Below are positions 1 to 64,000 of a DNA stretch of 64,000 bases, piece by piece; positions within the stretch are counted from its first letter, which is position 1, and the number at the start of each line of letters is the position of its first letter. The position numbers were made by a program, and so were the translations under genes. The notes under the pieces were generated by a model. The model made no database searches. It was not told the DNA's origin and saw only the letters and a program-made list of their open reading frames with translations. This DNA is from a virus: IMG/VR virus record IMGVR_UViG_3300030419_001484, positions 1 to 64,000 of that record. One strand, 5' to 3'.

Positions 1-20
1 AATAACGAGGAGAGTAGGAA

Positions 21-905
21 ATGCCTTTTCAGAAAACATTTAGAATTTTATTGGAAGAAGACAACACTGATGGGTCTATCCTAGACAGTTTCGGTGGTGC
101 AAGTTTTCTATCATTAAACGGAACAGACTCAAACACATCAAATGCTGATGCTATATTGTTGGGTGTAGACGGAACTGCCGCTGAGGGAAAACCAGGCTGG
201 TTATCAGAGAACGCAGATGGTGGTGGTGACTATGCGAAAAGAAGAGTTATCGCAACAAATAGTGGTTGGGTGTTCACGCCTGGACAACCAAACTCTGGAA
301 GTGACAACACAGGAGCACAACCAGAAGTAATTGAGTGTCACAGAAGACTAAAAGATACAATAGACGTACCAACAGGTAATCAAGTATCCATAGGAAACGG
401 AACAAGTAAAACAACTTTCTATCCAGACGGAGATACATTTACTGGAGAATCATCATCTGATTTAGGAGATGTGGTCGCATATGTTTACTTCAATGAACCA
501 ATCAATGTTCAAGGTACACCACAGTTACAGCTCAATCAAGCAACTGCATTGGGTTCAAATTTTGGAACTATAATGGATTATAGCACGACATACTCAGATG
601 AAGGTAATGGTATCATGGCATTTGCACTTCCTGCTGGAGAAGATACACAGACATCAAACGTGACTAATAATACATTAGGTCTTATCAGTTCAAGTACAAT
701 ATCACTTAACAGTGGTACAATTCAAAAAATGACAGGTGATAGAATAATATTAGAAGATGTTATAGCATCATACTCTGATAATGACACTGAAGCTGGTATC
801 ATGTTAGAGAATGAAGTTGGACATATGTTAGAAGAAGCTGGTGTAGGTATGCCTGCTGACTTAGATTTAGGACTAGATGAGAACGCAAGTTTTACAGTAT
901 CTTAG
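21..905 (+). CDS. Predicted virion structural protein, unknown function
   Basis: A 294-residue acidic protein rich in Ser, Thr, Asn and Gly, with repetitive beta-type composition and no catalytic motif I recognise. A GAGGAG ribosome-binding site lies just upstream of the ATG. Its composition and place at the head of a virion-gene run suggest a tail or decoration protein. The N-terminus contains an L-L-E tripeptide that resembles a T4 prohead-protease site, which may be coincidence. I do not recognise the family. Confidence 0.6.
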   Translation: MPFQKTFRILLEEDNTDGSILDSFGGASFLSLNGTDSNTSNADAILLGVDGTAAEGKPGWLSENADGGGDYAKRRVIATNSGWVFTPGQPNSGSDNTGAQPEVIECHRRLKDTIDVPTGNQVSIGNGTSKTTFYPDGDTFTGESSSDLGDVVAYVYFNEPINVQGTPQLQLNQATALGSNFGTIMDYSTTYSDEGNGIMAFALPAGEDTQTSNVTNNTLGLISSSTISLNSGTIQKMTGDRIILEDVIASYSDNDTEAGIMLENEVGHMLEEAGVGMPADLDLGLDENASFTVS

Positions 906-916
906 TAAATTAGTTA

Positions 917-924
917 TATAAATA
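917..924 (+). promoter_or_regulatory. T4-type late promoter TATAAATA
   Basis: Exact TATAAATA octamer in the gap after the first gene, 31 bases before the next ATG. This is the T4 late-promoter consensus recognised by gp55/gp33-modified RNA polymerase, and a gp33 homologue is encoded in this window. Confidence 0.7.
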
Positions 925-955
925 ATATTGTTAAATTAAAAACGTGAGGTGAATT

Positions 956-1168
956 ATGTTGAATGAAAATACTATAAACGAAAGAATAAAAGTTCTAGAT
1001 GGTGATATTGCAAAAGTTCAAAAAGAGTTGCAAACCTTAGAACAAAAGAAAGGAGAAACGACTGCATTGTTACACGCACTCAATGGTGCAAAACAACAAT
1101 GTAACTCGTTTCTACAACAGTTAAATAATGGTGAGCCAGATACTTCTGACTCAAGTGATGTGGAATAA
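956..1168 (+). CDS. Small coiled-coil protein
   Basis: 70 residues, with a heptad-like, charged helix from about residue 8 to 38 and an acidic Ser/Asp-rich tail. A GTGAGGTG ribosome-binding site precedes the ATG. It follows a TATAAATA late promoter and ends just before an intrinsic terminator, so it looks like a one-gene late transcript. Similar short coiled-coil proteins occur in marine T4-like phages; the function is unknown. Confidence 0.65.
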   Translation: MLNENTINERIKVLDGDIAKVQKELQTLEQKKGETTALLHALNGAKQQCNSFLQQLNNGEPDTSDSSDVE

Positions 1169-1185
1169 ATATCCACAGTAACATT

Positions 1186-1215
1186 CCCAATCACAATTAA
1201 GTGATGGGGTTTTTA
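1186..1215 (+). terminator. Intrinsic terminator
   Basis: CCCAATCAC and GTGATGGGG form a stem with one mismatch and a 6-base loop, followed by a run of five Ts. It lies immediately after the coiled-coil gene. Confidence 0.75.
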
Positions 1216-1235
1216 TTAATAGGGAGATCAGACTA

Positions 1236-1709
1236 ATGGCTGATAAAAAAATTACCGCCCTCACAGACTTGTCAACAGGTATCGCATCTGCTGACTTGTT
1301 TCATGTTGTGGACGACCCTACAGGTACACCGATAAACAAGAAAGTTTCAGTTGCAAACTTCTTGGGTAACTTACCATCAGGTGCTCCTATTGGGTTCAGT
1401 TCTGAAACAGTGACTACAGCGGCTACACTTTCAAATACAACAACTATTTCTTTCATCAGTGGTGCTGCCACAATTCTTGGTGACGGAACAGTAGACGGAC
1501 AATTAAAAATTGTTGCTGCTACTGGTGTTGGTACAACAACAGACGTTGACTTCATCGACTCTGCTGGAACAACTGCAACAGTTACATTCCAAGCAGTAGG
1601 TGAGTCAATTTCATGTATCTATGATGGTACAGGTTCTAAGTGGCACATCATTGCTTATGGTGCAACAGCTACTGGTTCTAACATCGTTGGTACACAAGAC
1701 GCTACATAA
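1236..1709 (+). CDS. Structural (fibre or decoration-like) protein
   Basis: 157 residues, low in Cys and rich in Thr, Ala, Gly and Val. The N-terminal pattern ([12 protein letters not shown]) is typical of tail-fibre or decoration proteins of marine T4-like phages. The segment around residues 85-130 ([11 protein letters not shown]) resembles the protein at 39874-40236 (A-D-G-T-A-E-G-Q-L-K-I), so the two share a structural module. The gene sits between two intrinsic terminators. Confidence 0.6.
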
Positions 1710-1723
1710 TATTTTTTCTGGGT

Positions 1724-1755
1724 TGGGGGGACTTTTCCCCCCACTCTATTTTATT
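1724..1755 (+). terminator. Intrinsic terminator
   Basis: Perfect 7-bp stem TGGGGGG/CCCCCCA with a 6-base loop, followed by a T-rich stretch (CTCTATTTTATT). The U-tract is weaker than at 12678. Confidence 0.65.
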
Positions 1756-1770
1756 CGGTAAGGTAGTAAG

Positions 1771-2205
1771 ATGAGATCATTTAATAAATTTATAACAGAA
1801 GGTCGTGGCCCTCATACATCAGACCAGAGTATGGCATCTGATAGTGGTTTGAATCCATCAGAGATACAAAATCCTAAAGTCCTTAGAAGTTTAAATGCAT
1901 ATGTTGGTGCAATTGCAAATATGGAATACATTCTTCCAGAACACGCACTTAACAAATTAAGAAATAGTTTATCAAGAGTAGGTTTTTCCTTTGGTGCAAT
2001 ACCAGAGATGACAGAAGAAAGTGGTTCATTCAGTTTACCACTTACAAGATTTGGTGGTAGATTTGGTAAAGATACAAACACACCACATGATGAAGTTGTA
2101 AATGACGATGGTATATCACATATCATTGAAGGTGGGTTGGCATTAAAAATACAGTATGAGATGATGAAGAATAATTCCTGTAGGATTTTTGCAAAAATCG
2201 AGTAA
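1771..2205 (+). CDS. Conserved phage protein with capsid-targeting-like N-terminus
   Basis: 144 residues. The N-terminus M-R-S-F-N-K-F-I-T-E-G matches the pattern of T4 internal-protein capsid-targeting sequences (MKTYQEFIAE type) and contains I-T-E, which fits the T4 prohead protease rule [LIF]-x-E. The rest is Gly/Ser-rich and unrecognised. Its stop overlaps the start of the next gene by one base. It may be packaged in the head; this is inferred from the N-terminus only. Confidence 0.6.
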   Translation: MRSFNKFITEGRGPHTSDQSMASDSGLNPSEIQNPKVLRSLNAYVGAIANMEYILPEHALNKLRNSLSRVGFSFGAIPEMTEESGSFSLPLTRFGGRFGKDTNTPHDEVVNDDGISHIIEGGLALKIQYEMMKNNSCRIFAKIE

Positions 2206-2567
2206 TGTACGAAACCATTAACCCAAGTAATGTTGTTATGTATGCGATACGACATTACAATAATCCTCAATGCGAAGGTGAAAAAGAATTTGAGGATGAC
2301 CTAAAAAGATTTAAATACATCAAAAGACTTCTTAGAAAATACCACGATACAGGTATTCTCAAAGAAAGACTTCTTCTTAATCACTTAATAGTATTACATA
2401 ACGTGTTTGAAACAACACCATGTGTTACATTATTATTGTATAAAATACAAGAAGAATACTGGCCTACTCTCAAGTCATTTTTAATTTTCCTAAATAGTAT
2501 TACTGAAGATGAATTAACTCATGTTCAAGAAGATAATAACGTATTAGAGATTTTAAGGAAAGTCTAA
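2205..2567 (+). CDS. Conserved phage protein, helical, unknown
   Basis: 120 residues, predicted mostly alpha-helical, with a Tyr/Leu-rich core and no transmembrane segment. It is translationally coupled at both ends (ATG overlaps the previous stop; its stop overlaps the next ATG). Similar small helical proteins accompany virion genes in marine T4-like phages. I cannot assign a function. Confidence 0.6.
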   Translation: MYETINPSNVVMYAIRHYNNPQCEGEKEFEDDLKRFKYIKRLLRKYHDTGILKERLLLNHLIVLHNVFETTPCVTLLLYKIQEEYWPTLKSFLIFLNSITEDELTHVQEDNNVLEILRKV

Positions 2568-3181
2568 TGGGAAGAGCGATTGATTTATTTGTAACTTATA
2601 GGTTTCTCAAGTTACTTACAACACCTTTTGAAAAGACAGATGCATACAAACTAGGTATCATTGATAAAGATGGTAATCGTATTCGTCAAGAGAAATCTAC
2701 GAAACCAGCAGTCGCACTTGCGACTTCTGAGTTAAAGAACGCATACACAATCCTCCACAAATTAGTATTCAATATAAAGAAATTATTTGCAAAGGTGCCT
2801 GGTCTTAGGACAAAGGTTGGTACTTATGCAGCCGCACTTTTTTTACTCAAGGATACATTCAAAGAATCAGTTGATGACCCACATATGTTTGAGAAAGAGT
2901 TTGTCAAATACCTCAAGGAAAACGATATAGAGTTTGATGATAGTATATCAGAGGAGGTTATTGGGTTTGGAGAGATACTACCCAAAGGAGAGTACGTTCT
3001 AGTCAATGATATACTAAATAAAGAAGAAGAAGAGTTATCTGCGAAGAAAGGTGATAAGGTTGTCGCATTTGATGACGAACCACCGATTGACACAGTTTTG
3101 GGTGTTGAGATTTTTCCTGTTGTTCATGCACAGTCCCAAGAAAAAATATATGTAAGTTTAGAGGATATTAAAGATGTCTAA
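2567..3181 (+). CDS. Conserved phage protein, unknown
   Basis: 204 residues. The first half is basic and helical; the second half is acidic with Gly/Val-rich beta-like segments (about 130-200). There are no recognisable catalytic motifs. It overlaps the next gene by 8 bases, in line with an operon of virion-associated proteins. Confidence 0.6.
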   Translation: MGRAIDLFVTYRFLKLLTTPFEKTDAYKLGIIDKDGNRIRQEKSTKPAVALATSELKNAYTILHKLVFNIKKLFAKVPGLRTKVGTYAAALFLLKDTFKESVDDPHMFEKEFVKYLKENDIEFDDSISEEVIGFGEILPKGEYVLVNDILNKEEEELSAKKGDKVVAFDDEPPIDTVLGVEIFPVVHAQSQEKIYVSLEDIKDV

Positions 3182-3716
3182 ATGGAAAGATTTAAAAACC
3201 TACACAGAGGTAAACCCATACACAGGAGCACCAGTAGATGAAGATGCACCAGCAAATGCAACTGGTGTCAATGTTGCTGGTACTGGTGATGACTCATCAG
3301 TTGTAGTTGTAAAGAAGAAAAAGAAAACACTCATAGATGCACGTTCTAAAAGTTACAAAGAACATAGAGCAAAACTTATGAAAGCTCGCGAACAAAGAGA
3401 AAAAAGAAAAAGTAAACTTGCACAGAAGATTGAAGATAAGAATGAATCTTTTACAAGAGAGAGTCATTTAGAAGAAGAAAGGGCAAGTAGTTATATATTA
3501 TCTACTTTGAGAGATATAGTCAAAAACAAATCTGCAAAGAGTATGAAGTTCAAAGATGGTTCTATGAAAGTAGACATGACTACTGCGAACATGATGTTAC
3601 AAGTCCTAGATAAAATAAACCCAATGAACAAAAAGAAAGTCATGGGTATTTTAGATAAAGGTGGTAAAGGTGACTTCATGAAAGTTCACAATGTGGTCAT
3701 GAAAGCATTAGGATAA
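3174..3716 (+). CDS. Lys-rich virion-associated candidate
   Basis: 180 residues with three zones: an Ala/Gly/Thr-rich N-terminus, a run of lysines near residue 50 followed by a strongly basic helix (about 55-95), and a Met/Lys-rich C-terminus. The charge pattern suits a DNA- or scaffold-associated internal head protein, but no family was recognised. It sits in the cluster with capsid-targeting-like N-termini. Confidence 0.55.
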   Translation: MSKWKDLKTYTEVNPYTGAPVDEDAPANATGVNVAGTGDDSSVVVVKKKKKTLIDARSKSYKEHRAKLMKAREQREKRKSKLAQKIEDKNESFTRESHLEEERASSYILSTLRDIVKNKSAKSMKFKDGSMKVDMTTANMMLQVLDKINPMNKKKVMGILDKGGKGDFMKVHNVVMKALG

Positions 3717-3719
3717 TGC

Positions 3720-5186
3720 ATGAAAACTTTCAAGGAATATGTAACTAAGGATATCACTAATCCTTACAATCAATATGGTCGTGGAAGTGGTTTACTAGGG
3801 CCAGGTATGGGTCAGTATGACCCCATTGCAGACCTCAACGCACAATCAGAAAAAGAAGTAAAGAAATCTGACTTAGACCAGATTGAGAAGTATGCAGATA
3901 GATTGTTTGCATCTTTGGATATTGATGTAGAATTTACTAGACACTTCCTTGACAGAGTAAATGATGAGAGAAATGTAAAACAAATAACTCCCTCAGAACT
4001 CACAAGACTTTTCAAACAGACATATAAGAAACATGGTAAGACCATTGCAAGACTAGGGCCTGATGCACAAGCAGTTCTTACTGATATGAAAACAGATATC
4101 AATATGCCCTTTGTTCTTAATCTAAAAGGTGGTGAGTTGGAACTTGTCGCAAAGACTGTGATGAGAAAGAAAAACTTCAAGACTCCAAATCGTAAACTTG
4201 CGTTTGAGGAAATAAGTGAGGGTAGAGCAAAGAAAGCAGTTGCTGGTGGTAAGGTTCAGAAACTTGTGACTGCACATGGAATTGGATATAAGGGTAAAAA
4301 GTATAAAGAAATAGATATGGAGTTAGTAAAGATTGATAACTCTAGTGAAATGGTTACATTTAATATTATTCACCCAAAAGAAATATTTGGTAATGAAATT
4401 AAAATCCCATTTAGAACTCTGAGAAGAGGCCCGTTCATGGCGACTGATACCTCAAAGATAAATGAGGGAACATATTTCACAAGAACTAGATCAAATAAAT
4501 CTAGAGGTCAGATTATGAAAAAACAACTAAGACCTAAGATAGAACCTTTGATGAAAGATATTGGTTTTAAAAGAGGTAGTTACAAAATGGAGCCCAATGC
4601 AAGTGCAAACAATTTAATTATTACTGTGAATAAATCAGATTTGGATAGAGTTAAAAAAGCACTTAAACCACTTGGATTACCAAATATAGTACAAGTAGTG
4701 TCAGAGGGTAGAAAGACAATCAAGGTTGGTGAAGATGCATTGTTAGGAGATGGTAGTCCACACTACGCACTTGTATCAGACAGGGAAGTTATCGCAACAG
4801 GAACTAAACAGGAGATGTTAGAACTAAGTGATAAGGTACATGGTAGAGTATGGTTAACAAAATCTAATGTAGGTGATATAGTAGAACAATCAAATCCCAG
4901 AATACCTAGAAAGAAAGGTCAACCAGCAAAATCTAAGAAACATTCAGACTTATATACAGATGAAGACCCTGTGGGAACAATACATGGATTAGGTTTTAAA
5001 GATGTTGAAACTGCAAGAGCAAGTGTCAAGAAGATAGAAAATTCTGATAGAACACACGCACACAAGATACAAGCCGCAGTTGCAATGGAACAACGTGCAA
5101 AAGAAATGGGTAAGTCAGCAGAAGCAAACATATATCGTGCATATATTAATAAGATGAAAAAGAAAACTAAGGAGATGCGATCATGA
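3720..5186 (+). CDS. Large basic protein, candidate internal virion protein
   Basis: 488 residues, Lys-rich throughout. The N-terminus M-K-T-F-K-E-Y-V-T-K-D resembles the T4 capsid-targeting signal but lacks a clear [LIF]-x-E cleavage tripeptide. The middle part (about 165-320) has SH3-like beta character and the C-terminus is a basic helix. The stop overlaps the next start by four bases. It is likely virion-associated with unknown activity. Confidence 0.55.
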   Translation: MKTFKEYVTKDITNPYNQYGRGSGLLGPGMGQYDPIADLNAQSEKEVKKSDLDQIEKYADRLFASLDIDVEFTRHFLDRVNDERNVKQITPSELTRLFKQTYKKHGKTIARLGPDAQAVLTDMKTDINMPFVLNLKGGELELVAKTVMRKKNFKTPNRKLAFEEISEGRAKKAVAGGKVQKLVTAHGIGYKGKKYKEIDMELVKIDNSSEMVTFNIIHPKEIFGNEIKIPFRTLRRGPFMATDTSKINEGTYFTRTRSNKSRGQIMKKQLRPKIEPLMKDIGFKRGSYKMEPNASANNLIITVNKSDLDRVKKALKPLGLPNIVQVVSEGRKTIKVGEDALLGDGSPHYALVSDREVIATGTKQEMLELSDKVHGRVWLTKSNVGDIVEQSNPRIPRKKGQPAKSKKHSDLYTDEDPVGTIHGLGFKDVETARASVKKIENSDRTHAHKIQAAVAMEQRAKEMGKSAEANIYRAYINKMKKKTKEMRS

Positions 5187-5635
5187 AATCATTTAGTGAA
5201 TTATACGAAAGTCTGTGGGCAAACATCCACAAGAAAAGACAAAGAATAAAACAAGGTTCTGGTGAGAAGATGAGAAAAGTTGGTGACAAGGGTGCACCTA
5301 CACGAGCGCAGATGAAACGTGCAAAAGGTGAACAGATGTATGATAGAGTCGGTAATGTAAAAATAATGAAACCTATACTGGTAAAACCAAAACCACTGGG
5401 TACTCCACCAAAGTTAGGTGGTCAAACTAAAAGAGGTTACAAGGTTATTGCAAGACCACCCAGATTACCAGAGAGTGAAGTCCAAGATACAAAAGATAAT
5501 CATAGAAGACAAAATCAAGCACGAAGACAAAAACAACAACAAGAATTAGAAACAGCTGCACGAATAGATGCACGAAACAAACAAAGAGAACAAGAAAAGA
5601 AAGAACGAAATAAACAACGACAAACAAAAACATAG
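5183..5635 (+). CDS. Highly basic protein with capsid-targeting-like N-terminus
   Basis: 150 residues, extremely rich in Lys, Arg and Gln, with a low-complexity C-terminal helix of about 50 residues. The N-terminus M-K-S-F-S-E-L-Y-E-S carries L-Y-E, a fit to the T4 prohead protease consensus. Together these suggest a packaged DNA-binding protein, by analogy with T4 internal proteins. No homologue was recognised. Confidence 0.55.
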   Translation: MKSFSELYESLWANIHKKRQRIKQGSGEKMRKVGDKGAPTRAQMKRAKGEQMYDRVGNVKIMKPILVKPKPLGTPPKLGGQTKRGYKVIARPPRLPESEVQDTKDNHRRQNQARRQKQQQELETAARIDARNKQREQEKKERNKQRQTKT

Positions 5636-5699
5636 TCAAGCAATCAAAACTACAAATCTAATACCTAGAGCCGATGGCACTAAGAGGAAATCCCCCAAG

Positions 5700-5707
5700 T
5701 ATAAATA
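5700..5707 (+). promoter_or_regulatory. T4-type late promoter TATAAATA
   Basis: Exact TATAAATA in the 120-bp gap before a run of small membrane-protein genes; the first ATG lies 50 bases downstream. Confidence 0.7.
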
Positions 5708-5756
5708 ATAGACCACCAATAAAGGTAGGGCGACCCATAAGGACAAGGAGATATAT

Positions 5757-5930
5757 ATGTTAACTTGGCTTAAAAATAGGATGATTGAAATACATAACTG
5801 GGGCGGTGTCGGTATGATCGCAGTCGGAGTTATGATACTAATGGGATCATCTTTCATAGATTGGGTAGCGTATGCGACTATCGCTTACGGACTATACTCC
5901 ATATGGCATGGTATGGTGAGAGGAGAATAG
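5757..5930 (+). CDS. Small membrane protein
   Basis: 57 residues. A hydrophobic stretch around residues 18-31 and a second around 35-50 predict two membrane passes. An AAGGAG ribosome-binding site lies 6 bases before the ATG. First gene of a late operon leading to the spanin-like pair. Function unknown. Confidence 0.6.
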   Translation: MLTWLKNRMIEIHNWGGVGMIAVGVMILMGSSFIDWVAYATIAYGLYSIWHGMVRGE

Positions 5931-5931
5931 T

Positions 5932-6165
5932 ATGACTATTATTGAAACAAACTTTGGTACTAGAATAGACCCTCATAGAGTTGCACTTGGTTCTGCAACC
6001 AACGTAACTAAACAGGGTGCATTCTATGTGTTCTCTCTTAGAGTCGATACAGACGATGTAAGAGAATACTCTTTTAGTAATCGTGACAGAGCTGTTGCGA
6101 TGAGGAGTGTACTTATTTCTCACTTGAGAGAAAAAGTTAGATTCGAAAACAGGAAGAGAGCATAA
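5932..6165 (+). CDS. Hypothetical small phage protein
   Basis: 77 residues, soluble, mixed alpha/beta, Arg-rich at the C-terminus. Two bases separate it from the upstream membrane protein, and it overlaps the next start by one base. Its function is not recognised. Confidence 0.6.
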   Translation: MTIIETNFGTRIDPHRVALGSATNVTKQGAFYVFSLRVDTDDVREYSFSNRDRAVAMRSVLISHLREKVRFENRKRA

Positions 6166-6383
6166 TGGAAGAAAACGAAATCATGATCGAACAAACCATT
6201 GGTGAAGTTGGAAGTAAAACTATTAACATTGGAACTGGTGGTGGAGGCATGAGTGATGTTGAAGCAGGGATAGAGTTTATCTATCATATGCGTGAACACA
6301 TACTTGATATTGGTGTCGCAACGATTTATGGTCTTGTTGTTTATGCACTCGTACTCTGGATTACTAAAAAGATCAAAGGGTAA
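6165..6383 (+). CDS. Small single-pass membrane protein
   Basis: 72 residues. The N-terminal 40 residues are soluble and Gly-rich; one transmembrane helix covers about residues 48-66 and ends in K-K-I-K. It is coupled to the spanin-like gene that follows. A role in lysis is possible from context, but no holin family was recognised. Confidence 0.55.
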   Translation: MEENEIMIEQTIGEVGSKTINIGTGGGGMSDVEAGIEFIYHMREHILDIGVATIYGLVVYALVLWITKKIKG

Positions 6384-6754
6384 TGTTTAAAACCTATATC
6401 ATAATTGCAGTTGTGGGGTCGATGGTTGCGACTGTCGGTCTTCTATACTACAGGGATACACAGAAACGCATATCGGCCTTACAACAAAATAACGCAAAGT
6501 TAGAAGTTGCAGTACAGTCTAAAGAGGCTGCACTTAACGAGATGACTGATAACTTTGAGAAACAAGCAAGATTAAATAAAGAACTCTCAGGCAAACTTGA
6601 AGATGCAGAAAAATACCAAGACGATTTGAGATCTAAGTTACAGAAACACGACTTAACTCGACTCAGTATTGGTAAGCCTGGAATGATGGAGAAAAGGATA
6701 AATGATGATACTAAGAAACTCTTTAGTGATTTTGAGTCTATTACTGCTAAGTAA
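6383..6754 (+). CDS. Candidate inner-membrane spanin (Rz-like)
   Basis: 123 residues: one N-terminal transmembrane helix (about 4-22) followed by a long periplasmic coiled coil (about 28-95). This is the architecture of i-spanins. The next gene is a short lipoprotein whose start lies inside this gene in another frame, the typical Rz/Rz1 overlap. No family-specific residues are conserved in spanins, so the call rests on architecture and context. Confidence 0.5.
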   Translation: MFKTYIIIAVVGSMVATVGLLYYRDTQKRISALQQNNAKLEVAVQSKEAALNEMTDNFEKQARLNKELSGKLEDAEKYQDDLRSKLQKHDLTRLSIGKPGMMEKRINDDTKKLFSDFESITAK

Positions 6755-7082
6755 CTGTTCAACCCCAGAAGGAAAAGTAGTTACAGTAACACAAGTAATA
6801 AAACCAAAAATCGCAGTAGTTGATAGACCCAAACCTTTGTCTATGACAAACCTAGATTGGTATGTTGTCACAGAAAAAAACTATGCAGAGTTTATTGAAC
6901 GATTTACAAAAGAAAATGGTGACTATGTTTTTTATGTAATAAGTGTTCGTGATTTCCAAAGACTAGCGTTAAACATGGCAGATATCAAAAGATATCTTGA
7001 ACAACAAAAAGAAATCATCCTTTACTATGAAAAGTCTGTAACAGAAGACCCAGAAATAGTAGAGGAAGATTTAGATGGCTAA
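6702..7082 (+). CDS. Candidate outer-membrane spanin-like lipoprotein
   Basis: 126 residues with a type II signal peptide (hydrophobic residues 5-16, then L-L-S-N-C-S). It overlaps the upstream coiled-coil membrane gene by 53 bases in a different frame. This suits an o-spanin, although it is longer than most. The body (about 45-110) is well folded and similar in type to conserved proteins of marine T4-like phages, so another lipoprotein role is possible. Confidence 0.5.
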   Translation: MMILRNSLVILSLLLLSNCSTPEGKVVTVTQVIKPKIAVVDRPKPLSMTNLDWYVVTEKNYAEFIERFTKENGDYVFYVISVRDFQRLALNMADIKRYLEQQKEIILYYEKSVTEDPEIVEEDLDG

Positions 7083-7215
7083 GAAAAGTTTTACAACAGT
7101 CGCAGTTCATGAACCGACAATCAAAGGTACTTCACAAGGAAAGAAACCTATCACTTCAACTATGAATAAACATAAGAGAAGAAGTTATAAAAAGTACAGA
7201 GGACAAGGGAGATAA
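7075..7215 (+). CDS. Small basic conserved phage protein
   Basis: 46 residues, very basic, with a C-terminal stretch K-H-K-R-R-S-Y-K-K-Y-R-G-Q-G-R. The pattern (M-A-K-K-S-F then H-E-P then N-K-H-K-R-R) recalls short basic proteins of cyanophages. It overlaps the preceding stop by 8 bases and stops 3 bases before the lipase gene. Nucleic-acid binding is plausible but unproven. Confidence 0.6.
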   Translation: MAKKSFTTVAVHEPTIKGTSQGKKPITSTMNKHKRRSYKKYRGQGR

Positions 7216-7218
7216 GTC

Positions 7219-7980
7219 ATGGCTCAAAAAATGACAGAACAAAATAAACCCTTTGTTATGGCAACTTTGTCTGGTGTTGCATATAAACAACCAGAGGAAG
7301 CAAAAGAAACTTTTGAACAGTATAGATTTTTAGATCATGTGTTTATTGACAGAGATGGTGCTCAATGTTATCTTATCTGGAATGATGATGATGCAGTAGT
7401 GATATTTAGAGGAACAGAACCTAACCAATGGTCAGATGTAAAAGCAGACCTAAAGACATTTAAAAAAATGGGTATGTACAAAGATGGTTATGTTCATGGT
7501 GGATTTCAAGGAGAGATTGATAAGGTGTGGGATGAACTGGACACTCATTTAAGCGTACTGGAAGATAGAAAAATTCATGTGACAGGACATTCTCTGGGAG
7601 CCGCAATGGCAACCATATGTGCAAAAAGACTTTCAGAGGAATATGAAAATATACATTGTTTATATACCTTTGGTTCTCCAAGAGTGGGTAATCGAAAATG
7701 GTGTAAATCACACAAAGTAAAACACTATCGTTTTCAAAACAATAACGACATGGTTTGCAAAGTTCCATTTTGGATGATGGGTTTTAGACATCATGGAACA
7801 AACGTATATATGAACTACAAAGGTAGAGTAGTAAAGTATAGATGGTGGAGAAGAATGATTGACAGTATGCGTGGACGATTGAGAGCATTACTGAAGTTTC
7901 AATTATTTGATGGTATCTATGACCACGATATTTCTGCATATACAAATAGGTTAAAAGATGTGGTTTTGGATAGTAAGTAG
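7219..7980 (+). CDS. Lipase class 3 family alpha/beta-hydrolase
   Basis: 253 residues. The nucleophile elbow G-H-S-L-G places the catalytic Ser at about residue 125, in the fungal-type lipase (class 3) fold. F-R-G-T-E-P near residue 63 matches the oxyanion region of that family. Candidate triad partners are the Asp in N-N-N-D-M-V and the His in D-H-D-I-S. The Trp/Arg-rich region at 208-225 could contact membrane. It lies beside the spanin-like pair, so membrane or lipid degradation at lysis is a reasonable inference. Confidence 0.75.
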   Translation: MAQKMTEQNKPFVMATLSGVAYKQPEEAKETFEQYRFLDHVFIDRDGAQCYLIWNDDDAVVIFRGTEPNQWSDVKADLKTFKKMGMYKDGYVHGGFQGEIDKVWDELDTHLSVLEDRKIHVTGHSLGAAMATICAKRLSEEYENIHCLYTFGSPRVGNRKWCKSHKVKHYRFQNNNDMVCKVPFWMMGFRHHGTNVYMNYKGRVVKYRWWRRMIDSMRGRLRALLKFQLFDGIYDHDISAYTNRLKDVVLDSK

Positions 7981-8233
7981 TATCGCTGGAAGTATACTTG
8001 GGAGTGCAACTAATTCGTGGTTTGAAAAAACTGCGTTGGGTAAATGGTTCTACAAAAAAGTTGAAAACATTTACAACTGGGCTGCAAAAAGGTATGGGTT
8101 TGAGGTCTTGAAGTCAGAGGATAAATGGAGAAAAAAATATCCTAATATTGCAAAGAAGATTGATGACTTAGAAAAACAAGTCAAAGAAATGACAAAGGTG
8201 ACTGACAAAAATAGACCAATAAAAAAAGATTGA
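7958..8233 (+). CDS. Small membrane-anchored protein
   Basis: 91 residues with a hydrophobic N-terminus (residues 2-17) and a charged helical C-terminal half that looks coiled-coil. It overlaps the lipase gene by 23 bases. Unknown function. Confidence 0.5.
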   Translation: MWFWIVSSIAGSILGSATNSWFEKTALGKWFYKKVENIYNWAAKRYGFEVLKSEDKWRKKYPNIAKKIDDLEKQVKEMTKVTDKNRPIKKD

Positions 8234-8238
8234 CATCA

Positions 8239-8246
8239 TATAAATA
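8239..8246 (+). promoter_or_regulatory. T4-type late promoter TATAAATA
   Basis: Exact TATAAATA between two genes, 20 bases before the next ATG. Confidence 0.65.
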
Positions 8247-8266
8247 TTAATTAGTAAGGAAGTAAA

Positions 8267-8701
8267 ATGTCAGAACCTAATCTATTTTCTAAACACGATA
8301 TGTATACCCAAATAGAACTTCTCAAGAAAGAGGTTTCAGATATGAAAGGTATATATCAACGACTCGATACTGCAATAGTCAAGATTGGTGATGTGTCTAA
8401 CTCTATCAATCGTATGTTAGCAGTACACGAAGAAAAAATATCTCAACAAGAAGAAGTATTGATACGTTCAGATGCAGAGTTTTCTGCAAATGTAAAAGAG
8501 TTGCATTCTCGTATTACAACTAATACAAAAGAGATGATGGCTCTAATGTCAGAACAACACAAAGAACAAACTGATGCAATGACAAAACTCAAAACAGAAC
8601 TACAGAGCAGAGTAGGAGTTCTGGAAAAATGGAGATGGTTAATAATCGGTGGTTCTATAGTTGTTGGATTTATCGCACAGAAAATGATAATTTTGTCTTG
8701 A
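8267..8701 (+). CDS. Coiled-coil protein with C-terminal membrane anchor
   Basis: 144 residues: long coiled coil (about 12-110), then W-R-W and a C-terminal transmembrane helix (about 124-143). It is preceded by an AAGGAAG ribosome-binding site and a late promoter. Tail-anchored topology would leave the coiled coil in the cytoplasm. Unknown function. Confidence 0.6.
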   Translation: MSEPNLFSKHDMYTQIELLKKEVSDMKGIYQRLDTAIVKIGDVSNSINRMLAVHEEKISQQEEVLIRSDAEFSANVKELHSRITTNTKEMMALMSEQHKEQTDAMTKLKTELQSRVGVLEKWRWLIIGGSIVVGFIAQKMIILS

Positions 8702-8726
8702 CAAACCAGTAATACTTGTGTATTAT
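8698..8726 (+). promoter_or_regulatory. Sigma70-like early promoter for primase
   Basis: TTGACA (8698-8703), 17-base spacer, TATTAT (8721-8726). The expected start near 8733 abuts the ATG at 8734, so the primase message may be leaderless. This promoter lacks the ACGAATCA spacer motif found in others. Confidence 0.6.
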
Positions 8727-8733
8727 GGTTTCT

Positions 8734-9741
8734 ATGTATATTGAACAAAAGTATTTACTACTCGTATCTTCCCAATTATCACAGTTCACGAAAAAGGGTG
8801 ATTACCTTTGGAATTTTCGTTGTCCTTATTGTGGTGACTCCCATAAATCTAAAACTAAGGCTCGAGGATACGTTTTTCGTAAAGAACAGAAATTACTATA
8901 TAGATGTCATAACTGTTCAAAAGGTACTACCCTACAAGGACTCTTAAAACATATAGATGTTAATATATACAAAGACTATATATTTGAACAGTTTAAAAAA
9001 GATAAGACGAACAAAGAGTTGGATGGAAAATTAACATTCACTCCACCTAAATTTATGAAAGGGTCTTCACCACTTAAATCTCTCAAAAAAATATCACAAC
9101 TTAAACATGACCACCCTGTAAAGAAGTTTGTAGATAGTAGAAAGATACCAAGTAGGACTCACTTTGAATTGTTTTTTGCCCCTAAGTTTTATAAGTGGGT
9201 GAATACAATAATACCTAACAAGTTTCCCTCAACAGAGGGTGACCATCCAAGATTGGTGATACCATTCTTTGATGAGAATAATAAATTTTTTTGTTTTCAA
9301 GGGAGAGCATTCGGTGACGAAAATCCTAAATATATTACCCTCAAACTTGACCCAGACAAAAATAAAATATACGGACTCAATCGAGTCGATAAATCAAAAC
9401 ATATCCTTGTGGTCGAAGGCCCAATAGATAGTTTGTTTCTGGACAACTGTATTGCAGTTGCTGGTTCTACTAACTTTGCAAAGGATATACCGAAAGAGAA
9501 CACGACTATAGTATTTGATAATGAAAGAAGAAATAAACAGATATTAATACAAGTGAAACAGATAATAGACAAAGGTTACAATGTCGTTTTGTGGCCTGAT
9601 GATGTCAAAGAAAAAGATATAAACGACATGATACTGTCTGGTATGACGAAAGACCAGATACAAACAATTATTAAGAATAACACTTATCAAGGCAATATGG
9701 CCAAGATGAAGTTCGCAACATGGAGAAAAGTAAATGTCTAA
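8734..9741 (+). CDS. gp61: DNA primase (T4 gp61 type)
   Basis: About 335 residues. The N-terminal zinc-binding domain has C-P-Y-C and C-H-N-C pairs (about residues 30-33 and 58-61). The TOPRIM core has V-V-E-G-P-I-D-S (about 226) followed by an acidic V-F-D-N and a D-D in the W-P-D-D segment. This is the bacteriophage gp61 layout: it makes RNA primers for lagging-strand synthesis with the gp41 helicase, whose loader gp59 is also encoded here. Of the possible starts at 8716 (TTG), 8725 and 8734, I prefer 8734 because the upstream codons lie within the promoter. Confidence 0.9.
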   Translation: MYIEQKYLLLVSSQLSQFTKKGDYLWNFRCPYCGDSHKSKTKARGYVFRKEQKLLYRCHNCSKGTTLQGLLKHIDVNIYKDYIFEQFKKDKTNKELDGKLTFTPPKFMKGSSPLKSLKKISQLKHDHPVKKFVDSRKIPSRTHFELFFAPKFYKWVNTIIPNKFPSTEGDHPRLVIPFFDENNKFFCFQGRAFGDENPKYITLKLDPDKNKIYGLNRVDKSKHILVVEGPIDSLFLDNCIAVAGSTNFAKDIPKENTTIVFDNERRNKQILIQVKQIIDKGYNVVLWPDDVKEKDINDMILSGMTKDQIQTIIKNNTYQGNMAKMKFATWRKVNV

Positions 9742-11653
9742 TCAACTACCCACACAATACCAACAATTCATTCACCTTTCAAGATACTCACGATGGTTAG
9801 AAGATGAAGGTCGTAGAGAAACTTGGAGTGAAACTATAGAAAGGTACTTCAACTTTTTTGAAGAACATTTACAGGAAACGTGTGATTACAAATTAGACAA
9901 AGAAACTAAAAATGTATTGGAACGTGCAATACTAGAACAGAAGGTAATGCCCTCTATGAGATGTTTGATGACCGCTGGAGAGGCGTTGAAAAGAGAGAAT
10001 ATCGCTGGGTATAACTGTTCCTATGTCGCAGTAGACAGAGTTGCAGCTTTTGATGAAATACTTTATGTGTTGATGAATGGAACTGGTGTTGGATTCTCAG
10101 TAGAAAGACAATTCACTGCAAAACTACCTGTAGTCGCAGAGGAGTTCTTTCACTCAGACACCATGATACAAGTTGCAGATAGTAAACTAGGTTGGGCGAA
10201 AGCACTCAAAGAATTAGTTGGTATGTTATATATTGGTCAAATACCAAGATGGGATTTATCAAAAATACGACCAGCAGGAACACCACTTAAAACATTTGGT
10301 GGTCGTGCATCTGGGCCAGAACCACTAGAAAGATTATTTGAGTTCTGTGTTACCACATTCCAAAACTCAAAAGGTAGAAAACTATCATCAATAGAATGTC
10401 ACGATATCGTGTGTAAGATTGCAGAGATCGTTGTGGTCGGTGGTGTAAGAAGAAGTGCATTGATATCACTATCTAATTTATCAGATGATAGAATGAGACA
10501 CGCAAAGTCTGGTCAATGGTGGGAACATAATGGACAAAGAGCACTTGCAAATAACTCTGCGTGTTATACAGAAAAACCAGACATGGGAATATTCATGGAT
10601 GAGTGGAAATCACTTTACGAGTCTAAATCTGGAGAACGTGGTATATTTAATCGTGCATCTGCAAACATGATGGCAGAGAAAACTGGACGTAGAGAAATAG
10701 AAGGTCATGAGTTTGGAACGAACCCATGTTCAGAAATTATACTCAGAGATAGAGAGTTTTGTAATTTATCAGAATGTGTGGTAAGACCAACAGACACCAG
10801 AGAAACATTACTCAAGAAAGTAGAACTTGCAACTATCATAGGAACATTTCAATCAACACTTACAAACTTCAAGTATGTTTCAAGTGCATGGAAAAAGAAT
10901 TGTGAAGAAGAAAGATTACTTGGTGTATCACTCACAGGTATCATGGATAATAAACTTACAAATGGTAAACAAGGTGGAGCTGCACTCAGAGGATTACTTA
11001 ATGATTTGAAAGAAAGAGCAGTAGAAACAAATAAGGTATGGGCGAAGAAACTAGGTATCAATCAATCAGTATCAATCACTTGTGTTAAACCATCTGGAAC
11101 AGTATCACAGTTAGTAGATGCGGCCTCTGGTATTCACGCAAGACATAATCCATATTACATTCGAACTGTTCGTGGTGACAAGAAAGATCCATTGACTCAG
11201 ATGATGACAGATGCTGGATTTCCAGTAGAAGATGATGTGATGAATCCAAGTCATACGGCTGTGTTTTCATTCCCAATGAAAGTAGACAAGGGTGCAGTAT
11301 TTAGAACTGATATGACTGCGATTGAACAACTAAGATTGTGGTTGGAGTATCAAAAACACTGGTGTGAACATAAACCATCTGTAACCATTTCAGTAAAAGA
11401 ACATGAGTGGTTAGAGGTCGGTGCATGGGTGTATGAACACTTTGATTATATGTCTGGTGTATCATTCTTACCATTCAGTGAACACACATATAAACAAGCA
11501 CCTTATCAAGATTGTGATAAAGAAAAGTATGAGGAGATTTTACAATCAATGCCCACCAATGTAGATTGGTCAAAACTTGGTGAGTATGAAACCAAAGACA
11601 TGACTACGAGTTCACAAGAACTTGCGTGTGTTGCTGGTGGTTGTGAAATTTAA
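9734..11653 (+). CDS. nrdJ: Adenosylcobalamin-dependent (class II) ribonucleotide reductase
   Basis: 639 residues, close to monomeric class II reductases of the Lactobacillus leichmannii type. N-P-C-S-E (330-334) is the active-site finger loop with the thiyl-radical Cys332; Cys95 (N-C-S) is the likely partner Cys. The C-terminal C632-x4-C637 pair is the redox shuttle. It reduces ribonucleotides (triphosphates in the L. leichmannii type) to deoxyribonucleotides using vitamin B12, with no separate radical subunit. Overlap with the primase gene (8 bases) and the downstream glutaredoxin and ThyX fit a nucleotide-supply role. Confidence 0.93.
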   Translation: MSNQLPTQYQQFIHLSRYSRWLEDEGRRETWSETIERYFNFFEEHLQETCDYKLDKETKNVLERAILEQKVMPSMRCLMTAGEALKRENIAGYNCSYVAVDRVAAFDEILYVLMNGTGVGFSVERQFTAKLPVVAEEFFHSDTMIQVADSKLGWAKALKELVGMLYIGQIPRWDLSKIRPAGTPLKTFGGRASGPEPLERLFEFCVTTFQNSKGRKLSSIECHDIVCKIAEIVVVGGVRRSALISLSNLSDDRMRHAKSGQWWEHNGQRALANNSACYTEKPDMGIFMDEWKSLYESKSGERGIFNRASANMMAEKTGRREIEGHEFGTNPCSEIILRDREFCNLSECVVRPTDTRETLLKKVELATIIGTFQSTLTNFKYVSSAWKKNCEEERLLGVSLTGIMDNKLTNGKQGGAALRGLLNDLKERAVETNKVWAKKLGINQSVSITCVKPSGTVSQLVDAASGIHARHNPYYIRTVRGDKKDPLTQMMTDAGFPVEDDVMNPSHTAVFSFPMKVDKGAVFRTDMTAIEQLRLWLEYQKHWCEHKPSVTISVKEHEWLEVGAWVYEHFDYMSGVSFLPFSEHTYKQAPYQDCDKEKYEEILQSMPTNVDWSKLGEYETKDMTTSSQELACVAGGCEI

Positions 11654-11808
11654 TGAAAAAATTAGTGTACTGTGAGTCGTGTGATGCAGAGTTTCGTATA
11701 ACACACAATATGGACAAACGACTATATAAAATAGAACATTGTCCTTTTTGTGGTGACGATTTAACTGAGGAAAACGAGGACTTATTAGAGGAGTATGAAG
11801 ATGAGTAA
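11653..11808 (+). CDS. Zinc-ribbon mini-protein
   Basis: 51 residues with C-E-S-C (7-10) and C-P-F-C (30-33), a classic two-knuckle zinc ribbon, then a very acidic tail. Its ATG overlaps the nrdJ stop and its stop overlaps the next ORF. Possible nucleic-acid or protein adaptor; the role is unknown. Confidence 0.65.
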   Translation: MKKLVYCESCDAEFRITHNMDKRLYKIEHCPFCGDDLTEENEDLLEEYEDE

Positions 11809-11980
11809 TTGTCAAAACTGTGGTCGTGACTCACATTGTGGAACACCTTTACATGGTGTCGCAGAAGGTTTTATAAGTGAAAATTATGGAGAGGGTAAAA
11901 CTATAAAGATATGTGATAGTTGTCGTTGTGAGGAGTGCAAGGAAAATGAAAATAGATATTCAAATGAAAGTATTGTATGA
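11801..11980 (+). CDS. Cys-rich zinc-binding mini-protein
   Basis: 59 residues with C-Q-N-C-G-R-D-S-H-C near the N-terminus and C-D-S-C-R-C-E-E-C near the C-terminus, consistent with one or two zinc sites. Cys-rich proteins with an N-C-G-R-D-S-H-C motif occur in marine T4-like phages. GAGGAG lies 7 bases before the ATG at 11801, so I chose that start over 11795. Confidence 0.65.
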   Translation: MSNCQNCGRDSHCGTPLHGVAEGFISENYGEGKTIKICDSCRCEECKENENRYSNESIV

Positions 11981-12315
11981 AAACCCAAAGTGCAAAGGCT
12001 AAGGGTCGCAGATTTCAACAATGGGTTCGTGACAAACTCATAGAGACACTTGGTGTCCATCCAGAGGATATTGAGTCAAGGTCTATGGGTGCTGGTGGTG
12101 AGGATTTGATAATGGCAAGAGCTGCAAGAGAAAAGTTTCCATATTCGGTTGAGTGTAAGAATCAAGAGAGATTAAATCTATGGGAGGCGTATAGTCAAGC
12201 AGAGTCAAACTGTGGTGACTATCAACCCATAGTGTTTTTAAAGAAGAACAACCATAAACCTCTAGTATTGGTAGATGCAGACTATTTTGTGGGGTTACAC
12301 AAGGACGAAAAATGA
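11977..12315 (+). CDS. PD-(D/E)XK nuclease, resolvase-like
   Basis: 112 residues. Active-site elements in order: a Glu in the basic N-terminal helix, G-E-D (about 46-48) and V-E-C-K-N-Q-E (about 63-69). These match the E/D...ExK core of Holliday-junction-resolvase-like and VRR-type nucleases. It is small and single-domain. It probably cuts branched or replicating DNA; T4 uses an unrelated protein (gp49) for that job. Neighbours are replication and nucleotide genes. Confidence 0.7.
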   Translation: MKTQSAKAKGRRFQQWVRDKLIETLGVHPEDIESRSMGAGGEDLIMARAAREKFPYSVECKNQERLNLWEAYSQAESNCGDYQPIVFLKKNNHKPLVLVDADYFVGLHKDEK

Positions 12316-12518
12316 TAACTGCTTTCATTTCAGTGTTTGAGGAAAGATTGGATAAACTCAAAAAATCCCTCAAAAAAGAACTACAACTCACAAAATCTGA
12401 ACGTAGAAAGGATGTAATGAAAAGATTGGTCAAAGATGCAAAGTCATTACAGAAAACAATAAATGGGGTTAAAAAAGAAAATGCAAAAGTTTGTCCACAC
12501 TGTGGTGGAGAACTATAG
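12312..12518 (+). CDS. Small Lys-rich protein with C-terminal zinc knuckle
   Basis: 68 residues: a basic helical body and a C-terminal C-P-H-C-G-G-E-L that resembles half a zinc ribbon, possibly used for dimerisation through zinc. It starts 4 bases inside the nuclease gene. Unknown function. Confidence 0.6.
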   Translation: MITAFISVFEERLDKLKKSLKKELQLTKSERRKDVMKRLVKDAKSLQKTINGVKKENAKVCPHCGGEL

Positions 12519-12693
12519 TCTAATATTAGTTAGCCCAATAATATCTTATTTCCTTAGTATCTTTATAGTTGCAACTTTTGGTGAATTTGTAAGTCAAGAC
12601 AAGTATATATTAGGTGAACTCATAGTTATACAAATTGTAATTCTTTTTCTAATATTACTTTATATAAATAAGGGGGTAAAGAGAGATAAGTAA
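12463..12693 (+). CDS. Small two-helix membrane protein
   Basis: 76 residues with two strong transmembrane helices (about 18-37 and 50-68) and a basic end K-R-D-K. It overlaps the previous gene by 56 bases; an internal ATG at 12481 would reduce this to 38. A holin-like topology is possible but not supported by sequence. Confidence 0.5.
   Translation: MGLKKKMQKFVHTVVENYSLILVSPIISYFLSIFIVATFGEFVSQDKYILGELIVIQIVILFLILLYINKGVKRDK
12663..12670 (+). promoter_or_regulatory. Possible late promoter TATAAATA
   Basis: Exact TATAAATA inside the end of the upstream membrane gene, 52 bases before the barrel-like gene. A terminator lies between it and that gene (12678-12707), which weakens the assignment. 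Confidence 0.35.
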
Positions 12694-12707
12694 GTCTCTC
12701 TTTTTTT
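12678..12707 (+). terminator. Strong intrinsic terminator
   Basis: Perfect 9-bp stem AAAGAGAGA/TCTCTCTTT with an 8-base loop, running into seven Ts. It closes the operon that begins at the primase promoter. Confidence 0.85.
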
Positions 12708-12721
12708 ATGAAGGAAAAAAG

Positions 12722-13066
12722 ATGAAAAAACTACTAGCATCACTTTTCATCATGTTCGCATTTACAGTTCCAGCATCTGCATGGGATTTTGGAAATAGCG
12801 TAGAAGCGAAATATAATGTAGATCAAAAACTAACTACAATTACTATGGAATCTGGAGTTACCCAAAACCTAAGTGACAATCTTGTTTTTAATATAAATGC
12901 TGATTTTAATCTAAAAGAAATCAACAATACATCTGGTCTATATCAAGGTTTAGATATAGGAGTAGATTACAATATTGCTGATAACGTAATGTTCGAAGTT
13001 GACACTGGAATCGACACCGATTGGAAGAGAGAGGATATCTCTGTTTCTATGACTTGGACTTTCTAA
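12722..13066 (+). CDS. Secreted beta-barrel-like outer-membrane protein
   Basis: 114 residues with a clear Sec signal peptide (hydrophobic residues 4-16, cleavage after A-S-A near 20). The mature part alternates polar and hydrophobic residues and ends in W-T-F, the terminal-aromatic signature of outer-membrane proteins. It is too short for a full porin (perhaps 6-8 strands). It stands alone between two terminators. A surface-altering or superinfection role is a guess from location. Confidence 0.65.
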   Translation: MKKLLASLFIMFAFTVPASAWDFGNSVEAKYNVDQKLTTITMESGVTQNLSDNLVFNINADFNLKEINNTSGLYQGLDIGVDYNIADNVMFEVDTGIDTDWKREDISVSMTWTF

Positions 13067-13109
13067 AAACGAATCACCTTTAAATTATCTACTATATTAA
13101 AATATTTTG

Positions 13110-13149
13110 AACCCTTGTAAGTCATTGATTTGCAAGGGTTTATTTTTTT
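13110..13149 (+). terminator. Intrinsic terminator
   Basis: AACCCTTG (13110-13117) pairs with CAAGGGTT (13133-13140), followed by TATTTTTTT. The -35 box of the next promoter begins 3 bases later. Confidence 0.75.
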
Positions 13150-13151
13150 AC

Positions 13152-13180
13152 TTGACAAAGAAAGAATAGTATGATACTTT
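13152..13180 (+). promoter_or_regulatory. Sigma70-like promoter
   Basis: TTGACA (13152-13157), 17-base spacer, TACTTT (13175-13180). The -10 match is weak. It directly follows a terminator and drives the gene at 13215. Confidence 0.5.
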
Positions 13181-13214
13181 AATGGTAGAGTTAATAAAAA
13201 AGAGAGAATCATAT

Positions 13215-13430
13215 ATGACAAATACAACATTTTCAACTTCTATCAATTTCGTCAATTTAGACGAAGATGGTATATTAGTATGTGATAATGCGATTGTTTC
13301 TCTGGGTAACATCAGAGGTACTACAAGAGCAGAATCAGAAGCTGCAGCTATTTCAACCTTTGAGGTATTAGGGTTGTCTGCTGACCAATTGGTGTCGATT
13401 GAAACAACTAAGATAAAAAATAGTACTTGA
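13215..13430 (+). CDS. Hypothetical small early protein
   Basis: 71 residues, mixed alpha/beta and acidic. I chose the ATG at 13215 because GAGAGAA precedes it, as in the other early genes here; the longer ORF from 13182 begins at the promoter's own start region. The stop codon overlaps the -35 box of the next promoter. No function recognised. Confidence 0.55.
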   Translation: MTNTTFSTSINFVNLDEDGILVCDNAIVSLGNIRGTTRAESEAAAISTFEVLGLSADQLVSIETTKIKNST

Positions 13431-13473
13431 CATATTCTGTCAATGTGTTACTATAATAGTGTAAGTGATTCGT
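13427..13473 (+). promoter_or_regulatory. Early promoter with palindromic -35 and TGATTCGT
   Basis: TTGACA (13427-13432) is the left arm of the palindrome TTGACA-TATTC-TGTCAA. TATAAT lies at 13452-13457 (19-base spacer). TGATTCGT, the complement of ACGAATCA, is at 13466-13473, downstream of the -10. The layout is almost identical at 41909-41955, which suggests a shared regulator. Confidence 0.65.
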
Positions 13474-13494
13474 TAATAATATAGAGAGGTAAAT

Positions 13495-13890
13495 ATGGCT
13501 TATATTTCACAACAAGATAAAAAAGACCTTGCTCCTGCGATCAAGGCAGTTCTTAAAAACTATGGTATGAAAGGTACTATTTCGATAAATCATCACAGTT
13601 CATTAGTTGTTACTGTTCAATCTGGTGTTCTAGATTTCAGTGGACATTTTAGTCATGGTGATGGTTACATTCAAGTTAACACTTATCACATAGACAATTG
13701 GTATTCTGGAACTATCAGAAATTTTCTTAAAGACCTTGTAAAGGCAATGAAAGGAAACAAGTGGTATGACAAATCAGATGCAATGGTTGATTATTTTGAT
13801 ACTGCATACTATGTTGATATTAATATTGGAAAATGGAATAAACCTTATGTCCAAACAAAAACTAATCCTCATGTAAAGGTGGCTGCATGA
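13495..13890 (+). CDS. Widely conserved phage protein, unknown
   Basis: 131 residues. Motifs such as D-L-A-P-A-I-K-A-V-L-K-N-Y and the G-x-W-N-K-P-Y end match a protein family that I have seen in many large phages and some plasmids. Alternating beta strands and helices suggest a KH-like or small alpha/beta fold. An AGAGAGG ribosome-binding site and strong promoter precede it, so it is probably made early. The biochemical role is unknown. Confidence 0.7.
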   Translation: MAYISQQDKKDLAPAIKAVLKNYGMKGTISINHHSSLVVTVQSGVLDFSGHFSHGDGYIQVNTYHIDNWYSGTIRNFLKDLVKAMKGNKWYDKSDAMVDYFDTAYYVDINIGKWNKPYVQTKTNPHVKVAA

Positions 13891-13931
13891 TTGATAGTAT
13901 AATCAAAGCAAAGATAAAGGGGGATATAAGT

Positions 13932-14174
13932 ATGTCAGTTCCTTTATATTTGATGATGAGTTATGCATATTACGAAGAAGATAAACCGATTGCAACTGAT
14001 GGCACTTTTGATGAGGTTTCAAAATTAATGTTAAAGAATTGGAAAAAGATAAAACACCATCACAAAGAACTAATAAATCTTGATAATCTAAAGGCTGGAA
14101 CTTACTTGGGTAAATATCCAACAATAGTAAAAGATACTTTAGAAATGGTAAGAAAGAGATATAACAATGATTAG
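13932..14174 (+). CDS. Conserved phage protein (M-S-V-P-L-Y-L type)
   Basis: 80 residues from the ATG at 13932, which is preceded by AAAGGGGG; an in-frame ATG at 13887 would add 15 residues. The N-terminal pattern S-V-P-L-Y-L, then Y-A-Y-Y-E-E-D-K-P-I, recalls a conserved protein of marine T4-like phages that is usually short. Helical and soluble. Unknown function. Confidence 0.6.
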   Translation: MSVPLYLMMSYAYYEEDKPIATDGTFDEVSKLMLKNWKKIKHHHKELINLDNLKAGTYLGKYPTIVKDTLEMVRKRYNND

Positions 14175-14277
14175 ACTTGCAATGTTTTTAATAGGGTTAT
14201 ATATTAGAGTTCTTATAGGTGCAACAGTGTTTATTTGGGGAAGTCTGATTATAATACATTTTTTAGGAATAATTTAG
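14167..14277 (+). CDS. Single-helix membrane peptide
   Basis: 36 residues, almost entirely one or two hydrophobic helices (about 4-35). The ATG overlaps the preceding stop region by 8 bases. It is shorter than most annotated genes, but coupling and composition support it. Confidence 0.4.
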   Translation: MIRLAMFLIGLYIRVLIGATVFIWGSLIIIHFLGII

Positions 14278-14292
14278 AGAGGTATAAATATT

Positions 14293-14679
14293 ATGGTGAA
14301 AATAAAACGTAGAAGAAAACCAATGACTCCAGAACAACGTGCGGCCGCAGTTGAACGTCTTGCAAAGGCAAGAGAAGCAAAAGGGCCTGCACAACATCAA
14401 AATATACATCCAGAGGTTCTTGCAAGACCAGACGACCATTTTCTATCTTTAAAAAATGTTAGGTCTTGGATAAAGAGTAACAAAGAACAATTGAGTTCAC
14501 TCAGAGGTGAGGTCAGACGAGATGTAAAGGGCGCTAAGGCGAAGTTTCATAGTGTAGAGGGTTATATAAGACATATGCAACACTATCTCAAACATGGTGA
14601 TTGGATAGATAATGCATATGGAGAACATCAAGAAAAGAGTGTTAAATGGGTGACGATAAAGGCCAGTGGAGTAATATAA
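14293..14679 (+). CDS. Basic conserved phage protein
   Basis: 128 residues with a very basic N-terminus (K-I-K-R-R-R-K-P), then helical segments with P-E-Q-R-A-A-A-V-E-R-L. It is of a type found in marine T4-like phages. DNA or RNA binding is plausible from charge. It overlaps the next gene by 34 bases. Confidence 0.6.
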   Translation: MVKIKRRRKPMTPEQRAAAVERLAKAREAKGPAQHQNIHPEVLARPDDHFLSLKNVRSWIKSNKEQLSSLRGEVRRDVKGAKAKFHSVEGYIRHMQHYLKHGDWIDNAYGEHQEKSVKWVTIKASGVI

Positions 14680-15044
14680 TCATAGGGCCATGGGAGTCTA
14701 AAACTCCCAAAGGTGGTAAGAATAGAGATCAGATAATCAAAGAAGAAATGGATGCGATTGATGAACTCTCTCAAAAAGCTATGATTAAATTAATAGAAGT
14801 CCTTAAAGAATATGAGGTGAATATAACTTCAAAGGATTTCTATAGACATATTGGTTTTATGAATGAAACACTCAAAGCAAAACTATTTAAAGAAATGGGT
14901 TATGAACACCCATTGTCTGATTTAGTAAATCATATAATAATCCCATCAATGACTAAGGATAAGAGGGATATATACACAAAGTTTAGAGCTGACTTAGTTC
15001 ATGAACTTGTAGAATATTTGGAGCAAGATTTTGAAGAAGAGTGA
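14646..15044 (+). CDS. Conserved helical phage protein
   Basis: 132 residues, largely alpha-helical and acidic at the C-terminus. No catalytic motif. Overlaps upstream and downstream genes, so it is part of one translational unit. Unknown function. Confidence 0.6.
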   Translation: MGDDKGQWSNIIIGPWESKTPKGGKNRDQIIKEEMDAIDELSQKAMIKLIEVLKEYEVNITSKDFYRHIGFMNETLKAKLFKEMGYEHPLSDLVNHIIIPSMTKDKRDIYTKFRADLVHELVEYLEQDFEEE

Positions 15045-15714
15045 AGTTAATTTTATTACACCATTTAGTCCGACTATTATGCAGACAGAGGTGCCAGATA
15101 AATTTATTAAACTAATTAATAAGATTGGTGATGAAGTTTTAAGTGATGATAAAAAATCTACACAATTTGATTGGTCAGATCATCTAGTAGGAAAAGTTCA
15201 TAAAGAAGTTCAGATACCAATGATAAACCCAAACGATGCTAATTATTGTAAATCAATTTTAAAAGAAAATTGTCTTATGTATTTAAAAGAACTTATTAAT
15301 AAAGGTCGTGCATACATAGATAACATGATTTTACATCATCCAACAAAAGGTAACTTACATCCAACAGAATCTAATATTAACATAAGTCAATCTTGGATAG
15401 TAAGTCAATATAAGGGTGAGTACAACCCATGGCATCAACACAGTGGACATCTATCAGCAGTCATATATCTTAAAGTACCAAAGGGTATGGATGAGTTCTT
15501 TGAGAAAGAGGGTGAAGACCATTATCCTGTTGGTGGTGCAATACAGTTTATGCAAGGTGATAAACAAAACTTTAGAAACGATACATTAACATTTAGACCA
15601 GAGGTTGGTAAGATGTTAATATTCCCATCGTGGTTGAAACATTCAGTTTATCCTTTTGATGTAGACGGAGAAAGAAGAAGTATGAGTTTCAATGCATATT
15701 ATGTGAGTAGATGA
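15031..15714 (+). CDS. 2OG-Fe(II) oxygenase (TIGR02466-like)
   Basis: 227 residues with the double-stranded beta-helix pattern of the 2OG-Fe(II) oxygenase superfamily. The first metal region is W-H-Q-H-S-G-H-L-S-A (about 131-140). The distal His lies in W-L-K-H-S-V (about 205) and the 2OG-binding Arg in E-R-R-S-M-S-F-N. The likely reaction is hydroxylation coupled to 2OG decarboxylation; the substrate is unknown. It uses a TTG start overlapping the previous gene; the conserved I-T-P-F-S-P-T segment supports that start. Closest in type to the protein at 44549. Confidence 0.8.
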   Translation: MKKSEVNFITPFSPTIMQTEVPDKFIKLINKIGDEVLSDDKKSTQFDWSDHLVGKVHKEVQIPMINPNDANYCKSILKENCLMYLKELINKGRAYIDNMILHHPTKGNLHPTESNINISQSWIVSQYKGEYNPWHQHSGHLSAVIYLKVPKGMDEFFEKEGEDHYPVGGAIQFMQGDKQNFRNDTLTFRPEVGKMLIFPSWLKHSVYPFDVDGERRSMSFNAYYVSR

Positions 15715-16217
15715 TGAAAATAATAGACAACATTCTAAGTAAAAAAGAACTTGATTATATAAAAACTAAAATGATGCATAATCAAGAAATGCCTTGGTAC
15801 TTTAATGATGCGATAGCAACGGATCGTGAAAATGACCCCATGTATTATTTTACCCACAACTTTTTTCTTTCAAGAGGTAGCACTGATCAGTTTAAATATG
15901 AAAAGTCTGATTGGTTTCATATAATACGTTCAATATTGGATTTTATAAAACCTAAAGTATTGATTAGGTCTAAAGGGAATATGTATCCATCAACTCCAAC
16001 AATCGTTCATCATGATAGCCATATTGATCTTCCATATGAACATAAAGGTGCGATATTCTATGTTAATACAAATAATGGTATGACAGTGTTAGAGGATGGA
16101 ACTGAAGTTGAAAGTATAGAAAATAGACTACTTCTTTTTGACTCTAGTAAAAAACACAATAGCACATCTTGTACAGATGCGAAAGTAAGAGTAAATATTA
16201 ATTTTAATTATTTTTAA
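15711..16217 (+). CDS. 2OG-Fe(II) oxygenase (prolyl-hydroxylase-like)
   Basis: 168 residues. Metal-site candidates are H-H-D-S-H-I-D (about 102-108), the distal His in K-K-H-N-S and Arg in K-V-R-V-N-I-N-F. It is shorter than the TIGR02466 members and closer to P4H-like phage proteins. It overlaps the upstream oxygenase gene by 4 bases, so the pair is co-translated. Confidence 0.7.
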   Translation: MMKIIDNILSKKELDYIKTKMMHNQEMPWYFNDAIATDRENDPMYYFTHNFFLSRGSTDQFKYEKSDWFHIIRSILDFIKPKVLIRSKGNMYPSTPTIVHHDSHIDLPYEHKGAIFYVNTNNGMTVLEDGTEVESIENRLLLFDSSKKHNSTSCTDAKVRVNINFNYF

Positions 16218-16228
16218 ATGAGACAGAT

Positions 16229-17068
16229 ATGATACTAATTGATATGAATCAGATTGCATTAGCAAATCTGATGATGAACATGAAAATGAATAATAATAAA
16301 ACCATAGATGAAAATATGGTTAGACACATGATACTTAATTCTATTCGTATGTATAGAAAAGAGCATCATAATGAATATGGTGAGGTGGTTCTTACTTGGG
16401 ACTCAAAACATTCATGGAGAAGAGATTATTTTCCAGAGTACAAGGCCAGTCGTAGAAAAGGTCGAGAAGAGTCAGACTTAAATTGGGAAGACATTTTTGG
16501 AACTCTCAATAAGATACGAAATGAAATCAAACAAAACTTTCCATACAAATATATTGAGGTTTTCGGTGCAGAAGCAGATGACATCATAGGATTTTTGTGT
16601 GAAGAAAACAGAGATGAAAAGATTATGATAATCTCTGGTGATAAAGATTTTATTCAACTACAAAAATATCCAAATGTTACACAGTGGAGTCCTATTACAA
16701 AGAAACAAGTCAACGGATTTGACCCCACTATATATTTAAAAGAACATATTTTAAAAGGTGATACAAGTGATGGTGTACCGAATGTACTGTCACCAGATAA
16801 CACTTTTTCAGATGGATTAAGACAACGACCTTTGAGTAGAAAGAAAATACAATCTTGGCTCAATAGTGTAGAGGATTGTAATGATGAGGTGAAAAGAAAT
16901 TATCAAAGAAACTTAACTCTGATTGACTTATCAAAGACACCAGAGGAACTAAAAAATCAAATCAGATTAGAATACAATAACGCACCACATGGTGATCGTA
17001 GTAAACTCTTAAATTATTTTATGATATATAAACTCAAAGAGTTAACTGAAAACATTGGAGAATTTTAA
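16229..17068 (+). CDS. rnh: RNase H / 5'-3' exonuclease (T4 rnh, FEN-1 type)
   Basis: 279 residues. The acidic cluster of the FEN-1 family is visible: an N-terminal Asp (L-I-D-M-N, residue 4), T-W-D-S-K, the Arg/Lys arch (W-R-R-D-Y-F-P-E-Y-K), E-A-D-D-I (about 112) and S-G-D-K-D-F (about 136). It would remove RNA primers and flaps during lagging-strand synthesis with gp32 and gp61. An additional C-terminal helical region is as expected for T4 RNase H. Confidence 0.9.
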   Translation: MILIDMNQIALANLMMNMKMNNNKTIDENMVRHMILNSIRMYRKEHHNEYGEVVLTWDSKHSWRRDYFPEYKASRRKGREESDLNWEDIFGTLNKIRNEIKQNFPYKYIEVFGAEADDIIGFLCEENRDEKIMIISGDKDFIQLQKYPNVTQWSPITKKQVNGFDPTIYLKEHILKGDTSDGVPNVLSPDNTFSDGLRQRPLSRKKIQSWLNSVEDCNDEVKRNYQRNLTLIDLSKTPEELKNQIRLEYNNAPHGDRSKLLNYFMIYKLKELTENIGEF

Positions 17069-17069
17069 A

Positions 17070-17516
17070 ATGCCAGGAAATACATTATTATTTTCAGAAG
17101 TCCTTGATAAAGTACATAAGGCGAAAACAAAAGACCAAAAGGTCAAAATACTAAAAGAACACAATACACCAGCATTGAGGTCAGTATTAAAATCATCTTT
17201 TGACCCAAACATCAAGTGGGTTTTACCAGAGGGTGAAGTTCCTTATAGAAAGAACGATGCACCTATTGGAACTGAACATACAACACTTGCAACAGAATCA
17301 AGTAAGTTATGGCACTTTATTAAAGGTGGTGACGGACAGACTCCTCAATGGAAAAAAGAACAGATGTTTGTTCAGATGTTAGAGGGTTTACATCAAACAG
17401 AAGCAGATCTTTTGATTAATGCAAAAGACAAAAAGTTACATCAAGTTTACAAAGGTTTATCTACAAACGTAGTGATGGAAGCTTTTGGTTGGAATGAGGA
17501 ATTTAAACTACCATGA
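17070..17516 (+). CDS. Conserved marine T4-like phage protein
   Basis: 148 residues, with a basic helical N-terminus and motifs L-R-S-V-L-K-S-S-F-D-P and W-x-L-P-E-G typical of a family of unknown function in cyanophages, where it also follows RNase H-type genes. Start chosen at 17070, after GGAG, rather than the longer form at 17055. Confidence 0.65.
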   Translation: MPGNTLLFSEVLDKVHKAKTKDQKVKILKEHNTPALRSVLKSSFDPNIKWVLPEGEVPYRKNDAPIGTEHTTLATESSKLWHFIKGGDGQTPQWKKEQMFVQMLEGLHQTEADLLINAKDKKLHQVYKGLSTNVVMEAFGWNEEFKLP

Positions 17517-17731
17517 TGACAGATGAAGAAATAGAAACCGCAATTAAAAATATTGAAAATGGTAAGAGTATTAACTTTAATGATCAGTTTAAAATACTTG
17601 CAACAATTTACAAAAAAATTAAACAGTTACATCAACAAACATATAGTCCACCAACAAACAATGATTTAAATAAATCTATAAATGATCTTGCAAGTCGTAT
17701 TAGTATCATAGAGGGTAAGTTAAAAGGATGA
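17513..17731 (+). CDS. Small helical protein
   Basis: 72 residues, helical with a coiled-coil C-terminus (about 50-70). Overlaps both neighbours by 4 bases. No function recognised. Confidence 0.55.
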   Translation: MMTDEEIETAIKNIENGKSINFNDQFKILATIYKKIKQLHQQTYSPPTNNDLNKSINDLASRISIIEGKLKG

Positions 17732-18102
17732 ATATTGATGTTAATAAAAGGTTAGCGTCAAAAGAACAATACGAGTATTTAAAAAATTTACATTATCAAC
17801 CTTGTAATTTACCAAATGTTGGTGTGCATTATGGAGATATCAGATCAATCTGTATAAACAAAGAGTCATCAGCCCATGTGAGTGAAGGACACATGAAATC
17901 TTTTACTCAACAATATAATAATAAAGTGGTACAAAATGATATACCAATTAATCAACCAACAGAAATAATAAATGAAACAGCGAGAAAAGTTTATCTTATT
18001 TTAGATGGCTGTATGTTATTAGATGAAAAGATTGGTGATTACACCATACGTTTTAAAAAAGGTGTAGACCCAGATATAAAAAAAATAAGTGTTGACAATT
18101 GA
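17728..18102 (+). CDS. Hypothetical phage protein
   Basis: 124 residues, mixed composition with conserved-looking Cys and His but no recognised motif. The stop codon lies inside an early promoter region (TTGACA at 18092-18097), so this operon ends where the next begins. Confidence 0.5.
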   Translation: MNIDVNKRLASKEQYEYLKNLHYQPCNLPNVGVHYGDIRSICINKESSAHVSEGHMKSFTQQYNNKVVQNDIPINQPTEIINETARKVYLILDGCMLLDEKIGDYTIRFKKGVDPDIKKISVDN

Positions 18103-18120
18103 AACGAATCAGTGTATATT
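18092..18120 (+). promoter_or_regulatory. Early promoter with ACGAATCA in the spacer
   Basis: TTGACA (18092-18097), 6 bases, ACGAATCA (18104-18111), 3 bases, TATATT (18115-18120). The spacer is 17 bases. The leader then contains GTATAGTTAATAA and GAGAGAGA before the ATG, a layout shared with other early genes. Confidence 0.75.
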
Positions 18121-18154
18121 AGTAGTATAGTTAATAATAAAGAGAGAGAATATT

Positions 18155-18526
18155 ATGATAGTAGAACAAAGTGCGACAACATTAGAAGATGGAATTGATA
18201 CCCTAATTAATTCTGCAAAAGCAGATTATGTTAAAAGATATGGTAGTGATGTCAACTCAGATGTTGCAAAGAAAATGATAGGTCAGTTTAACGATGGATT
18301 TGTTGTTAAGTCTGGTTCAAAGTATGTAAAAATTATGTGTGGTAATGGTGGAACGCCTGGTGGTTCATGCTGGGGGTTTGTTGTGAAAGAAGACACACCA
18401 AAATTTAAAAAGGGTGACATTTTAAAACCTGCTGGTTGGAATAAACCTGCTACTAACGCAGCTAGAGGTAATGTGTTAGATGGTAATTACGAAATACATT
18501 GGACAGGGCCTGTATATCTGTCCTAA
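18155..18526 (+). CDS. Hypothetical early protein, Gly-rich
   Basis: 123 residues with a helical N-terminal third and a beta-rich remainder, including C-G-N-G-G-T-P-G-G-S-C-W-G-F (about 62-75). The two Cys in a Gly-rich loop could bind metal or form a disulfide. It is driven by the early promoter at 18092 and followed by a long hairpin. Function unknown. Confidence 0.6.
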   Translation: MIVEQSATTLEDGIDTLINSAKADYVKRYGSDVNSDVAKKMIGQFNDGFVVKSGSKYVKIMCGNGGTPGGSCWGFVVKEDTPKFKKGDILKPAGWNKPATNAARGNVLDGNYEIHWTGPVYLS

Positions 18527-18532
18527 AGGAAC

Positions 18533-18591
18533 ACGACCTATATGACGTACCTCTCTCAAACTCGCAAAACTCAAAAAGTCATATAGGTCGT
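18533..18591. repeat. 14-bp perfect inverted repeat (RNA hairpin or operator)
   Basis: ACGACCTATATGAC (18533-18546) and its exact complement GTCATATAGGTCGT (18578-18591) flank a 31-base A/C-rich loop between two early genes. No T-run follows, so it is not a standard terminator. It might stabilise or process the transcript, or be a protein site. Confidence 0.8.
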
Positions 18592-18602
18592 ACAGAGAGA
18601 AT

Positions 18603-18794
18603 ATGAAACACAGAACAAAATTATTTTATATAAACATAGATGGTGAAGATACTTATCTAATCGCAGAGGGTGAAGATGAGGGTAAGGCTGCACAAAACGC
18701 TGTAAAAGAATTTCAGAAAATACAAAAGATATACGGAGAACAAAATCTTCCCATAACGAATATAACTCGTATGGATAAAATAGTTGACAATTAA
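18603..18794 (+). CDS. Hypothetical small early protein
   Basis: 63 residues, small alpha/beta. It follows the hairpin and a GAGAGAATATG start context. Its stop lies within the next promoter. Unknown. Confidence 0.55.
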   Translation: MKHRTKLFYINIDGEDTYLIAEGEDEGKAAQNAVKEFQKIQKIYGEQNLPITNITRMDKIVDN

Positions 18795-18812
18795 AACGAA
18801 TCAGTGTATAAT
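18784..18812 (+). promoter_or_regulatory. Early promoter with ACGAATCA in the spacer
   Basis: TTGACA (18784-18789), 6 bases, ACGAATCA (18796-18803), 3 bases, consensus TATAAT (18807-18812); spacer 17. Nearly a copy of the promoter at 18092. Confidence 0.8.
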
Positions 18813-18833
18813 ATAAACATAATAGAGAGAGAT

Positions 18834-19217
18834 ATGTTTATAGAATTTAGAAATACCAATAAAAAAAGACAACGAACCATTGAGGATGCTCTTTGGTTCG
18901 CAAAGTCGTATCTGTTACCTAGACACAAGATTGATGAAATTGAGATTGAGTCTGTAAATGGTTTACATGCAGATGGTGATTGTTATGATGCAGATGATAG
19001 ATCATTCATCATAAGAGTGAATAAAGACTTATCAAAAGAAGATTTACTTACCACAATCTTTCATGAATTTGTTCATATTAAGCAATTTATCAAAAAAGAG
19101 TATGGTGATATATTTGCAATAAATAACGATGAGGTCGCATACTTAGACAGACCTTACGAAATAGAGGCGTTTAAATTAGAAAAGGAACTATTAGAGGAGT
19201 ACAACAATGTTACTTGA
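18834..19217 (+). CDS. Putative zinc metallopeptidase (HExxH)
   Basis: 127 residues. H-E-F-V-H (77-81) is the zincin active-site helix, and a Glu-rich helix downstream (E-I-E-A-F) could supply the third ligand. The size fits a minimal metallopeptidase or a SprT-like fold. Start placed at 18834 after GAGAGAGAT and downstream of the predicted transcription start. It might act on host proteins early in infection; the target is unknown. Confidence 0.65.
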   Translation: MFIEFRNTNKKRQRTIEDALWFAKSYLLPRHKIDEIEIESVNGLHADGDCYDADDRSFIIRVNKDLSKEDLLTTIFHEFVHIKQFIKKEYGDIFAINNDEVAYLDRPYEIEAFKLEKELLEEYNNVT

Positions 19218-19650
19218 AACTGCATTTATGTGTCTTGCACTTAACACATATCATGAGGCTAAGAACCAATCAATGATAGGTCAAGTTGCAACTGCACAAG
19301 TGGTTATGAACAGAGTTAAAGATAGTCGATTTCCAAATACAATTTGTGAGGTCGTTAAACAAGGCCCACACAGACCATCTTGGGAAGACCCAAACAAAGA
19401 ATATCCTATTCGACACAAGTGCCAGTTTAGTTGGTACTGTGACGGCAAAAGTGATGAACCAAGAAGAAATAGTAAAGAATGGTTTAAAGCACAAGAGTAT
19501 GCAAGAATAGTTTTATCTGGCAGAATAGTGCTTGATGTTACAGAGGGTGCTACACACTACCATGCAACTTATGTAAGACCAGCATGGGCAAAAACAAAAA
19601 CAAGAACGACTCGAATAGAGTCACATATATTTTATAGGTGGGAGAAGTAA
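19207..19650 (+). CDS. SleB-type cell-wall hydrolase
   Basis: 147 residues of the Hydrolase_2 (SleB) family: an N-terminal Y-H-E-A (Glu17 likely catalytic), A-Q-V-V-M-N-R-V, then C-Q-F-S-W-Y-C and G-A-T-H-Y-H. The family cleaves peptidoglycan. The first 12 residues are hydrophobic, so export or membrane contact is possible. A second lysin of another family lies at 25207. Confidence 0.85.
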   Translation: MLLETAFMCLALNTYHEAKNQSMIGQVATAQVVMNRVKDSRFPNTICEVVKQGPHRPSWEDPNKEYPIRHKCQFSWYCDGKSDEPRRNSKEWFKAQEYARIVLSGRIVLDVTEGATHYHATYVRPAWAKTKTRTTRIESHIFYRWEK

Positions 19651-20231
19651 TGGATAAAGTGATGCCTCTCTTTCATTGCGACTTATTCATAAAAGAAGAT
19701 GTCGGTACTGATGAACAAAGAGAAGATTTAAAGAAACAAATACTTCAAGCGAAAGAAGATAACAGAGGTGGAGTAGGTGGTGGTAATCCAGGCTGTTGGA
19801 GATCAACTGCAACTTATAACATGGATTGGTTATATGAGTCAATGCGAGTATTATCAAACGAAGCAAACAAAATTTATTTTGAGGGTGATAGAGTATTTAA
19901 ATCACTACTTGACAACTGCAACAATAGAGACTATAATATATGGACAAACGTAAATGAAGTAGGTTCAAAGAATGTATTACATACACATACAACAGATGCA
20001 TGGGCTGGTATCTACTATCTTCAAGCAGAGGGAACTGGAAATCTAGTGTTTACAAATCCAGCAAATCTATTATTACAGTGTAATACTAAATCACCTTATA
20101 CAAGAAAAACTGGTATTAAACCAAAAGATGGTATGTTAGTATTGTGGCCAGGTTGGGTGCCACATGAGGTTATGGAAAATAAATCTAACCAACAAAGAAT
20201 AAACTTGGCATGGGGTATAAATTACAACTAA
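19650..20231 (+). CDS. 2OG-Fe(II) oxygenase (TIGR02466-like)
   Basis: 193 residues. Metal region L-H-T-H-T-T-D-A-W-A-G-I-Y-Y (about 110-123), then G-M-L-V-L-W-P-G-W-V-P-H (distal His about 171) and Q-R-I-N-L-A-W. I used the ATG at 19650, which overlaps the upstream stop, rather than GTG at 19638. The product probably hydroxylates an unknown substrate. Confidence 0.8.
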   Translation: MDKVMPLFHCDLFIKEDVGTDEQREDLKKQILQAKEDNRGGVGGGNPGCWRSTATYNMDWLYESMRVLSNEANKIYFEGDRVFKSLLDNCNNRDYNIWTNVNEVGSKNVLHTHTTDAWAGIYYLQAEGTGNLVFTNPANLLLQCNTKSPYTRKTGIKPKDGMLVLWPGWVPHEVMENKSNQQRINLAWGINYN

Positions 20232-20788
20232 TGAATATATTTTATCTACACGAAGATCCAGAAATATCTGCAAAGATGCATTGTGATAAGCACGTTGTCA
20301 AAATGATAATCGAATATGCACAGATGTTATCCACTGCACATAGAATGTTAGATGGAAAACTGACAAAGAAACCAAGTAAGTCTGGTAAGACTATGATTAA
20401 ACATTATGATTTATTTGAGGGTGCAGATGACTTAGAAGCAGAATATACTTACTACAAGGCTGTTCATTATAATCACCCATGTAATATTTGGGTTAGAGAA
20501 TCAAATGAAAATTATCACTATCTTTACAAAATGTTTTATCATTTATGTGAGGAATATCGACATAGGTATGGTAAATTTCATATGACAGATAATAAATTGA
20601 GATCTGCACTATGGACATTTCCTAGAAATATACCCCATAAACCCTTTTCACCACCCCCACAAGCGATGCCAGAGTACTGTAAAAGACCAGACGTAAAGGA
20701 TGCATACAGAACATACTATATAAAAGAGAAGAAAAGTTTTGCAAAGTGGACTAAAAGACAAATTCCATATTGGTTCTGGGCTGCATGA
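20231..20788 (+). CDS. Pyrimidine-dimer glycosylase-family-like protein
   Basis: 185 residues. It begins M-N-I-F-Y-L and continues D-K-H-V-V-K-M-I-I-E-Y-A-Q-M-L-S-T-A-H-R, the pattern of a large phage family related to T4 endonuclease V. N-H-P-C-x-I-W-V-R and P-P-P-Q-A-M-P are also typical. Such proteins are annotated as DNA glycosylases, but activity for this branch is not established here. Start at 20231 overlaps the upstream stop. Confidence 0.65.
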   Translation: MNIFYLHEDPEISAKMHCDKHVVKMIIEYAQMLSTAHRMLDGKLTKKPSKSGKTMIKHYDLFEGADDLEAEYTYYKAVHYNHPCNIWVRESNENYHYLYKMFYHLCEEYRHRYGKFHMTDNKLRSALWTFPRNIPHKPFSPPPQAMPEYCKRPDVKDAYRTYYIKEKKSFAKWTKRQIPYWFWAA

Positions 20789-20795
20789 GGTAAAA

Positions 20796-21386
20796 ATGGA
20801 TAGAGATTGGATAAAAATAGAAAATTTTCTCACTAGAGATATTGCTGATTTACTTTATGGTTATGTGTTACTTGCAGATCGAAGATTAAGAGTTTTAAAA
20901 GAGAATGATATAAATTCTTCATTACCTCATCTTGGAACTATTGGTGATAGTCAATCAGATTGTAATTTTAGTTGTTATGGGGATTTAATTTTTGATACAG
21001 TCCTTTTGGGAAAGGTTACTGAACTACAAAATGTAACAGGACTAGGGCTGATACCACAGTACACATATTACAGATTATATTCAAATGGTTCTGAACTAAA
21101 AAAACATAAGGACAGACCATCATGTGAAATATCTGGTACAATGTGTCTTGGTTATGAATCACATTACAACTGGCCAATATTTTTCACAGATAAAAATGGA
21201 CAAGATATTTCAGTAGAATTAAATCCAGGCGACTTGGTAATGTATAAAGGAACTGAATTGACACACTGGAGAGAACCATTTGAAGGAACTAACCACGCAC
21301 AAGTTTTTCTTCACTACACGAATAAGGATGGACAATATAATGATTACAAATTTGATCATAGAATTGGATTGGGTGTGCAACTGTGA
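20796..21386 (+). CDS. 2OG-Fe(II) oxygenase
   Basis: 196 residues. H-K-D (about 105-107) fits the HxD metal motif, with the distal His in E-L-T-H-W-R-E-P. The segment between them carries L-N-P-G-D-L-V-M-Y, as in P4H-like proteins. A clear 2OG-binding Arg is not certain. Start at 20796. Confidence 0.7.
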   Translation: MDRDWIKIENFLTRDIADLLYGYVLLADRRLRVLKENDINSSLPHLGTIGDSQSDCNFSCYGDLIFDTVLLGKVTELQNVTGLGLIPQYTYYRLYSNGSELKKHKDRPSCEISGTMCLGYESHYNWPIFFTDKNGQDISVELNPGDLVMYKGTELTHWREPFEGTNHAQVFLHYTNKDGQYNDYKFDHRIGLGVQL

Positions 21387-22000
21387 GTAGTGAATTAATA
21401 CCATTTCACGCATTACCTATTTACAAAGAATCAACTGATTTTGTCTTGACAGATGAAGAGAGGTCTGTTATATTGGATGGTGAATTTCGTAAGGCACTAT
21501 CTAAACAAGGTAATGCAATATCAAAAAGTGCAGAGGTATTAGATGATGAAAGATTAGTAAGACTCAAGACACACATACTTACTGTGTTCAATGATTATAT
21601 AACAAATCATTTACAAATAGAAAATCAATTTTATCTTACACAGAGTTGGACAGCAGTGAATCACAAAGGTGATGCACATCACTCACATATACACCCCAAT
21701 ACAGTTTTTAGTTGTGTATATTATGTACAAGCAAATAGTGGTGATTTACAAATTAAGATGCCTGTCAGTAGAATACAAGAGGGATATAATTTATCATATA
21801 AAGTAATACAACAGAATATTTTTAATGCAAGAACAATTAACTTATCAGTAAAAACTGGTGATGTAGTAATCTTTCCAGGCTGGTGTGAACATCAAGCATT
21901 ACCTAATGAAGATGACTCACCAAGAATAATTTTAGGAACAAATTATTTTGTTACAGGTTCGTTTGGTGATTATGATAACAAAGATTTAATACAGATATGA
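21383..22000 (+). CDS. 2OG-Fe(II) oxygenase (TIGR02466-like)
   Basis: 205 residues from a GTG start overlapping the previous stop. Metal region H-H-S-H-I-H-P-N-T-V-F-S-C-V-Y-Y-V, G-D-V-V-I-F-P-G-W-C-E-H (distal His) and P-R-I-I-L-G-T. Standard family length. Substrate unknown. Confidence 0.8.
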   Translation: MSSELIPFHALPIYKESTDFVLTDEERSVILDGEFRKALSKQGNAISKSAEVLDDERLVRLKTHILTVFNDYITNHLQIENQFYLTQSWTAVNHKGDAHHSHIHPNTVFSCVYYVQANSGDLQIKMPVSRIQEGYNLSYKVIQQNIFNARTINLSVKTGDVVIFPGWCEHQALPNEDDSPRIILGTNYFVTGSFGDYDNKDLIQI

Positions 22001-22278
22001 GTGATGAAGAACCAGAGAGATATCACGAATGGATTTTATGGAAATTTAAACAGGAGAAAAAAATGTCTGAAGAACAATTACAACTTAATTTTTTTGATAG
22101 TCCTCATGGTGGTATATCATCATCTGATTCTATAATTAGACGAGAGATGTATGAGATGCAGAAACATATTCATGCATTACAGATTCGTGTTAAAGAACTC
22201 GCAGATGAAAACTATGAACTAAGAAAAAAAATTATACCTGATTTGTCAGACAAAATACCAGAGGTCACTGGAAAATAG
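21997..22278 (+). CDS. Small coiled-coil protein
   Basis: 93 residues with a C-terminal coiled coil (about 48-78). It lies between two oxygenase genes and overlaps the upstream one. An internal ATG at about 22063 after GGAG would give a 71-residue form. Unknown role. Confidence 0.55.
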   Translation: MSDEEPERYHEWILWKFKQEKKMSEEQLQLNFFDSPHGGISSSDSIIRREMYEMQKHIHALQIRVKELADENYELRKKIIPDLSDKIPEVTGK

Positions 22279-22279
22279 A

Positions 22280-22852
22280 ATGAGTTCTAAATTAAATCTA
22301 TTTTTCCCAATACCGATTATGCAAGATACGATTGAATCTGATCTTACAGATTATGTTCTTGATATGGTTGGTTCACAAGAAGGTGTTAAACTATCAAACA
22401 GAGGTGGTTTTCAATCACAACACTTTTTTAAACCAGAGAAAGAGTTTCAAGAACTGTGGGAACAAATAGAGGTGAAATTAAATAAGTTTCATGAAGAAGT
22501 TGCACTCAAGGGTTATGTTCAAATAAATGAATGGTGGTTCAATGTTAATTATAAAGGGTGTATGAACAGACAACATCAACATCCAAATAGTATACACTCT
22601 GGTGTATATTATATAAAAGCACCAGAAAATTGTGGTAATATATGTTTTCCAAACCCAAACCAAACTCTTATGTGGGGTTGGCCTAGTGGTATTACAAAAA
22701 CTTCTAACTCAACTAATTCTGAAATCGCAACTTTAAAACCAGTAAAAAACTTATTATATATATTTCCTAGTTGGACAAATCACTCAGTAGATGCAAACGA
22801 GTCAGATGAACCAAGAATAAGTTTATCATTTAACACAGGATTAATACAATAA
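22280..22852 (+). CDS. 2OG-Fe(II) oxygenase (TIGR02466-like)
   Basis: 190 residues. R-Q-H-Q-H-P-N-S-I-H-S-G-V-Y-Y-I is the clearest family signature in the window, followed by I-F-P-S-W-T-N-H-S-V and P-R-I-S-L-S-F-N. The final base of its stop is shared with the next ATG. Confidence 0.85.
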   Translation: MSSKLNLFFPIPIMQDTIESDLTDYVLDMVGSQEGVKLSNRGGFQSQHFFKPEKEFQELWEQIEVKLNKFHEEVALKGYVQINEWWFNVNYKGCMNRQHQHPNSIHSGVYYIKAPENCGNICFPNPNQTLMWGWPSGITKTSNSTNSEIATLKPVKNLLYIFPSWTNHSVDANESDEPRISLSFNTGLIQ

Positions 22853-23196
22853 TGCCAACATACATACTAAGAAATAAAAAGACACATATAACATATGAAA
22901 TATTCTGTAAGTATCCAGAATTACAAGAGATGTTAGAAAATGACCCAGATCTAGTTCAGATGTTAACTGCACCAGCAATAGTTGGTGACCATATTGTTAA
23001 ACAAGGTGATGGTAGAATGGATGGTGGTATGAAAGAAGTTTTTAGTCGTGTTGCAGAGGCTCACCCCAATAGTCCTCTTGCAGATAGGTTTGGTAGTGGT
23101 CAAACTTCTGCACAAAAGAAAGTGCAAGAGGTAGGAAAAAAACATGGTTTAGTTCGTAAGAGTGGTGGACAAAATATGAGTAAAGTTAAACTATAG
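22852..23196 (+). CDS. Conserved phage protein (M-P-T-Y-x-x-R-N type)
   Basis: 114 residues. The start M-P-T-Y-I-L-R-N-K and L-T-A-P-A-I-V match a phage family related to FmdB-type regulators but without zinc cysteines. The C-terminus is basic and disordered. It may be virion-associated or regulatory; not resolved. Confidence 0.6.
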   Translation: MPTYILRNKKTHITYEIFCKYPELQEMLENDPDLVQMLTAPAIVGDHIVKQGDGRMDGGMKEVFSRVAEAHPNSPLADRFGSGQTSAQKKVQEVGKKHGLVRKSGGQNMSKVKL

Positions 23197-23246
23197 ATAG
23201 ATAATAAATACTACTGTGCAGACTTCAATTTAATTGAGTGTGTACA

Positions 23247-23275
23247 GGGGGAAACCAGTTGGGTCGGTTTCCCCC
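23247..23275. repeat. 10-bp perfect hairpin upstream of phoH
   Basis: GGGGGAAACC (23247-23256) and GGTTTCCCCC (23266-23275) with a 9-base loop, 22 bases before the phoH start. Only a short non-T sequence follows, so termination is uncertain; it could be an attenuator-like or stability element. Confidence 0.7.
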
Positions 23276-23297
23276 ACTATAACGAAATGGAAATATT

Positions 23298-23999
23298 ATG
23301 GCAAAGAAAGATATTACAAATACAGACTTAGTAAAAATAGAACCAATCACAGACAATCAGAAATTAGTATTTGACTCTTATGCAAAAGGTCAACATCAAT
23401 TTATGTTTGGTAGTGCTGGTACAGGAAAAACTTTTGTATCACTTTATCTCGCACTATCAGAAGTGTTAAGAGATGACACCAAGTTTGACAAAGTGGTTTT
23501 GGTTCGTTCACTTATACCAACAAGAGAGATAGGTTTTCTTCCAGGCGATGAAGAGGACAAGGCTGCACTTTATCAAGTACCATATCAGAACATGGTTAAG
23601 TTCATGTTTAAACAAGCAAATGAACAAGCGTTCTCCATGTTATATGATAGGTTAAAACAACAGGGCAGTTTCTATTTCCTATCAACATCATTCCTCAGAG
23701 GTTTGACATTTGATAACTCAATCATCATAGTAGATGAGTGTCAGAACTTAAACTTCCACGAACTTGATACCATAGTGACCAGAGTAGGTCAAGACTCCAA
23801 GATAATGTTCTGTGGTGATTTCATGCAGAGTGATTTATCAAAACTATCTGAGAAAAATGGTCTACATGACTTCCTAAGAATACTTGAGGAGATGGAGGAA
23901 TTTAACTGTGTAGAGTTTAATATAGGTGACATAGTACGTTCTGGTTTTGTAAGAAACTATCTGATACAGAAAACTAAGTTAGGTATCGGAGTAGAATAA
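23298..23999 (+). CDS. phoH: PhoH-like P-loop ATPase
   Basis: 233 residues. Walker A is F-G-S-A-G-T-G-K-T (about 37-45) and Walker B is I-I-V-D-E-C-Q-N (about 146-153), the PhoH family signature (DEAQN-like). S-L-I-P-T-R-E-I-G-F-L-P-G follows the usual pattern. PhoH is widespread in marine phages; it is an ATPase/helicase-like RNA-associated protein in bacteria, and its phage role is unsettled. Confidence 0.92.
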   Translation: MAKKDITNTDLVKIEPITDNQKLVFDSYAKGQHQFMFGSAGTGKTFVSLYLALSEVLRDDTKFDKVVLVRSLIPTREIGFLPGDEEDKAALYQVPYQNMVKFMFKQANEQAFSMLYDRLKQQGSFYFLSTSFLRGLTFDNSIIIVDECQNLNFHELDTIVTRVGQDSKIMFCGDFMQSDLSKLSEKNGLHDFLRILEEMEEFNCVEFNIGDIVRSGFVRNYLIQKTKLGIGVE

Positions 24000-24608
24000 T
24001 TGTTTAAAAGTGAATATTTCTCATCACCCATTTATCATGAGGATAAATCAGAATGGTTGAACAAATTAGATAACTTGTGTGACCCATATATCAAAACTGC
24101 TAGAAGTGAACATCAAATTCAAGACGAAGTTGGTGTGGTTTATCACTCCACTAATTTATACAAAGACCCAGAATTTAATTTTTTCCATGATTATATTTTA
24201 AATAAATCTCACTGGTTATTAGATGACATGGGTTATGATGTTAACCATTACAATCTTATCTTTACTGAAAGTTGGGTACAAGAGTTTTCTTTTAATGGTT
24301 GTGGACATCATTGGTTTCATACTCACTCAAACAATCATGTATCTGGATTTTACTTTTTAAAATCTAGTCCAAAAACTTCTAAACCTATGTTTCAAGATCC
24401 CAGAGTTGCACATGCAGCTTTAAAAATAAAAGAAAAAGATGAGTCAACTATAACAAATTCTAATGACTTTATTCATTATCAAGCACCCAGAGGTACATTT
24501 ATATTTTTTCCAGCATACTTATCTCATTCATATAAAGTAGATCATGGGATAGAACCATTTAGATTTATTCATTTTAATTTAAGAGCAGTAGAAAGATATT
24601 TGAATTGA
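24000..24608 (+). CDS. 2OG-Fe(II) oxygenase (TIGR02466-like)
   Basis: 202 residues starting at a TTG directly after the phoH stop. Metal region H-H-W-F-H-T-H-S-N-N-H-V-S-G-F-Y-F, then T-F-I-F-F-P-A-Y-L-S-H-S and P-F-R-F-I-H-F-N. Probably coupled to phoH translation. Confidence 0.8.
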   Translation: MFKSEYFSSPIYHEDKSEWLNKLDNLCDPYIKTARSEHQIQDEVGVVYHSTNLYKDPEFNFFHDYILNKSHWLLDDMGYDVNHYNLIFTESWVQEFSFNGCGHHWFHTHSNNHVSGFYFLKSSPKTSKPMFQDPRVAHAALKIKEKDESTITNSNDFIHYQAPRGTFIFFPAYLSHSYKVDHGIEPFRFIHFNLRAVERYLN

Positions 24609-25207
24609 TAGGAGTTCGTGCAGTTTTTCAAATACCAATGGCTCATTATGAGAATAAAGAACTTACAAATATTTTGAGTGGGTATATTCTATCAAAAGAA
24701 ACAAAGGGTATAGAGTCTGAAGTTGCAACTGGTATTAAACATAATCTAGTTGAATCAAAATTTGATTTTCTTTATGGTAATGCACTTATTGTTAAAGATA
24801 CTAAAGAATGGATTGATAAATGTTTGAAAGAAACAATCAATACAATTCAAATGGAGGATATAGATTATGATATCACTTATAATGAAAGTTGGTATCATGT
24901 AACAAAAACTAATGGTATGCACGAACCACATATACACCCAAGTTGTAGTTGGTGTGGTATATATTATTTGAAGGCTGGGAATGATGATAGTGGACATACA
25001 GTGTTTGAAAATCCAACAAAATCTACATATATAGATCGTGGAAATTTATTCCTAAATAATATGAGTACAATAAGAATAAAACCACAAGATGGATTATTAG
25101 TTTTGTTTCCATCTTATTTAAGTCACTATCAGGCTTTATACAAGGGAACTGAAGATAGAATAGTAGTAGCATTTAATGCTAGTATAGACAAATTAGGAGA
25201 TAACTAA
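24605..25207 (+). CDS. 2OG-Fe(II) oxygenase (TIGR02466-like)
   Basis: 200 residues, TTG start overlapping the previous stop. M-H-E-P-H-I-H-P-S-C-S-W-C-G-I-Y-Y-L, G-L-L-V-L-F-P-S-Y-L-S-H and D-R-I-V-V-A-F-N give the three motif regions. The C-G-I-Y-Y in place of S-G-V-Y-Y is a minor variation. Confidence 0.82.
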   Translation: MIGVRAVFQIPMAHYENKELTNILSGYILSKETKGIESEVATGIKHNLVESKFDFLYGNALIVKDTKEWIDKCLKETINTIQMEDIDYDITYNESWYHVTKTNGMHEPHIHPSCSWCGIYYLKAGNDDSGHTVFENPTKSTYIDRGNLFLNNMSTIRIKPQDGLLVLFPSYLSHYQALYKGTEDRIVVAFNASIDKLGDN

Positions 25208-25728
25208 TGGAAAAAAATTACCAACAATGTTTAGAGATGATATTACATCACGAAGGTGGATATGTGAATCATCCAGAAGATCCAGGCGGCGCCACAAATC
25301 TAGGCGTAACTTTACGAGTTTACCAAGAATGGATTGGTAGAAAAGTAACTACAGATATGATGGAACGATTACAAGTATCTGATGTTGCACCCATCTATAA
25401 AAAGAATTACTGGAATCGTATAAAGGGTGACCAACTACCATCTGGTCTTGACCTTTGTGTTTTTGATTTTGGAGTGAACGCTGGAACTGGAAGAGCTGCA
25501 AAGTATCTACAAAAAATGGTCGGTGCAACAGCAGATGGTGCGATAGGCCCTGCAACTTTGGCTGCAGTAAATACATATGTGCAACAAGAGGGTCACAAAG
25601 GTGCGATTGAAAAGTATCAAAAAGACCGACTTGCATACTACAAAAAACTGAAACATTTTAAAACATTTGGAAAGGGTTGGACTCGCAGAAACAAAGAAAC
25701 CACTGCAGCTGCAAAGAAGATGATATAA
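25207..25728 (+). CDS. Endolysin, glycoside hydrolase family 108
   Basis: 173 residues. E-G-G-Y-V-N-H-P-E-D-P-G-G-A-T-N with Glu16 is the GH108 (N-acetylmuramidase, ZliS-like) active-site block, and the C-terminal half has the PG-binding_3 pattern (G-A-T-A-D-G-A-I-G-P-A-T). No signal peptide is visible, so it would need a holin. The ATG overlaps the upstream oxygenase stop. Confidence 0.9.
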   Translation: MEKNYQQCLEMILHHEGGYVNHPEDPGGATNLGVTLRVYQEWIGRKVTTDMMERLQVSDVAPIYKKNYWNRIKGDQLPSGLDLCVFDFGVNAGTGRAAKYLQKMVGATADGAIGPATLAAVNTYVQQEGHKGAIEKYQKDRLAYYKKLKHFKTFGKGWTRRNKETTAAAKKMI

Positions 25729-25731
25729 TGA

Positions 25732-26190
25732 ATGTTTCATAATGTTTTGACTAATGATCATGTTAATGAATTAATTGAGATAGGACAATTTGAGGTAAAG
25801 TATTTTAGGTGTAATAATGTATGGGGTCATCAATCCTTTGCAGACATGAATAAAAAATATGCACACATTAAAAGTGTAAGTGACTTAGTAACTATATTAG
25901 AGAGTTTATATAGAATTACATTTAACAAACATTGTGAGGTAATAAAATTATGGTTTAATATTGTGAAACAAGATAGGGAGGGTTACGATTGGCACACTCA
26001 CTCTAATACGACAGCGATATATTATTTATTCAATACAGAAAATTCTGGGACTTTGATAGATAATGAAAAAGTTTATCAAGTAGATAGTATTGACAATTCT
26101 TTATTGTTTTTACAACCTAATATTAAACATAAAACACCAGATTGGAAAGGAAAAGATCGCATAACAATTGCGATAAATTTTAATGATTGA
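25732..26190 (+). CDS. 2OG-Fe(II) oxygenase, short form
   Basis: 152 residues. Y-D-W-H-T-H-S-N-T-T-A-I-Y-Y-L, N-S-L-L-F-L-Q-P-N-I-K-H-K and D-R-I-T-I-A-I-N-F give metal, distal His and Arg sites. It lacks about 40 N-terminal residues compared with neighbours. Confidence 0.75.
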   Translation: MFHNVLTNDHVNELIEIGQFEVKYFRCNNVWGHQSFADMNKKYAHIKSVSDLVTILESLYRITFNKHCEVIKLWFNIVKQDREGYDWHTHSNTTAIYYLFNTENSGTLIDNEKVYQVDSIDNSLLFLQPNIKHKTPDWKGKDRITIAINFND

Positions 26191-26192
26191 TT

Positions 26193-26855
26193 ATGAAAAA
26201 ATTTATACACAAAACTATACATCTTGAAGACCTAAATACCAAAACCATAGATAAAAAAAGGTTCTATGAAACTCCAGAGGGTGAACTGTATCCGTCTATT
26301 ACTACAGTTCTATCCGTAAGGAATAAAAAAGGATTATTTGAATGGCGTAAACGAGTTGGTGATGATGTTGCAAATTATGTTGCAAGAACAGCTGCAAATC
26401 GTGGAACTGCCGTTCATCATATGTGTGAGGACTATTTAAACAATGACTTTGATGAAGAAAAACACAAAAAGAAATTTCTCCCCTACTGCCTTTTCAACCA
26501 GTTACGAAAAGAAACTTTGGACAATGTTGACAATATTCATGCTCAAGAGTGTGGGTTATATTCGGACAAATACAAAGTCGCAGGGCGAGTAGATTGTATC
26601 GCAGAATATAATGGTGAACTTTCCATCATTGATTTCAAGACTTCTTCTAAAGAACGAAGTGATGAGTGGAATGAAAACTATTACATACAAGCATCTGCAT
26701 ACGCAGAGATGTTTGAAGAGCGAACTGGAAAACCGATTGAACAAGTCGTTATTCTGGTTGTTACTGAAGATGGAGTAGTACAAGAGTTTATTAAAAAGAA
26801 ACATGATTACCTACCCATGTTAGAGAATGTTATAGAGGAGTTTAATGGAGTATAA
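26193..26855 (+). CDS. PD-(D/E)XK exonuclease (RecB/Cas4-like)
   Basis: 220 residues. R-G-T-A-V-H-H-M-C-E, then G-R-V-D-C-I-A-E-Y and L-S-I-I-D-F-K-T-S-S show the H, D and DxK residues of the RecB-type nuclease core, with a Q-A-S-A-Y-A-E-M motif after it. Such exonucleases occur in marine T4-like phages and probably act on host DNA or in recombination. Start taken at 26193. Confidence 0.85.
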   Translation: MKKFIHKTIHLEDLNTKTIDKKRFYETPEGELYPSITTVLSVRNKKGLFEWRKRVGDDVANYVARTAANRGTAVHHMCEDYLNNDFDEEKHKKKFLPYCLFNQLRKETLDNVDNIHAQECGLYSDKYKVAGRVDCIAEYNGELSIIDFKTSSKERSDEWNENYYIQASAYAEMFEERTGKPIEQVVILVVTEDGVVQEFIKKKHDYLPMLENVIEEFNGV

Positions 26856-27453
26856 CTTAGATGATTTTATAGGTGTATTTGATGGAGCATTCGATAAAGA
26901 ATATTGTGATAGTTTAATTGATAAGTTTGAGTTTTTATCAAAAATGGGTAAAACTAAAAGTAGGGCAGAGTTTTCTGGTAACCCCCAATTAATTTTAGAC
27001 AACAATATATATTTTGCAATGTCTGACATGACAGATACACAAACAATGGGGTCTAACTTTACTTGGCTTCAAGAATTTAATATAAAAATGTGGGAGTGTT
27101 ATAATATATACACAAAAAAATATGGGACATTAAATAGTGTACAAAGACATCAACTTAACCCAGATGTAAAAATACAAAAAACGAAACCTAGTGAGGGTTA
27201 TCATGTTTGGCATTGTGAGAATGGAAATTTAAGTGATGCATCAAGATTAATACTTGTCATGTTGTATTTAAATGATATTGAAGAGGGTGGAGAAACAGAA
27301 TTTTTATATCAAAGTAGAAGAGTGCAACCAAAAATGGGAAGATTAGTTTTTTGTCCAACATCTTTTACACATACACATAGAGGAAACCCACCACTCAAAG
27401 GAGACAAATATATGTTAAATGGTTGGTTACAATACTATCATGAGATATCATAA
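26845..27453 (+). CDS. Prolyl-4-hydroxylase-like 2OG-Fe(II) oxygenase
   Basis: 202 residues. Y-H-V-W-H-C-E-N contains an HxE metal motif in place of HxD, followed by V-M-L-Y-L-N-D-I-E-E-G-G-E-T-E-F, the classic P4H turn, G-R-L-V-F-C-P-T-S-F-T-H (distal His) and K-Y-M-L-N-G-W. Lys in the last motif replaces the usual Arg/Lys 2OG anchor. The family is known in marine phages. Confidence 0.85.
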   Translation: MEYNLDDFIGVFDGAFDKEYCDSLIDKFEFLSKMGKTKSRAEFSGNPQLILDNNIYFAMSDMTDTQTMGSNFTWLQEFNIKMWECYNIYTKKYGTLNSVQRHQLNPDVKIQKTKPSEGYHVWHCENGNLSDASRLILVMLYLNDIEEGGETEFLYQSRRVQPKMGRLVFCPTSFTHTHRGNPPLKGDKYMLNGWLQYYHEIS

Positions 27454-27707
27454 TGTTAGATAAATTTTTTATAATAGTTACAATGGTCACTGTAAATCCA
27501 GAGTTAGGAACTGATCTATATGCATTTAAAAAACCATATGATACAAAAGAAGTTTGTGTAAAAAATTTAGAGTTAAATTATAATAAATACTTTACAGCCG
27601 CATATAATAATTATAAAGGAAAACTAAGTCCAGATAAAGCATATTGTATATCTGGTGAACTATTAAAACAAGTATTCGAAGGTAACATAACAAGTAACGA
27701 TATATGA
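27453..27707 (+). CDS. Small exported two-Cys protein
   Basis: 84 residues with a short hydrophobic N-terminus (about 4-13) and two Cys (in E-V-C-V-K and A-Y-C-I-S). Similar layouts at 43440, 45612 and 47818 suggest a paralogous family of small periplasmic or membrane-linked proteins. Overlaps both neighbours. Confidence 0.55.
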   Translation: MLDKFFIIVTMVTVNPELGTDLYAFKKPYDTKEVCVKNLELNYNKYFTAAYNNYKGKLSPDKAYCISGELLKQVFEGNITSNDI

Positions 27708-28015
27708 TAACATTAACTGAAAACGCAAAAGAATATCTAACAGATATGGTATCCAAGTCAGATGATACATATGCAAGATTATCTGTCAAGGGTGGTGGTT
27801 GTGCTGGTTTCGAATACAAGTGGGAAACTACAGACACAACCGAAAAAGGAACACTCATAGATGATGTCTTGGTGTTAGATACTATGGCTGAGATGTTTCT
27901 ACTTGGTTGCACTGTGGACTACATAAAAGAATTTGGTGGTTCTTACTTAACAGTTAAGAATCCTAACGCACACTCCTCATGTGGGTGTGGAACAAGTTTC
28001 TCAATTAAGACTTGA
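27704..28015 (+). CDS. A-type Fe-S cluster carrier (IscA/ErpA/HesB family)
   Basis: 103 residues. The three ligand cysteines are Cys33 (G-G-G-C-A-G-F) and Cys93/Cys95 (S-S-C-G-C-G), with family spacing. It would carry Fe-S clusters to apo-proteins. HesB-type genes are known in marine phages. Its stop abuts the tmRNA promoter. A link to the iron-dependent oxygenases is tempting, but those use mononuclear iron. Confidence 0.92.
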   Translation: MITLTENAKEYLTDMVSKSDDTYARLSVKGGGCAGFEYKWETTDTTEKGTLIDDVLVLDTMAEMFLLGCTVDYIKEFGGSYLTVKNPNAHSSCGCGTSFSIKT

Positions 28016-28040
28016 CAAACGGAACGAATCATGTTATAAA
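28012..28040 (+). promoter_or_regulatory. tmRNA promoter with ACGAATCA in the spacer
   Basis: TTGACA (28012-28017), 6 bases, ACGAATCA (28024-28031), 3 bases, TATAAA (28035-28040), with a 17-base spacer. TATAAATA at 28035-28042 also matches the late-promoter octamer, so expression both early and late is possible. Confidence 0.75.
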
Positions 28041-28046
28041 TATAGT

Positions 28047-28110
28047 ATAGTTCGTTGATACGGATTGAAAGATGGACAGGACTTGGGTGCGATACCCAAC
28101 ACCTCCACCA
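28047..28110 (+). ncRNA. ssrA: Permuted tmRNA, acceptor piece (3' half)
   Basis: The segment ends in CACCTCC-ACCA preceded by a T-arm, TTGGG-TGCGATA-CCCAA. The 7-base CACCTCC pairs fully (one G-U) with GGGGGTG at 28405-28411, which starts the coding piece nearly 300 bases downstream. This order, acceptor before coding, is the circularly permuted arrangement known from alphaproteobacteria and some cyanobacteria. The T-loop and the C-C-T-C-C-A-C-C-A end resemble alphaproteobacterial tmRNA. The 5' end is estimated from the promoter. Confidence 0.85.
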
Positions 28111-28250
28111 AACACTCGTCCAGTACAACGCCTTTGTAGTCGTAATGCACATGGTAAATTACTCACGGCAGATCGAACACGAATGGTAAGACATTTTAGG
28201 ATTTATCTGGTGTGGCGACCAGACGAGTACCTCGCTAAAAGGAGATTAAT

Positions 28251-28319
28251 ATGATTTTAGATAATACAATAATGGGGGGTCAAGACGATGAAGAACCCTC
28301 TAGTGCAAACAATAAGTAA
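28251..28319 (+). CDS. Mini-ORF in tmRNA spacer (22 residues)
   Basis: Acidic 22-residue ORF (M-I-L-D-N-T-I-M-G-G) with a good AGGAG ribosome-binding site 6 bases upstream. It overlaps the next small ORF in another frame, suggesting translational coupling. Too short for functional assignment. Confidence 0.4.
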   Translation: MILDNTIMGGQDDEEPSSANNK

Positions 28320-28404
28320 GTGGATGTTTAGAGCCTACATTGCATGGAGCATATGTGCAGACATCATAGTGATAGGTGGTATCATATACCTAATCTTTTT
28401 TTAG
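28288..28404 (+). CDS. Small membrane protein in tmRNA spacer
   Basis: 38 residues with one transmembrane helix (about 18-37) and a basic N-terminal region. Its start lies inside the 22-residue ORF and its TAG ends exactly one base before the tmRNA coding piece. A conserved-looking hydrophobic mini-protein; a holin-like or regulatory role is only speculation. Confidence 0.5.
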   Translation: MKNPLVQTISKWMFRAYIAWSICADIIVIGGIIYLIFF

Positions 28405-28620
28405 GGGGGTGAAATAGGATCGACTGACGTTGAATAGAAAAGTGGAGAACTATCGGTTTACCTCGTATCGGTTAAAAAAACTAAACGCAAACGATGATTT
28501 TGCACCTGTAGATTACGCACTAGCTGCTTAATCGTACTGAGTTCGGTGGGTACTTGGAAACAGAAACCCACCACAGTTTCAGAGTTTCGCTGACGGGCGA
28601 AAACGTGTCGTGCAAGGAAG
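28405..28620 (+). ncRNA. ssrA: Permuted tmRNA, coding piece with tag ORF
   Basis: Starts GGGGGTGAAATAGGATCGAC, the conserved tmRNA 5' acceptor strand and D-like region. The resume codon GCA at 28487 opens a tag read as A-N-D-D-F-A-P-V-D-Y-A-L-A-A with TAA at 28529-28531; the Y-A-L-A-A end is a classic ClpXP degron. A pseudoknot-like region precedes the tag. After it, GGTGGGT/ACCCACC and TTTCGC/GCGAAA hairpins suggest further tmRNA helices. The 3' end is an estimate. Confidence 0.85.
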
Positions 28621-28890
28621 AGATTCTCACCAGAGGGTCGAACTTGATTAGTTAGAGGTGGTACTCAGGCATGGTTGCAGAAATGCGTTGTGTCACATCA
28701 ATCTACCGATTGGAACTAGGTTCTGAAAGTATGAAAGAATGGTATCTTGGTCTTTCAGTTGTAGGTGTTAACCTTAGTCCTACCGACACAAATTAATGAT
28801 GCCTATGCGAATAGGTTCGGTTGAAAAAAATCGGTAAGATCATTAAGGGTCACTACTTAATAAGTGCGTGTGGGGTCATGGTTAACCCCA
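28621..28890 (+). other. Structured non-coding stretch after tmRNA
   Basis: No credible gene. Several perfect stems are visible: CTGAAAG/CTTTCAG, GTAGG/CCTAC, CCTAT-GCGA-ATAGG (a GNRA tetraloop), TTAATGAT/ATCATTAA enclosing that hairpin, and TGTGGGGT/ACCCCACA near 28869-28892. It could be a 3' extension of the tmRNA precursor or a separate small RNA. Confidence 0.5.
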
Positions 28891-28911
28891 CATCTTATAA
28901 ATGGAGTTATT

Positions 28912-29124
28912 ATGCAAAATACAAAGACGTTCTCACTTGAGATTGAAAAGATGGCCCAAGAAAAATCCATAACACACATGGATGCAGTTTTAGAATATTG
29001 TAAGACAAAAGAATTAGAACCAGAGTCAGTTACAAGACTCATATCAAAAAGTCTAAAAGATAAGATAGAAGCAAACGCAAGAGATTTGAACTATCTACCC
29101 AATCAAGCAAAGTTACCAATATAG
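28912..29124 (+). CDS. gp33: Late-transcription coactivator (T4 gp33-like)
   Basis: 70 residues. The pattern F-S-L-E-I-E-K-M, Y-C-K-T-K-E-L-E-P-E, L-I-S-K-S-L-K-D-K-I-E-A-N-A matches gp33 proteins of T4-like marine phages, which bind the RNA polymerase beta-flap and link late promoters to the sliding clamp. Start at 28912 has GGAG upstream; the longer reading from 28864 runs into the hairpin. The TATAAATA promoters in this window are its expected targets. Confidence 0.85.
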   Translation: MQNTKTFSLEIEKMAQEKSITHMDAVLEYCKTKELEPESVTRLISKSLKDKIEANARDLNYLPNQAKLPI

Positions 29125-29127
29125 TTA

Positions 29128-29718
29128 ATGTCACAATCAATAGATATCTATCTAACCTATTGTGCAATGAAGGCTCACTTTGGAAAAGGTGACTATGACT
29201 TTGTTAAGTTCAATGGTAAGACAAAGGTATCAAGAGACTCTTTCTGGAAAAGAAAAGACAGAGTATGGTTCGTGATGTTGGGTAGAAAGTATAACTCATC
29301 TCTCATAGAGAGTGTTGAAGATTATCTACTCGCAAACTTCTTGGTAGACAACAAAGGATATATAGGTAATTTTAATGACCAGAATTATTTTGATTGGATG
29401 ACTAGAATGTCAAGATTAGAAACATTATTTAAAAACGAAGCAACTAAATTATTTGAGGATGGGAGTTTAGACGTATTGAATGTTCCAGACAACTCTCACC
29501 CAAAACTTCTCAAAGAATATCTTGGTAAAAGAATATCACTAGAAACTATGGTGATACTAGATGGTATCTTTGACTACAGTTCAAAGTGGGATAAGAAAAT
29601 GAATGATGATATCATGTGGCCTGATGTAAAAAAACTTATAGAAAATTATAAAAAGTTCTTGACATATCCACATGATTCGTGTAAGATGGTAGTATTAAAT
29701 TTAACAAAAATGGAGTAG
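29128..29718 (+). CDS. gp59: Helicase loader (T4 gp59-like)
   Basis: 196 residues of the gp59 family: an all-helical protein with S-I-D-I-Y-L-T-Y-C-A-M-K, V-S-R-D-S-F-W-K-R-K-D-R-V-W-F near residue 35, and a Lys-rich C-terminal domain. It loads the gp41 replicative helicase at forks through gp32, also encoded nearby. Three bases follow the gp33 stop. Confidence 0.88.
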   Translation: MSQSIDIYLTYCAMKAHFGKGDYDFVKFNGKTKVSRDSFWKRKDRVWFVMLGRKYNSSLIESVEDYLLANFLVDNKGYIGNFNDQNYFDWMTRMSRLETLFKNEATKLFEDGSLDVLNVPDNSHPKLLKEYLGKRISLETMVILDGIFDYSSKWDKKMNDDIMWPDVKKLIENYKKFLTYPHDSCKMVVLNLTKME

Positions 29719-29722
29719 TGGT

Positions 29723-29914
29723 ATGGAAATGCCAGACAAATTAGTCATAGAACAACTCAGAGGTCAAATCAAAGGGTTGCAATATGACTGTGCAGAATTA
29801 CAAAAGAAAAATGACGAACTTGCAGAAAGATGTAAGAAACTTGCATCTCGTCAACCAACTTGGCCCAAAGGGTATTCACCCAGAAGGTATACACCGAAAC
29901 ATAAACATACATGA
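29723..29914 (+). CDS. Small coiled-coil basic protein
   Basis: 63 residues: a coiled coil (about 6-42) and a basic, Pro/Arg/His-rich tail. Lies between gp59 and a DUF115-like gene; unknown role. Confidence 0.6.
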   Translation: MEMPDKLVIEQLRGQIKGLQYDCAELQKKNDELAERCKKLASRQPTWPKGYSPRRYTPKHKHT

Positions 29915-30705
29915 GAACGATAGTCTACGGAAACGGAAAGTCACGCCTGAAATGGAATGTGAATAATGGTTTGATACCAAACTCTGTTGTCACATGGGGT
30001 TGTAACAGAATCTTTAATGGTAATGCAAAAATTGACAATCTTGTTTCCGTAGATTATCATGTGCAACATCTGATATACAAATCTGGATATGCACATGAGA
30101 ATAAATGTTGGTTCAGTGATTGGAATATTCTACCAAGTAATGTTCCCTACATTGATATTACATTTGGTGGACAAAAACCTAATCTACCAATTACAGAGAA
30201 TGACAGAGGTGATAGACAAAACTTGGTAGTCAATGGTAAATTTACGAAACCAAATGAAGGATTATATATAACTTGGGTTGATGATGAGGACATGGTTGAA
30301 AGTATAGATTTTCCTAGAGAATGGAGTTCTGGAACAACTGCTATACACCTTGCGTGTCAGAATGGTGCAACAGAAGTATATCTCATGGGATTTGATATTA
30401 GTGATGACCCAAGACATAACGTATATGAAAAAGAACAGAGTGAGTATCACTCACAAGTTTCTAACTTCAGTTTAAGACTTGACTGGGCTAGAGAATTGAA
30501 AGTTGTATTTAATGAATTTAAAGATGTGCAATTTATATGGGCAGAACCAAATAAATCTATGAATAGATTTATGGAGTCATGTAATTCATCTGATTTAAAT
30601 GCACTTATAAATAAGTCAGTGACAGGTCACGATAGACTTATATTTGATAATGATAATTTAACATACGATACATACGAAAACATAAGGAGAAAAATATGTC
30701 GTTAG
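29911..30705 (+). CDS. DUF115/glycosyltransferase-like hypothetical protein
   Basis: 264 residues. N-terminal V-Y-G-N-G-K-S-R and the later T-T-A-I-H-L-A-C-Q-N-G-A-T-E-V-Y-L-M-G-F-D-I resemble nucleotide-binding folds of DUF115 or bacterial sialyltransferase-like proteins. If so it could alter a sugar on the cell surface, but the match is weak. It overlaps gp32 by 10 bases. Confidence 0.45.
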   Translation: MRTIVYGNGKSRLKWNVNNGLIPNSVVTWGCNRIFNGNAKIDNLVSVDYHVQHLIYKSGYAHENKCWFSDWNILPSNVPYIDITFGGQKPNLPITENDRGDRQNLVVNGKFTKPNEGLYITWVDDEDMVESIDFPREWSSGTTAIHLACQNGATEVYLMGFDISDDPRHNVYEKEQSEYHSQVSNFSLRLDWARELKVVFNEFKDVQFIWAEPNKSMNRFMESCNSSDLNALINKSVTGHDRLIFDNDNLTYDTYENIRRKICR

Positions 30706-31580
30706 ATACGCTAAAGAGAAGTAATTCTCTAGATAAATTACTCAACGCAGTAAAAGAGGACAATGCACCTCAAGAGAAAAAATCATACATTGATGAAAGA
30801 CTATGGAAACCAGAACTGGATAAATCTGGGAATGGTTATGCAGTTATTCGTTTTCTTCCATCACCAGAGGGTGAGGACTTGCCTTGGGCGAAAGTTTGGA
30901 ATCATGCATTTCAAGGCCCAACAGGTCAATGGTATATTGAAAACTCACTTACAACAATCGGTCAGAAAGACCCTGTGTCAGAGTACAACTCAAAGTTGTG
31001 GAACTCTGGTGTAGAGTCTGACAAAGAGATTGCAAGGAAACAGAAAAGGAAACTACAATACTTTTCTAACATTCTTGTAGTGAGTGACCCAAAACACCCA
31101 GAGAACGAAGGTAAAGTATTTCTGTTTAGATACGGAAAGAAAATCTTTGATAAAATGATGGAAGCGATGCAACCAGCATTTGAAGATGAAACACCTATCA
31201 ATCCATTTGATTTTTGGGAAGGTGCAGACTTCAAACTAAAAATCCGAAAGGTAGATGGTTTCTGGAACTATGATAAATCAGAGTTCGCAGCTACATCACC
31301 TATCGCAGATGATGAGTCTAAAATTGAAACTATTTGGAAATCACAGTATTCTCTTGCAGAGAAACTTGATGCAAGTAACTTCAAATCTTATGATGAGTTA
31401 TCTACTCGTTTTCATGCAGTGATTTCTGGTACTACCAAAGTTGGTAACGTATCTGAAGAGATGGATGATGAACCGATTGCAACACCAGTTGTTGATACTA
31501 AACCAGTGGAGTCACCTGTAACCTCAAAAGAGGAAGAGGATGACACTATGGATTATTTTTCAAAACTCGCAAACGGATAA
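30696..31580 (+). CDS. gp32: Single-stranded DNA-binding protein (T4 gp32-like)
   Basis: 294 residues. The N-terminal basic region, the OB-fold with L-V-V-S-D-P-K-H-P-E-N-E-G-K-V-F-L-F-R-Y-G-K-K-I, and the acidic C-terminal tail ending D-Y-F-S-K-L-A-N-G follow T4 gp32. The T4 zinc site (C-P-V-C) is replaced by D-P-V-S, so the zinc ligands are missing. It coats single-stranded DNA and recruits gp59 and gp61. Confidence 0.93.
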   Translation: MSLDTLKRSNSLDKLLNAVKEDNAPQEKKSYIDERLWKPELDKSGNGYAVIRFLPSPEGEDLPWAKVWNHAFQGPTGQWYIENSLTTIGQKDPVSEYNSKLWNSGVESDKEIARKQKRKLQYFSNILVVSDPKHPENEGKVFLFRYGKKIFDKMMEAMQPAFEDETPINPFDFWEGADFKLKIRKVDGFWNYDKSEFAATSPIADDESKIETIWKSQYSLAEKLDASNFKSYDELSTRFHAVISGTTKVGNVSEEMDDEPIATPVVDTKPVESPVTSKEEEDDTMDYFSKLANG

Positions 31581-31587
31581 TGGTTTC

Positions 31588-31663
31588 GCTGGTGTAGCTC
31601 AATTGGTAGAGCAACTGATTTGTAATCAGTAGGTTGGGAGTTCGAGTCTCTTCACCAGCACCA
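31588..31663 (+). tRNA. tRNA-Thr (anticodon TGT)
   Basis: GCTGGTG acceptor pairs with CACCAGC; D-arm with AATTGGTAGA loop; anticodon stem CTGAT/ATCAG with loop TTTGTAA (anticodon TGT, reads ACA); T-arm GGGAG-TTCGAGT-CTCTT with one G-T pair and a terminal G-T; encoded CCA. The 3' end lies directly against the stop codon of the convergent tape-measure gene. Confidence 0.95.
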
Positions 31664-33583
31664 TTAGTTGTTGGCAGTGTTTGCAACTTCATTTGCAAAT
31701 CTATCTTCTAAGTATAATAGATTTGTTTTACTGATTTTGTCACCTTGAACAGTTGTATCCCCACCATTGTAAATATTAACTCCAGAACTCTCTACATTTC
31801 TTCCACCAAACTTTATGAACGCTGAAAATGCGTTTGCAAACTTTTCTAATATACCACCAGACACATCAACATTGTCTGCTTCTATCTTGACAGTTGGTTT
31901 TGCAATCCCTTTACCACCAAGTTTTTGAATACCAATATCTAGTTCTGGGTCAAATGCACCCATTATGCCTGGTGCAGATGGAGCGCCAGGATAATATCGG
32001 CTCTTGGATTCAAAAGGATTTCTGCCTGCAAATGAAAATCTATTGAATATAGGAAGATCTAAATCACGCATTTGTGTTCCCAATGCGGCCTTACCAGCTC
32101 CTAGTGGTGCAACATCTTTTACTGTCATTTGACCACCACTTACTGTTTTTCCAGGCTTTTCTCCAGTTCCATTAAACAATTTGTTTATGTCATACCCACC
32201 TAAGATCTGTGGTATTAATTTTGGAAATGATTTTACATCCATACCAAGTGCAAATTCAGCAATACCAGCTGCAAGTTTTTTTCCTACTGCTTCACCAGCA
32301 AAATAACCAATTACTCCACCACCAGCAGATCCAATGAGAGTACTAAGACCAAATGTTGGTACTGCACCTATTGAACCTATTATTCCTCCAAGTATTGCCC
32401 CTAAAGCACCACCACCAAGACCAGTAAGAATACCAGTTAATTGTTCAAACTTCTCTTGTTTAGTTCCCTCAGAACCAAAGATACTAATCAAATCTTGTAT
32501 TGCAAAAAATTGTGCTAAGAGAGGAACTCTTCTAACCACTCCCTTTAAAGTTTTGAGAAATGTACCACCTCTACCAGTAACCAATTTGGTCTGACCTTTA
32601 CTCAACTGCCCCTCTTCTGCAAGTTGTCGTATGAGTTTATCTTGGTCTGGTGCTTTACCAGCAATCAATTTGCCATCTGCACCTACTCTTCTTAACTCAC
32701 CTTTATCACTTAATCTAAATGTTTCACCACTTTTTAATTTAAAATCCTTATCTTTTTTAATACCTATATCTTTTGCAGTCAATTTTGTTTGTGATAGACC
32801 TTTTCCATACCCACCACCAGCACCAAGTAACAACCTTGCGGCTAAAGTTGAAACTGTCGCAACTGTCGCTGCCAGTGCATTAGTTAAATTAAATACTGCA
32901 TCTTTCATATTTTGCACTATGTTCTCTGGTTTAAAATCTGCAATCGCATCTATTATATCATCAAATAAATCACTTCTTAAAAACTTAATAACTGCACCTA
33001 TAGCAACAAGACCAGCAAGTCTACCAAAAGTAAAGCCAGGAAGAACTTTACCTATACCTTTGTTGATAAAACCAGCAACAGTTGTCAGTGGATTTATGAT
33101 AGGTGCAAATGCAAGTTTTAAACTATCTACTTGTGCTTGTCTTAAATCCTTGTTTATCTCTTTTTTCTGAGATGGAGATGCTTCTCGTTTTCTTAGTTCA
33201 AGTTCTTGTATTTGTATTTTATTATTTCGTTTTAGGAACGCAAGATTTTCCTCTGCTTTACCACCATTTGCTTCTATTCTTTTTGCAATCTCTGCCTGTG
33301 CTTCTTTTTGGTCTTTGATGAATTGTGCTTCTTTACTGAGTTTTATTCTATCTTGTCTTCTCTCATCTCGATCTAGTTTAATTTGTATTTTTTGTGCTTG
33401 TAATGATTTCTTTTCAGTACCAGATGCAGTCTTGAGTTGATCTGAAATCTTCTTTAACGTAGCTTGTTCTTTACCAAATCTTATATCTTCTTGTCTTTCT
33501 GATTTAGCGGTTTCTTCATTACGTCTTTCCTCCATGTTCTGGAGAACTTTCATAAAATCTTTTGTGGTTACTCCCTCTGCCAT
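31664..33583 (-). CDS. Tail tape-measure-like protein (gp29-position)
   Basis: 639 residues. The N-terminal 160 residues are a long charged coiled coil. The middle contains hydrophobic, Gly-rich helices (about 170-240, 380-450) typical of tape-measure proteins, which stay inside the tail tube and help DNA cross the membrane. The C-terminus is beta-like and Gly-rich. It lies directly downstream of the frameshifted gp26/gp51 chaperone pair, as tape measures normally do. T4 gp29 itself is about the same size. Confidence 0.65.
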   Translation of the reverse strand: MAEGVTTKDFMKVLQNMEERRNEETAKSERQEDIRFGKEQATLKKISDQLKTASGTEKKSLQAQKIQIKLDRDERRQDRIKLSKEAQFIKDQKEAQAEIAKRIEANGGKAEENLAFLKRNNKIQIQELELRKREASPSQKKEINKDLRQAQVDSLKLAFAPIINPLTTVAGFINKGIGKVLPGFTFGRLAGLVAIGAVIKFLRSDLFDDIIDAIADFKPENIVQNMKDAVFNLTNALAATVATVSTLAARLLLGAGGGYGKGLSQTKLTAKDIGIKKDKDFKLKSGETFRLSDKGELRRVGADGKLIAGKAPDQDKLIRQLAEEGQLSKGQTKLVTGRGGTFLKTLKGVVRRVPLLAQFFAIQDLISIFGSEGTKQEKFEQLTGILTGLGGGALGAILGGIIGSIGAVPTFGLSTLIGSAGGGVIGYFAGEAVGKKLAAGIAEFALGMDVKSFPKLIPQILGGYDINKLFNGTGEKPGKTVSGGQMTVKDVAPLGAGKAALGTQMRDLDLPIFNRFSFAGRNPFESKSRYYPGAPSAPGIMGAFDPELDIGIQKLGGKGIAKPTVKIEADNVDVSGGILEKFANAFSAFIKFGGRNVESSGVNIYNGGDTTVQGDKISKTNLLYLEDRFANEVANTANN

Positions 33584-33587
33584 TTAC

Positions 33588-33923
33588 TTACTTCTTTTTA
33601 TCTACATATGCGTTTGCACCAAAATAGGCTGCAACTAACGCTGAGATTGCAACAAAATATGTCGGTGCGATATCTCCAATAATCTTTGCAGTTCCCTCAT
33701 ATCCTAACATTGATGTAACTAAAATTCCTAATGGATATAACAACATACCCATCAATGCAAACCATGTCATTTTTCGCATTGCATCTCTACGGGCATCTGC
33801 ATCTTCAAGTTCTTTTCTTTTAAATTCCAAATTCATCTCCATTTCTTCTTGTGAAATGTGACCATCACCATTTCTGTCAACTTTTCTTGCGACCTCTGGG
33901 TCAACTGTTACTTCAACGGCCAT
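33588..33923 (-). CDS. EF-hand membrane protein
   Basis: 111 residues. D-R-N-G-D-G-H-I-S-Q-E-E (16-27) is a complete EF-hand loop with Asp16, Asn18, Asp20 and Glu27. A linker helix and two transmembrane helices (about 52-70 and 84-104) follow. Calcium binding linked to membrane contact would be unusual in a tail operon; the protein may be a membrane or injection factor. Its stop lies 4 bases before the tape-measure start. Confidence 0.75.
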   Translation of the reverse strand: MAVEVTVDPEVARKVDRNGDGHISQEEMEMNLEFKRKELEDADARRDAMRKMTWFALMGMLLYPLGILVTSMLGYEGTAKIIGDIAPTYFVAISALVAAYFGANAYVDKKK

Positions 33924-33935
33924 ATTGTGTCCTCT

Positions 33936-34139
33936 CTACTGTTTGTGTTTTGCCTTTTCTTTCTCTAATCTCTCATTCTCTTCTTTAATCCACTTCATGA
34001 GTAAACCCATGTATATTTCTCTTTCCCAAGGCATCATATCCTCTAACTCTGTTAAAGAATATTTATGGTGTTGCATCAATGCAAAATTAGTTTTATAGTA
34101 ATTATAAACTGTATCATGAGAAAGACTTATCCTAAAAAA
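33936..34139 (-). CDS. gp51: gp51-like extension reached by -1 frameshift
   Basis: An open frame in the -1 phase runs from the end of gp26 to TAG at 33936-33938 (66 residues). Conserved-type segments N-Y-Y-K-T-N-F-A-L-M-Q-H-H and M-M-P-W-E-R-E-I-Y match short gp51 proteins of marine T4-like phages. The first ATG lies after this conserved start, and the junction has T-TTT-TTA at 34139-34133. Expression as a gp26-gp51 fusion, like lambda G/GT, is the best explanation. Confidence 0.7.
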   Translation of the reverse strand, partial: FFRISLSHDTVYNYYKTNFALMQHHKYSLTELEDMMPWEREIYMGLLMKWIKEENERLEKEKAKHKQ

Positions 34140-34831
34140 CTTTGGAGGCCCTCCAATACAACCTCACTCTTTACTTTTGTCTTTGGATTTGTTACTTCAA
34201 CTGTGTGACTAAGTTTGGGCATGGTATTAAAAAATTGTGTTATACTCTCAAATTGTTCAGTTGTAAGTTGGTCTATAAATTCTTCAATTTCTTTATCTGA
34301 AATATCAATCCTACTAAAAACGTCATCACCAAAATGTATTTCAGATATACATCTATACATCAGTTTGAATATACCATCACTACTTTCTACATCTCCAACT
34401 CTAGTTACGTCTGACATAGTGGGATATCTTAATATCATTTTTATTTTATCATTTATTTGTATTATGTTATTATGATTATCTTTTACTTGCAGATTTATAT
34501 CATCTAAATTTAATTTTACTGGAACAGTTGTGACCTCATCATCTGGACAGGTGATTTGCATATCAACACTTTCACCAGCAGACTTTGATCTTATTTTTAA
34601 GAAAAGGTATTCAACGTCAAATGTTGGTAAGTTTTGAATATCAATTTTATTAAAAGTACAAGAGGTCACCAATCTTATTAGTGCATCTGTCGTTTGTTTT
34701 ATATCATTACTCTCTTGAGCGATCATAATGATTTTTTGCTCCTTTACTAAGAAAGGTCTGAATTGAATTTCTTGTCCTGTTGATGGGAGTTTTGTTTGAT
34801 ACGTTGGTGTATCAATTCTGGGTAAAACCAT
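34127..34831 (-). CDS. gp26: Baseplate hub assembly protein (T4 gp26-like)
   Basis: 234 residues. L-P-S-T-G-Q-E-I-Q-F-R-P-F-L-V-K-E-Q-K and the C-terminal L-E-G-L-Q-S-F-L-G match the T4 gp26 baseplate family. Upstream AAGGATGA serves as the ribosome-binding site. The 0-frame ends two codons after a U-UUU-UUA slippery heptamer, which would give a longer product containing gp51. It is probably a tape-measure chaperone. Confidence 0.85.
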   Translation of the reverse strand: MVLPRIDTPTYQTKLPSTGQEIQFRPFLVKEQKIIMIAQESNDIKQTTDALIRLVTSCTFNKIDIQNLPTFDVEYLFLKIRSKSAGESVDMQITCPDDEVTTVPVKLNLDDINLQVKDNHNNIIQINDKIKMILRYPTMSDVTRVGDVESSDGIFKLMYRCISEIHFGDDVFSRIDISDKEIEEFIDQLTTEQFESITQFFNTMPKLSHTVEVTNPKTKVKSEVVLEGLQSFLG

Positions 34832-34858
34832 AATTTATCATCCTTTATAATTATAAAA

Positions 34859-35599
34859 TTATCTACCACCTAAAAGTCTACTAACTGATGGTATTTGTGA
34901 GGCTATTTTTCTCACCGCTTGATCCTTAAATTGTTCAATTATTCTATCACCTAACGCTTGTGGTAGGCTCGCTTCTGTTCCAAGATTTGTCCAATATCTA
35001 TATGAGAATGTTACTGATATCTTCAATTGTTCATTTATCGTTCCATAGTTCAAAACTTGTTGTTCCAAAGTTTTTGGAAAACATTCCCAAATTTTTACAC
35101 CATATCTTCTATTGTCTTGTTCATCTAATAAGTATATTTGTATTTCACCTATGTAATCATTATAAAATTGCATCGCCCATGTCTGTGCATTAAAAGATGC
35201 TTTTTGCCAGTTTTCAAAAAACTCTTTTTCTTTCAAGTCAGAACTACACTGAAATGTTGCAGTTATATCTGCAAACGAAAACCCTGTTGCAATCTCTCTG
35301 GTTGGGCCATAAATGTTAGTATCTGGTGTTGTATCTATGTTTCTGCCTGGAAAAGCTATACTCTCACATTTGAGTGATACATCTCTGGAACTTCCAATAC
35401 TGGTCAGTAAAGATGTAAATGGATTTGTAGGACTTCCACTAGGTGGAAGTATCACCACTTCATAACGTGATGGTCTTGCAATCCCATCTTTGGTTCTATA
35501 TCCTGCTAAAACTTCATTTATGGTTGCAAATGCAATTCCTGATACTGCACTTCCAAATGGATTACCTATCGCACCCTGTATTATACTTCCTAGTGACAT
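34859..35599 (-). CDS. gp54: Tail-tube-type baseplate protein (gp54-like)
   Basis: 246 residues in the gp19/gp48/gp54 tail-tube fold: P-S-R-Y-E-V-V-I-L-P-P, S-I-A-F-P-G-R-N-I-D-T and F-Y-N-D-Y-I-G-E-I-Q-I are typical of the family. Its place beside gp26, with gp48 on the other strand nearby, suggests the gp54 tail-tube initiator rather than the major tube protein. Stop-start overlap with the next gene. Confidence 0.75.
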   Translation of the reverse strand: MSLGSIIQGAIGNPFGSAVSGIAFATINEVLAGYRTKDGIARPSRYEVVILPPSGSPTNPFTSLLTSIGSSRDVSLKCESIAFPGRNIDTTPDTNIYGPTREIATGFSFADITATFQCSSDLKEKEFFENWQKASFNAQTWAMQFYNDYIGEIQIYLLDEQDNRRYGVKIWECFPKTLEQQVLNYGTINEQLKISVTFSYRYWTNLGTEASLPQALGDRIIEQFKDQAVRKIASQIPSVSRLLGGR

Positions 35600-36156
35600 T
35601 ATAACATTCTCCTACTATCACTCCATACTGCACTTGCAGTCGCTTTCTTAAATCTTTGCACAGGTAAGAGTGTTGCAATTACAAACTCGTCTGCATCTAT
35701 TCTACGAAAACGTGATCTTACATAACCAGATAGATATTTGTGTATGGTTGGTTTTACTGACTTTAGATTTTTTACATCATTATAACTAACTCGTAAAAAT
35801 GTTGACTCATCAAACTTAGTATTATTACTAAAGTCTGTAAGTCTATCTAACAATCTTATTCTCAAAGGTATTGGTAAGTAGTGTAGGTTGATACCCAGAA
35901 AACCATCTGAGTATGACTCTATTGGTAGTACTAGAGGAAAGGTATCATAGTATGGTAACTTCCTTGCAAACTTGGGTGCATAGACAAACATATTCAACAC
36001 ACCATCAAAGGGTGACTTTGCTTGTTTACCATCACGAATAAGGTCAAGAGCTTTAGGTGTACCAAACTCTTTAATTTTATCTTTGTACCACTCTGTAGAT
36101 TTTGGTCTACCTCTTGCAGCTTGTTGTACCTGTTGTATGAAATTCTTGATTGCCAT
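35599..36156 (-). CDS. Conserved T4-like phage protein, unknown
   Basis: 185 residues from the ATG at 36156. Segments P-F-D-G-V-L-N-M-F-V-Y, L-P-Y-Y-D-T-F-P-L-V-L-P-I-E and H-Y-L-P-I-P-L-R are strongly patterned, and similar proteins sit beside gp4 in marine T4-like phages. Likely virion assembly. TATAAATA on this strand ends only 5 bases before the ATG. The longer reading from 36267 lies inside gp4. Confidence 0.65.
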   Translation of the reverse strand: MAIKNFIQQVQQAARGRPKSTEWYKDKIKEFGTPKALDLIRDGKQAKSPFDGVLNMFVYAPKFARKLPYYDTFPLVLPIESYSDGFLGINLHYLPIPLRIRLLDRLTDFSNNTKFDESTFLRVSYNDVKNLKSVKPTIHKYLSGYVRSRFRRIDADEFVIATLLPVQRFKKATASAVWSDSRRML

Positions 36157-36160
36157 GTAA

Positions 36161-36607
36161 TTATTTATACTTTGGAAACAGATGGTCTTCTGTAAAAATC
36201 TTAAACTCCATACCATGATCTTTACAGAACTCTTCTGCTGATTTCCACTTTGCTTGATTGACTGCATAGGTAAACACCTCGTTCAACCATTTTTTAGTTC
36301 TGCGTTTTGGGTTCTTAACAGGTTCTTTACATTGTGCTTTGGGTTTGACTTCAATGATAAACTTTTTGTGTGTACCATCTGTCTGTTTAACTTTCATATA
36401 GAAATCTGGAAAGTATCTATGTATTCTATTATCTTTTGGTGAACGATATGGTATGATAATTTCTTCACTTCCCCACTCAACTACAGATTTGTTCTTATCA
36501 CAATAGACCATAAGTTTTCGTTCCCAGAGTGAACGATATACTACTTGAGATGGGTCACCCCTATATTTCTTGGGGTTCATTGGATTATACTTACCTTTAT
36601 ACGACAT
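36161..36607 (-). CDS. gp4: Head completion protein (T4 gp4-like, nuclease fold)
   Basis: 148 residues from the ATG at 36607. Y-R-S-L-W-E-R-K, E-W-G-S-E-E, H-R-Y-F-P-D-F-Y and F-I-I-E-V-K-P-K form the TnsA-like nuclease-fold signature of T4 gp4 (head completion), with Asp and E-x-K at the usual positions. It acts in the final steps of head assembly before tail joining. The longer reading from 36655 enters the gp48 gene region. Confidence 0.9.
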   Translation of the reverse strand: MSYKGKYNPMNPKKYRGDPSQVVYRSLWERKLMVYCDKNKSVVEWGSEEIIIPYRSPKDNRIHRYFPDFYMKVKQTDGTHKKFIIEVKPKAQCKEPVKNPKRRTKKWLNEVFTYAVNQAKWKSAEEFCKDHGMEFKIFTEDHLFPKYK

Positions 36608-36611
36608 TGTG

Positions 36612-36625
36612 TATAAATACTTATA
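36612..36625. promoter_or_regulatory. Back-to-back late promoters
   Basis: TATAAATA on the + strand (36612-36619) and TATAAGTA on the - strand (36625-36618) overlap in a near-palindrome in the 39-bp divergent gap between gp4 and gp48. The + site lies 27 bases before gp48. The - strand site would give only a very short gp4 leader. Confidence 0.5.
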
Positions 36626-36646
36626 AAGATTATAGGAGATGTTATA

Positions 36647-37927
36647 ATGGTTCAAGAGTATCCACCACCATCAACTGGATTTAGTAAAGTTACACCTCAA
36701 ATGTTGGGGAATATTCAACCCAAATTAAAAAGTGGTTATGTTGCTGGTGGTGATTTCTTTGGTGAAGAAACCTTAGGCCCACTAGGAACAAAAAATGGTC
36801 AAACAAGTCCTGCTCCTCGTTCTGGAGGAACAATACTTGAATTTCCCATGAATGTTGCATCTGGTGATGCAGCTCTTGGTAATCATGGTCACTATATTAT
36901 GTTTTATATTAACGAACAGGATAAAGCACAATTATCCATGAGTGATAGGGCAACTGGTGGTAGTATCGCAGACAATCTTGCAGAACCATACAATATTCCA
37001 TCTTTTGTACGAGAGTATGATGCTAAAAGTAAAAGTTATCAAAGTCAAAGAAACCCCAAACTAGACAAAAAAAATGTAAATGATAATATACCAGAGAATC
37101 AAACTATTGATGAGATGCGATTAGGTAGAGGAAGAACAGCACAACAAGACACTCAAGAAAAAACACTAAATGTTCAACAAAACCTTGTAGGTCAACAAAA
37201 AGTTGCAAGTGGTTCTACAGTTAGAGTAAAAAGAAAACCCACTAAAAGACTTAAAACATCTATCGCAATGTATATGCCACAATCAGTACAAGTTACATAT
37301 GGTGCTCAATATCAAGACACACAGATTGGTGCAATATCAGAGGAAGCACTTAACGTATATAATAGTTTAGTCGAGGGTAGAGCTGGTGCAAGAGCAGAAT
37401 TAAAACAAGCGGGTAAAAATGTTGCAGATAGTTTACAACAATTTCTTCTTACATCGGTTGGTGTGATACCAGGCCTAGGTGGTCTAAGAGAAACTGCTGA
37501 AATGAAAACTGGTAATGTGATTGCAGATAGACTTGAACTTGCATTTAAGGGTATTAATAAAAGAAACTTTCAATATACATTTAAGATGACACCTAAAGAT
37601 AGAAAAGAAGTTGAGATGATAAGAAAAATCATATTTGCATTCAAATCAAATATGATGCCAGAGTTTGTTGGTGGAAATAGAGGTGGTAGAAGATTATTAG
37701 TTCCAAATACTTTTGATATTGCTTATATGTACACTGGAAATCAAAATTTGCATTTACATAATATATCAACTTGCGTGTTAGAGAATATGACTGTTTCATA
37801 TGGTGGGGATAGATATAGGACATTTGAGGCAGATGCAGAGGGAGCGCAACCAGTGGAGACAACTATAACTCTTGCATTTAAAGAAATGGAACTTATTACT
37901 AGAGAAAGAATTTTTGAGGGTTACTAA
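36647..37927 (+). CDS. gp48: Baseplate tail-tube cap (T4 gp48-like)
   Basis: 426 residues. The N-terminal H-Y-I-M-F-Y-I-N and the C-terminal tail-tube-like domain (about 300-425, with M-T-P-K-D-R-K-E and D-I-A-Y-M-Y) follow gp48 of marine T4-like phages. An approximately 110-residue Asn/Gln-rich linker lies between. Caps the baseplate hub and starts tube polymerisation with gp54. Confidence 0.88.
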   Translation: MVQEYPPPSTGFSKVTPQMLGNIQPKLKSGYVAGGDFFGEETLGPLGTKNGQTSPAPRSGGTILEFPMNVASGDAALGNHGHYIMFYINEQDKAQLSMSDRATGGSIADNLAEPYNIPSFVREYDAKSKSYQSQRNPKLDKKNVNDNIPENQTIDEMRLGRGRTAQQDTQEKTLNVQQNLVGQQKVASGSTVRVKRKPTKRLKTSIAMYMPQSVQVTYGAQYQDTQIGAISEEALNVYNSLVEGRAGARAELKQAGKNVADSLQQFLLTSVGVIPGLGGLRETAEMKTGNVIADRLELAFKGINKRNFQYTFKMTPKDRKEVEMIRKIIFAFKSNMMPEFVGGNRGGRRLLVPNTFDIAYMYTGNQNLHLHNISTCVLENMTVSYGGDRYRTFEADAEGAQPVETTITLAFKEMELITRERIFEGY

Positions 37928-38475
37928 TGTATTTTTCATCTTTTCCAAAAATAGTGTATGACTCAAAAGGTCAAGGTAATATAAAGGTTGTTACTAATCT
38001 TTTGAAGAGGGTTGCAGTAAGATCTAAAGTAAAAGATAGTGCGATGTTATATGATACATATGATATTAAAAATGGTGACACTCCAGAAAGTCTTGCAGAC
38101 CAATTGTATAATGACCCCCAACTTCATTGGGTAATATTATTAACAAATGATATTACAGATCGTTATCATGAGTGGCCAATGATGGAACAACAATTTAATA
38201 CTTTTGTAAATGAGAAATATTCTGACCCAGATGGTGTACATCATTATGAGATTGCACAAAGTTCTGGTGATACCTCAACAAAATTAGAAGTGTATAATTC
38301 GTCTGCACTTTATAGTGGAGATACAGATTTTTACAGTTCTGCAACTACAGTCACTAATAGAGAATATGAGGAAAGTGAACAAGACAAGAAGAGAAAGATA
38401 AAGTTGCTTGATCCAAGTTTTGTTGGTCAATTTGTTCAAGAGTTTGATTTACTTATGAAAGAAAGTCCTTTATAA
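37927..38475 (+). CDS. gp53: Baseplate wedge subunit (T4 gp53-like)
   Basis: 182 residues. Y-F-S-S-F-P-K, Y-D-T-Y-D-I-K-N-G-D-T-P-E-S-L-A and L-H-W-V-I-L-L-T-N-D-I are the T4 gp53 family signature, including the LysM-like segment. Coupled by single-base overlaps to gp48 and the hub-like gene. Locks neighbouring wedges together. Confidence 0.9.
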   Translation: MYFSSFPKIVYDSKGQGNIKVVTNLLKRVAVRSKVKDSAMLYDTYDIKNGDTPESLADQLYNDPQLHWVILLTNDITDRYHEWPMMEQQFNTFVNEKYSDPDGVHHYEIAQSSGDTSTKLEVYNSSALYSGDTDFYSSATTVTNREYEESEQDKKRKIKLLDPSFVGQFVQEFDLLMKESPL

Positions 38476-39860
38476 TGCAGAATGAAGTTCAGTACGCTGG
38501 TGATTTCGAAGTTGTTGAACTAAAAATGATTTTACCCACAGGTCAAATATTAAGTTTAGACGAAGATTTTGCTCTATCAGAGGTAAACATTTTTGAAGAT
38601 TTATTTTCACACTCTGTTATGGGTAATGTTATAGTTGCAGACACCAGAGAACTGATAACAAAAGGTGCATTTATTGGTCAAGAAAAATTGACACTTAAAA
38701 TACAAACACCATCTCCAGATTTTAAAACAAAGTTCAGTGACGGAACAACAAAGTTGATAGACTTTACCGAAGCACCTTTAACAATATACAAGATACCCTT
38801 GAGGACAGGGATAAGTAGTGGTGCTCAATTGTATGAACTACAATTCATATCAAGTCACGCAATAGTAAATTCAACAAAAAGAGTATCTAAATCATATGTT
38901 AAATCCAAATCTAATATTGGTGAGATGGTAAAAGATTTATTAATCACAGAATTAGGTATTCCATCTGATAGAGTAACAAAAAATGTTGAAGGGACTTTAG
39001 GTCGTAGGTCACTATTAGTGCAGAACGCAAATCCACTTGCATTTATTTCAAGATTATCTAAAGAAGCTATATCACAAGAAAATCATTCCTCTGAGTATGT
39101 ATTTTTTGCAAACAAAAATGGAGTGCATTTCAGAACTTTACAGAGTTTATTTGAAAGAGAACCTAGAGGTTTATTTCACGATGGTGATAAAGGTTTTGAT
39201 GAAAAATATTCAAACGACGTAGACTCTGGTAAGATGACACAAAGTTATAGAAGAATATTAGATTTTGAATTATTACAAGGTCATGACTTATTGTTTAACA
39301 CTTATAGTGGAATGATAGGTGGTAAAGTTGTAGAACATAATCTTTATCGTAAAAAGTTAGAAACAAAAACATTCAACTATTTTGACGATGAAAGTTATAA
39401 AAGTAATGAAAGAATAGATAAAGAAAGAATATATGTTCGTGATGCTCTTGAGGTATCTGACGATGATTTGACAAACACAAATATAAGTGTGATATCAAAC
39501 TCTAAGAATAAAGTAGAACAAGATATGTGGTTTGAACTTAAAAAAGATGCAAATCAGAGAAATAAAACCATACTTAGAAGACAATCTAAGTTTTCAGAAA
39601 TACGAAAAGGTATAAGTATTAAGATGGAAGTCACAGGATACACCGCTCTAACTGTTGGAGATATGATATTTGTAAACCTACAAAGTATAGGTGGTGATGA
39701 CAGTGATCCAGACAATAACAAATTTTATTCTGGTCTTTATCTCATACAAACACTCAGACATAAATTTTCATATCCAACCAAAACGCACACTATGGGAATG
39801 ACTGTTGTTAAAGATGGTGTACCTTTCCCATTAGAACCAGATAAGACTGCGTTTATTTAG
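38475..39860 (+). CDS. Baseplate hub protein (gp27-like candidate)
   Basis: 461 residues. L-S-E-V-N-I-F-E-D-L-F and L-I-D-F-T-E-A-P-L-T-I-Y-K-I resemble a conserved structural protein after gp53 in marine T4-like phages. The layout (two beta domains, helical middle, S-R-L-S-K-E-A-I) fits the gp27/gpD hub fold. A separate gp5 is at 57505. Fold prediction would be needed to confirm the gp27 role. Confidence 0.65.
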   Translation: MQNEVQYAGDFEVVELKMILPTGQILSLDEDFALSEVNIFEDLFSHSVMGNVIVADTRELITKGAFIGQEKLTLKIQTPSPDFKTKFSDGTTKLIDFTEAPLTIYKIPLRTGISSGAQLYELQFISSHAIVNSTKRVSKSYVKSKSNIGEMVKDLLITELGIPSDRVTKNVEGTLGRRSLLVQNANPLAFISRLSKEAISQENHSSEYVFFANKNGVHFRTLQSLFEREPRGLFHDGDKGFDEKYSNDVDSGKMTQSYRRILDFELLQGHDLLFNTYSGMIGGKVVEHNLYRKKLETKTFNYFDDESYKSNERIDKERIYVRDALEVSDDDLTNTNISVISNSKNKVEQDMWFELKKDANQRNKTILRRQSKFSEIRKGISIKMEVTGYTALTVGDMIFVNLQSIGGDDSDPDNNKFYSGLYLIQTLRHKFSYPTKTHTMGMTVVKDGVPFPLEPDKTAFI

Positions 39861-39873
39861 AAAGGAGTAATAC

Positions 39874-40236
39874 ATGACAAACATTACCTCTTCAACAAAC
39901 TTGAACTTAACCGCTTCAGATAATGTTAATCTAAGTGGAGGAGCCACTTTTAGTGTGCAACATATTACTGGGCCAGGTGCAATTAATTTAACAGACACAG
40001 TAACAATGATGACAACAACTGGTGCAAATGCTTATACATTAGCAGATGGTACAGCAGAAGGTCAACTTAAAATAATCATAATGAAGGTAGACGGCGGCAA
40101 TGCTACTGTTACTCCAGATAACTATATAAACGGAACATCAATTTTATTCAATAATGTTAATGACACCATTGTATTGATGTGGCAATCCACTGGTTGGGTT
40201 CAATTAGCACGACAAAATGCAACTGTTCAAGGATAA
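39874..40236 (+). CDS. Small structural protein, fibre/decoration-like
   Basis: 120 residues, Thr/Asn/Gly-rich, with A-D-G-T-A-E-G-Q-L-K-I similar to the module in the protein at 1236. AAGGAG precedes the ATG. Probably a short fibre or decoration protein. Confidence 0.6.
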   Translation: MTNITSSTNLNLTASDNVNLSGGATFSVQHITGPGAINLTDTVTMMTTTGANAYTLADGTAEGQLKIIIMKVDGGNATVTPDNYINGTSILFNNVNDTIVLMWQSTGWVQLARQNATVQG

Positions 40237-40324
40237 TCACTTCAACAGGCAACAAAAATAAGTTAAAAGAAAGGAGATTCTATATCTTTGTAATGAACAA
40301 TTCATAATAAGGAGCAACAAATAC

Positions 40325-40504
40325 ATGACAAATAAATCCAGAATGAAACTAAAGAAGTTTAATTTTTTAAGTCAACATAGGAATACTACACCAGAGATTG
40401 CACCAACGAAACAGATTACTAAATATAGAATAAGAAGAAAAGAGCCACAGGATGAAAACATACTCACAATTATTAGAGGGAGTCAACGACCCCAATATAT
40501 TTAA
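40325..40504 (+). CDS. Small basic ORF overlapping kinase gene
   Basis: 59 residues, strongly basic, with AAGGAG 9 bases before the ATG. It overlaps the next gene by 53 bases. The good start signal supports it; composition alone cannot. Confidence 0.35.
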   Translation: MTNKSRMKLKKFNFLSQHRNTTPEIAPTKQITKYRIRRKEPQDENILTIIRGSQRPQYI

Positions 40505-41138
40505 AGCATTCTTCCTTGCGGGTGGGCCAGGCAGTGGTAAGTCCTACGTTGTTAGGAAAACCACTGGTGGTCTTGGAATGAGAATAGTGAACTCAGATGA
40601 TGCGTTTGAGAAAAAACTAAAAGATGCTGGACACTCTCTCGATATCAGAGCGATGGATAATATAGAGAGAGATAGAATTAGAGATGTCGCAAAACGAATT
40701 ACAAAGAAGAGACAAGCAAACTACATTGAAGGTAGACTTGGACTTATCATTGATGGTACAGGTAAAGATTTTGAAAAGATAACAAGACAGGCAAGAAACC
40801 TAGAAGCATTAGGTTACGATACACACATGATATTTGTGAACACATCACTTGATGTCGCATTACAGAGAAACGCAGAGAGAGCTAGAAAACTTGCAGAACC
40901 TATTGTTGTTCAGTCTTGGAATGATGTTCAGAAAAACATAGGTAAGTTCAATAATTACTTCAAAGGCAATTTCATAATCATTGATAACAATGATGCAAAA
41001 GAAGATGTGTTTACACAAGTATTCAAAAGAGTCAAATCACTTGCGAACAGAAAGATACAAAACAAGAGAGCGCAACAGTGGATTGACAACGAACTCAAAA
41101 TGAGAAACATCACCAAGTTCAAAAGAAGAGTTGTTTAA
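40452..41138 (+). CDS. P-loop kinase with capsid-targeting-like N-terminus
   Basis: 228 residues. Walker A is G-G-P-G-S-G-K-S (about 24-31); the Asp in V-N-S-D-D-A and the R-N-A-E-R-A-R lid fit small P-loop kinases (zeta toxin/AAA_33-like). The N-terminus M-K-T-Y-S-Q-L-L-E-G closely matches T4 internal-protein targeting signals and has L-L-E for protease cleavage. It may be packaged and injected as an enzyme. Phosphoryl acceptor unknown. Confidence 0.75.
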   Translation: MKTYSQLLEGVNDPNIFKAFFLAGGPGSGKSYVVRKTTGGLGMRIVNSDDAFEKKLKDAGHSLDIRAMDNIERDRIRDVAKRITKKRQANYIEGRLGLIIDGTGKDFEKITRQARNLEALGYDTHMIFVNTSLDVALQRNAERARKLAEPIVVQSWNDVQKNIGKFNNYFKGNFIIIDNNDAKEDVFTQVFKRVKSLANRKIQNKRAQQWIDNELKMRNITKFKRRVV

Positions 41139-41178
41139 TCTGCATATACACTATGCATTTAGTTTAGAGGTAAACTAC

Positions 41179-41186
41179 TATAAATA
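41179..41186 (+). promoter_or_regulatory. T4-type late promoter TATAAATA
   Basis: Exact TATAAATA in the gap 52 bases before the gene at 41238. Confidence 0.65.
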
Positions 41187-41237
41187 GTTCTGTGTCCATT
41201 CAAGGACATATCATTTCAGAAAATAAGAGGTAAAAGA

Positions 41238-41510
41238 ATGTCAGTTGCAAGTACTGTGTATGATAGCACCTGTGTGGTGTGTGATTATGTTAACAATGTA
41301 GTAAGAAGAATGTGGTTAGGAATGCAGAGATCCAGACAATTATCTGCAAACTACAAGATATATGAGGAAATAAAAAGATTTGATGAAGATGCTGGTTACC
41401 ATCTCGCAAATATGAACGACAATACGAACAAACATTATGAAATAGAGATGTCCAAGACAAAACGAATCACTTGGGCGTGGGATATGAAAAACGACATAGA
41501 CAACGAATAG
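41238..41510 (+). CDS. Hypothetical phage protein
   Basis: 90 residues with two early Cys (V-V-C-D-Y) and a helical, charged remainder. ACGAATCA occurs by chance or design inside it (41462-41469). AGAGGT precedes the ATG. Unknown. Confidence 0.55.
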   Translation: MSVASTVYDSTCVVCDYVNNVVRRMWLGMQRSRQLSANYKIYEEIKRFDEDAGYHLANMNDNTNKHYEIEMSKTKRITWAWDMKNDIDNE

Positions 41511-41548
41511 AATATCTACGAATTTCACCAATAAAAACAATGACTTAG

Positions 41549-41577
41549 AAAAAGGGGTTGACAAGCCCCTTTTTTTG
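41549..41577 (+). terminator. Terminator whose loop holds the next -35 box
   Basis: AAAAAGGGG (41549-41557) pairs with CCCCTTTTT (41566-41574), followed by more Ts. The 8-base loop is TTGACAAG, containing the TTGACA of the following promoter. Confidence 0.85.
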
Positions 41578-41586
41578 TTGTATATT
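41558..41586 (+). promoter_or_regulatory. Early promoter embedded in terminator
   Basis: TTGACA (41558-41563) in the terminator loop, 17-base spacer made of the terminator 3' arm and U-tract, TATATT (41581-41586). No ACGAATCA motif. The leader has GTATAGTTAATAA and GAGAGAGA like other early genes. Confidence 0.8.
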
Positions 41587-41618
41587 AATAGTATAGTTAA
41601 TAAGAGAGAGAAAAAAAT

Positions 41619-41900
41619 ATGACAAACGAAACAGTTTTTATTGAAGCAGAAAATGGTGGTATTGGTGTTTACATCGGTGCTGGTAACAAAGTTGGTTGGG
41701 CAAAGACCGCCAAGACGTTAAAGTACATACTAGACACTAAGAACATTAATGTGTTTGAAGATAGATTGTTTTTCACAAGTTCTATGGATTTTGCAGATGA
41801 GTATGGGTTTGAAACTCATGATGGTGGAAAAGAGATTTTCTACTCTGCACAGAATATGATACAAGATGAGATAATTGCAAACGGACAATTCGATGGATAA
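41619..41900 (+). CDS. Hypothetical early protein
   Basis: 93 residues, soluble alpha/beta, Gly-rich near the N-terminus. Own promoter and leader. No family recognised. Confidence 0.6.
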   Translation: MTNETVFIEAENGGIGVYIGAGNKVGWAKTAKTLKYILDTKNINVFEDRLFFTSSMDFADEYGFETHDGGKEIFYSAQNMIQDEIIANGQFDG

Positions 41901-41908
41901 AAAAACAC

Positions 41909-41955
41909 TTGACATTATTTGTCATTGTGATATTATAATAGTGTAAGTGATTCGT
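41909..41955 (+). promoter_or_regulatory. Early promoter with palindromic -35 and TGATTCGT
   Basis: TTGACA (41909-41914) lies in TGACA-TTATT-TGTCA; TATAAT at 41934-41939 (19-base spacer); GTGTAAGTGATTCGTT follows. The same arrangement and spacing as 13427-13473. Confidence 0.65.
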
Positions 41956-41979
41956 TTTTAATAAAAAAGAGAGGTTATT

Positions 41980-42147
41980 ATGAAAAGAAGTAAAATACAA
42001 GAATTACAAGCTTTAGTTGAAGATATGTATTGGGAATACGATAGAGTATCTTCTAGTGGTCAAAAGACCTTAGATAAAATTGCAAAATTAGTTGGTGTTG
42101 CAACTGAGGCTGAGATGAACGAAGTAATTGAAGGAAGTGGATCATAA
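41980..42147 (+). CDS. Small helical early protein
   Basis: 55 residues, two predicted helices, acidic. AAGAGAGG before the ATG and a strong promoter upstream support it. Its stop overlaps the next start (TAATG). Confidence 0.55.
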   Translation: MKRSKIQELQALVEDMYWEYDRVSSSGQKTLDKIAKLVGVATEAEMNEVIEGSGS

Positions 42148-42311
42148 TGGATTTAGAAACACTACAAGAAATAAAGTGGAGATTAGAAAGTGCATCTAGG
42201 TTGTACCTAGAAGGTAACCACTCAGCATCGTCTTGGGCTGTACATGAGGTTATGGGTATATTGAAAGTAGTAGAAGAAAAACTACTTGACTCTGAAAACG
42301 AATCATGTTAG
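42147..42311 (+). CDS. Small helical early protein
   Basis: 54 residues, amphipathic helices. Start coupled to the previous stop. The coding end carries ACGAATCA and the -35 of the next promoter, so regulatory DNA and coding DNA overlap. Confidence 0.55.
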   Translation: MDLETLQEIKWRLESASRLYLEGNHSASSWAVHEVMGILKVVEEKLLDSENESC

Positions 42312-42314
42312 TAT
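42286..42314 (+). promoter_or_regulatory. Early promoter with ACGAATCA in the spacer
   Basis: TTGACT (42286-42291), 6 bases, ACGAATCA (42298-42305), 3 bases, TAGTAT (42309-42314); spacer 17. The weaker -35/-10 matches with unchanged geometry underline the motif. The leader has AAGAGAGAGAATATG. Confidence 0.65.
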
Positions 42315-42340
42315 GTAAGTGAAGTTAAAAGAGAGAGAAT

Positions 42341-42526
42341 ATGAAAACATTAGATACAAATTTGAAAAAAGTAAAAGACTTGTACATGACATACAGTGCA
42401 ATTCTTGCTGGTAATTGGATTGGTGATTTAGATGCAATCGAAGATCAGATTGCTGATTTATGTGAAAAATCAAATATAGATTTGTTAGAAGTCATTGCAA
42501 AAATTGACAATGAAAATTTAAATTAG
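42341..42526 (+). CDS. Small early protein, unknown
   Basis: 61 residues, helical. Strong GAGAGAGA before the ATG and its own promoter. No recognised function. Confidence 0.6.
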   Translation: MKTLDTNLKKVKDLYMTYSAILAGNWIGDLDAIEDQIADLCEKSNIDLLEVIAKIDNENLN

Positions 42527-42540
42527 AGAGAAGGTATATT

Positions 42541-42795
42541 ATGAATAAATTATCAAAAATAAATGATCAACTTATGGGCCTATCGGTTTCGGAGTTAGGT
42601 CAAGTTTCGAGGATGATTGATAGTATCAAGACTTTGAAAAGTAAATCAAGTCTATTCGTTGGACAGAACGTGTTTGTTGTTCAGAAAACAAAGAAAACGC
42701 CTGGAGTGGTTGAGAAAATCAATCAGACTAGAGCACTTGTTAAAATGCGAGGTACATTGTTTAATGTTCCTTTCACAATGTTGGAGGCTGCGTAA
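42541..42795 (+). CDS. Small protein with SH3/KOW-like C-terminus
   Basis: 84 residues: helical N-terminus, then V-G-Q-N-V-F-V-V-Q-K and G-V-V-E-K-I-N-Q-T-R-A-L-V-K-M-R-G, which resemble a small beta-barrel of KOW/SH3 type seen in RNA- or ribosome-associated proteins. Tentative only. Confidence 0.5.
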   Translation: MNKLSKINDQLMGLSVSELGQVSRMIDSIKTLKSKSSLFVGQNVFVVQKTKKTPGVVEKINQTRALVKMRGTLFNVPFTMLEAA

Positions 42796-42911
42796 TGAAA
42801 ATGTCAGAAGCAATTGCAATTATTTTAGAAAACCCCTTGACATCTTTGATGGAATTTGTTACACTATCCATGATGTTCACTTGTTTTTATTTTGCGTTAA
42901 TTATATTTTAG
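42795..42911 (+). CDS. Membrane mini-protein
   Basis: 38 residues with a C-terminal transmembrane helix. The ATG shares a base with the previous stop, supporting coupled translation. Confidence 0.45.
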   Translation: MKMSEAIAIILENPLTSLMEFVTLSMMFTCFYFALIIF

Positions 42912-42920
42912 GAGAGAGAA

Positions 42921-43232
42921 ATGAATAAGAAGTTATTAGATAATTATGATAAGATGGTAGTAAAGGACACTGTTGCAGTGATACATTGTGCGTTTGGTGA
43001 TACACCACATACAGTTGCAATGGTATCAGTAGATAAAGGATTATTAGATACAGAGAAATGTGATAAAGCGTTCATGTTGACAAATTCAATAGACAATGCA
43101 TGGTGGAAGAACAAAGAAGTTACACCCATGTTTCCTAACGATGGTTGTCGATCAACGAGTGTAGGTGACCAAGTATTAGTTGGTAATACAAAGTATGAGT
43201 GTTCACCTTATGGTTGGGAAATAGTTACTTAA
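42921..43232 (+). CDS. Hypothetical phage protein, Cys-containing
   Basis: 103 residues, beta-rich, four Cys and several His. GGAGAGAG upstream of the ATG. No family recognised. Confidence 0.55.
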   Translation: MNKKLLDNYDKMVVKDTVAVIHCAFGDTPHTVAMVSVDKGLLDTEKCDKAFMLTNSIDNAWWKNKEVTPMFPNDGCRSTSVGDQVLVGNTKYECSPYGWEIVT

Positions 43233-43242
43233 TGGAGATGAT

Positions 43243-43443
43243 ATGATTACAGAATATATTGCAAAACCAAACCTAAATAATAACATAGGATTAAAGACTT
43301 TCACGTTAGAGTCTGATGCGATTAAGTATCTTGAAGAATATACGGGCTACGAGATGTCGTTTGAAAAGAACAAGAAGACGGGCGAAAAGTATTCTGATTG
43401 GTATCTTATTGATAAGTTGATTAAGGTGGATAAGACAGCATGA
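43243..43443 (+). CDS. Hypothetical phage protein
   Basis: 66 residues, mixed alpha/beta, Lys-rich C-terminus. GGAG upstream; the stop overlaps the next start by four bases. Unknown. Confidence 0.55.
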   Translation: MITEYIAKPNLNNNIGLKTFTLESDAIKYLEEYTGYEMSFEKNKKTGEKYSDWYLIDKLIKVDKTA

Positions 43444-43631
43444 AATCATGGGTGTTAATAACAACCATTTTATTTACGACTCCAGAGAAAGACTTTTCTG
43501 GTGTTGTTGTATATGAGTTTAAAAATCGTATAGAGTGTGATGTAAGGTTACAGAAAACACAAAATATGGAAATGAAGATTAATGATTTTATGAGTATGAA
43601 AGTAGATAATAGATGTGAGGAGAAAAAATGA
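43440..43631 (+). CDS. Small exported two-Cys protein
   Basis: 63 residues with hydrophobic N-terminus (about 3-12) and two Cys (E-C-D-V-R and R-C-E-E). Member of the layout family also at 27453, 45612 and 47818. Probably membrane-linked or periplasmic. Confidence 0.5.
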   Translation: MKSWVLITTILFTTPEKDFSGVVVYEFKNRIECDVRLQKTQNMEMKINDFMSMKVDNRCEEKK

Positions 43632-43843
43632 AAGTATTAAGATTTTTGAGATGGGGATTTAAAGACATGGATACTTATACCATGAGAACACTAACTTTTG
43701 GTATGGTGGGTCTAGGTGGTTTACTCGTACATAGTCCTTATTGGATGTTAGGTGGTTTATTTTGTATGTGGTTAGATTTTATGTATCAGATTTTTAAAGA
43801 TAGATGGGAAGAATTTACAAGGGTAGAAAATGAAAAAAGTTAG
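43628..43843 (+). CDS. Small membrane protein
   Basis: 71 residues with two hydrophobic, Gly-rich helices (about 20-36 and 38-56), so likely a hairpin in the membrane. Overlaps both neighbours. Confidence 0.55.
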   Translation: MKVLRFLRWGFKDMDTYTMRTLTFGMVGLGGLLVHSPYWMLGGLFCMWLDFMYQIFKDRWEEFTRVENEKS

Positions 43844-43946
43844 AGATATTTTAGACAAATATGGTGAGGGTACTAAGTGGGACTTAGACTATGGTAAATT
43901 AGTTATACTTGGTCTTTGTATTTACATTGCAATAAAGGTATCTTAA
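43830..43946 (+). CDS. Membrane mini-protein
   Basis: 38 residues: charged N-terminus and a C-terminal transmembrane helix (about 23-36). Starts inside the upstream gene and its stop overlaps the glutaredoxin start. Confidence 0.45.
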   Translation: MKKVRDILDKYGEGTKWDLDYGKLVILGLCIYIAIKVS

Positions 43947-44164
43947 TGTTCACGATATACACAAAACCAGATTGTAATTTTTGTGTTAAAGCAAAAGATT
44001 TACTCAACTTGAGAGGAGAACCTTTCATGGAAGTTGATATATCTAAGGATACTAGAGCAAAAGACAAACTAAAGAGTCAAGGGTTCAAAACTGTTCCCCA
44101 GATTTTTTATCCAGATGGTAAACACTTTGGTGACTATCTGAAACTGGAGAGCAATTATGTATGA
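43946..44164 (+). CDS. Glutaredoxin
   Basis: 72 residues from the ATG at 43946. C10-N-F-C13 active site, T-V-P-Q (cis-Pro) and a Gly-Asp near the C-terminus define a compact glutaredoxin. It can supply electrons to the class II reductase encoded at 9734, as in many T4-like phages. The longer reading from 43916 is not needed. Confidence 0.9.
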   Translation: MFTIYTKPDCNFCVKAKDLLNLRGEPFMEVDISKDTRAKDKLKSQGFKTVPQIFYPDGKHFGDYLKLESNYV

Positions 44165-44552
44165 GTATAAGTGTAAGGTAGTTCACATAGTAGATGGTGA
44201 TACTGTTGACGTAGATATAGATTTAGGGTTTGGAGTGTGGATGCGTAAACAAAGAGTAAGACTCTATGGTATAGATACACCAGAATCAAGAACAAGTGAT
44301 GCAGACGAAAAGGTATATGGTCTGGCCGCAAAGGAGTTCTTGACAAAGTGGTTGACCTCTGGTGGAGTATCAATAAGAACACACAAAGATGCGAAAGGTA
44401 AGTTTGGTCGTATACTTGGTGAGATGTGGTGTTTTGACACTAATGTAAATGAGAAGATGATTGAAGAACATCATGCAGTAAGATATCATGGACAATCTAA
44501 AGATGATATCGCAGAAGAACATTTGAAAAATAGGGAATTAGTTAAAATATGA
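44157..44552 (+). CDS. Thermonuclease (staphylococcal nuclease family)
   Basis: 131 residues. D-G-D-T-V-D-V-D, R-L-Y-G-I-D-T-P-E (Arg35, Glu43) and K-F-G-R-I-L-G-E (Arg85) give the SNase active site in correct order. It needs calcium and cuts DNA or RNA. No signal peptide is visible, so it may help degrade host DNA inside the cell. Confidence 0.9.
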   Translation: MYEYKCKVVHIVDGDTVDVDIDLGFGVWMRKQRVRLYGIDTPESRTSDADEKVYGLAAKEFLTKWLTSGGVSIRTHKDAKGKFGRILGEMWCFDTNVNEKMIEEHHAVRYHGQSKDDIAEEHLKNRELVKI

Positions 44553-45310
44553 CAGAACAAATTATGACACACCCAACATCATTTGAAGTTACAAAATGGT
44601 TTGGGCCACAAACTGCGACAGTGATGTTACCAGATGATGCTTTAAGTACATTAGTTAACATGACAGATGATATCATTAATGATAAAAAATCTAAAACACA
44701 TGGTCAAAGTCTTGCTGGAGTGATTGACACTGAATTAAGAATTTACAAATCTGACATGGACAAATGTGGATTTGATCAACTATTTGAATCATGTGTCAAA
44801 AGTTATGTGGTACACTGTGCAAAAACTCATGGATTTTTTAAACCAGATTACAATTTTGAAACGTCAGTAAACTCTGCATGGGTGGTATCACAATACCAAA
44901 ATGAATATAATCCATTACACAATCACACTGGTTGTGAGTTAAGTGGAGTGATATATTTAAAAACACCAAGTGTAAAAGGTCGTAGAAATCTTGAGTCTAA
45001 AAAGGGTAAAATAGAGGGTGATGGTGATATAAACTTTGTTTACAATGCAGCCTCTCAGAGAAACCAAGACATATTCGAAAAAGGTCTTGTGCAGATAACA
45101 CCCACGCCTGGTTTGATGTTGATGTTTCCGTCATATCTTTTACATACTGTGTATCCATTTGTCGGTGAGGGTGAAAGAAGATGTATTGCATTTAATGGAA
45201 CTTATAGAATAACAGAAACACTTGATGGTGGTTCTGTTAACTTAATCGCTGGTAATATGCAAGGTGTAAAAAATAAACATTTCTATTTGGAGGAAAAACC
45301 AAGTGAGTAG
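44549..45310 (+). CDS. 2OG-Fe(II) oxygenase (TIGR02466-like, long form)
   Basis: 253 residues, the longest of the set. N-P-L-H-N-H-T-G-C-E-L-S-G-V-I-Y-L, L-M-L-M-F-P-S-Y-L-L-H and E-R-R-C-I-A-F-N supply the metal, distal His and Arg motifs. Resembles the protein at 15031, including an insertion with charged residues (about 150-180). Confidence 0.82.
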   Translation: MTEQIMTHPTSFEVTKWFGPQTATVMLPDDALSTLVNMTDDIINDKKSKTHGQSLAGVIDTELRIYKSDMDKCGFDQLFESCVKSYVVHCAKTHGFFKPDYNFETSVNSAWVVSQYQNEYNPLHNHTGCELSGVIYLKTPSVKGRRNLESKKGKIEGDGDINFVYNAASQRNQDIFEKGLVQITPTPGLMLMFPSYLLHTVYPFVGEGERRCIAFNGTYRITETLDGGSVNLIAGNMQGVKNKHFYLEEKPSE

Positions 45311-45497
45311 AAGTCAACAAATGAATCATATAAGACATTTAGAGTTTGAGATTAAAGAATTAGAGGGTAGATTGCAACCACATGACACTGGACATATCCA
45401 CACTACAATATCTGTGTTGACAGAAAGACTAGAAGAAATACAAAAAGAATTAGATGAACACAAAGTAGAAGAACCAATAGAAGCTCATGATGGTTAG
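45303..45497 (+). CDS. Small coiled-coil protein
   Basis: 64 residues, two helices with coiled-coil character, His-containing linker. GTG start overlapping the oxygenase end by 8 bases. Unknown. Confidence 0.5.
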   Translation: MSRSQQMNHIRHLEFEIKELEGRLQPHDTGHIHTTISVLTERLEEIQKELDEHKVEEPIEAHDG

Positions 45498-45522
45498 ACT
45501 ATATGTGAAATAGGAGAGTAAA

Positions 45523-45615
45523 ATGATGACATATATTGCACTAGGAGTAGTACTCATAGTATGTTTAGGTTTAGTAGTTTGGTATATTAATAGTATCACG
45601 AAGAAAATACCATGA
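45523..45615 (+). CDS. Single-helix membrane peptide
   Basis: 30 residues, one transmembrane helix with K-K-I-P at the end. AGGAGAG upstream. Stop overlaps the next start. Tiny, but well signalled. Confidence 0.4.
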   Translation: MMTYIALGVVLIVCLGLVVWYINSITKKIP

Positions 45616-45791
45616 TCTATGGATTTATTTTAGTCGTTGTATGGATATTACCTAGTGGTGTTGTGACAGGTGATGCGTTGAATTGGTATGATAACCCAAC
45701 CTCTTGTTGGGAAGATGCTATTCGTATGAAAGAGGATAGTGAATTGGGATTTAGTTATGTTTGTGTAGAGGATACAGGAGCATCATCATGA
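45612..45791 (+). CDS. Small exported two-Cys protein
   Basis: 59 residues: hydrophobic N-terminus with a possible cleavage near G-V-V-T-G, then two Cys (S-C-W-E and Y-V-C-V-E). Same layout as 27453, 43440 and 47818. Confidence 0.5.
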   Translation: MIYGFILVVVWILPSGVVTGDALNWYDNPTSCWEDAIRMKEDSELGFSYVCVEDTGASS

Positions 45792-45886
45792 AAATAACTG
45801 AGGGAACTGCACTTGGAATCATGGTAGTAATCATGGTCACTGGAACACTTGCACTTAATATACTCGTACAAGGATTTATTGGTTGA
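45788..45886 (+). CDS. Membrane mini-peptide
   Basis: 32 residues, one hydrophobic helix. Start overlaps the previous stop by four bases and its stop overlaps the ThyX start. Probable, but very short. Confidence 0.4.
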   Translation: MKITEGTALGIMVVIMVTGTLALNILVQGFIG

Positions 45887-46533
45887 GAGTAGATTTAGTA
45901 GATAAAATGGGTAGTGACCTTACAGTAGTCAATGCAGCCCGAGTGTCCTTTGCAAAAAAGTCTAATTGGGATGACATACCATTTGCAGAGGGAAACGTAC
46001 TCAAGGACTCAGATACACGACTTATAAAGTATCTTGCAAAACATAATCACTGGAGTCCATTCGCACACGCATCATTACAGTTACACATTAAGGCACCCAT
46101 ATTCGTTGCACGACAGTTAGTCAAACACCAAGTCGGTCTGGTGTGGAACGAGATATCTAGAAGATATGTAGACACAGAGCCAGAGTTTTATATTCCAAAG
46201 GTCTGGAGAAAAAGACCAGCGGAGAATATCAAACAAGGGTCGGATGAGTCCGAAACTATCAAGTATGGTATTGATGGTACAATGATGTTTGTAAAAGAAA
46301 CGTATCAAAATCTACTGAAAGAAGGAATTGCACCAGAGATGGCGAGGATGGTTCTACCACAGAACCTATATACAGAGTGGTATTGGAGTGGAACACTCTA
46401 TGCATTTTCAAGAGTGTGTAATCTAAGATGTGCAGAAGACACACAATCGGAAACAAGAGTGATTGCAGACGGAATACAAAAGATATGTGCGAAAGAGTTT
46501 CCGATAAGTTGGAAGGAGTTATATCATGGGTAG
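45883..46533 (+). CDS. thyX: Flavin-dependent thymidylate synthase
   Basis: 216 residues. R-Q-L-V-K-H-Q-V-G-L-V-W-N-E-I-S-R-R-Y holds the ThyX motif (consensus RHRxxSxNExSxR) with the K-H-Q variant seen in cyanophages, and N-L-R at the distal Arg site. It makes dTMP from dUMP with methylene-THF and NADPH through FAD. It begins with TTG overlapping the upstream stop; no better start exists. Confidence 0.92.
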   Translation: MRVDLVDKMGSDLTVVNAARVSFAKKSNWDDIPFAEGNVLKDSDTRLIKYLAKHNHWSPFAHASLQLHIKAPIFVARQLVKHQVGLVWNEISRRYVDTEPEFYIPKVWRKRPAENIKQGSDESETIKYGIDGTMMFVKETYQNLLKEGIAPEMARMVLPQNLYTEWYWSGTLYAFSRVCNLRCAEDTQSETRVIADGIQKICAKEFPISWKELYHG

Positions 46534-46744
46534 AAAATTAATACACGAACATTGGGGTGATAGTGATAATAATCGAAGTGCAAAGATATATCATGTAGAA
46601 GATATCATGGATTTCTTTGAGGTTGATTTTTATGAAGATGAACAACTCAAAGAAAGTCGTCAGATGATAACAAACGGAGTTGCACATAGTGAGAGATACG
46701 CTGAAGATGCGGCTGAGAATTGGTGTTTGGGATATATACCTTGA
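46526..46744 (+). CDS. Conserved small phage protein
   Basis: 72 residues, acidic, with S-E-R-Y-A-E-D-A-A-E-N-W near the end, a pattern shared by small proteins of marine T4-like phages. Overlaps ThyX by 8 bases. Unknown. Confidence 0.55.
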   Translation: MGRKLIHEHWGDSDNNRSAKIYHVEDIMDFFEVDFYEDEQLKESRQMITNGVAHSERYAEDAAENWCLGYIP

Positions 46745-47058
46745 TGGATTTGTTTCGACATTTGAGGATACATACGCAGAAGAAACCAGAAGAAGGCCCA
46801 GAGGAGATGGACTTTCCAGAGATGTATCTAATGGGTCTGGGTGCAACAACAGAACTACCAGATAATTTTGAAAGGAAGAAAACTATGAATTGTTATCACT
46901 GTGAAACAGAGCTTACATGGGGTGGTGACCATGACATAGAAGAAGAATTTGATCATGTGGATGCACACAAGATGGTGACTAATCTCACTTGTCCGAATTG
47001 TGCGACATTTCATTTGGTCTACACACCAAAGTCATTTTTTGAAGAAGGAGAAACATAA
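46744..47058 (+). CDS. Zinc-ribbon protein
   Basis: 104 residues. The C-terminal part has C-Y-H-C and C-P-N-C around a G-G-D-H-D stretch, a zinc ribbon of a conserved phage type. An in-frame ATG at 46885 with AAGGAAG upstream could make this part alone (57 residues), and may be the main product. Function unknown, perhaps nucleic-acid binding. Confidence 0.6.
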   Translation: MDLFRHLRIHTQKKPEEGPEEMDFPEMYLMGLGATTELPDNFERKKTMNCYHCETELTWGGDHDIEEEFDHVDAHKMVTNLTCPNCATFHLVYTPKSFFEEGET

Positions 47059-47270
47059 TGAACGGATTACACTTTTTATTTATAGGAATTGCACTACTGA
47101 TGATGATGTCAGTAACAGGTTGTAATACACCATACATCACGAAAGATGGTGAGAGATTACTATCAAACTCAGTGGTAGGTTGTGCAGTAGGTCAAGTATT
47201 CTTTGATGATTGTGGAGCAGGAGCTGCAGTGGCTGCTGGTGCAACAATCATTGATGATCAAACAAAATGA
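47058..47270 (+). CDS. Small lipoprotein
   Basis: 70 residues with a type II signal peptide (hydrophobic 6-18, lipobox S-V-T-G-C at 18-22) and a Gly/Ala-rich C-terminal helix like glycine-zipper lipoproteins. Would sit in the outer or inner membrane. Overlaps both neighbours. Function unknown. Confidence 0.7.
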   Translation: MNGLHFLFIGIALLMMMSVTGCNTPYITKDGERLLSNSVVGCAVGQVFFDDCGAGAAVAAGATIIDDQTK

Positions 47271-47821
47271 GTTATGCAACTTGGGACTACTGGACATACA
47301 GAGATTATATCCCACATTACATATGTGATGAGTTAATAAAAAACCACAATAATTTTGATCATGGAACTTTACGAGGTGGTACGATAGATGAAGACATGAG
47401 AAGGAGTGGTGTATGTTGGATAAATTCATCATTCTGGATAAATTTATTTTTTGATATAATTCTAAGAGCAAATCAAGAATCTGAGTTGAATTATAATATA
47501 GTTGGTATGGAGGATTTACAACTCACTAGATATGTCGCACCAGATGGACATTATGATTTTCACATTGATGGAGATGGACACACAAGAAAAAATGTTGATG
47601 ACAATGTAAGAAAACTATCAATGAGTTGTTTACTTACAGACCCAAAAGAATTTGAGGGTGGAAAGTTTCAGTGTCAAAATGGTGGTGAACCATATGATGT
47701 AGAACTCAACAAGGGTGATATTGTCGTATTCCCATCCTATACTTTACATAGAGTTTCCCCTGTAACAAAGGGAGAACGATATTCATTAGTCGCATGGGCC
47801 AATGGAAAGGCATTTACATGA
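47267..47821 (+). CDS. P4H-like 2OG-Fe(II) oxygenase
   Basis: 184 residues. Y-D-F-H-I-D-G (HxD), then K-L-S-M-S-C-L-L-T, E-F-E-G-G-K-F, K-G-D-I-V-V-F-P-S-Y-T-L-H-R-V (distal His) and E-R-Y-S-L-V-A-W. This is the PiuC/Fe-hydroxylase-like pattern and the most canonical HxD...H...R arrangement in the window. Confidence 0.88.
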   Translation: MSYATWDYWTYRDYIPHYICDELIKNHNNFDHGTLRGGTIDEDMRRSGVCWINSSFWINLFFDIILRANQESELNYNIVGMEDLQLTRYVAPDGHYDFHIDGDGHTRKNVDDNVRKLSMSCLLTDPKEFEGGKFQCQNGGEPYDVELNKGDIVVFPSYTLHRVSPVTKGERYSLVAWANGKAFT

Positions 47822-48009
47822 AAACACTTGCGTGGGTATTGGTTATACTCAATCAATCACAGACAATTAGTGATGATGAGTTGATATATCCAAGTCTACA
47901 GAAGTGTGAAATGTACGAAAAACAAATCAATCGACCACTTCAAAAAATACAAACATATACATTTTCTGCGTACTGTAAACCCACAGTAATCGACAGAGTA
48001 GAAGAATAG
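47818..48009 (+). CDS. Small exported two-Cys protein
   Basis: 63 residues from the ATG at 47818 (the longer reading from 47794 is in the upstream gene). Hydrophobic N-terminus (about 3-11) and two Cys (K-C-E-M and Y-C-K-P). Layout family with 27453, 43440 and 45612. Confidence 0.5.
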   Translation: MKTLAWVLVILNQSQTISDDELIYPSLQKCEMYEKQINRPLQKIQTYTFSAYCKPTVIDRVEE

Positions 48010-48548
48010 TGAGAATAATCCACTTCAATGAGCCATGGCAGCATTTTGAGGTGTATGATTTTATATCATATAATGAACATAAAGAGATAAAAAAACTATT
48101 TAAAACTTTCCCAGATCCACGTTCAACTAATGATAGAATAAGTCACAAGATAGAAAATGAAATGTTGAGAGAAAGATTTAAAGAATTACTTAGATTATTA
48201 AACGTGGAGTGGAACGAGAATAAACACTCAATACACATGGAATTAGACAAAATATCACCTAAATTCAAGTTTCAAATACACACAGATATATGGACAAAGG
48301 TGTTGTCTCTCATCATACATATATCAGAGACAGGACATGGAACAAGGTTATATTCACCACATAAGTCATTTGATGAGTGGCGAACACTGGTTAGAACAAT
48401 GAACTGGACACCAAGAGGTGGTGGTGGGTTTTTAAGAACAGATGAAACTTATCATAGTTTTGACACAATAGAGGACAATATGATGAGACAGACGATACTA
48501 CTAACACTAAGACAAAATAAAAACTGGATGACAGGAGAAGACAATTGA
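48009..48548 (+). CDS. 2OG-Fe(II) oxygenase-like protein (divergent)
   Basis: 179 residues, GTG start. I-H-T-D (HxD at about 93-95), E-T-Y-H-S-F (distal His) and R-Q-T-I-L-L-T give the three motif regions, with a G-G-G-G-F stretch before the distal His. Less typical than its neighbours; a cupin without enzyme activity is possible. Confidence 0.65.
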   Translation: MRIIHFNEPWQHFEVYDFISYNEHKEIKKLFKTFPDPRSTNDRISHKIENEMLRERFKELLRLLNVEWNENKHSIHMELDKISPKFKFQIHTDIWTKVLSLIIHISETGHGTRLYSPHKSFDEWRTLVRTMNWTPRGGGGFLRTDETYHSFDTIEDNMMRQTILLTLRQNKNWMTGEDN

Positions 48549-49108
48549 AAAAAACTACATTATTTGACATACCAATATGGACAAACAAGATAGATAATTT
48601 CTATTCAGTGAGGAAACAATTAGAGGATGAATTTAATAAATTTCCAGACACGAAGAATGAAATCAATCAAAGTGAGTATCAAAAGTTTTATACAAACAGA
48701 CAAAAAGATAGACCTGGCCTAACACAAAAATTCACAAATATAATATCAAAAGAGATACAAAATTTAGTTTCTGACATAAACAAAAACAGTGATATAAAGA
48801 TAAAAGATTTGACTGTCAAAGATGTTTGGTCAGTGACTTATCAGACAGGGGATTATCAGTCTATACACAATCATGGTTCAACAGGTTTGTCTGGTTTATT
48901 ATTCTTGGATAGTCCTATAGACGGCCCAAATTTGACCATAGTACAACCTTATAATAATTGGATGACGGACACTACTCGTTCTTTTTGTGCAAAGTTTGAA
49001 GAGGGTGCGATGGTTGTATTTCCTAGTTTCTTATTACATTCAAGTGACCCAAACAGATCACACAGACAAAAAAGAGTTATCAGTTGGGATATGGAGATAG
49101 TTCTCTGA
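48545..49108 (+). CDS. 2OG-Fe(II) oxygenase (TIGR02466-like)
   Basis: 187 residues, TTG start. S-I-H-N-H-G-S-T-G-L-S-G-L-L-F, M-V-V-F-P-S-F-L-L-H and R-V-I-S-W-D mark the family. It overlaps the upstream oxygenase gene, and its TGA shares a base with the next ATG. Confidence 0.82.
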   Translation: MKKTTLFDIPIWTNKIDNFYSVRKQLEDEFNKFPDTKNEINQSEYQKFYTNRQKDRPGLTQKFTNIISKEIQNLVSDINKNSDIKIKDLTVKDVWSVTYQTGDYQSIHNHGSTGLSGLLFLDSPIDGPNLTIVQPYNNWMTDTTRSFCAKFEEGAMVVFPSFLLHSSDPNRSHRQKRVISWDMEIVL

Positions 49109-49866
49109 TGTTCTTCAGAAAGAAGAAAACTGACGATATAATTCTTGATTGTTATACCTATAATCCTTATGCGTATAACTTTGCAAAAATAAACTATGGA
49201 TATCATTACATTCCAGAGTGGTGGAAAAAGACACCAAAAATTCTAGAAAAAAGAATTGCGACAATCAAAAACTGTCCAGCATTTGTTGAGTATTACACGA
49301 AAGGTATTGTCTTACCGATGTGGTGTGAACTTATAATACAGATTGAACCAAAGGGAAGTGAACAATTATTTACTTGGAAAAGTTCGCATAAAAAGTTCGG
49401 TATCAATCCCCATATACAAGAACAATTTAAAGGGTTTTCAAAAGAGGATGGACATAATCTAAAAATGGTGTCGCCTTGGTATATAAAGTGTAAAGAGGAG
49501 ATTTCTTTTACATATACACAACCAACTTGGAATCAGAGAGATACAATATTCGACCTTATATTACAACCAGGCGTGTTAAGTTTCAAATCAAATATGCAGA
49601 CAAATCTAAATTACTTCTTTCAACAAAAAAACACACAACAGAACATACACATACAACCATTAACACCAATGGTGATTATGCATCCAATATCAGAGAGAAA
49701 AGTAAAACTCAGACATCACTTTTTGACAAGTAAAGAAGACGAAGATGGAGCTCTATCTGGAATTAACAACGGAATGTTATTTGATAATTATCCAGAAAAT
49801 GTACATAAAAAGGCAAAGAAATTATTTGAAAAAATAGATGAAGTAGATGGAGGGATATACAAATAA
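49108..49866 (+). CDS. Unknown protein paired with halogenase
   Basis: 252 residues from the ATG at 49108. It has Y-H-Y-I-P-E-W-W-K-K-T-P near residue 30, I-K-N-C-P-A-F, and many Trp and Tyr. Coupled by overlap to the upstream oxygenase and downstream halogenase. I do not recognise its family. Partner or substrate-carrier role is inferred from linkage only. Confidence 0.6.
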   Translation: MFFRKKKTDDIILDCYTYNPYAYNFAKINYGYHYIPEWWKKTPKILEKRIATIKNCPAFVEYYTKGIVLPMWCELIIQIEPKGSEQLFTWKSSHKKFGINPHIQEQFKGFSKEDGHNLKMVSPWYIKCKEEISFTYTQPTWNQRDTIFDLILQPGVLSFKSNMQTNLNYFFQQKNTQQNIHIQPLTPMVIMHPISERKVKLRHHFLTSKEDEDGALSGINNGMLFDNYPENVHKKAKKLFEKIDEVDGGIYK

Positions 49867-51047
49867 TGAAACTTGCTGTAATTGGAAAGGGAACTGTTGG
49901 TTCTTTGGCAGTTTTACATTTTCTAACATATACTGATTGGGATATAGATTGGGTATCTGACCCAAACACTCCAACCACTGCTGTTGGTGAAGGAACTACA
50001 ATTCGTGTTCCGTCTGCTCTTGCAAACTCTATATTAGAATTTTCTCATGATGATTTGATTGCAATGAATGGAACTCCAAAGGTGGGTATTTGGAAAGAAA
50101 ATTGGGGTGGTGGAAAAAAGTATTTACATCCATTTCCCATTGATTTAAGTGGATTACATTTCAATGCGATTGAGTTTCAGAACAAAGTATTTGAGATGTT
50201 ACAAGGTAATCAAAGAATTACAATGGTCAACGAGAGAGTGACAGATCCACAATCATATTCTGCTGATTACGTCATGGTGTGTTCTGGTTCTCCTAAAGAT
50301 CTAGATGAGTATAATATACTTGACTCCATTGTGGTGAACTCTGCATATGTTACTCAATGTTTCTGGGATACACCGACCTTTAATTATACACTCACACTTG
50401 CAAGGCCATGGGGTTGGGTATTCGGTATTCCTCTTCAGAACAGATGTTCAATCGGTTACGTTTATAATTCTGATTTTGTGTCTCTGAATGAAATTAAAGA
50501 GGATGTGAAGAACGTATTTCAACAGTATAACTTGACACCAAGTGATACCACAAATCATCTGGAATTTAAGAACTATGTACGAAAGAATAATTTTACTTCA
50601 AAAGTGGTCTATAATGGTAACGCATCATTCTTTTTAGAACCACTCGAAGCGACATCAACAACTACCTCTGATGACGTTTCACGTTTCGCATATGATATGT
50701 GGAATGGTAATATAAGTGTAGATGAAGCGAACAGAAAACACTTACACAATATTGAAGAAGTACTTGATATGATCGCTCTACATTATTGTAACAATATCGT
50801 CTATCGAAATGATTTCTGGGATAATGCAATACGGATTTCCTGTAACAGAATCAAAAACTCTTTAGACACTAATCCTGATTTTCAAAACCTTATTCATAAT
50901 TCCATACAAGGAACAGAGAATATGTTATCTGTATTCGGATTGAGTGATCCTGTACATTATGGTACATGGTCTTGGAAATCTTGGAATATCAATGTAAAAA
51001 ATCTTCAAATAAAAAGAACACTCAAATATTTAATGGGAGAGAAATAA
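49866..51047 (+). CDS. FAD-dependent halogenase (tryptophan halogenase family)
   Basis: 393 residues. G-K-G-T-V-G (7-12) is the FAD GxGxxG motif; G-E-G-T-T (41-45) matches the GES/GT-T loop; T-P-K-V-G-I (Lys72) aligns with the catalytic Lys of PrnA/RebH; G-W-V-F-G-I-P (183-189) is the WxWxIP motif with Phe for the second Trp. It is shorter than the roughly 500-residue tryptophan enzymes. It needs reduced FAD from a partner reductase. Substrate unknown. Confidence 0.8.
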   Translation: MKLAVIGKGTVGSLAVLHFLTYTDWDIDWVSDPNTPTTAVGEGTTIRVPSALANSILEFSHDDLIAMNGTPKVGIWKENWGGGKKYLHPFPIDLSGLHFNAIEFQNKVFEMLQGNQRITMVNERVTDPQSYSADYVMVCSGSPKDLDEYNILDSIVVNSAYVTQCFWDTPTFNYTLTLARPWGWVFGIPLQNRCSIGYVYNSDFVSLNEIKEDVKNVFQQYNLTPSDTTNHLEFKNYVRKNNFTSKVVYNGNASFFLEPLEATSTTTSDDVSRFAYDMWNGNISVDEANRKHLHNIEEVLDMIALHYCNNIVYRNDFWDNAIRISCNRIKNSLDTNPDFQNLIHNSIQGTENMLSVFGLSDPVHYGTWSWKSWNINVKNLQIKRTLKYLMGEK

Positions 51048-51287
51048 ATGGGATTATTCAGTTGGGGTGGAAAACCCATAAAAGTAGAAACATTAGAACA
51101 AACACACAGGAAACTAGAAAGAGATATACTTACGTTAGAGAAGATGAACAAGGTATCAAACGTACATGAACATGAGATTAAAGAGAAGAAAAAACAGAAA
51201 CTTGCAATCAAAGATGAACTGGAACGTATGAAAAAGAACTTCAATGGTAAGACCTATGTAAAAGACGGAATAGAGAGTGACTTCTAG
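51048..51287 (+). CDS. Small coiled-coil protein
   Basis: 79 residues, nearly all a charged coiled coil (about 15-65), with a short W-G-G-K-P N-terminus. Follows the halogenase immediately. Unknown. Confidence 0.55.
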   Translation: MGLFSWGGKPIKVETLEQTHRKLERDILTLEKMNKVSNVHEHEIKEKKKQKLAIKDELERMKKNFNGKTYVKDGIESDF

Positions 51288-51480
51288 ATACGAACTATTT
51301 AAAGGACATTACAAGATACTGAGAGAACAACGCAGACGAGAATCGATTTTTCGGACATTAGTTTCTGTATATCCATCTGGTCTATATCATCCTGTTTATT
51401 CTATGTGGAACTGTATGATATGGGCATGGAGTAATAGTGGAACACACAATTTAGATGGTAAAGGAAAGATAAGAAAGTGA
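51277..51480 (+). CDS. Small basic protein
   Basis: 67 residues, GTG start overlapping the previous gene by 11 bases. Arg-rich helix, then aromatic-rich P-S-G-L-Y-H-P-V-Y-S-M-W. Unknown. Confidence 0.5.
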   Translation: MTSRYELFKGHYKILREQRRRESIFRTLVSVYPSGLYHPVYSMWNCMIWAWSNSGTHNLDGKGKIRK

Positions 51481-51653
51481 ACCACTATTCAACAACATCA
51501 TATAGAGAGTATTTTCGTATGAAAACCCATGACGAGAGATGGGTAAAACGTATGATGGAGAAGTATAATTTATCAATACATTATCCACGATGTGTAGAGT
51601 ACGTTCTTAGAAGAGAGGCTTATCTAGAGTGGTTACAAGGAGGATATCTATGA
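51477..51653 (+). CDS. Small basic protein
   Basis: 58 residues, GTG start (AAAGTGA context) overlapping the previous stop. Basic, aromatic, helical. Its end contains the AAGGAGG ribosome-binding site of the next gene. Confidence 0.5.
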   Translation: MNHYSTTSYREYFRMKTHDERWVKRMMEKYNLSIHYPRCVEYVLRREAYLEWLQGGYL

Positions 51654-52267
51654 ACGTGTTACCTTTATTTTCATCACCTGTCACAATGGATATGTATGAG
51701 TTAGACAGAGATGAAATAGAACTCATTAAGAGAGAACCATTTCACTCACACACATATGACCTTGATGGTTTGTCTAGTGATAATCGTAATATACTTACAA
51801 AAACACCAAACTTATTTCATGTTGTTCATTCACATATAAAGAAATCACTGTATGATAATTTAAAAATAGTGGATAATATAGGATATAAAGTAACATCTTC
51901 TTGGTTGAATAATCATCCACCAAGACATTCTGCACATGGACATTCTCATGTGAATAGTATGTTTACAGGAGTATTATATGTAGATTGTCCTCAAGACAGT
52001 GGAGAACTTATATTCGTGATGCCCTATACAACACCCACATGGAACACAGGAACAATACAACCAAACATAAAAGAACATAACATATTCAATAGTAGAGAGT
52101 GGAGATTACCAACACCAACAGGTATGTGTATATTATTTCCATCACATTTACGACATGGAGTGACTACAAATGAAAGTGACCATAATAGATATTCAATAGG
52201 ATTTAATATCATGTTGGAGGGTCACATAGGTGTAAGTGATGAAACAATTAATATAAGATTACTATGA
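51650..52267 (+). CDS. 2OG-Fe(II) oxygenase (TIGR02466-like)
   Basis: 205 residues from the ATG at 51650 behind an excellent AAGGAGG. H-S-A-H-G-H-S-H-V-N-S-M-F-T-G-V-L-Y-V, M-C-I-L-F-P-S-H-L-R-H and R-Y-S-I-G-F-N give the motifs. Five His occur in the first region, so the actual ligands are uncertain. Confidence 0.82.
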   Translation: MNVLPLFSSPVTMDMYELDRDEIELIKREPFHSHTYDLDGLSSDNRNILTKTPNLFHVVHSHIKKSLYDNLKIVDNIGYKVTSSWLNNHPPRHSAHGHSHVNSMFTGVLYVDCPQDSGELIFVMPYTTPTWNTGTIQPNIKEHNIFNSREWRLPTPTGMCILFPSHLRHGVTTNESDHNRYSIGFNIMLEGHIGVSDETINIRLL

Positions 52268-52455
52268 CATATCCAGAAACAATCATATATACAGATAAAG
52301 AAAGAATATACTGTAATGGTGACTTTGGAAACGATCACCCAAGAGTATATTATTCAGTACCCACAGAAGGGTTTGTAGTTTGTGGTTATTGTGATACAAA
52401 GTATACTAGAGATGATAACTTTAAAGACTATACTAATACTTACGACTCTGAGTAA
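52264..52455 (+). CDS. CHCC zinc-finger protein (NDUFS6-like domain)
   Basis: 63 residues. Cys17, His25, Cys40 and Cys43 (C-N-G-D, D-H-P-R-V-Y-Y, C-G-Y-C) match the zf-CHCC domain of the complex I NDUFS6 subunit and its small alphaproteobacterial homologues. Unusual in a phage; probably acquired from a host-like source. Role unknown. Confidence 0.75.
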   Translation: MTYPETIIYTDKERIYCNGDFGNDHPRVYYSVPTEGFVVCGYCDTKYTRDDNFKDYTNTYDSE

Positions 52456-52743
52456 TCTATTCATAGTAGATGACGACCTAGTGAGAACAAGACCGATAGG
52501 GGGATATCGGAAAGAATATGGTACTTGATGGGAATGTATGGTATTTTCGGACACTATTTAAAAAGGTATAAAAAAACATAGAGTTGTTGTGTTCTTACTT
52601 TGTAGTCTATCGTCAGAATTACCCCACAGTCCCCCAGATTTTACCACAGACAGACAGTAGAAACGAATCAGTTGACAGGTATCAAGTGATAGTATAGAGT
52701 ATCAAGTCCTGTAAGTCTTTGATTCTAAAGGGAAATAAAACAC
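52456..52743. other. Non-coding leader of the 52.5-53.5 kb gap
   Basis: No supported gene; only mini-ORFs under 18 codons. ACGAATCA at 52663-52670 is followed by TTGACA at 52672-52677, but no good -10 lies at normal spacing. A CTGTAAGTCTTTGATTC stretch near 52708 resembles the terminator loop at 13116. Confidence 0.4.
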
Positions 52744-52772
52744 TTGACAACCACACGAATCTCTGATACATT
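52744..52772 (+). promoter_or_regulatory. Promoter of small RNA, ACGAATCT in spacer
   Basis: TTGACA (52744-52749), ACGAATCT (52755-52762), TACATT (52767-52772); spacer 17. Drives the structured RNA ending at 52977. Confidence 0.7.
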
Positions 52773-52778
52773 ATAAGT

Positions 52779-52977
52779 GTAGTTAGTAAAAAGGTTAAAG
52801 ACAGACATTAGGCATGTGTTGATACTAACTTGTTGGTCACTCATTAACTGTCGTAAAAGCCCTCCTTTTTACTTTCTACACAATGGGTGTCCGATCATGA
52901 GGACTCAAACAAACACATAACAAAAACTTAACCCAGACTGATGAGCGGTGGCATAACAAGTAGGTCTGGGTTTTTTT
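52779..52977 (+). ncRNA. Structured small RNA with own promoter and terminator
   Basis: About 200 bases with no ORF. AGTAAAAAGG (52785-52794) pairs perfectly with CCTTTTTACT (52864-52873), enclosing a 69-base domain; GTCC/GGAC forms a small hairpin near 52889-52904; a strong terminator ends it. I do not recognise the family. Confidence 0.65.
52930..52977 (+). terminator. Intrinsic terminator of the small RNA
   Basis: AACCCAGAC (52930-52938) pairs with GTCTGGGTT (52964-52972), followed by a T-run. The loop is 25 bases. Confidence 0.85.
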
Positions 52978-52990
52978 GTGTCGAAAAGAC

Positions 52991-53019
52991 TTGACAAGTA
53001 TTACAGATTCGTGTATACT
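52991..53019 (+). promoter_or_regulatory. Promoter with inverted motif AGATTCGT
   Basis: TTGACA (52991-52996), AGATTCGT (53005-53012, the reverse of ACGAATCT), TATACT (53014-53019); spacer 17. Begins 14 bases after the previous terminator. Confidence 0.7.
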
Positions 53020-53025
53020 TATAGT

Positions 53026-53225
53026 GTAGTTAATAGAGAGGTGATTCGATATGGTGTAAAAGGAAACGGAGATAGACACCCTCAACCTTTGGGAAGTTTA
53101 TCGTTTGGAGAGATTATGGAGTTCGGAGTTCCAGCCTAGGATCGTTAGTGTAAAAGGTTACAACCCCAGATGAGGTGGGTCATTCGATAAAGGAGTGATT
53201 CATAAGAGTAGTCTGGGGTTGACTT
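53026..53225 (+). ncRNA. Possible second small RNA
   Basis: Downstream of the 52991 promoter there is no ORF above 10 codons. CAACCCCAGA (53161-53170) pairs with TCTGGGGTTG (53212-53221), a 10-bp stem with a 41-base loop. No T-run follows, so the 3' end is uncertain. Confidence 0.45.
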
Positions 53226-53380
53226 GTATCTGGGGTAGGTGATTCGTTTCGGCCTTATACCCCCCTTAAATCTGTGATTCGTTTTGTAATCTATAAATGT
53301 AATAAGTATCCAGAGAGATTTTTCAGAGTACCCCCCCCCAAAACTGAGCGGCTTTTATTTTCACTTCCCTAGATAAATAC
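53226..53380. other. Intergenic motif-rich DNA
   Basis: No gene. Two TGATTCGT copies (53240-53247 and 53275-53282) and C-runs (53263-53267, 53332-53339) are the only features seen. Confidence 0.45.
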
Positions 53381-53409
53381 TTGACACATATACCGAATCA
53401 TGTTATAGT
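53381..53409 (+). promoter_or_regulatory. Early promoter with CGAATCA in spacer
   Basis: TTGACA (53381-53386), 6 bases, CCGAATCA (53393-53400), 3 bases, TATAGT (53404-53409); spacer 17. Confidence 0.75.
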
Positions 53410-53415
53410 AAGAAT

Positions 53416-53487
53416 ATGAGATTAATGACTGACGATTATATTATGAATATAACAAGTGTTCCTATATGGAGTGAGTGGACTCCGTAA
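53416..53487 (+). CDS. Possible leaderless mini-ORF (23 residues)
   Basis: The ATG falls at the expected transcription start of the 53381 promoter, with no ribosome-binding site. It encodes M-R-L-M-T-D-D-Y-I then V-P-I-W-S-E-W-T-P. It could be a leader peptide for the genes that follow. Confidence 0.3.
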   Translation: MRLMTDDYIMNITSVPIWSEWTP

Positions 53488-53551
53488 GGGGCCGCAGTAG
53501 ACTTGAAGTTTCTTTCATTGTTTCATATGAATAAATTATTAGGAGTATATT

Positions 53552-53770
53552 ATGAATAAAGATAAAAGTATAATTAAGAATGTTAGGTTGGCTCTAAAAA
53601 TTCTTGGTAAACCTAGTCTATCTAGTACAATAGGAAAAGTGATAAGAAAACTAGACCCTACTGATGATGGATATAGATTTAGATGGATACTATCACAATC
53701 TGGTCACTTTGATTATGATAGACAACTATCCACACCTAAAAAGTATTATTGGATTGACCCTAATGTATAA
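53552..53770 (+). CDS. Hypothetical early protein
   Basis: 72 residues, basic N-terminal helical region, then F-R-W-I-L-S-Q and Y-Y-W-I-D-P. AGGAG before the ATG. Might be a small winged-helix DNA-binding protein from its helix-helix-beta pattern, but that is tentative. Confidence 0.5.
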   Translation: MNKDKSIIKNVRLALKILGKPSLSSTIGKVIRKLDPTDDGYRFRWILSQSGHFDYDRQLSTPKKYYWIDPNV

Positions 53771-53975
53771 TCGTAGTGAACAACGTGAGAGGAAACTTGC
53801 GATAAGACCACTCATAGAATTAGAAGATGAACTGTGGCAACTCAACCAATTGTCAAAGTTAAACAAAGATACACGCAATCGTAAAGCTCGTCTGGAGCGA
53901 GTAGTCGCAGTTAAGAGATTTGCATTACAGAAAGTACAAGAGAAGATTGCAAAAGAAGTTGAGAAAAGTAAATGA
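53763..53975 (+). CDS. Small basic helical protein
   Basis: 70 residues from ATG 53763, overlapping the previous gene by 8 bases. Mostly one long basic coiled-coil helix. Unknown. Confidence 0.5.
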   Translation: MYNRSEQRERKLAIRPLIELEDELWQLNQLSKLNKDTRNRKARLERVVAVKRFALQKVQEKIAKEVEKSK

Positions 53976-54208
53976 AAAAAAATATTGAAGAAATGCATAA
54001 ACAGTTCTTCATACTTGTAAGAATGTTAACAAAGGATGGACACGACCCACTTGCAATAGCTGGGTGTATGTTAGCAGGTGCAGTACAAATATATCAAAAA
54101 GAGTTGGGTATGGAAACGACACAGGATTTGTTAGATCAGATTGCAAATGGTGGTGATGATGATTTAGATAGTTTAGAGGATATGAAAGATCCAGATACCT
54201 ATCATTGA
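53972..54208 (+). CDS. Small protein, DUF-type conserved
   Basis: 78 residues: helix with H-D-P-L-A-I-A-G-C-M-L-A-G-A-V-Q-I-Y, then a very acidic tail. Coupled to the previous gene. Unknown. Confidence 0.55.
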   Translation: MKKNIEEMHKQFFILVRMLTKDGHDPLAIAGCMLAGAVQIYQKELGMETTQDLLDQIANGGDDDLDSLEDMKDPDTYH

Positions 54209-54223
54209 CATGGAGATTATATT

Positions 54224-54556
54224 ATGGGTTTGATGCCAATATATTATACGACTACCAAACTGAGTGGTAGAAGAAAGGTTTCTGTTCGTGAGAGAAGGTT
54301 GAGAGAGAATCATGAGAAATGGTTAAAGACTATGGGTATAGATAAGCCTTGGAAACCAAAGAAAGAGGTGTTAAAATTAGCGAGCGAAAAAAAGGAGAGA
54401 TATTCGAGTGTAGGGAATGGTATCGGTAATGGTTTCGTTAAGACTTCTTCTGTGTTAAGTGGTGAGTATATCATAGGTCAAGCATACAACAAAGGTAATC
54501 TAGTTGTGTTAAGTAAAGAGGACGCAAAGGACGAGAGTACTGGAAAGAGAAGATGA
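54224..54556 (+). CDS. Basic hypothetical protein
   Basis: 110 residues. Arg/Lys-rich first half and a Gly/Ser-rich second half (G-N-G-I-G-N-G). GGAG upstream of the ATG. Coupled to the next oxygenase by 4-base overlap. Confidence 0.5.
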   Translation: MGLMPIYYTTTKLSGRRKVSVRERRLRENHEKWLKTMGIDKPWKPKKEVLKLASEKKERYSSVGNGIGNGFVKTSSVLSGEYIIGQAYNKGNLVVLSKEDAKDESTGKRR

Positions 54557-55101
54557 CAAGAGAAGTCAGACTCAGCACAGTAGGTTTAATTGAACGTGTT
54601 GAAGGTCATGATGTATTCAAAAAATATATGTTGAATTACATTGATGATAAACCCCTAAACAGATTGATTGAAAGAAACACTGATGTGTCACATACTGATT
54701 GGGATGAGAGTGGTAACGAGAATAGAGAATATGTAAACAAATTTACATCACTCATAAGTTATAACATGAAGACTATAACGAATAGATTGTCTTTGTCTTA
54801 CATGGATATAACTGATGTGTGGTTTCAACAATACTCAAGAAACGCGGAACATTCATGGCATGGTCATTTCGGAAGTGACTGGGCTGGTATCTATTATGTT
54901 GAGATGCCTAATGAAAAAGATAAAACATTATTGTGGGATTATCATTCATCTAAGATAGTGGATGATATAGATTTACATGAGGGTGATATGTTTGTGTTTC
55001 CATCAACTATTTTACATTGTTCACCACTCAATATTACTGACATAAGAAAAACAGTTATTTCATTTAACATGAAAGTAGGAGATGTTACAAGACTTTACTA
55101 A
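54553..55101 (+). CDS. 2OG-Fe(II) oxygenase (TIGR02466-like)
   Basis: 182 residues. H-S-W-H-G-H-F-G-S-D-W-A-G-I-Y-Y-V, D-M-F-V-F-P-S-T-I-L-H and R-K-T-V-I-S-F-N supply the motifs. Unlike most others it has an Asp-rich N-terminus (D-W-D-E-S-G). Confidence 0.82.
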   Translation: MTREVRLSTVGLIERVEGHDVFKKYMLNYIDDKPLNRLIERNTDVSHTDWDESGNENREYVNKFTSLISYNMKTITNRLSLSYMDITDVWFQQYSRNAEHSWHGHFGSDWAGIYYVEMPNEKDKTLLWDYHSSKIVDDIDLHEGDMFVFPSTILHCSPLNITDIRKTVISFNMKVGDVTRLY

Positions 55102-55125
55102 ACAATTCGTAAAGTATGTCGTTTA

Positions 55126-55133
55126 TATAAATA
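55126..55133 (+). promoter_or_regulatory. T4-type late promoter TATAAATA
   Basis: Exact TATAAATA 22 bases before the next ATG. Confidence 0.65.
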
Positions 55134-55154
55134 GATAGAACAAAGGATAGAGAG

Positions 55155-55412
55155 ATGCAAATAGGTACAGTTACAAATCAGTACATCAATAACTACCACT
55201 ATCAAGGTGTGCAACAAGCAAATCAACAATCTATAACAAGAGAGATTGAGGATTTATCAGACACACGACTTATGGAATATAGACAAGAACAACAACGTGA
55301 ACAACACAGATGGTTAGCATATATTATGATGATGCAGTTTTTTGCTAAGAACCAGATGTGGAATTTGTTAGATCAAATGCGTATCCAGAGGACTCTCAAC
55401 ATCACTGCCTGA
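55155..55412 (+). CDS. Hypothetical late protein, Gln-rich
   Basis: 85 residues, Gln/Asn-rich with an aromatic, Met-rich C-terminal helix. Late promoter upstream. Could be virion-associated. Unknown. Confidence 0.55.
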   Translation: MQIGTVTNQYINNYHYQGVQQANQQSITREIEDLSDTRLMEYRQEQQREQHRWLAYIMMMQFFAKNQMWNLLDQMRIQRTLNITA

Positions 55413-55621
55413 TGGGCAGATTTACTAAAAAAGAAGTAGACTATTTACCAGACGGGCCTATCATGTCTTGTCTGAGAGAACCACAACTTATGGTTGCAGA
55501 GTGGCGTGAGAGAAGTGCATTCTCTAAAAACTTACAACACAACAATGATATTAACAGAGAGTGGAGAAAGAAACTCTCTAAGACAACTTGTTGTGGACGA
55601 TATATAAAAGAATGCAAATAG
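55412..55621 (+). CDS. Small basic protein
   Basis: 69 residues from ATG 55412, overlapping the previous stop. Two adjacent Cys near the end (T-T-C-C-G-R). Unknown. Confidence 0.5.
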   Translation: MGRFTKKEVDYLPDGPIMSCLREPQLMVAEWRERSAFSKNLQHNNDINREWRKKLSKTTCCGRYIKECK

Positions 55622-56229
55622 AAAAATATTATGAACCCTTTCCATACATTATCATAGATGATTATTATGAGAAAGATGAACTAAGTCTTATCTGGGAAGA
55701 ACTTGAGTTTTTGACTCATCCACAAAAATTACGCCGTGCAACTAAAGAAAGTGGTGGAGCTCAGAAAGATGGTAAACTACTTAAATATAACTATCACAGA
55801 TACTTAGATAATTTATATGAAGATAGAAATATGTCTAACATATTATCTGTGAATAGAAAGTTGTTTGACCAAGATATATTTAAAACAAATGAAAGTTGGT
55901 TTTTCCAAAACGTAACAAATACCATAAACATGGATTTCACTCAAGTGGGATACTATGAGAATAATGATGAGTATGGGTTACACCATGATCATTCAGTTGT
56001 AACTTCTTTAACTTGGTTGTACAAAGAACCAAAAAAATTCACAGGCGGTGATTTGTATATCGGTGATAGTGAAATAAAAATTGAGTGTGTAAATAATAGA
56101 ACATTAGTATTTCCATCAATGATAAAACACAAAGTGAATACCATTCACATGGAAGAAGAACATTTAAATCAAAGACTTGGTAGATATTGTATATCTCAGT
56201 TTGCATTGACATCAATATATAAACCATGA
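55612..56229 (+). CDS. P4H-like 2OG-Fe(II) oxygenase
   Basis: 205 residues from ATG 55612. G-L-H-H-D-H (HxD/H), S-L-T-W-L-Y-K-E-P-K-K-F-T-G-G-D-L-Y, R-T-L-V-F-P-S-M-I-K-H and G-R-Y-C-I-S-Q-F form the complete P4H-like pattern, similar to the protein at 47267. Confidence 0.85.
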   Translation: MQIEKYYEPFPYIIIDDYYEKDELSLIWEELEFLTHPQKLRRATKESGGAQKDGKLLKYNYHRYLDNLYEDRNMSNILSVNRKLFDQDIFKTNESWFFQNVTNTINMDFTQVGYYENNDEYGLHHDHSVVTSLTWLYKEPKKFTGGDLYIGDSEIKIECVNNRTLVFPSMIKHKVNTIHMEEEHLNQRLGRYCISQFALTSIYKP

Positions 56230-56366
56230 TATTTAATTATATTGTATATACATCACTTCTTATTATTGTGACACAATTGTTATACATTGGAAACAAATTA
56301 GAAAAGATAACATGGCAAGAGTATTATGTTATATGGGGAATAATTTTATATACATTGTTTAGTTAA
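56226..56366 (+). CDS. Two-helix membrane mini-protein
   Basis: 46 residues with helices at about 4-21 and 33-45. Start overlaps the oxygenase stop (ATGA). Function unknown. Confidence 0.45.
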   Translation: MIFNYIVYTSLLIIVTQLLYIGNKLEKITWQEYYVIWGIILYTLFS

Positions 56367-56388
56367 CTATTTTTCTCTAAGTCGTTAT

Positions 56389-56396
56389 TATAAATA
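56389..56396 (+). promoter_or_regulatory. T4-type late promoter TATAAATA
   Basis: Exact TATAAATA 30 bases before the next ATG. Confidence 0.7.
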
Positions 56397-56425
56397 GTAT
56401 TGCGAGTTAGAGAGAGGTACGTTTA

Positions 56426-56908
56426 ATGATTGATCCAGTAACAGCACTAGGTGTTGCAACCACAGCGTTCAACGCAATCAAGACAGGTTTCCAAGCAGGG
56501 AGAGATGTTGAGGGTATGGCAGGCGACCTATCCAGATGGATGGGTGCAGTCAGTGACATCAAGAAGGCAGAAGAATACAACCAAAAACCACCATTGTTTA
56601 AAAAACTATTTGCGGCTGGTTCTGTAGAAGAGGAGGCGTTGCAAACACTTATGGCAAAAAAGAAAACTGAGGATATGAGAGATCAGCTCAAGAATATTAT
56701 TATGTTTTCCAGAGGTCATGGTGCTTGGGAGGAGCTTTTGAGAACTGAAGGCGAGATTAGAAAAAAACGACAGAAGATGATTTATGACCAAGAGGAACGA
56801 TGGAGAAAAATCTGGGAGTGGGTTGGTCTTGGTTTTCTAGGAGTGGTGGTTACAGGTTTTATCGTGTTTCTCTTTTATCTTTATCTATCCACAAGAGGTT
56901 ACATCTAA
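56426..56908 (+). CDS. Conserved tail-anchored phage protein
   Basis: 160 residues: Ala-rich amphipathic N-terminus (D-P-V-T-A-L-G-V-A-T-T-A), charged helical middle, C-terminal transmembrane helix (about 130-155). Resembles proteins beside structural genes in marine T4-like phages. Perhaps a virion or membrane component. Confidence 0.6.
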   Translation: MIDPVTALGVATTAFNAIKTGFQAGRDVEGMAGDLSRWMGAVSDIKKAEEYNQKPPLFKKLFAAGSVEEEALQTLMAKKKTEDMRDQLKNIIMFSRGHGAWEELLRTEGEIRKKRQKMIYDQEERWRKIWEWVGLGFLGVVVTGFIVFLFYLYLSTRGYI

Positions 56909-57091
56909 GTGTTAGACGTAATAGAGTATTTTATCGAATACTTTGATATGTATTATTATCTTTTTGTGCCTTGGGATTTTCACAATACAGTATGGGTTAT
57001 ACTTGGTCTTATATGGTATCTAAACAGATTGAACACACGATATGTCATTTCAGAAAAAACACAAACATCTTTCTACTATCCAGATATTTAA
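56909..57091 (+). CDS. Small aromatic-rich membrane protein
   Basis: 60 residues, GTG start directly after the previous stop, with hydrophobic aromatic helices (about 5-40). Overlaps the next gene by 50 bases in another frame. Confidence 0.45.
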   Translation: MLDVIEYFIEYFDMYYYLFVPWDFHNTVWVILGLIWYLNRLNTRYVISEKTQTSFYYPDI

Positions 57092-57479
57092 TATCTATGC
57101 GTGGGTAATCGTATATCTAACAATTTTCGCACAACCACTTCTTGCAGAAAAGAATCGTTATGGTCAAGAAGAAAAACACCCCAACATCATACAATGTTTT
57201 TCATGTTACCTAAAGAAGTTTTCTGATTGGACTTGGGAACAAGAGAAACGATTAGGTAAACGTGAAGACCCTAAGTATATAACCTGTCGAAGATACAAAA
57301 GAGTTCAAGCAAAGAACGGACAACAAGTCTGCATCTACAAAGGTGCAAACAACACTTACACATTAGTTGTCGAAGGCCAGTGTCCGAGTGAATATCGTTG
57401 TAAGTATGACCCACATGGAAAAGAACCAAACATAGATAGTGTGGTGGATTCTCTTAACGACTCATTCAAAAAGAAGTAA
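57042..57479 (+). CDS. Secreted Cys-rich protein
   Basis: 145 residues. Hydrophobic signal-like region (about 13-34) ending P-L-L-A-E, then a basic mature domain with six Cys spaced C-x2-C...C...C...C...C, suitable for disulfides in the periplasm. Next to gp5. Function unknown. Confidence 0.6.
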   Translation: MSFQKKHKHLSTIQIFNIYAWVIVYLTIFAQPLLAEKNRYGQEEKHPNIIQCFSCYLKKFSDWTWEQEKRLGKREDPKYITCRRYKRVQAKNGQQVCIYKGANNTYTLVVEGQCPSEYRCKYDPHGKEPNIDSVVDSLNDSFKKK

Positions 57480-57504
57480 TAAATAACTCGTAAGGAGTTT
57501 ATTT

Positions 57505-59625
57505 ATGCAAAACTTTATGGGTATGGATGGTTTCGTCTGGTTTACTGGAGTCGTAGAAGATAGAGGTGACCCATCAAAACTTGGTCGTGTAAGAGTTCGT
57601 TGTGTAGGACATCATACAGACGATAAGAATAAAATACCAACAGCAGATCTGCCTTGGGCTCATGTCATGCACCCTGTTACAGACCCATCTATGAATGGTA
57701 TGGGTCATACTCCATCATTCATGGTTGAGGGAACATGGGTGATTGGTTTCTTTATGGATGCAGAAGATAAACAACAACCTGTTATTATAGGAACACTACC
57801 TGGCGTTCCAGATGAAAAACCCAACCCATCAAAAGGTTTTTATGACCCAAATGGTGTTTATCCCAAATCAGATTTCCTAGATGAGTCAGATACCAATCGT
57901 CTTGCAAGAGGTGAAACAGACAATACTATCGTCCCTTTGAAAAAGAGCAGTAGACTAAAAAATATAACACTCGCAGATGGAACAGAGTGGGATGAACCAG
58001 AAACAACTTATGATGCAAAATATCCAAGTAATCATGTGTTCGAGTCTGAAGCTGGACATATAGTAGAACTTGATGACACATCTGGTGCAGAGAGATTGCA
58101 TGAGTATTCTAGTTCTGGTACGTTCTATGAGATAGATAAAGATGGAAATAGACACGCAAGAGTTATTGGTGATAACAAAGAAATAATAAATGGCAGTAAC
58201 TTCAATTTTACACAAAAAGATTTCAACCTCACAGTCGCTGGAACTCTCAACATTAAATGTAAAAATTTAAATATAGAGGTTGAAGAAGATTACATAGATG
58301 AGATTGAGGGAGATAGAATAAGTTATATTCTAGGACAAAAGACTTTAGATATTACAGGTGCAGTTACAGAAAACTATGGTTCTACCATTACTCGTTCTGT
58401 AAGTGGTATCACAACAAACAATCATGATGCAAATGTTTTAAATTATATTGATGGTGACTTTGAAGTTCATACATCAGCTGCAGTTGATATATTTGCAAAG
58501 ACCACAGTAAATATTGATACTGCATCTTTTGATGTTGATGCAGAAACAGTTGCAACCATAACTTCTGCAACATCAACAATCAATGGTTCTACAGCTGCAA
58601 ATCTAAGAGGTGCGACTATAGATATAAGCGATACCTCTGTAGGATCTCCATCTGTTACTGACCCAACTGAACCTACAATTACAGAACCGACTGAACCAAC
58701 CATATTACTTTCAACACCATCGGCTGCAAACATTGGTGGTGGGTTAGAAGAAGAGCCGACTGACTTAACAACAGGACAAAAATTCAAATCAGAATCAGGC
58801 GCTCCCTTTGCTGGTTCTAATTCACAGGATAATGAATTTGATAACTCAGACCTAGACCCACCAACAAGTACAAGTTGTACAAGAAAAGATTTAGGAACAG
58901 TATCAGCACAGGAAGAATCAAATAAAGATGCTGGTGCGTTAGGTTGGGATAGTGGAGGAGGTTACTCATACGGAACATATCAAGTTGCATCTGGTAATGG
59001 TCGAACTGATATTGATGGGCCAAAAGGTTCGAGTATGGTTTCTTTTGCAAAATTTTTAAGAAATGAAAAGAATGGATACAGGGATTTTTATACGATACTT
59101 GGAGGTGACAATATTCCAAAGGATGCAGCTGCGAGTAATAATGCAACATTTGTTGGTCAAGGTGGAACTCCACCAGCAGGAACTTTTCAGAGAAAATGGA
59201 GTGACCTTGCCAAAGATCCAGTAAATGGTGAGAGGTTTAAACAAGCACAACATGATTGGGTACAAAGAACTCACTACGATAGAGCAGTTAGTAAAATTAA
59301 AAACTCAACAGGTATTGACCTTTGTGATAATTTTCATAGTTCTGGTATTCAAGATGCGATATGGAGTACGGCAGTTCAACATGGGCCTGGTGGTGCGAAT
59401 ACTATCTTTAAGGAAGCACTAAGAAAAACTGGAAAGACAATAGACACAGTTACAGATGAAGAATTGATTAATGCAATATATGATGAAAGAGAACTAAAAA
59501 TAAAAGAGGGTGGTTTAACATCAAGTGAGAAAACAGCAGTTTTAAATAGATACGATAGGGAAAGACCGAAGGCACTCGCATTAAATACTAATACTGAGTT
59601 CAATGTTACGTCTATCGGCCCATAG
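57505..59625 (+). CDS. gp5: Baseplate hub spike with lysozyme-like domain (gp5-like)
   Basis: 706 residues. OB-fold at about 10-100 (G-V-V-E-D-R, V-I-I-G-T-L-P-G), beta-helix needle at about 185-370, Thr/Pro/Glu-rich linker (about 390-420) and a C-terminal domain with V-S-A-Q-E-E-S-N, G-G-Y-S-Y-G-T-Y-Q and A-V-Q-H-G-P-G-G typical of muramidase-like tail lysins. In T4 the lysozyme lies between OB-fold and needle; here it is at the end. It should pierce and digest the cell wall on infection. Confidence 0.85.
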   Translation: MQNFMGMDGFVWFTGVVEDRGDPSKLGRVRVRCVGHHTDDKNKIPTADLPWAHVMHPVTDPSMNGMGHTPSFMVEGTWVIGFFMDAEDKQQPVIIGTLPGVPDEKPNPSKGFYDPNGVYPKSDFLDESDTNRLARGETDNTIVPLKKSSRLKNITLADGTEWDEPETTYDAKYPSNHVFESEAGHIVELDDTSGAERLHEYSSSGTFYEIDKDGNRHARVIGDNKEIINGSNFNFTQKDFNLTVAGTLNIKCKNLNIEVEEDYIDEIEGDRISYILGQKTLDITGAVTENYGSTITRSVSGITTNNHDANVLNYIDGDFEVHTSAAVDIFAKTTVNIDTASFDVDAETVATITSATSTINGSTAANLRGATIDISDTSVGSPSVTDPTEPTITEPTEPTILLSTPSAANIGGGLEEEPTDLTTGQKFKSESGAPFAGSNSQDNEFDNSDLDPPTSTSCTRKDLGTVSAQEESNKDAGALGWDSGGGYSYGTYQVASGNGRTDIDGPKGSSMVSFAKFLRNEKNGYRDFYTILGGDNIPKDAAASNNATFVGQGGTPPAGTFQRKWSDLAKDPVNGERFKQAQHDWVQRTHYDRAVSKIKNSTGIDLCDNFHSSGIQDAIWSTAVQHGPGGANTIFKEALRKTGKTIDTVTDEELINAIYDERELKIKEGGLTSSEKTAVLNRYDRERPKALALNTNTEFNVTSIGP

Positions 59626-59627
59626 AG

Positions 59628-59635
59628 TATAAATA
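59628..59635 (+). promoter_or_regulatory. T4-type late promoter TATAAATA
   Basis: Exact TATAAATA 25 bases before gp25. Confidence 0.75.
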
Positions 59636-59659
59636 ATATAAAATAAGGAGTCTATATAA

Positions 59660-60085
59660 ATGGGATTTTATGATGCACAAGCAAATAATACTGCAAGAGC
59701 AACACGACAGTATACAGATTTAGATTTATTTTTTGGAAAAAAATCATCTAATAATGATGTCAGACAAGTAACAGATGTTCAAGCAGTTAAGAGATCTATT
59801 CGTAATCTTGTGCAACTTAATACATACGAAAAACCTTTTCATCCAGAAATCTCTGGTGGTGTAAGAGAGTTATTGTTTGAACCTATGTCTCCAATTACAG
59901 CAGTTGTAGTCGCAAGAAAAATAGAAGATGTGATTAACAACTTTGAACCAAGAGCTCGTCTGGTTTCTGTTCGTTCAATACCAGACTTAGATCGTAATGC
60001 ATATGAAGTGTCAGTAGAATTTTATATTGTGAATGCTCCAACAGAACTTGTGGACTTCTCCATCATGTTAGAAAGATTACGATAA
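59660..60085 (+). CDS. gp25: Baseplate wedge subunit (T4 gp25-like)
   Basis: 141 residues. The EPR-type core F-E-P-M-S-P and R-N-L-V-Q-L-N-T-Y-E-K-P-F-H-P are the gp25/GPW signature, shared with T6SS TssE. Starts sheath assembly and joins wedges. AAGGAG upstream. Confidence 0.93.
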   Translation: MGFYDAQANNTARATRQYTDLDLFFGKKSSNNDVRQVTDVQAVKRSIRNLVQLNTYEKPFHPEISGGVRELLFEPMSPITAVVVARKIEDVINNFEPRARLVSVRSIPDLDRNAYEVSVEFYIVNAPTELVDFSIMLERLR

Positions 60086-62016
60086 TGGCAGTAAATGAAA
60101 AAAGACTCAATGTTACAGAATTTGATTTTGATGACATAAAAGATAATTTAAAAGTTTTTCTGAAAGGTCAATCAGAATTTAAAGACTATGATTTTGAGGG
60201 TTCTGGTATGAGTACGTTATTAGATGTGCTTGCATATAACACTCACTATCTAGGTTTTAATGCAAATATGTTAGCAAATGAAATGTTCCTTGATAGTGCA
60301 TCTCTTAGGTCAAGTGTTGTATCACACGCAAAGACTTTAGGGTATGAGGTGACTTCTGCAAGAGCTCCAATTGCAACAGTAAATGTTGCACTTACCACAA
60401 CAAGTTCTTCAAAAACAATGTCTGCTGGAACTGCGTTCTCCACTACAGTAGATGATGTGAGTTATCAGTTTGTCACTATTGCAGACGTAACTGAAACTAA
60501 CAGTGGTGGGTTTGTAACTTTTAATAACGTAAGTATATATGAGGGTACTTATCTAACTTCAAAGTACCTTGTCGATACATCTGATGCAGCTCAAAGATTT
60601 CTGTTACCAGATAGTCGTATAGATACATCAACATTAAAGGTACAAGTTCAAAACTCTGCATCTGATTCAACAGTTACAACTTACACTAAAGCGACAGACA
60701 TATCTCAACTATCTTCAACAAGTTCAGTTTATTATTTACAAGAAGTTGAAAATGGTAGACATGAAGTATACTTTGGTGATGGTAATGTTAGTAAAGCATT
60801 GTCTGATGGAAACATTGTTATATTTAATTATGTTGTTACAAACAAAACTGCATCTAATGGAGCATCATCTTTCTCTAGTCCGTCAACAATTGATGGTGTG
60901 AGTGACATTACAGTTACCACAGTTGCAGATGCATCTGGTGGGGCAGAACCAGAAAGTCTTGCATCTATAAAACTACAGGCACCACTTGATTATGCATCAC
61001 AAGGTCGTGCAGTTACCACAGACGATTATGTAACGTATACCAAAAAACTTTTTGCAAACACACAGGCCGTTTCTGTTTGGGGTGGAGAAGATGGTGGATA
61101 TGACCCAGCAACAGGTATCACCTCAGTTCCAGAATATGGTAAAGTTTTTATTTCTGTAAGAAGTACTACAGGACAAAATCTTACGGACACAGAGAAAACA
61201 CAATTAGTAAATGACTTTTCAAAATATAAAGTGGGGTCTATAACTCCTGTGATTGTTAATCCAGAAACAACATTCCTCATACTTGGTGTAACATTTCAGT
61301 ACAACTCAAACACAACAACAAAAACAAATACTGATTTAGAAACATTAGTTAATGCAACAATATCAGATTACAATACTGATAACCTAAAAGATTTTAACAG
61401 ACCATTTAGACACTCACAACTAACAGGTTTAATTGATGATACTGATACATCAATATTAAGTAACGTGACTACAGTTACACTTGCAAAGTTGATTACACCA
61501 ACAACAACAGCTGAAACTGCATACACACTAAGTTTTAACAATGCATTTTATAATCCACATTCTGGACATAAGGCGACTGATGGTGGTATAGTAGCATCAA
61601 CTGGTTTTTTTATAGATGGTGCATCTACAGAGTATTTCTTTGATGAAGATGGTGAAGGTAATCTTAGAATATATTATCTAGTTGCTGGTGTTCGAACATA
61701 TTATGATGCTCTTGCTGGAACAATAGATTATACTAATGGAATAATAAAAATCAATCCTGTAAAAATAACAAGTGTGTCTGATGTTGATGATTCTTCATCT
61801 ACACAGTTTAGATTAACAGTTATACCAAACTCCAACGATATCGTGCCTGTTAGAAATCAATTAATAGAACTTGATTTAACTAATACAACTGTAACTGGTT
61901 CTGTTGATACAACTGCAACCACAGGAAAAGGTTATACTGTAAAAACAACTGGAACAACAAGTACAACAACTGTAACTACGACTGCATCGACAACACCGAC
62001 CACATCTGGTTACTAA
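60085..62016 (+). CDS. gp6: Baseplate wedge subunit (T4 gp6-like)
   Basis: 643 residues. The N-terminal F-D-D-I-K-D-N-L-K-V-F-L and L-A-Y-N-T-H-Y-L-G-F-N-A-N-M-L-A-N-E are typical gp6, and the gpJ-like domain follows (D-Y-A-S-Q-G-R-A-V-T-T-D-D-Y). The last 40 residues are Thr-rich. It forms the inner wedge dimers with gp53 and gp25. Overlaps gp25 by one base. Confidence 0.92.
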   Translation: MAVNEKRLNVTEFDFDDIKDNLKVFLKGQSEFKDYDFEGSGMSTLLDVLAYNTHYLGFNANMLANEMFLDSASLRSSVVSHAKTLGYEVTSARAPIATVNVALTTTSSSKTMSAGTAFSTTVDDVSYQFVTIADVTETNSGGFVTFNNVSIYEGTYLTSKYLVDTSDAAQRFLLPDSRIDTSTLKVQVQNSASDSTVTTYTKATDISQLSSTSSVYYLQEVENGRHEVYFGDGNVSKALSDGNIVIFNYVVTNKTASNGASSFSSPSTIDGVSDITVTTVADASGGAEPESLASIKLQAPLDYASQGRAVTTDDYVTYTKKLFANTQAVSVWGGEDGGYDPATGITSVPEYGKVFISVRSTTGQNLTDTEKTQLVNDFSKYKVGSITPVIVNPETTFLILGVTFQYNSNTTTKTNTDLETLVNATISDYNTDNLKDFNRPFRHSQLTGLIDDTDTSILSNVTTVTLAKLITPTTTAETAYTLSFNNAFYNPHSGHKATDGGIVASTGFFIDGASTEYFFDEDGEGNLRIYYLVAGVRTYYDALAGTIDYTNGIIKINPVKITSVSDVDDSSSTQFRLTVIPNSNDIVPVRNQLIELDLTNTTVTGSVDTTATTGKGYTVKTTGTTSTTTVTTTASTTPTTSGY

Positions 62017-62026
62017 TGAGTAAACA

Positions 62027-64000
62027 ATGAGTAAGAATGAAACTAAACTTACCACTAAGGTATCCTCACTTATTTCTGGTCAAGTGCCTGAGTTTGTTGA
62101 ATCGGATCATTCTTTATTCGTAAAATTTTTAAAAGATTATTACAAATTTTTAGAAGCAGGACAATTAACTGTAACTGCAACTATACAAAATATAATTCAA
62201 GAAACAGTAACCACAAGTTACATCTTACAAGAGGATGGTGAAAGAACTCTTGCAGAAAGTTCATCTGGTAAGTTTATAAACGGAGAAACTATTACAGGTG
62301 GAACATCTAATGCGACTGCAACTGTTCTTATAGAAGATTCTAGAAATAGTCGCCTTTATATTACATCTCAACAATTATTCATAACAGGAGAAACCATAAC
62401 AGGTTCTACATCTAGTTCTACTGCGACTGTAGATGAGTATCGTGCAAACCCTGTTCAGAACATACAACAACTTCTTGAGTATGGTAATACAGATACAACT
62501 ATTCACGACTTTCTTGAAAAACTTAGATTATCATTTATGGCTGGAATACCTAACAGTCTTGCATCTGGAACATCAAAAAGAAATCTTATAAAAAATATAA
62601 AAGATTTATATGCGGCTAAAGGAACAAGTGAAGCAACTAAACTTTTTAGTAGATTGTTTCTAGGGGAAGAAGCTGGAGTTCTATATCCCAATCAATATAT
62701 TATGAAACCCTCACATGGTGACTTTAGACAAAAAACAGTTCTTAGAGCATCTGCTGATTCTGGTGTTTTTGGTAGTGAAGTTATAGGACAAGTTATCACT
62801 GGTGCATCATCTGGTGCAACTGCTGTTATTGAGGCAAGTGTTGATTTCCAACAAGCTGGTGTTGCTATATCAGAACTACAAATTGCAAACTTAGTTGGAA
62901 CATTTACTGATGGTGAGAAGTTTACTGCAACATCAACTACAAAAGATTTAGAGGTTGGGTTTACAATTAGAGCCATAGTATCTTCTGGAACTATAGTTAA
63001 TGATGGTATACTTCATGATGATAATGAGGATATAACATTAGAGTCAATCGGTAATGAAAATGCAACTGTAAAAGTTGGTGGAATTAAAAGAGGTTCAGTA
63101 AGTGGAGTTGAGATTGATGATGTAGGTCAGAAATATGAAGTTGGTGATGCTATTACTTTTACAGCGGTCAGTGCAGATACAGATGTTGAGTCTGCTGTAG
63201 GTTTTGTTAGTATGGTTGGTGGTGGTATCCAGTTAGAAACTGGAACACTGGACGACTCAAGTTTGACTGATGATGCAATTATATTGGAGTCTGGTTCAAC
63301 AACACACTTAGAACCTTTTAGTATTATACTTGAACAAATTACTACCGATACTTTTAAAGGTGATGGTGATACAACAGTATTCACTCTAACCAATCTAAGT
63401 ACAAGCACAGACTCAGACATAACAGTTTATCTTGACAATATAAAACAGACAACCACTAACAAAGATGGAACTACTAACTTTACACTGAGTGGAACAACAC
63501 TTACATTCACAACTGCACCAGAAGATAGAGCAAATATAAGACTTGAGGGTGCAGCCAATGATGCGTTAGTTTTGGATGGAACAAATTCATCATCTCTAGA
63601 TGCTGGACATAACATCACAACTGAAGAGGGTCTTGACTTTGAACAGAAAGATGCACATACAACATCTACAGACCAAATTGTTTTAGAGTTTGATACCTTT
63701 GAGAACTTAGGTGAAACAGCAGAGAATGGTTCTATACAAAAGATACACATATCTGATGGTGGTGGTTCTTACACAGATTTACCAACATTAGGTATTACAA
63801 CCACAACTGGTACAGGTGCAAAGATTGTTGGAGTTACAAATGACATAGGTGCGTTAACAGATATTAATATACAAGACTCTGGGTTTGCATACTCTGAATC
63901 TAATCCACCAGAAATGACACCACAAGCTCACTTTGTTCTGAAAGATGTAACAGGAACTTTTGCAAGTGGTAATACTTTAACAACTCATGTGGGAACAGTC
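62027..64000 (+). CDS. Large virion protein, truncated by the window edge
   Basis: At least 658 residues, open to the last base. Begins M-S-K-N-E-T-K-L-T-T; a helical region with L-F-V-K-F-L-K-D-Y-Y-K-F-L-E-A-G is typical of a wedge-linked protein after gp6 in marine T4-like phages, and is followed by Thr/Gly-rich beta repeats (I-T-G-G-T-S). A gp7- or gp8-position protein is likely. A five-codon ORF (ATGAGTAAACAATGA) precedes it. Confidence 0.7.
   Translation, partial: MSKNETKLTTKVSSLISGQVPEFVESDHSLFVKFLKDYYKFLEAGQLTVTATIQNIIQETVTTSYILQEDGERTLAESSSGKFINGETITGGTSNATATVLIEDSRNSRLYITSQQLFITGETITGSTSSSTATVDEYRANPVQNIQQLLEYGNTDTTIHDFLEKLRLSFMAGIPNSLASGTSKRNLIKNIKDLYAAKGTSEATKLFSRLFLGEEAGVLYPNQYIMKPSHGDFRQKTVLRASADSGVFGSEVIGQVITGASSGATAVIEASVDFQQAGVAISELQIANLVGTFTDGEKFTATSTTKDLEVGFTIRAIVSSGTIVNDGILHDDNEDITLESIGNENATVKVGGIKRGSVSGVEIDDVGQKYEVGDAITFTAVSADTDVESAVGFVSMVGGGIQLETGTLDDSSLTDDAIILESGSTTHLEPFSIILEQITTDTFKGDGDTTVFTLTNLSTSTDSDITVYLDNIKQTTTNKDGTTNFTLSGTTLTFTTAPEDRANIRLEGAANDALVLDGTNSSSLDAGHNITTEEGLDFEQKDAHTTSTDQIVLEFDTFENLGETAENGSIQKIHISDGGGSYTDLPTLGITTTTGTGAKIVGVTNDIGALTDINIQDSGFAYSESNPPEMTPQAHFVLKDVTGTFASGNTLTTHVGTV

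Follow-up and report, generated by a model that had tools for sequence, protein, structure and literature searches.

The window, a 64,000 nt stretch of a 73,794-base viral record, very probably contains a permuted tmRNA gene of the alphaproteobacterial type, in a T4-like phage of the SAR11 type, whose intervening sequence (IVS) doubles as the messenger of a conserved microprotein. Both halves of the tmRNA are intact and covary, the microprotein frame is under selection, its nesting between the halves is fixed and its linkage to tmRNA is tight. The presence of a gene within a tmRNA gene is well supported for dozens of marine viruses. A preliminary description of this DNA had treated the spacer as empty, but its 294 nt carry two overlapping ORFs, one of them a conserved protein gene. 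In split or permuted RNA genes, the spacer is usually regarded as waste. In this case one RNA would be both tmRNA precursor and message, with a spacer nearly filled by a conserved gene whose signals lie against both cut sites, which raises the question of how translation and tRNA-type processing share one RNA.

A permuted tmRNA of the alphaproteobacterial type

Two Rfam models matched the locus in cmscan. RF04321 (tmRNA_permuted) covered both halves at 28049-28531 with 100.5 bits (E 2e-18, gathering score 47), and RF01849 (alpha_tmRNA) matched 28008-28575 with 92.8 bits (E 6e-24). With these scores the match is far above chance. All parts of the locus, from the promoter-like stretch to gp33, are located on the plus strand. 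The acceptor piece, with the T-arm, CACCTCC and the ACCA end, was placed at 28049-28110 by the RF04321 alignment and thus lies 5' of the coding piece, which the RF01849 and RF04321 alignments placed at 28405-28575 and which comprises the 5' acceptor strand GGGGGTG, the tag frame and the 3' structured region. The boundaries, 28110 for the end of the acceptor half and 28405 for the GGGGGTG that opens the coding half, are just those read from the sequence in the preliminary description. That description had staked its assignment beforehand on a covariance search with the alpha-tmRNA model, and the match to this model spans both halves. Its reading of a phage-borne, circularly permuted tmRNA of the alphaproteobacterial type was borne out.

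The proposed pairing of the two ends over 7 bp (GGGGGTG with CACCTCC, including a G3-U70 wobble) was seen in the cofold of the two mature window pieces. In 214 distinct related tmRNA loci, acceptor pair 6 was C-G in 168, U-A in 45 and mismatched in 1, and hence covaries across the spacer. G3-U70 was present in 214 of 214 loci. A G-U at the third acceptor pair is an alanine identity element known from tRNA-Ala. The tag frame at 28487-28531 (GCA-AAC...TAA) starts with the resume codon GCA at 28487-28489 and encodes ANDDFAPVDYALAA followed by a stop, with the degradable C-terminus LAA. By analogy to tmRNA biology, the RNA would be processed into two mature RNAs, charged with alanine and bound by SmpB in the window phage.

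The acceptor stem was absent from the predicted fold of the uncut window precursor (probability 0); it was formed in the uncut precursor folds of three typical cassette loci with a spacer of 159 nt and of the close relative L003. ARAGORN called no tmRNA in the window. It did call such a gene in close relatives whose spacers are shorter, and the tag of L003 and L004 is also ANDDFAPVDYALAA.

A promoter-like stretch, read from the sequence, was found just 5' of the acceptor piece at 28012-28041 (TTGACA at 28012-28017, a 17-nt spacer, TATAAAT at 28035-28041). The same TTGACA...TATAAAT arrangement occurs in L003, L083 and the phage Melnitz; it is omitted by a stricter promoter pattern that requires T at position 6.

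Gene neighbourhood and phage type

The tmRNA gene is surrounded by genes for a PD-(D/E)XK nuclease, an Fe-S biogenesis protein (PF01521), gp33 (PF16805), gp59 and gp32. The gene order PD-(D/E)XK - tmRNA - gp33 - gp59 - gp32 is that of the Melnitz/Mosig type, and the SAR11 phages Mosig and HTVC008M are the closest cultured relatives of the window virus. These neighbours and isolates support the earlier assignment to a T4-like phage. The gene for gp33, a late-transcription coactivator, is located at 28912-29124 and is the next gene 3' of the tmRNA and of a manA RNA (RF01745) at 28585-28793, which scored 66.1 bits (gathering score 55.2) and which we take to be a candidate riboswitch of unknown ligand. 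The manA RNA was present at the same position in L005, L007-L010 and L013 and was absent from the near relatives L003 and L004. In Mosig, a manA RNA is sited elsewhere, before a rubrerythrin gene. Upstream of the tmRNA, a row of paralogous 2OG-Fe(II) oxygenase genes of about 200 aa each (five PF13759, one PF13640) extends from 19638 to 27453.

The spacer contains a conserved microprotein gene

The IVS, which is predicted to be cut out, comprises the 294 nt between the Rfam-matched halves (28111-28404), compared with 8-100 nt in most relatives with ORF-free spacers. It contains two overlapping ORFs. ORF-A (28251-28319) is a leader ORF of 22 aa (MILDNTIMGGQDDEEPSSANNK) that is preceded by a Shine-Dalgarno (SD) sequence, AAAAGGAG, at 28237-28244, 126 nt 3' of the CCA end. 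ORF-B (28288-28404) encodes a predicted single-pass membrane microprotein of 38 aa (MKNPLVQTISKWMFRAYIAWSICADIIVIGGIIYLIFF) with a hydrophobic C-terminal half. Its stop codon TAG at 28402-28404 abuts the predicted RNase P site, with the mature 5' end at 28405.

Selection on ORF-B was analyzed in 44 non-redundant copies. The median dN/dS in frame was 0.13, and the third codon position was the most variable. For the pooled pN/pS ratio, the correct frame gave 0.23 and the shifted frames gave 1.1 and 2.1; column shuffles yielded values of 0.45-1.08. These codon-phase tests ruled out that the spacer is conserved at the RNA level rather than as a protein. Judged by its codon pattern, ORF-B is a protein gene under purifying selection. 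No family for ORF-B was found in PHROGs, NCBIfam or PADLOC. The Pfam family DUF2542 (PF10808) reached 18 bits with an E value of 0.004 at a cut-off of 25 bits and was not assigned. Since there was no match among 50,697 phage records, we know of no cultured phage with the microprotein. In GTDB genomes, the search for relatives returned only one short, weak partial match.

ORF-A behaved differently. Its frame was open in 32 of 32 loci, and the SD sequence and the start codon were kept; its amino acid sequence was not. The codons that do not overlap with ORF-B showed a pooled dN/dS of about 0.94, that is, no amino acid constraint. Given this ratio and the lack of ORF-A in some loci, a second functional protein was rejected, and ORF-A is most plausibly a leader ORF, which would deliver ribosomes to ORF-B.

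The layout of the spacer was compared among 91 IVSs with this cassette, most of which are exactly 159 nt long. The usual order is CCA, SD sequence, leader ORF, microprotein, UGA-U and coding half. AAAGGAG followed immediately 3' of CCA in 85 of the 91 spacers, and TGAT immediately preceded GGGGG in 84, which leaves 0-1 nt between the ORF-B stop and the predicted RNase P cut. Among short spacers without ORFs, 33 of 73 also end with TGAT; the stop of ORF-B may thus derive from sequence that was already kept at the cut site. The greater distance between CCA and the SD sequence in the window is explained by an older spacer segment that precedes the cassette and is common to L003. L003, which has an identical gp33, carries the same spacer without the cassette, so that the two form a natural presence/absence pair.

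The microprotein is linked to permuted tmRNA genes

Relatives of the microprotein were first seen in the spacers of L013 and L021. Scans of IMG/VR by the protein pattern alone resulted in hundreds of copies, of which 68 were distinct after removal of duplicates. Among these, 55 were nested in the IVS of a permuted tmRNA and 2 more were nested on contigs that end upstream (57 nested in total). Eight were located just upstream of a complete tmRNA, 2 had a tmRNA within 1 kb, and for 1 the contig was cut off downstream. All 67 informative copies were therefore linked to a permuted tmRNA. A higher count of nested loci (95 of 119) includes loci that were fetched by tmRNA patterns, and the count from the protein scan (68 copies) was used instead. 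The Rfam permuted tmRNA model scored above gathering in all of 20 sampled microprotein loci, of which 16 were nested and 4 had the cassette immediately upstream. Many relatives have the tmRNA without the microprotein.

In L480 and L482, the pair of ORF-A and ORF-B is located outside any spacer, and a divergent permuted tmRNA lies on the other strand at a distance of 0.5-0.9 kb. The link to tmRNA thus persists without nesting.

Other genes in tmRNA spacers

We also inspected other long IVSs. An SD-led ORF of at least 33 aa with its start within 45 nt of CCA was present in 20 of 50, while dinucleotide shuffling gave 0.6 expected by chance and 3 at most; contigs may share ancestry, and these locus counts are not counts of independent events. 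The ORFs fall into several unrelated families. A DUF6356 (PF19883) protein is encoded in the IVS of L251 and L344, an 82-aa protein in L459 and L463 has a homolog elsewhere in Mosig, and a 120-aa protein in L011, L012 and L267 has a homolog elsewhere in Melnitz. The NEFE family, which is present in the IVS of L266 and L268, was found at 66 loci, 6 of them nested and 51 away from tmRNA. In 11 of 13 other IVS ORFs checked, the stop codon fell within -15 to +13 relative to the mature 5' end. In L243, L262 and L298, whose ORFs belong to separate families, the stop is a conserved TAG inside the mature coding half.

A hydrophobic ORF of 22 aa (MKPYEVIVITLLTILILVHVFF) was seen 3' of CCA in four loci (L420, L369, L391 and L446). 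In L420 (4083-4468), the surrounding spacer belongs to a permuted tmRNA of the beta type, and the SD sequence of the ORF immediately follows CCA.

The IVS of Melnitz (L472 8097-8261; MZ577097 46096-46260) contains an SD-led ORF, MFKWLSK...PKYLSG (MFKWLSK...PKYLSGTRSVYD), that is unannotated in the record. No stop codon precedes the RNase P site in this ORF, which reads through the site in frame, so that cutting would leave a nonstop message.

Proposed function of the locus and alternative explanations

We propose that a single transcript comprises the acceptor piece, ORF-A overlapping ORF-B, and the coding piece. Host RNase P, cutting at 28404/28405, and a 3' end activity at 28110 would release two tmRNA pieces, which would pair via the acceptor stem and be charged with alanine by virtue of G3-U70. 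Together with host SmpB, this tmRNA would tag stalled products with ANDDFAPVDYALAA. Cutting, charging and tagging are assumed here by analogy to tmRNA biology. The spacer RNA, and with it ORF-B, would be translated while still uncut or after its excision. Initiation on ORF-A would in most cases put a ribosome over the CCA end, and termination on ORF-B would put one over the RNase P site. As start and stop are usually adjacent to these cut sites, translation and tmRNA maturation should compete for the same RNA.

Two alternatives would deprive the locus of one of its two products. In the first, the phage would have a normal permuted tmRNA whose long spacer happens to contain an open frame of no significance. 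Such tmRNAs have been published for marine phages and many IVSs are short and empty, as this reading would expect, but the low dN/dS over 44 divergent copies, the kept SD sequence and start codon and the fixed layout speak against it. The conservation of ORF-B and the codon-phase results already contradict it, and we give it next to no weight. The converse, that insertion of the cassette broke the tmRNA and only the microprotein was kept, would agree with the precursor fold of the window, which lacks the acceptor stem. In loci with the cassette, however, both halves, the tag, the resume region and the stem are intact and covarying, and the stem reappears when the cut pieces are cofolded. Decay of the tmRNA is thus very improbable as well, though marginally less so than a meaningless frame.

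As to the relationship between the two products, the IVS may simply be a tolerated and well-transcribed site for small phage genes, with no functional relation to the tmRNA and with a packing that reflects genome economy. The several unrelated ORF families in IVSs, some with homologs elsewhere like the 120-aa protein in Melnitz and the 82-aa protein in Mosig, are in line with this explanation, as is NEFE, which is mostly found away from tmRNA and sometimes nested. We consider this explanation to have not quite an even chance. It does not account well for the microprotein, which unlike NEFE was linked to tmRNA in every informative copy, even outside the IVS or in divergent orientation. A possible explanation, to which we give somewhat less credence, is that the microprotein cooperates with the phage tmRNA; it might, for instance, modulate a membrane protease or a host factor that acts on tagged proteins, or feed back on maturation through ribosomes on the cut sites. 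The near-exclusive linkage in nested, upstream and divergent arrangements would fit such a role. So would the positions of the start signals and the stop, which in most loci abut the CCA end and the RNase P site, respectively, and likewise the stops of other IVS ORFs close to the mature 5' end, three of them on a TAG inside the mature tmRNA. On the other hand, the tmRNA occurs in many relatives without the microprotein, and the spacing is explicable by compactness alone.

A more far-reaching version, in which tmRNA and microprotein form one module, the spacer is a mini-mRNA, translation and maturation exclude each other and the slot was entered repeatedly by other phage genes, is tentative and in our opinion rather unlikely. 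If it were true, the transcript would switch between a ribosome-rescue RNA and a membrane protein. The microprotein is a marker tied almost exclusively to phage trans-translation and offers a lead on why lytic marine phages carry tmRNA. There is also a practical side: ARAGORN misses the tmRNA gene of the window, and ORFs like that of Melnitz are left uncalled by annotators.

Comparison with known tmRNA systems

Permuted tmRNA in a marine T4-like phage is not new as such, with the Methylophilales phage Melnitz and the Pelagibacter phage Mosig as examples. The 2022 description of Melnitz reported a two-piece tmRNA in marine myophages, and in its survey 53 phage tmRNAs, 50 of them marine, were called two-piece (PMC9004378). 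Like the window, Melnitz and Mosig have an alphaproteobacterial-type permuted tmRNA upstream of gp33 in a T4-like marine myophage. The tag of Melnitz is ANDNYVPVDYALAA. Melnitz has a glutamine riboswitch behind the tmRNA, where the window has the manA RNA. Both isolates lack the microprotein, and the SD-led ORF in the IVS of Melnitz is a different one.

With bacterial permuted tmRNA (RF04321, RF01849), the window shares the gene order, the acceptor stem, the tag frame and the covariance-model match, while bacterial spacers measure 75-125 bp (PMC2704228), compared with the 294 nt of the window IVS. The largest tmRNA survey, from 2025, comprises 97,179 sequences, 11,946 of them permuted (PMC11915505). 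As special spacer contents, it lists tRNA-Ala and a repeat element, and its passages on intervening sequences mention no protein gene (PMC11915505). Some tmRNA genes carry a self-splicing group I intron in the T-loop, with a homing endonuclease gene (PMC11915505). Such genes resemble the window in having a protein gene within a tmRNA gene, in a part that is removed from the mature RNA. They differ in that the spacer of the window lies between permuted halves and that its product is a small membrane protein which lacks the features of an endonuclease. A tmRNA of the group I intron type was rejected for the window, as the T-loop is continuous in the RF04321 alignment and the spacer is located between CCA and G1. 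Our literature search, which covered papers accessible without subscription and does not amount to proof, yielded no description of a protein gene within a permuted-tmRNA spacer. As far as could be checked, the arrangement has not been described previously.

A permuted tmRNA is also present in HTVC008M (KC465899; L471 1591-1902), where it has the tag ANFNEYALAA and is unannotated in the record.
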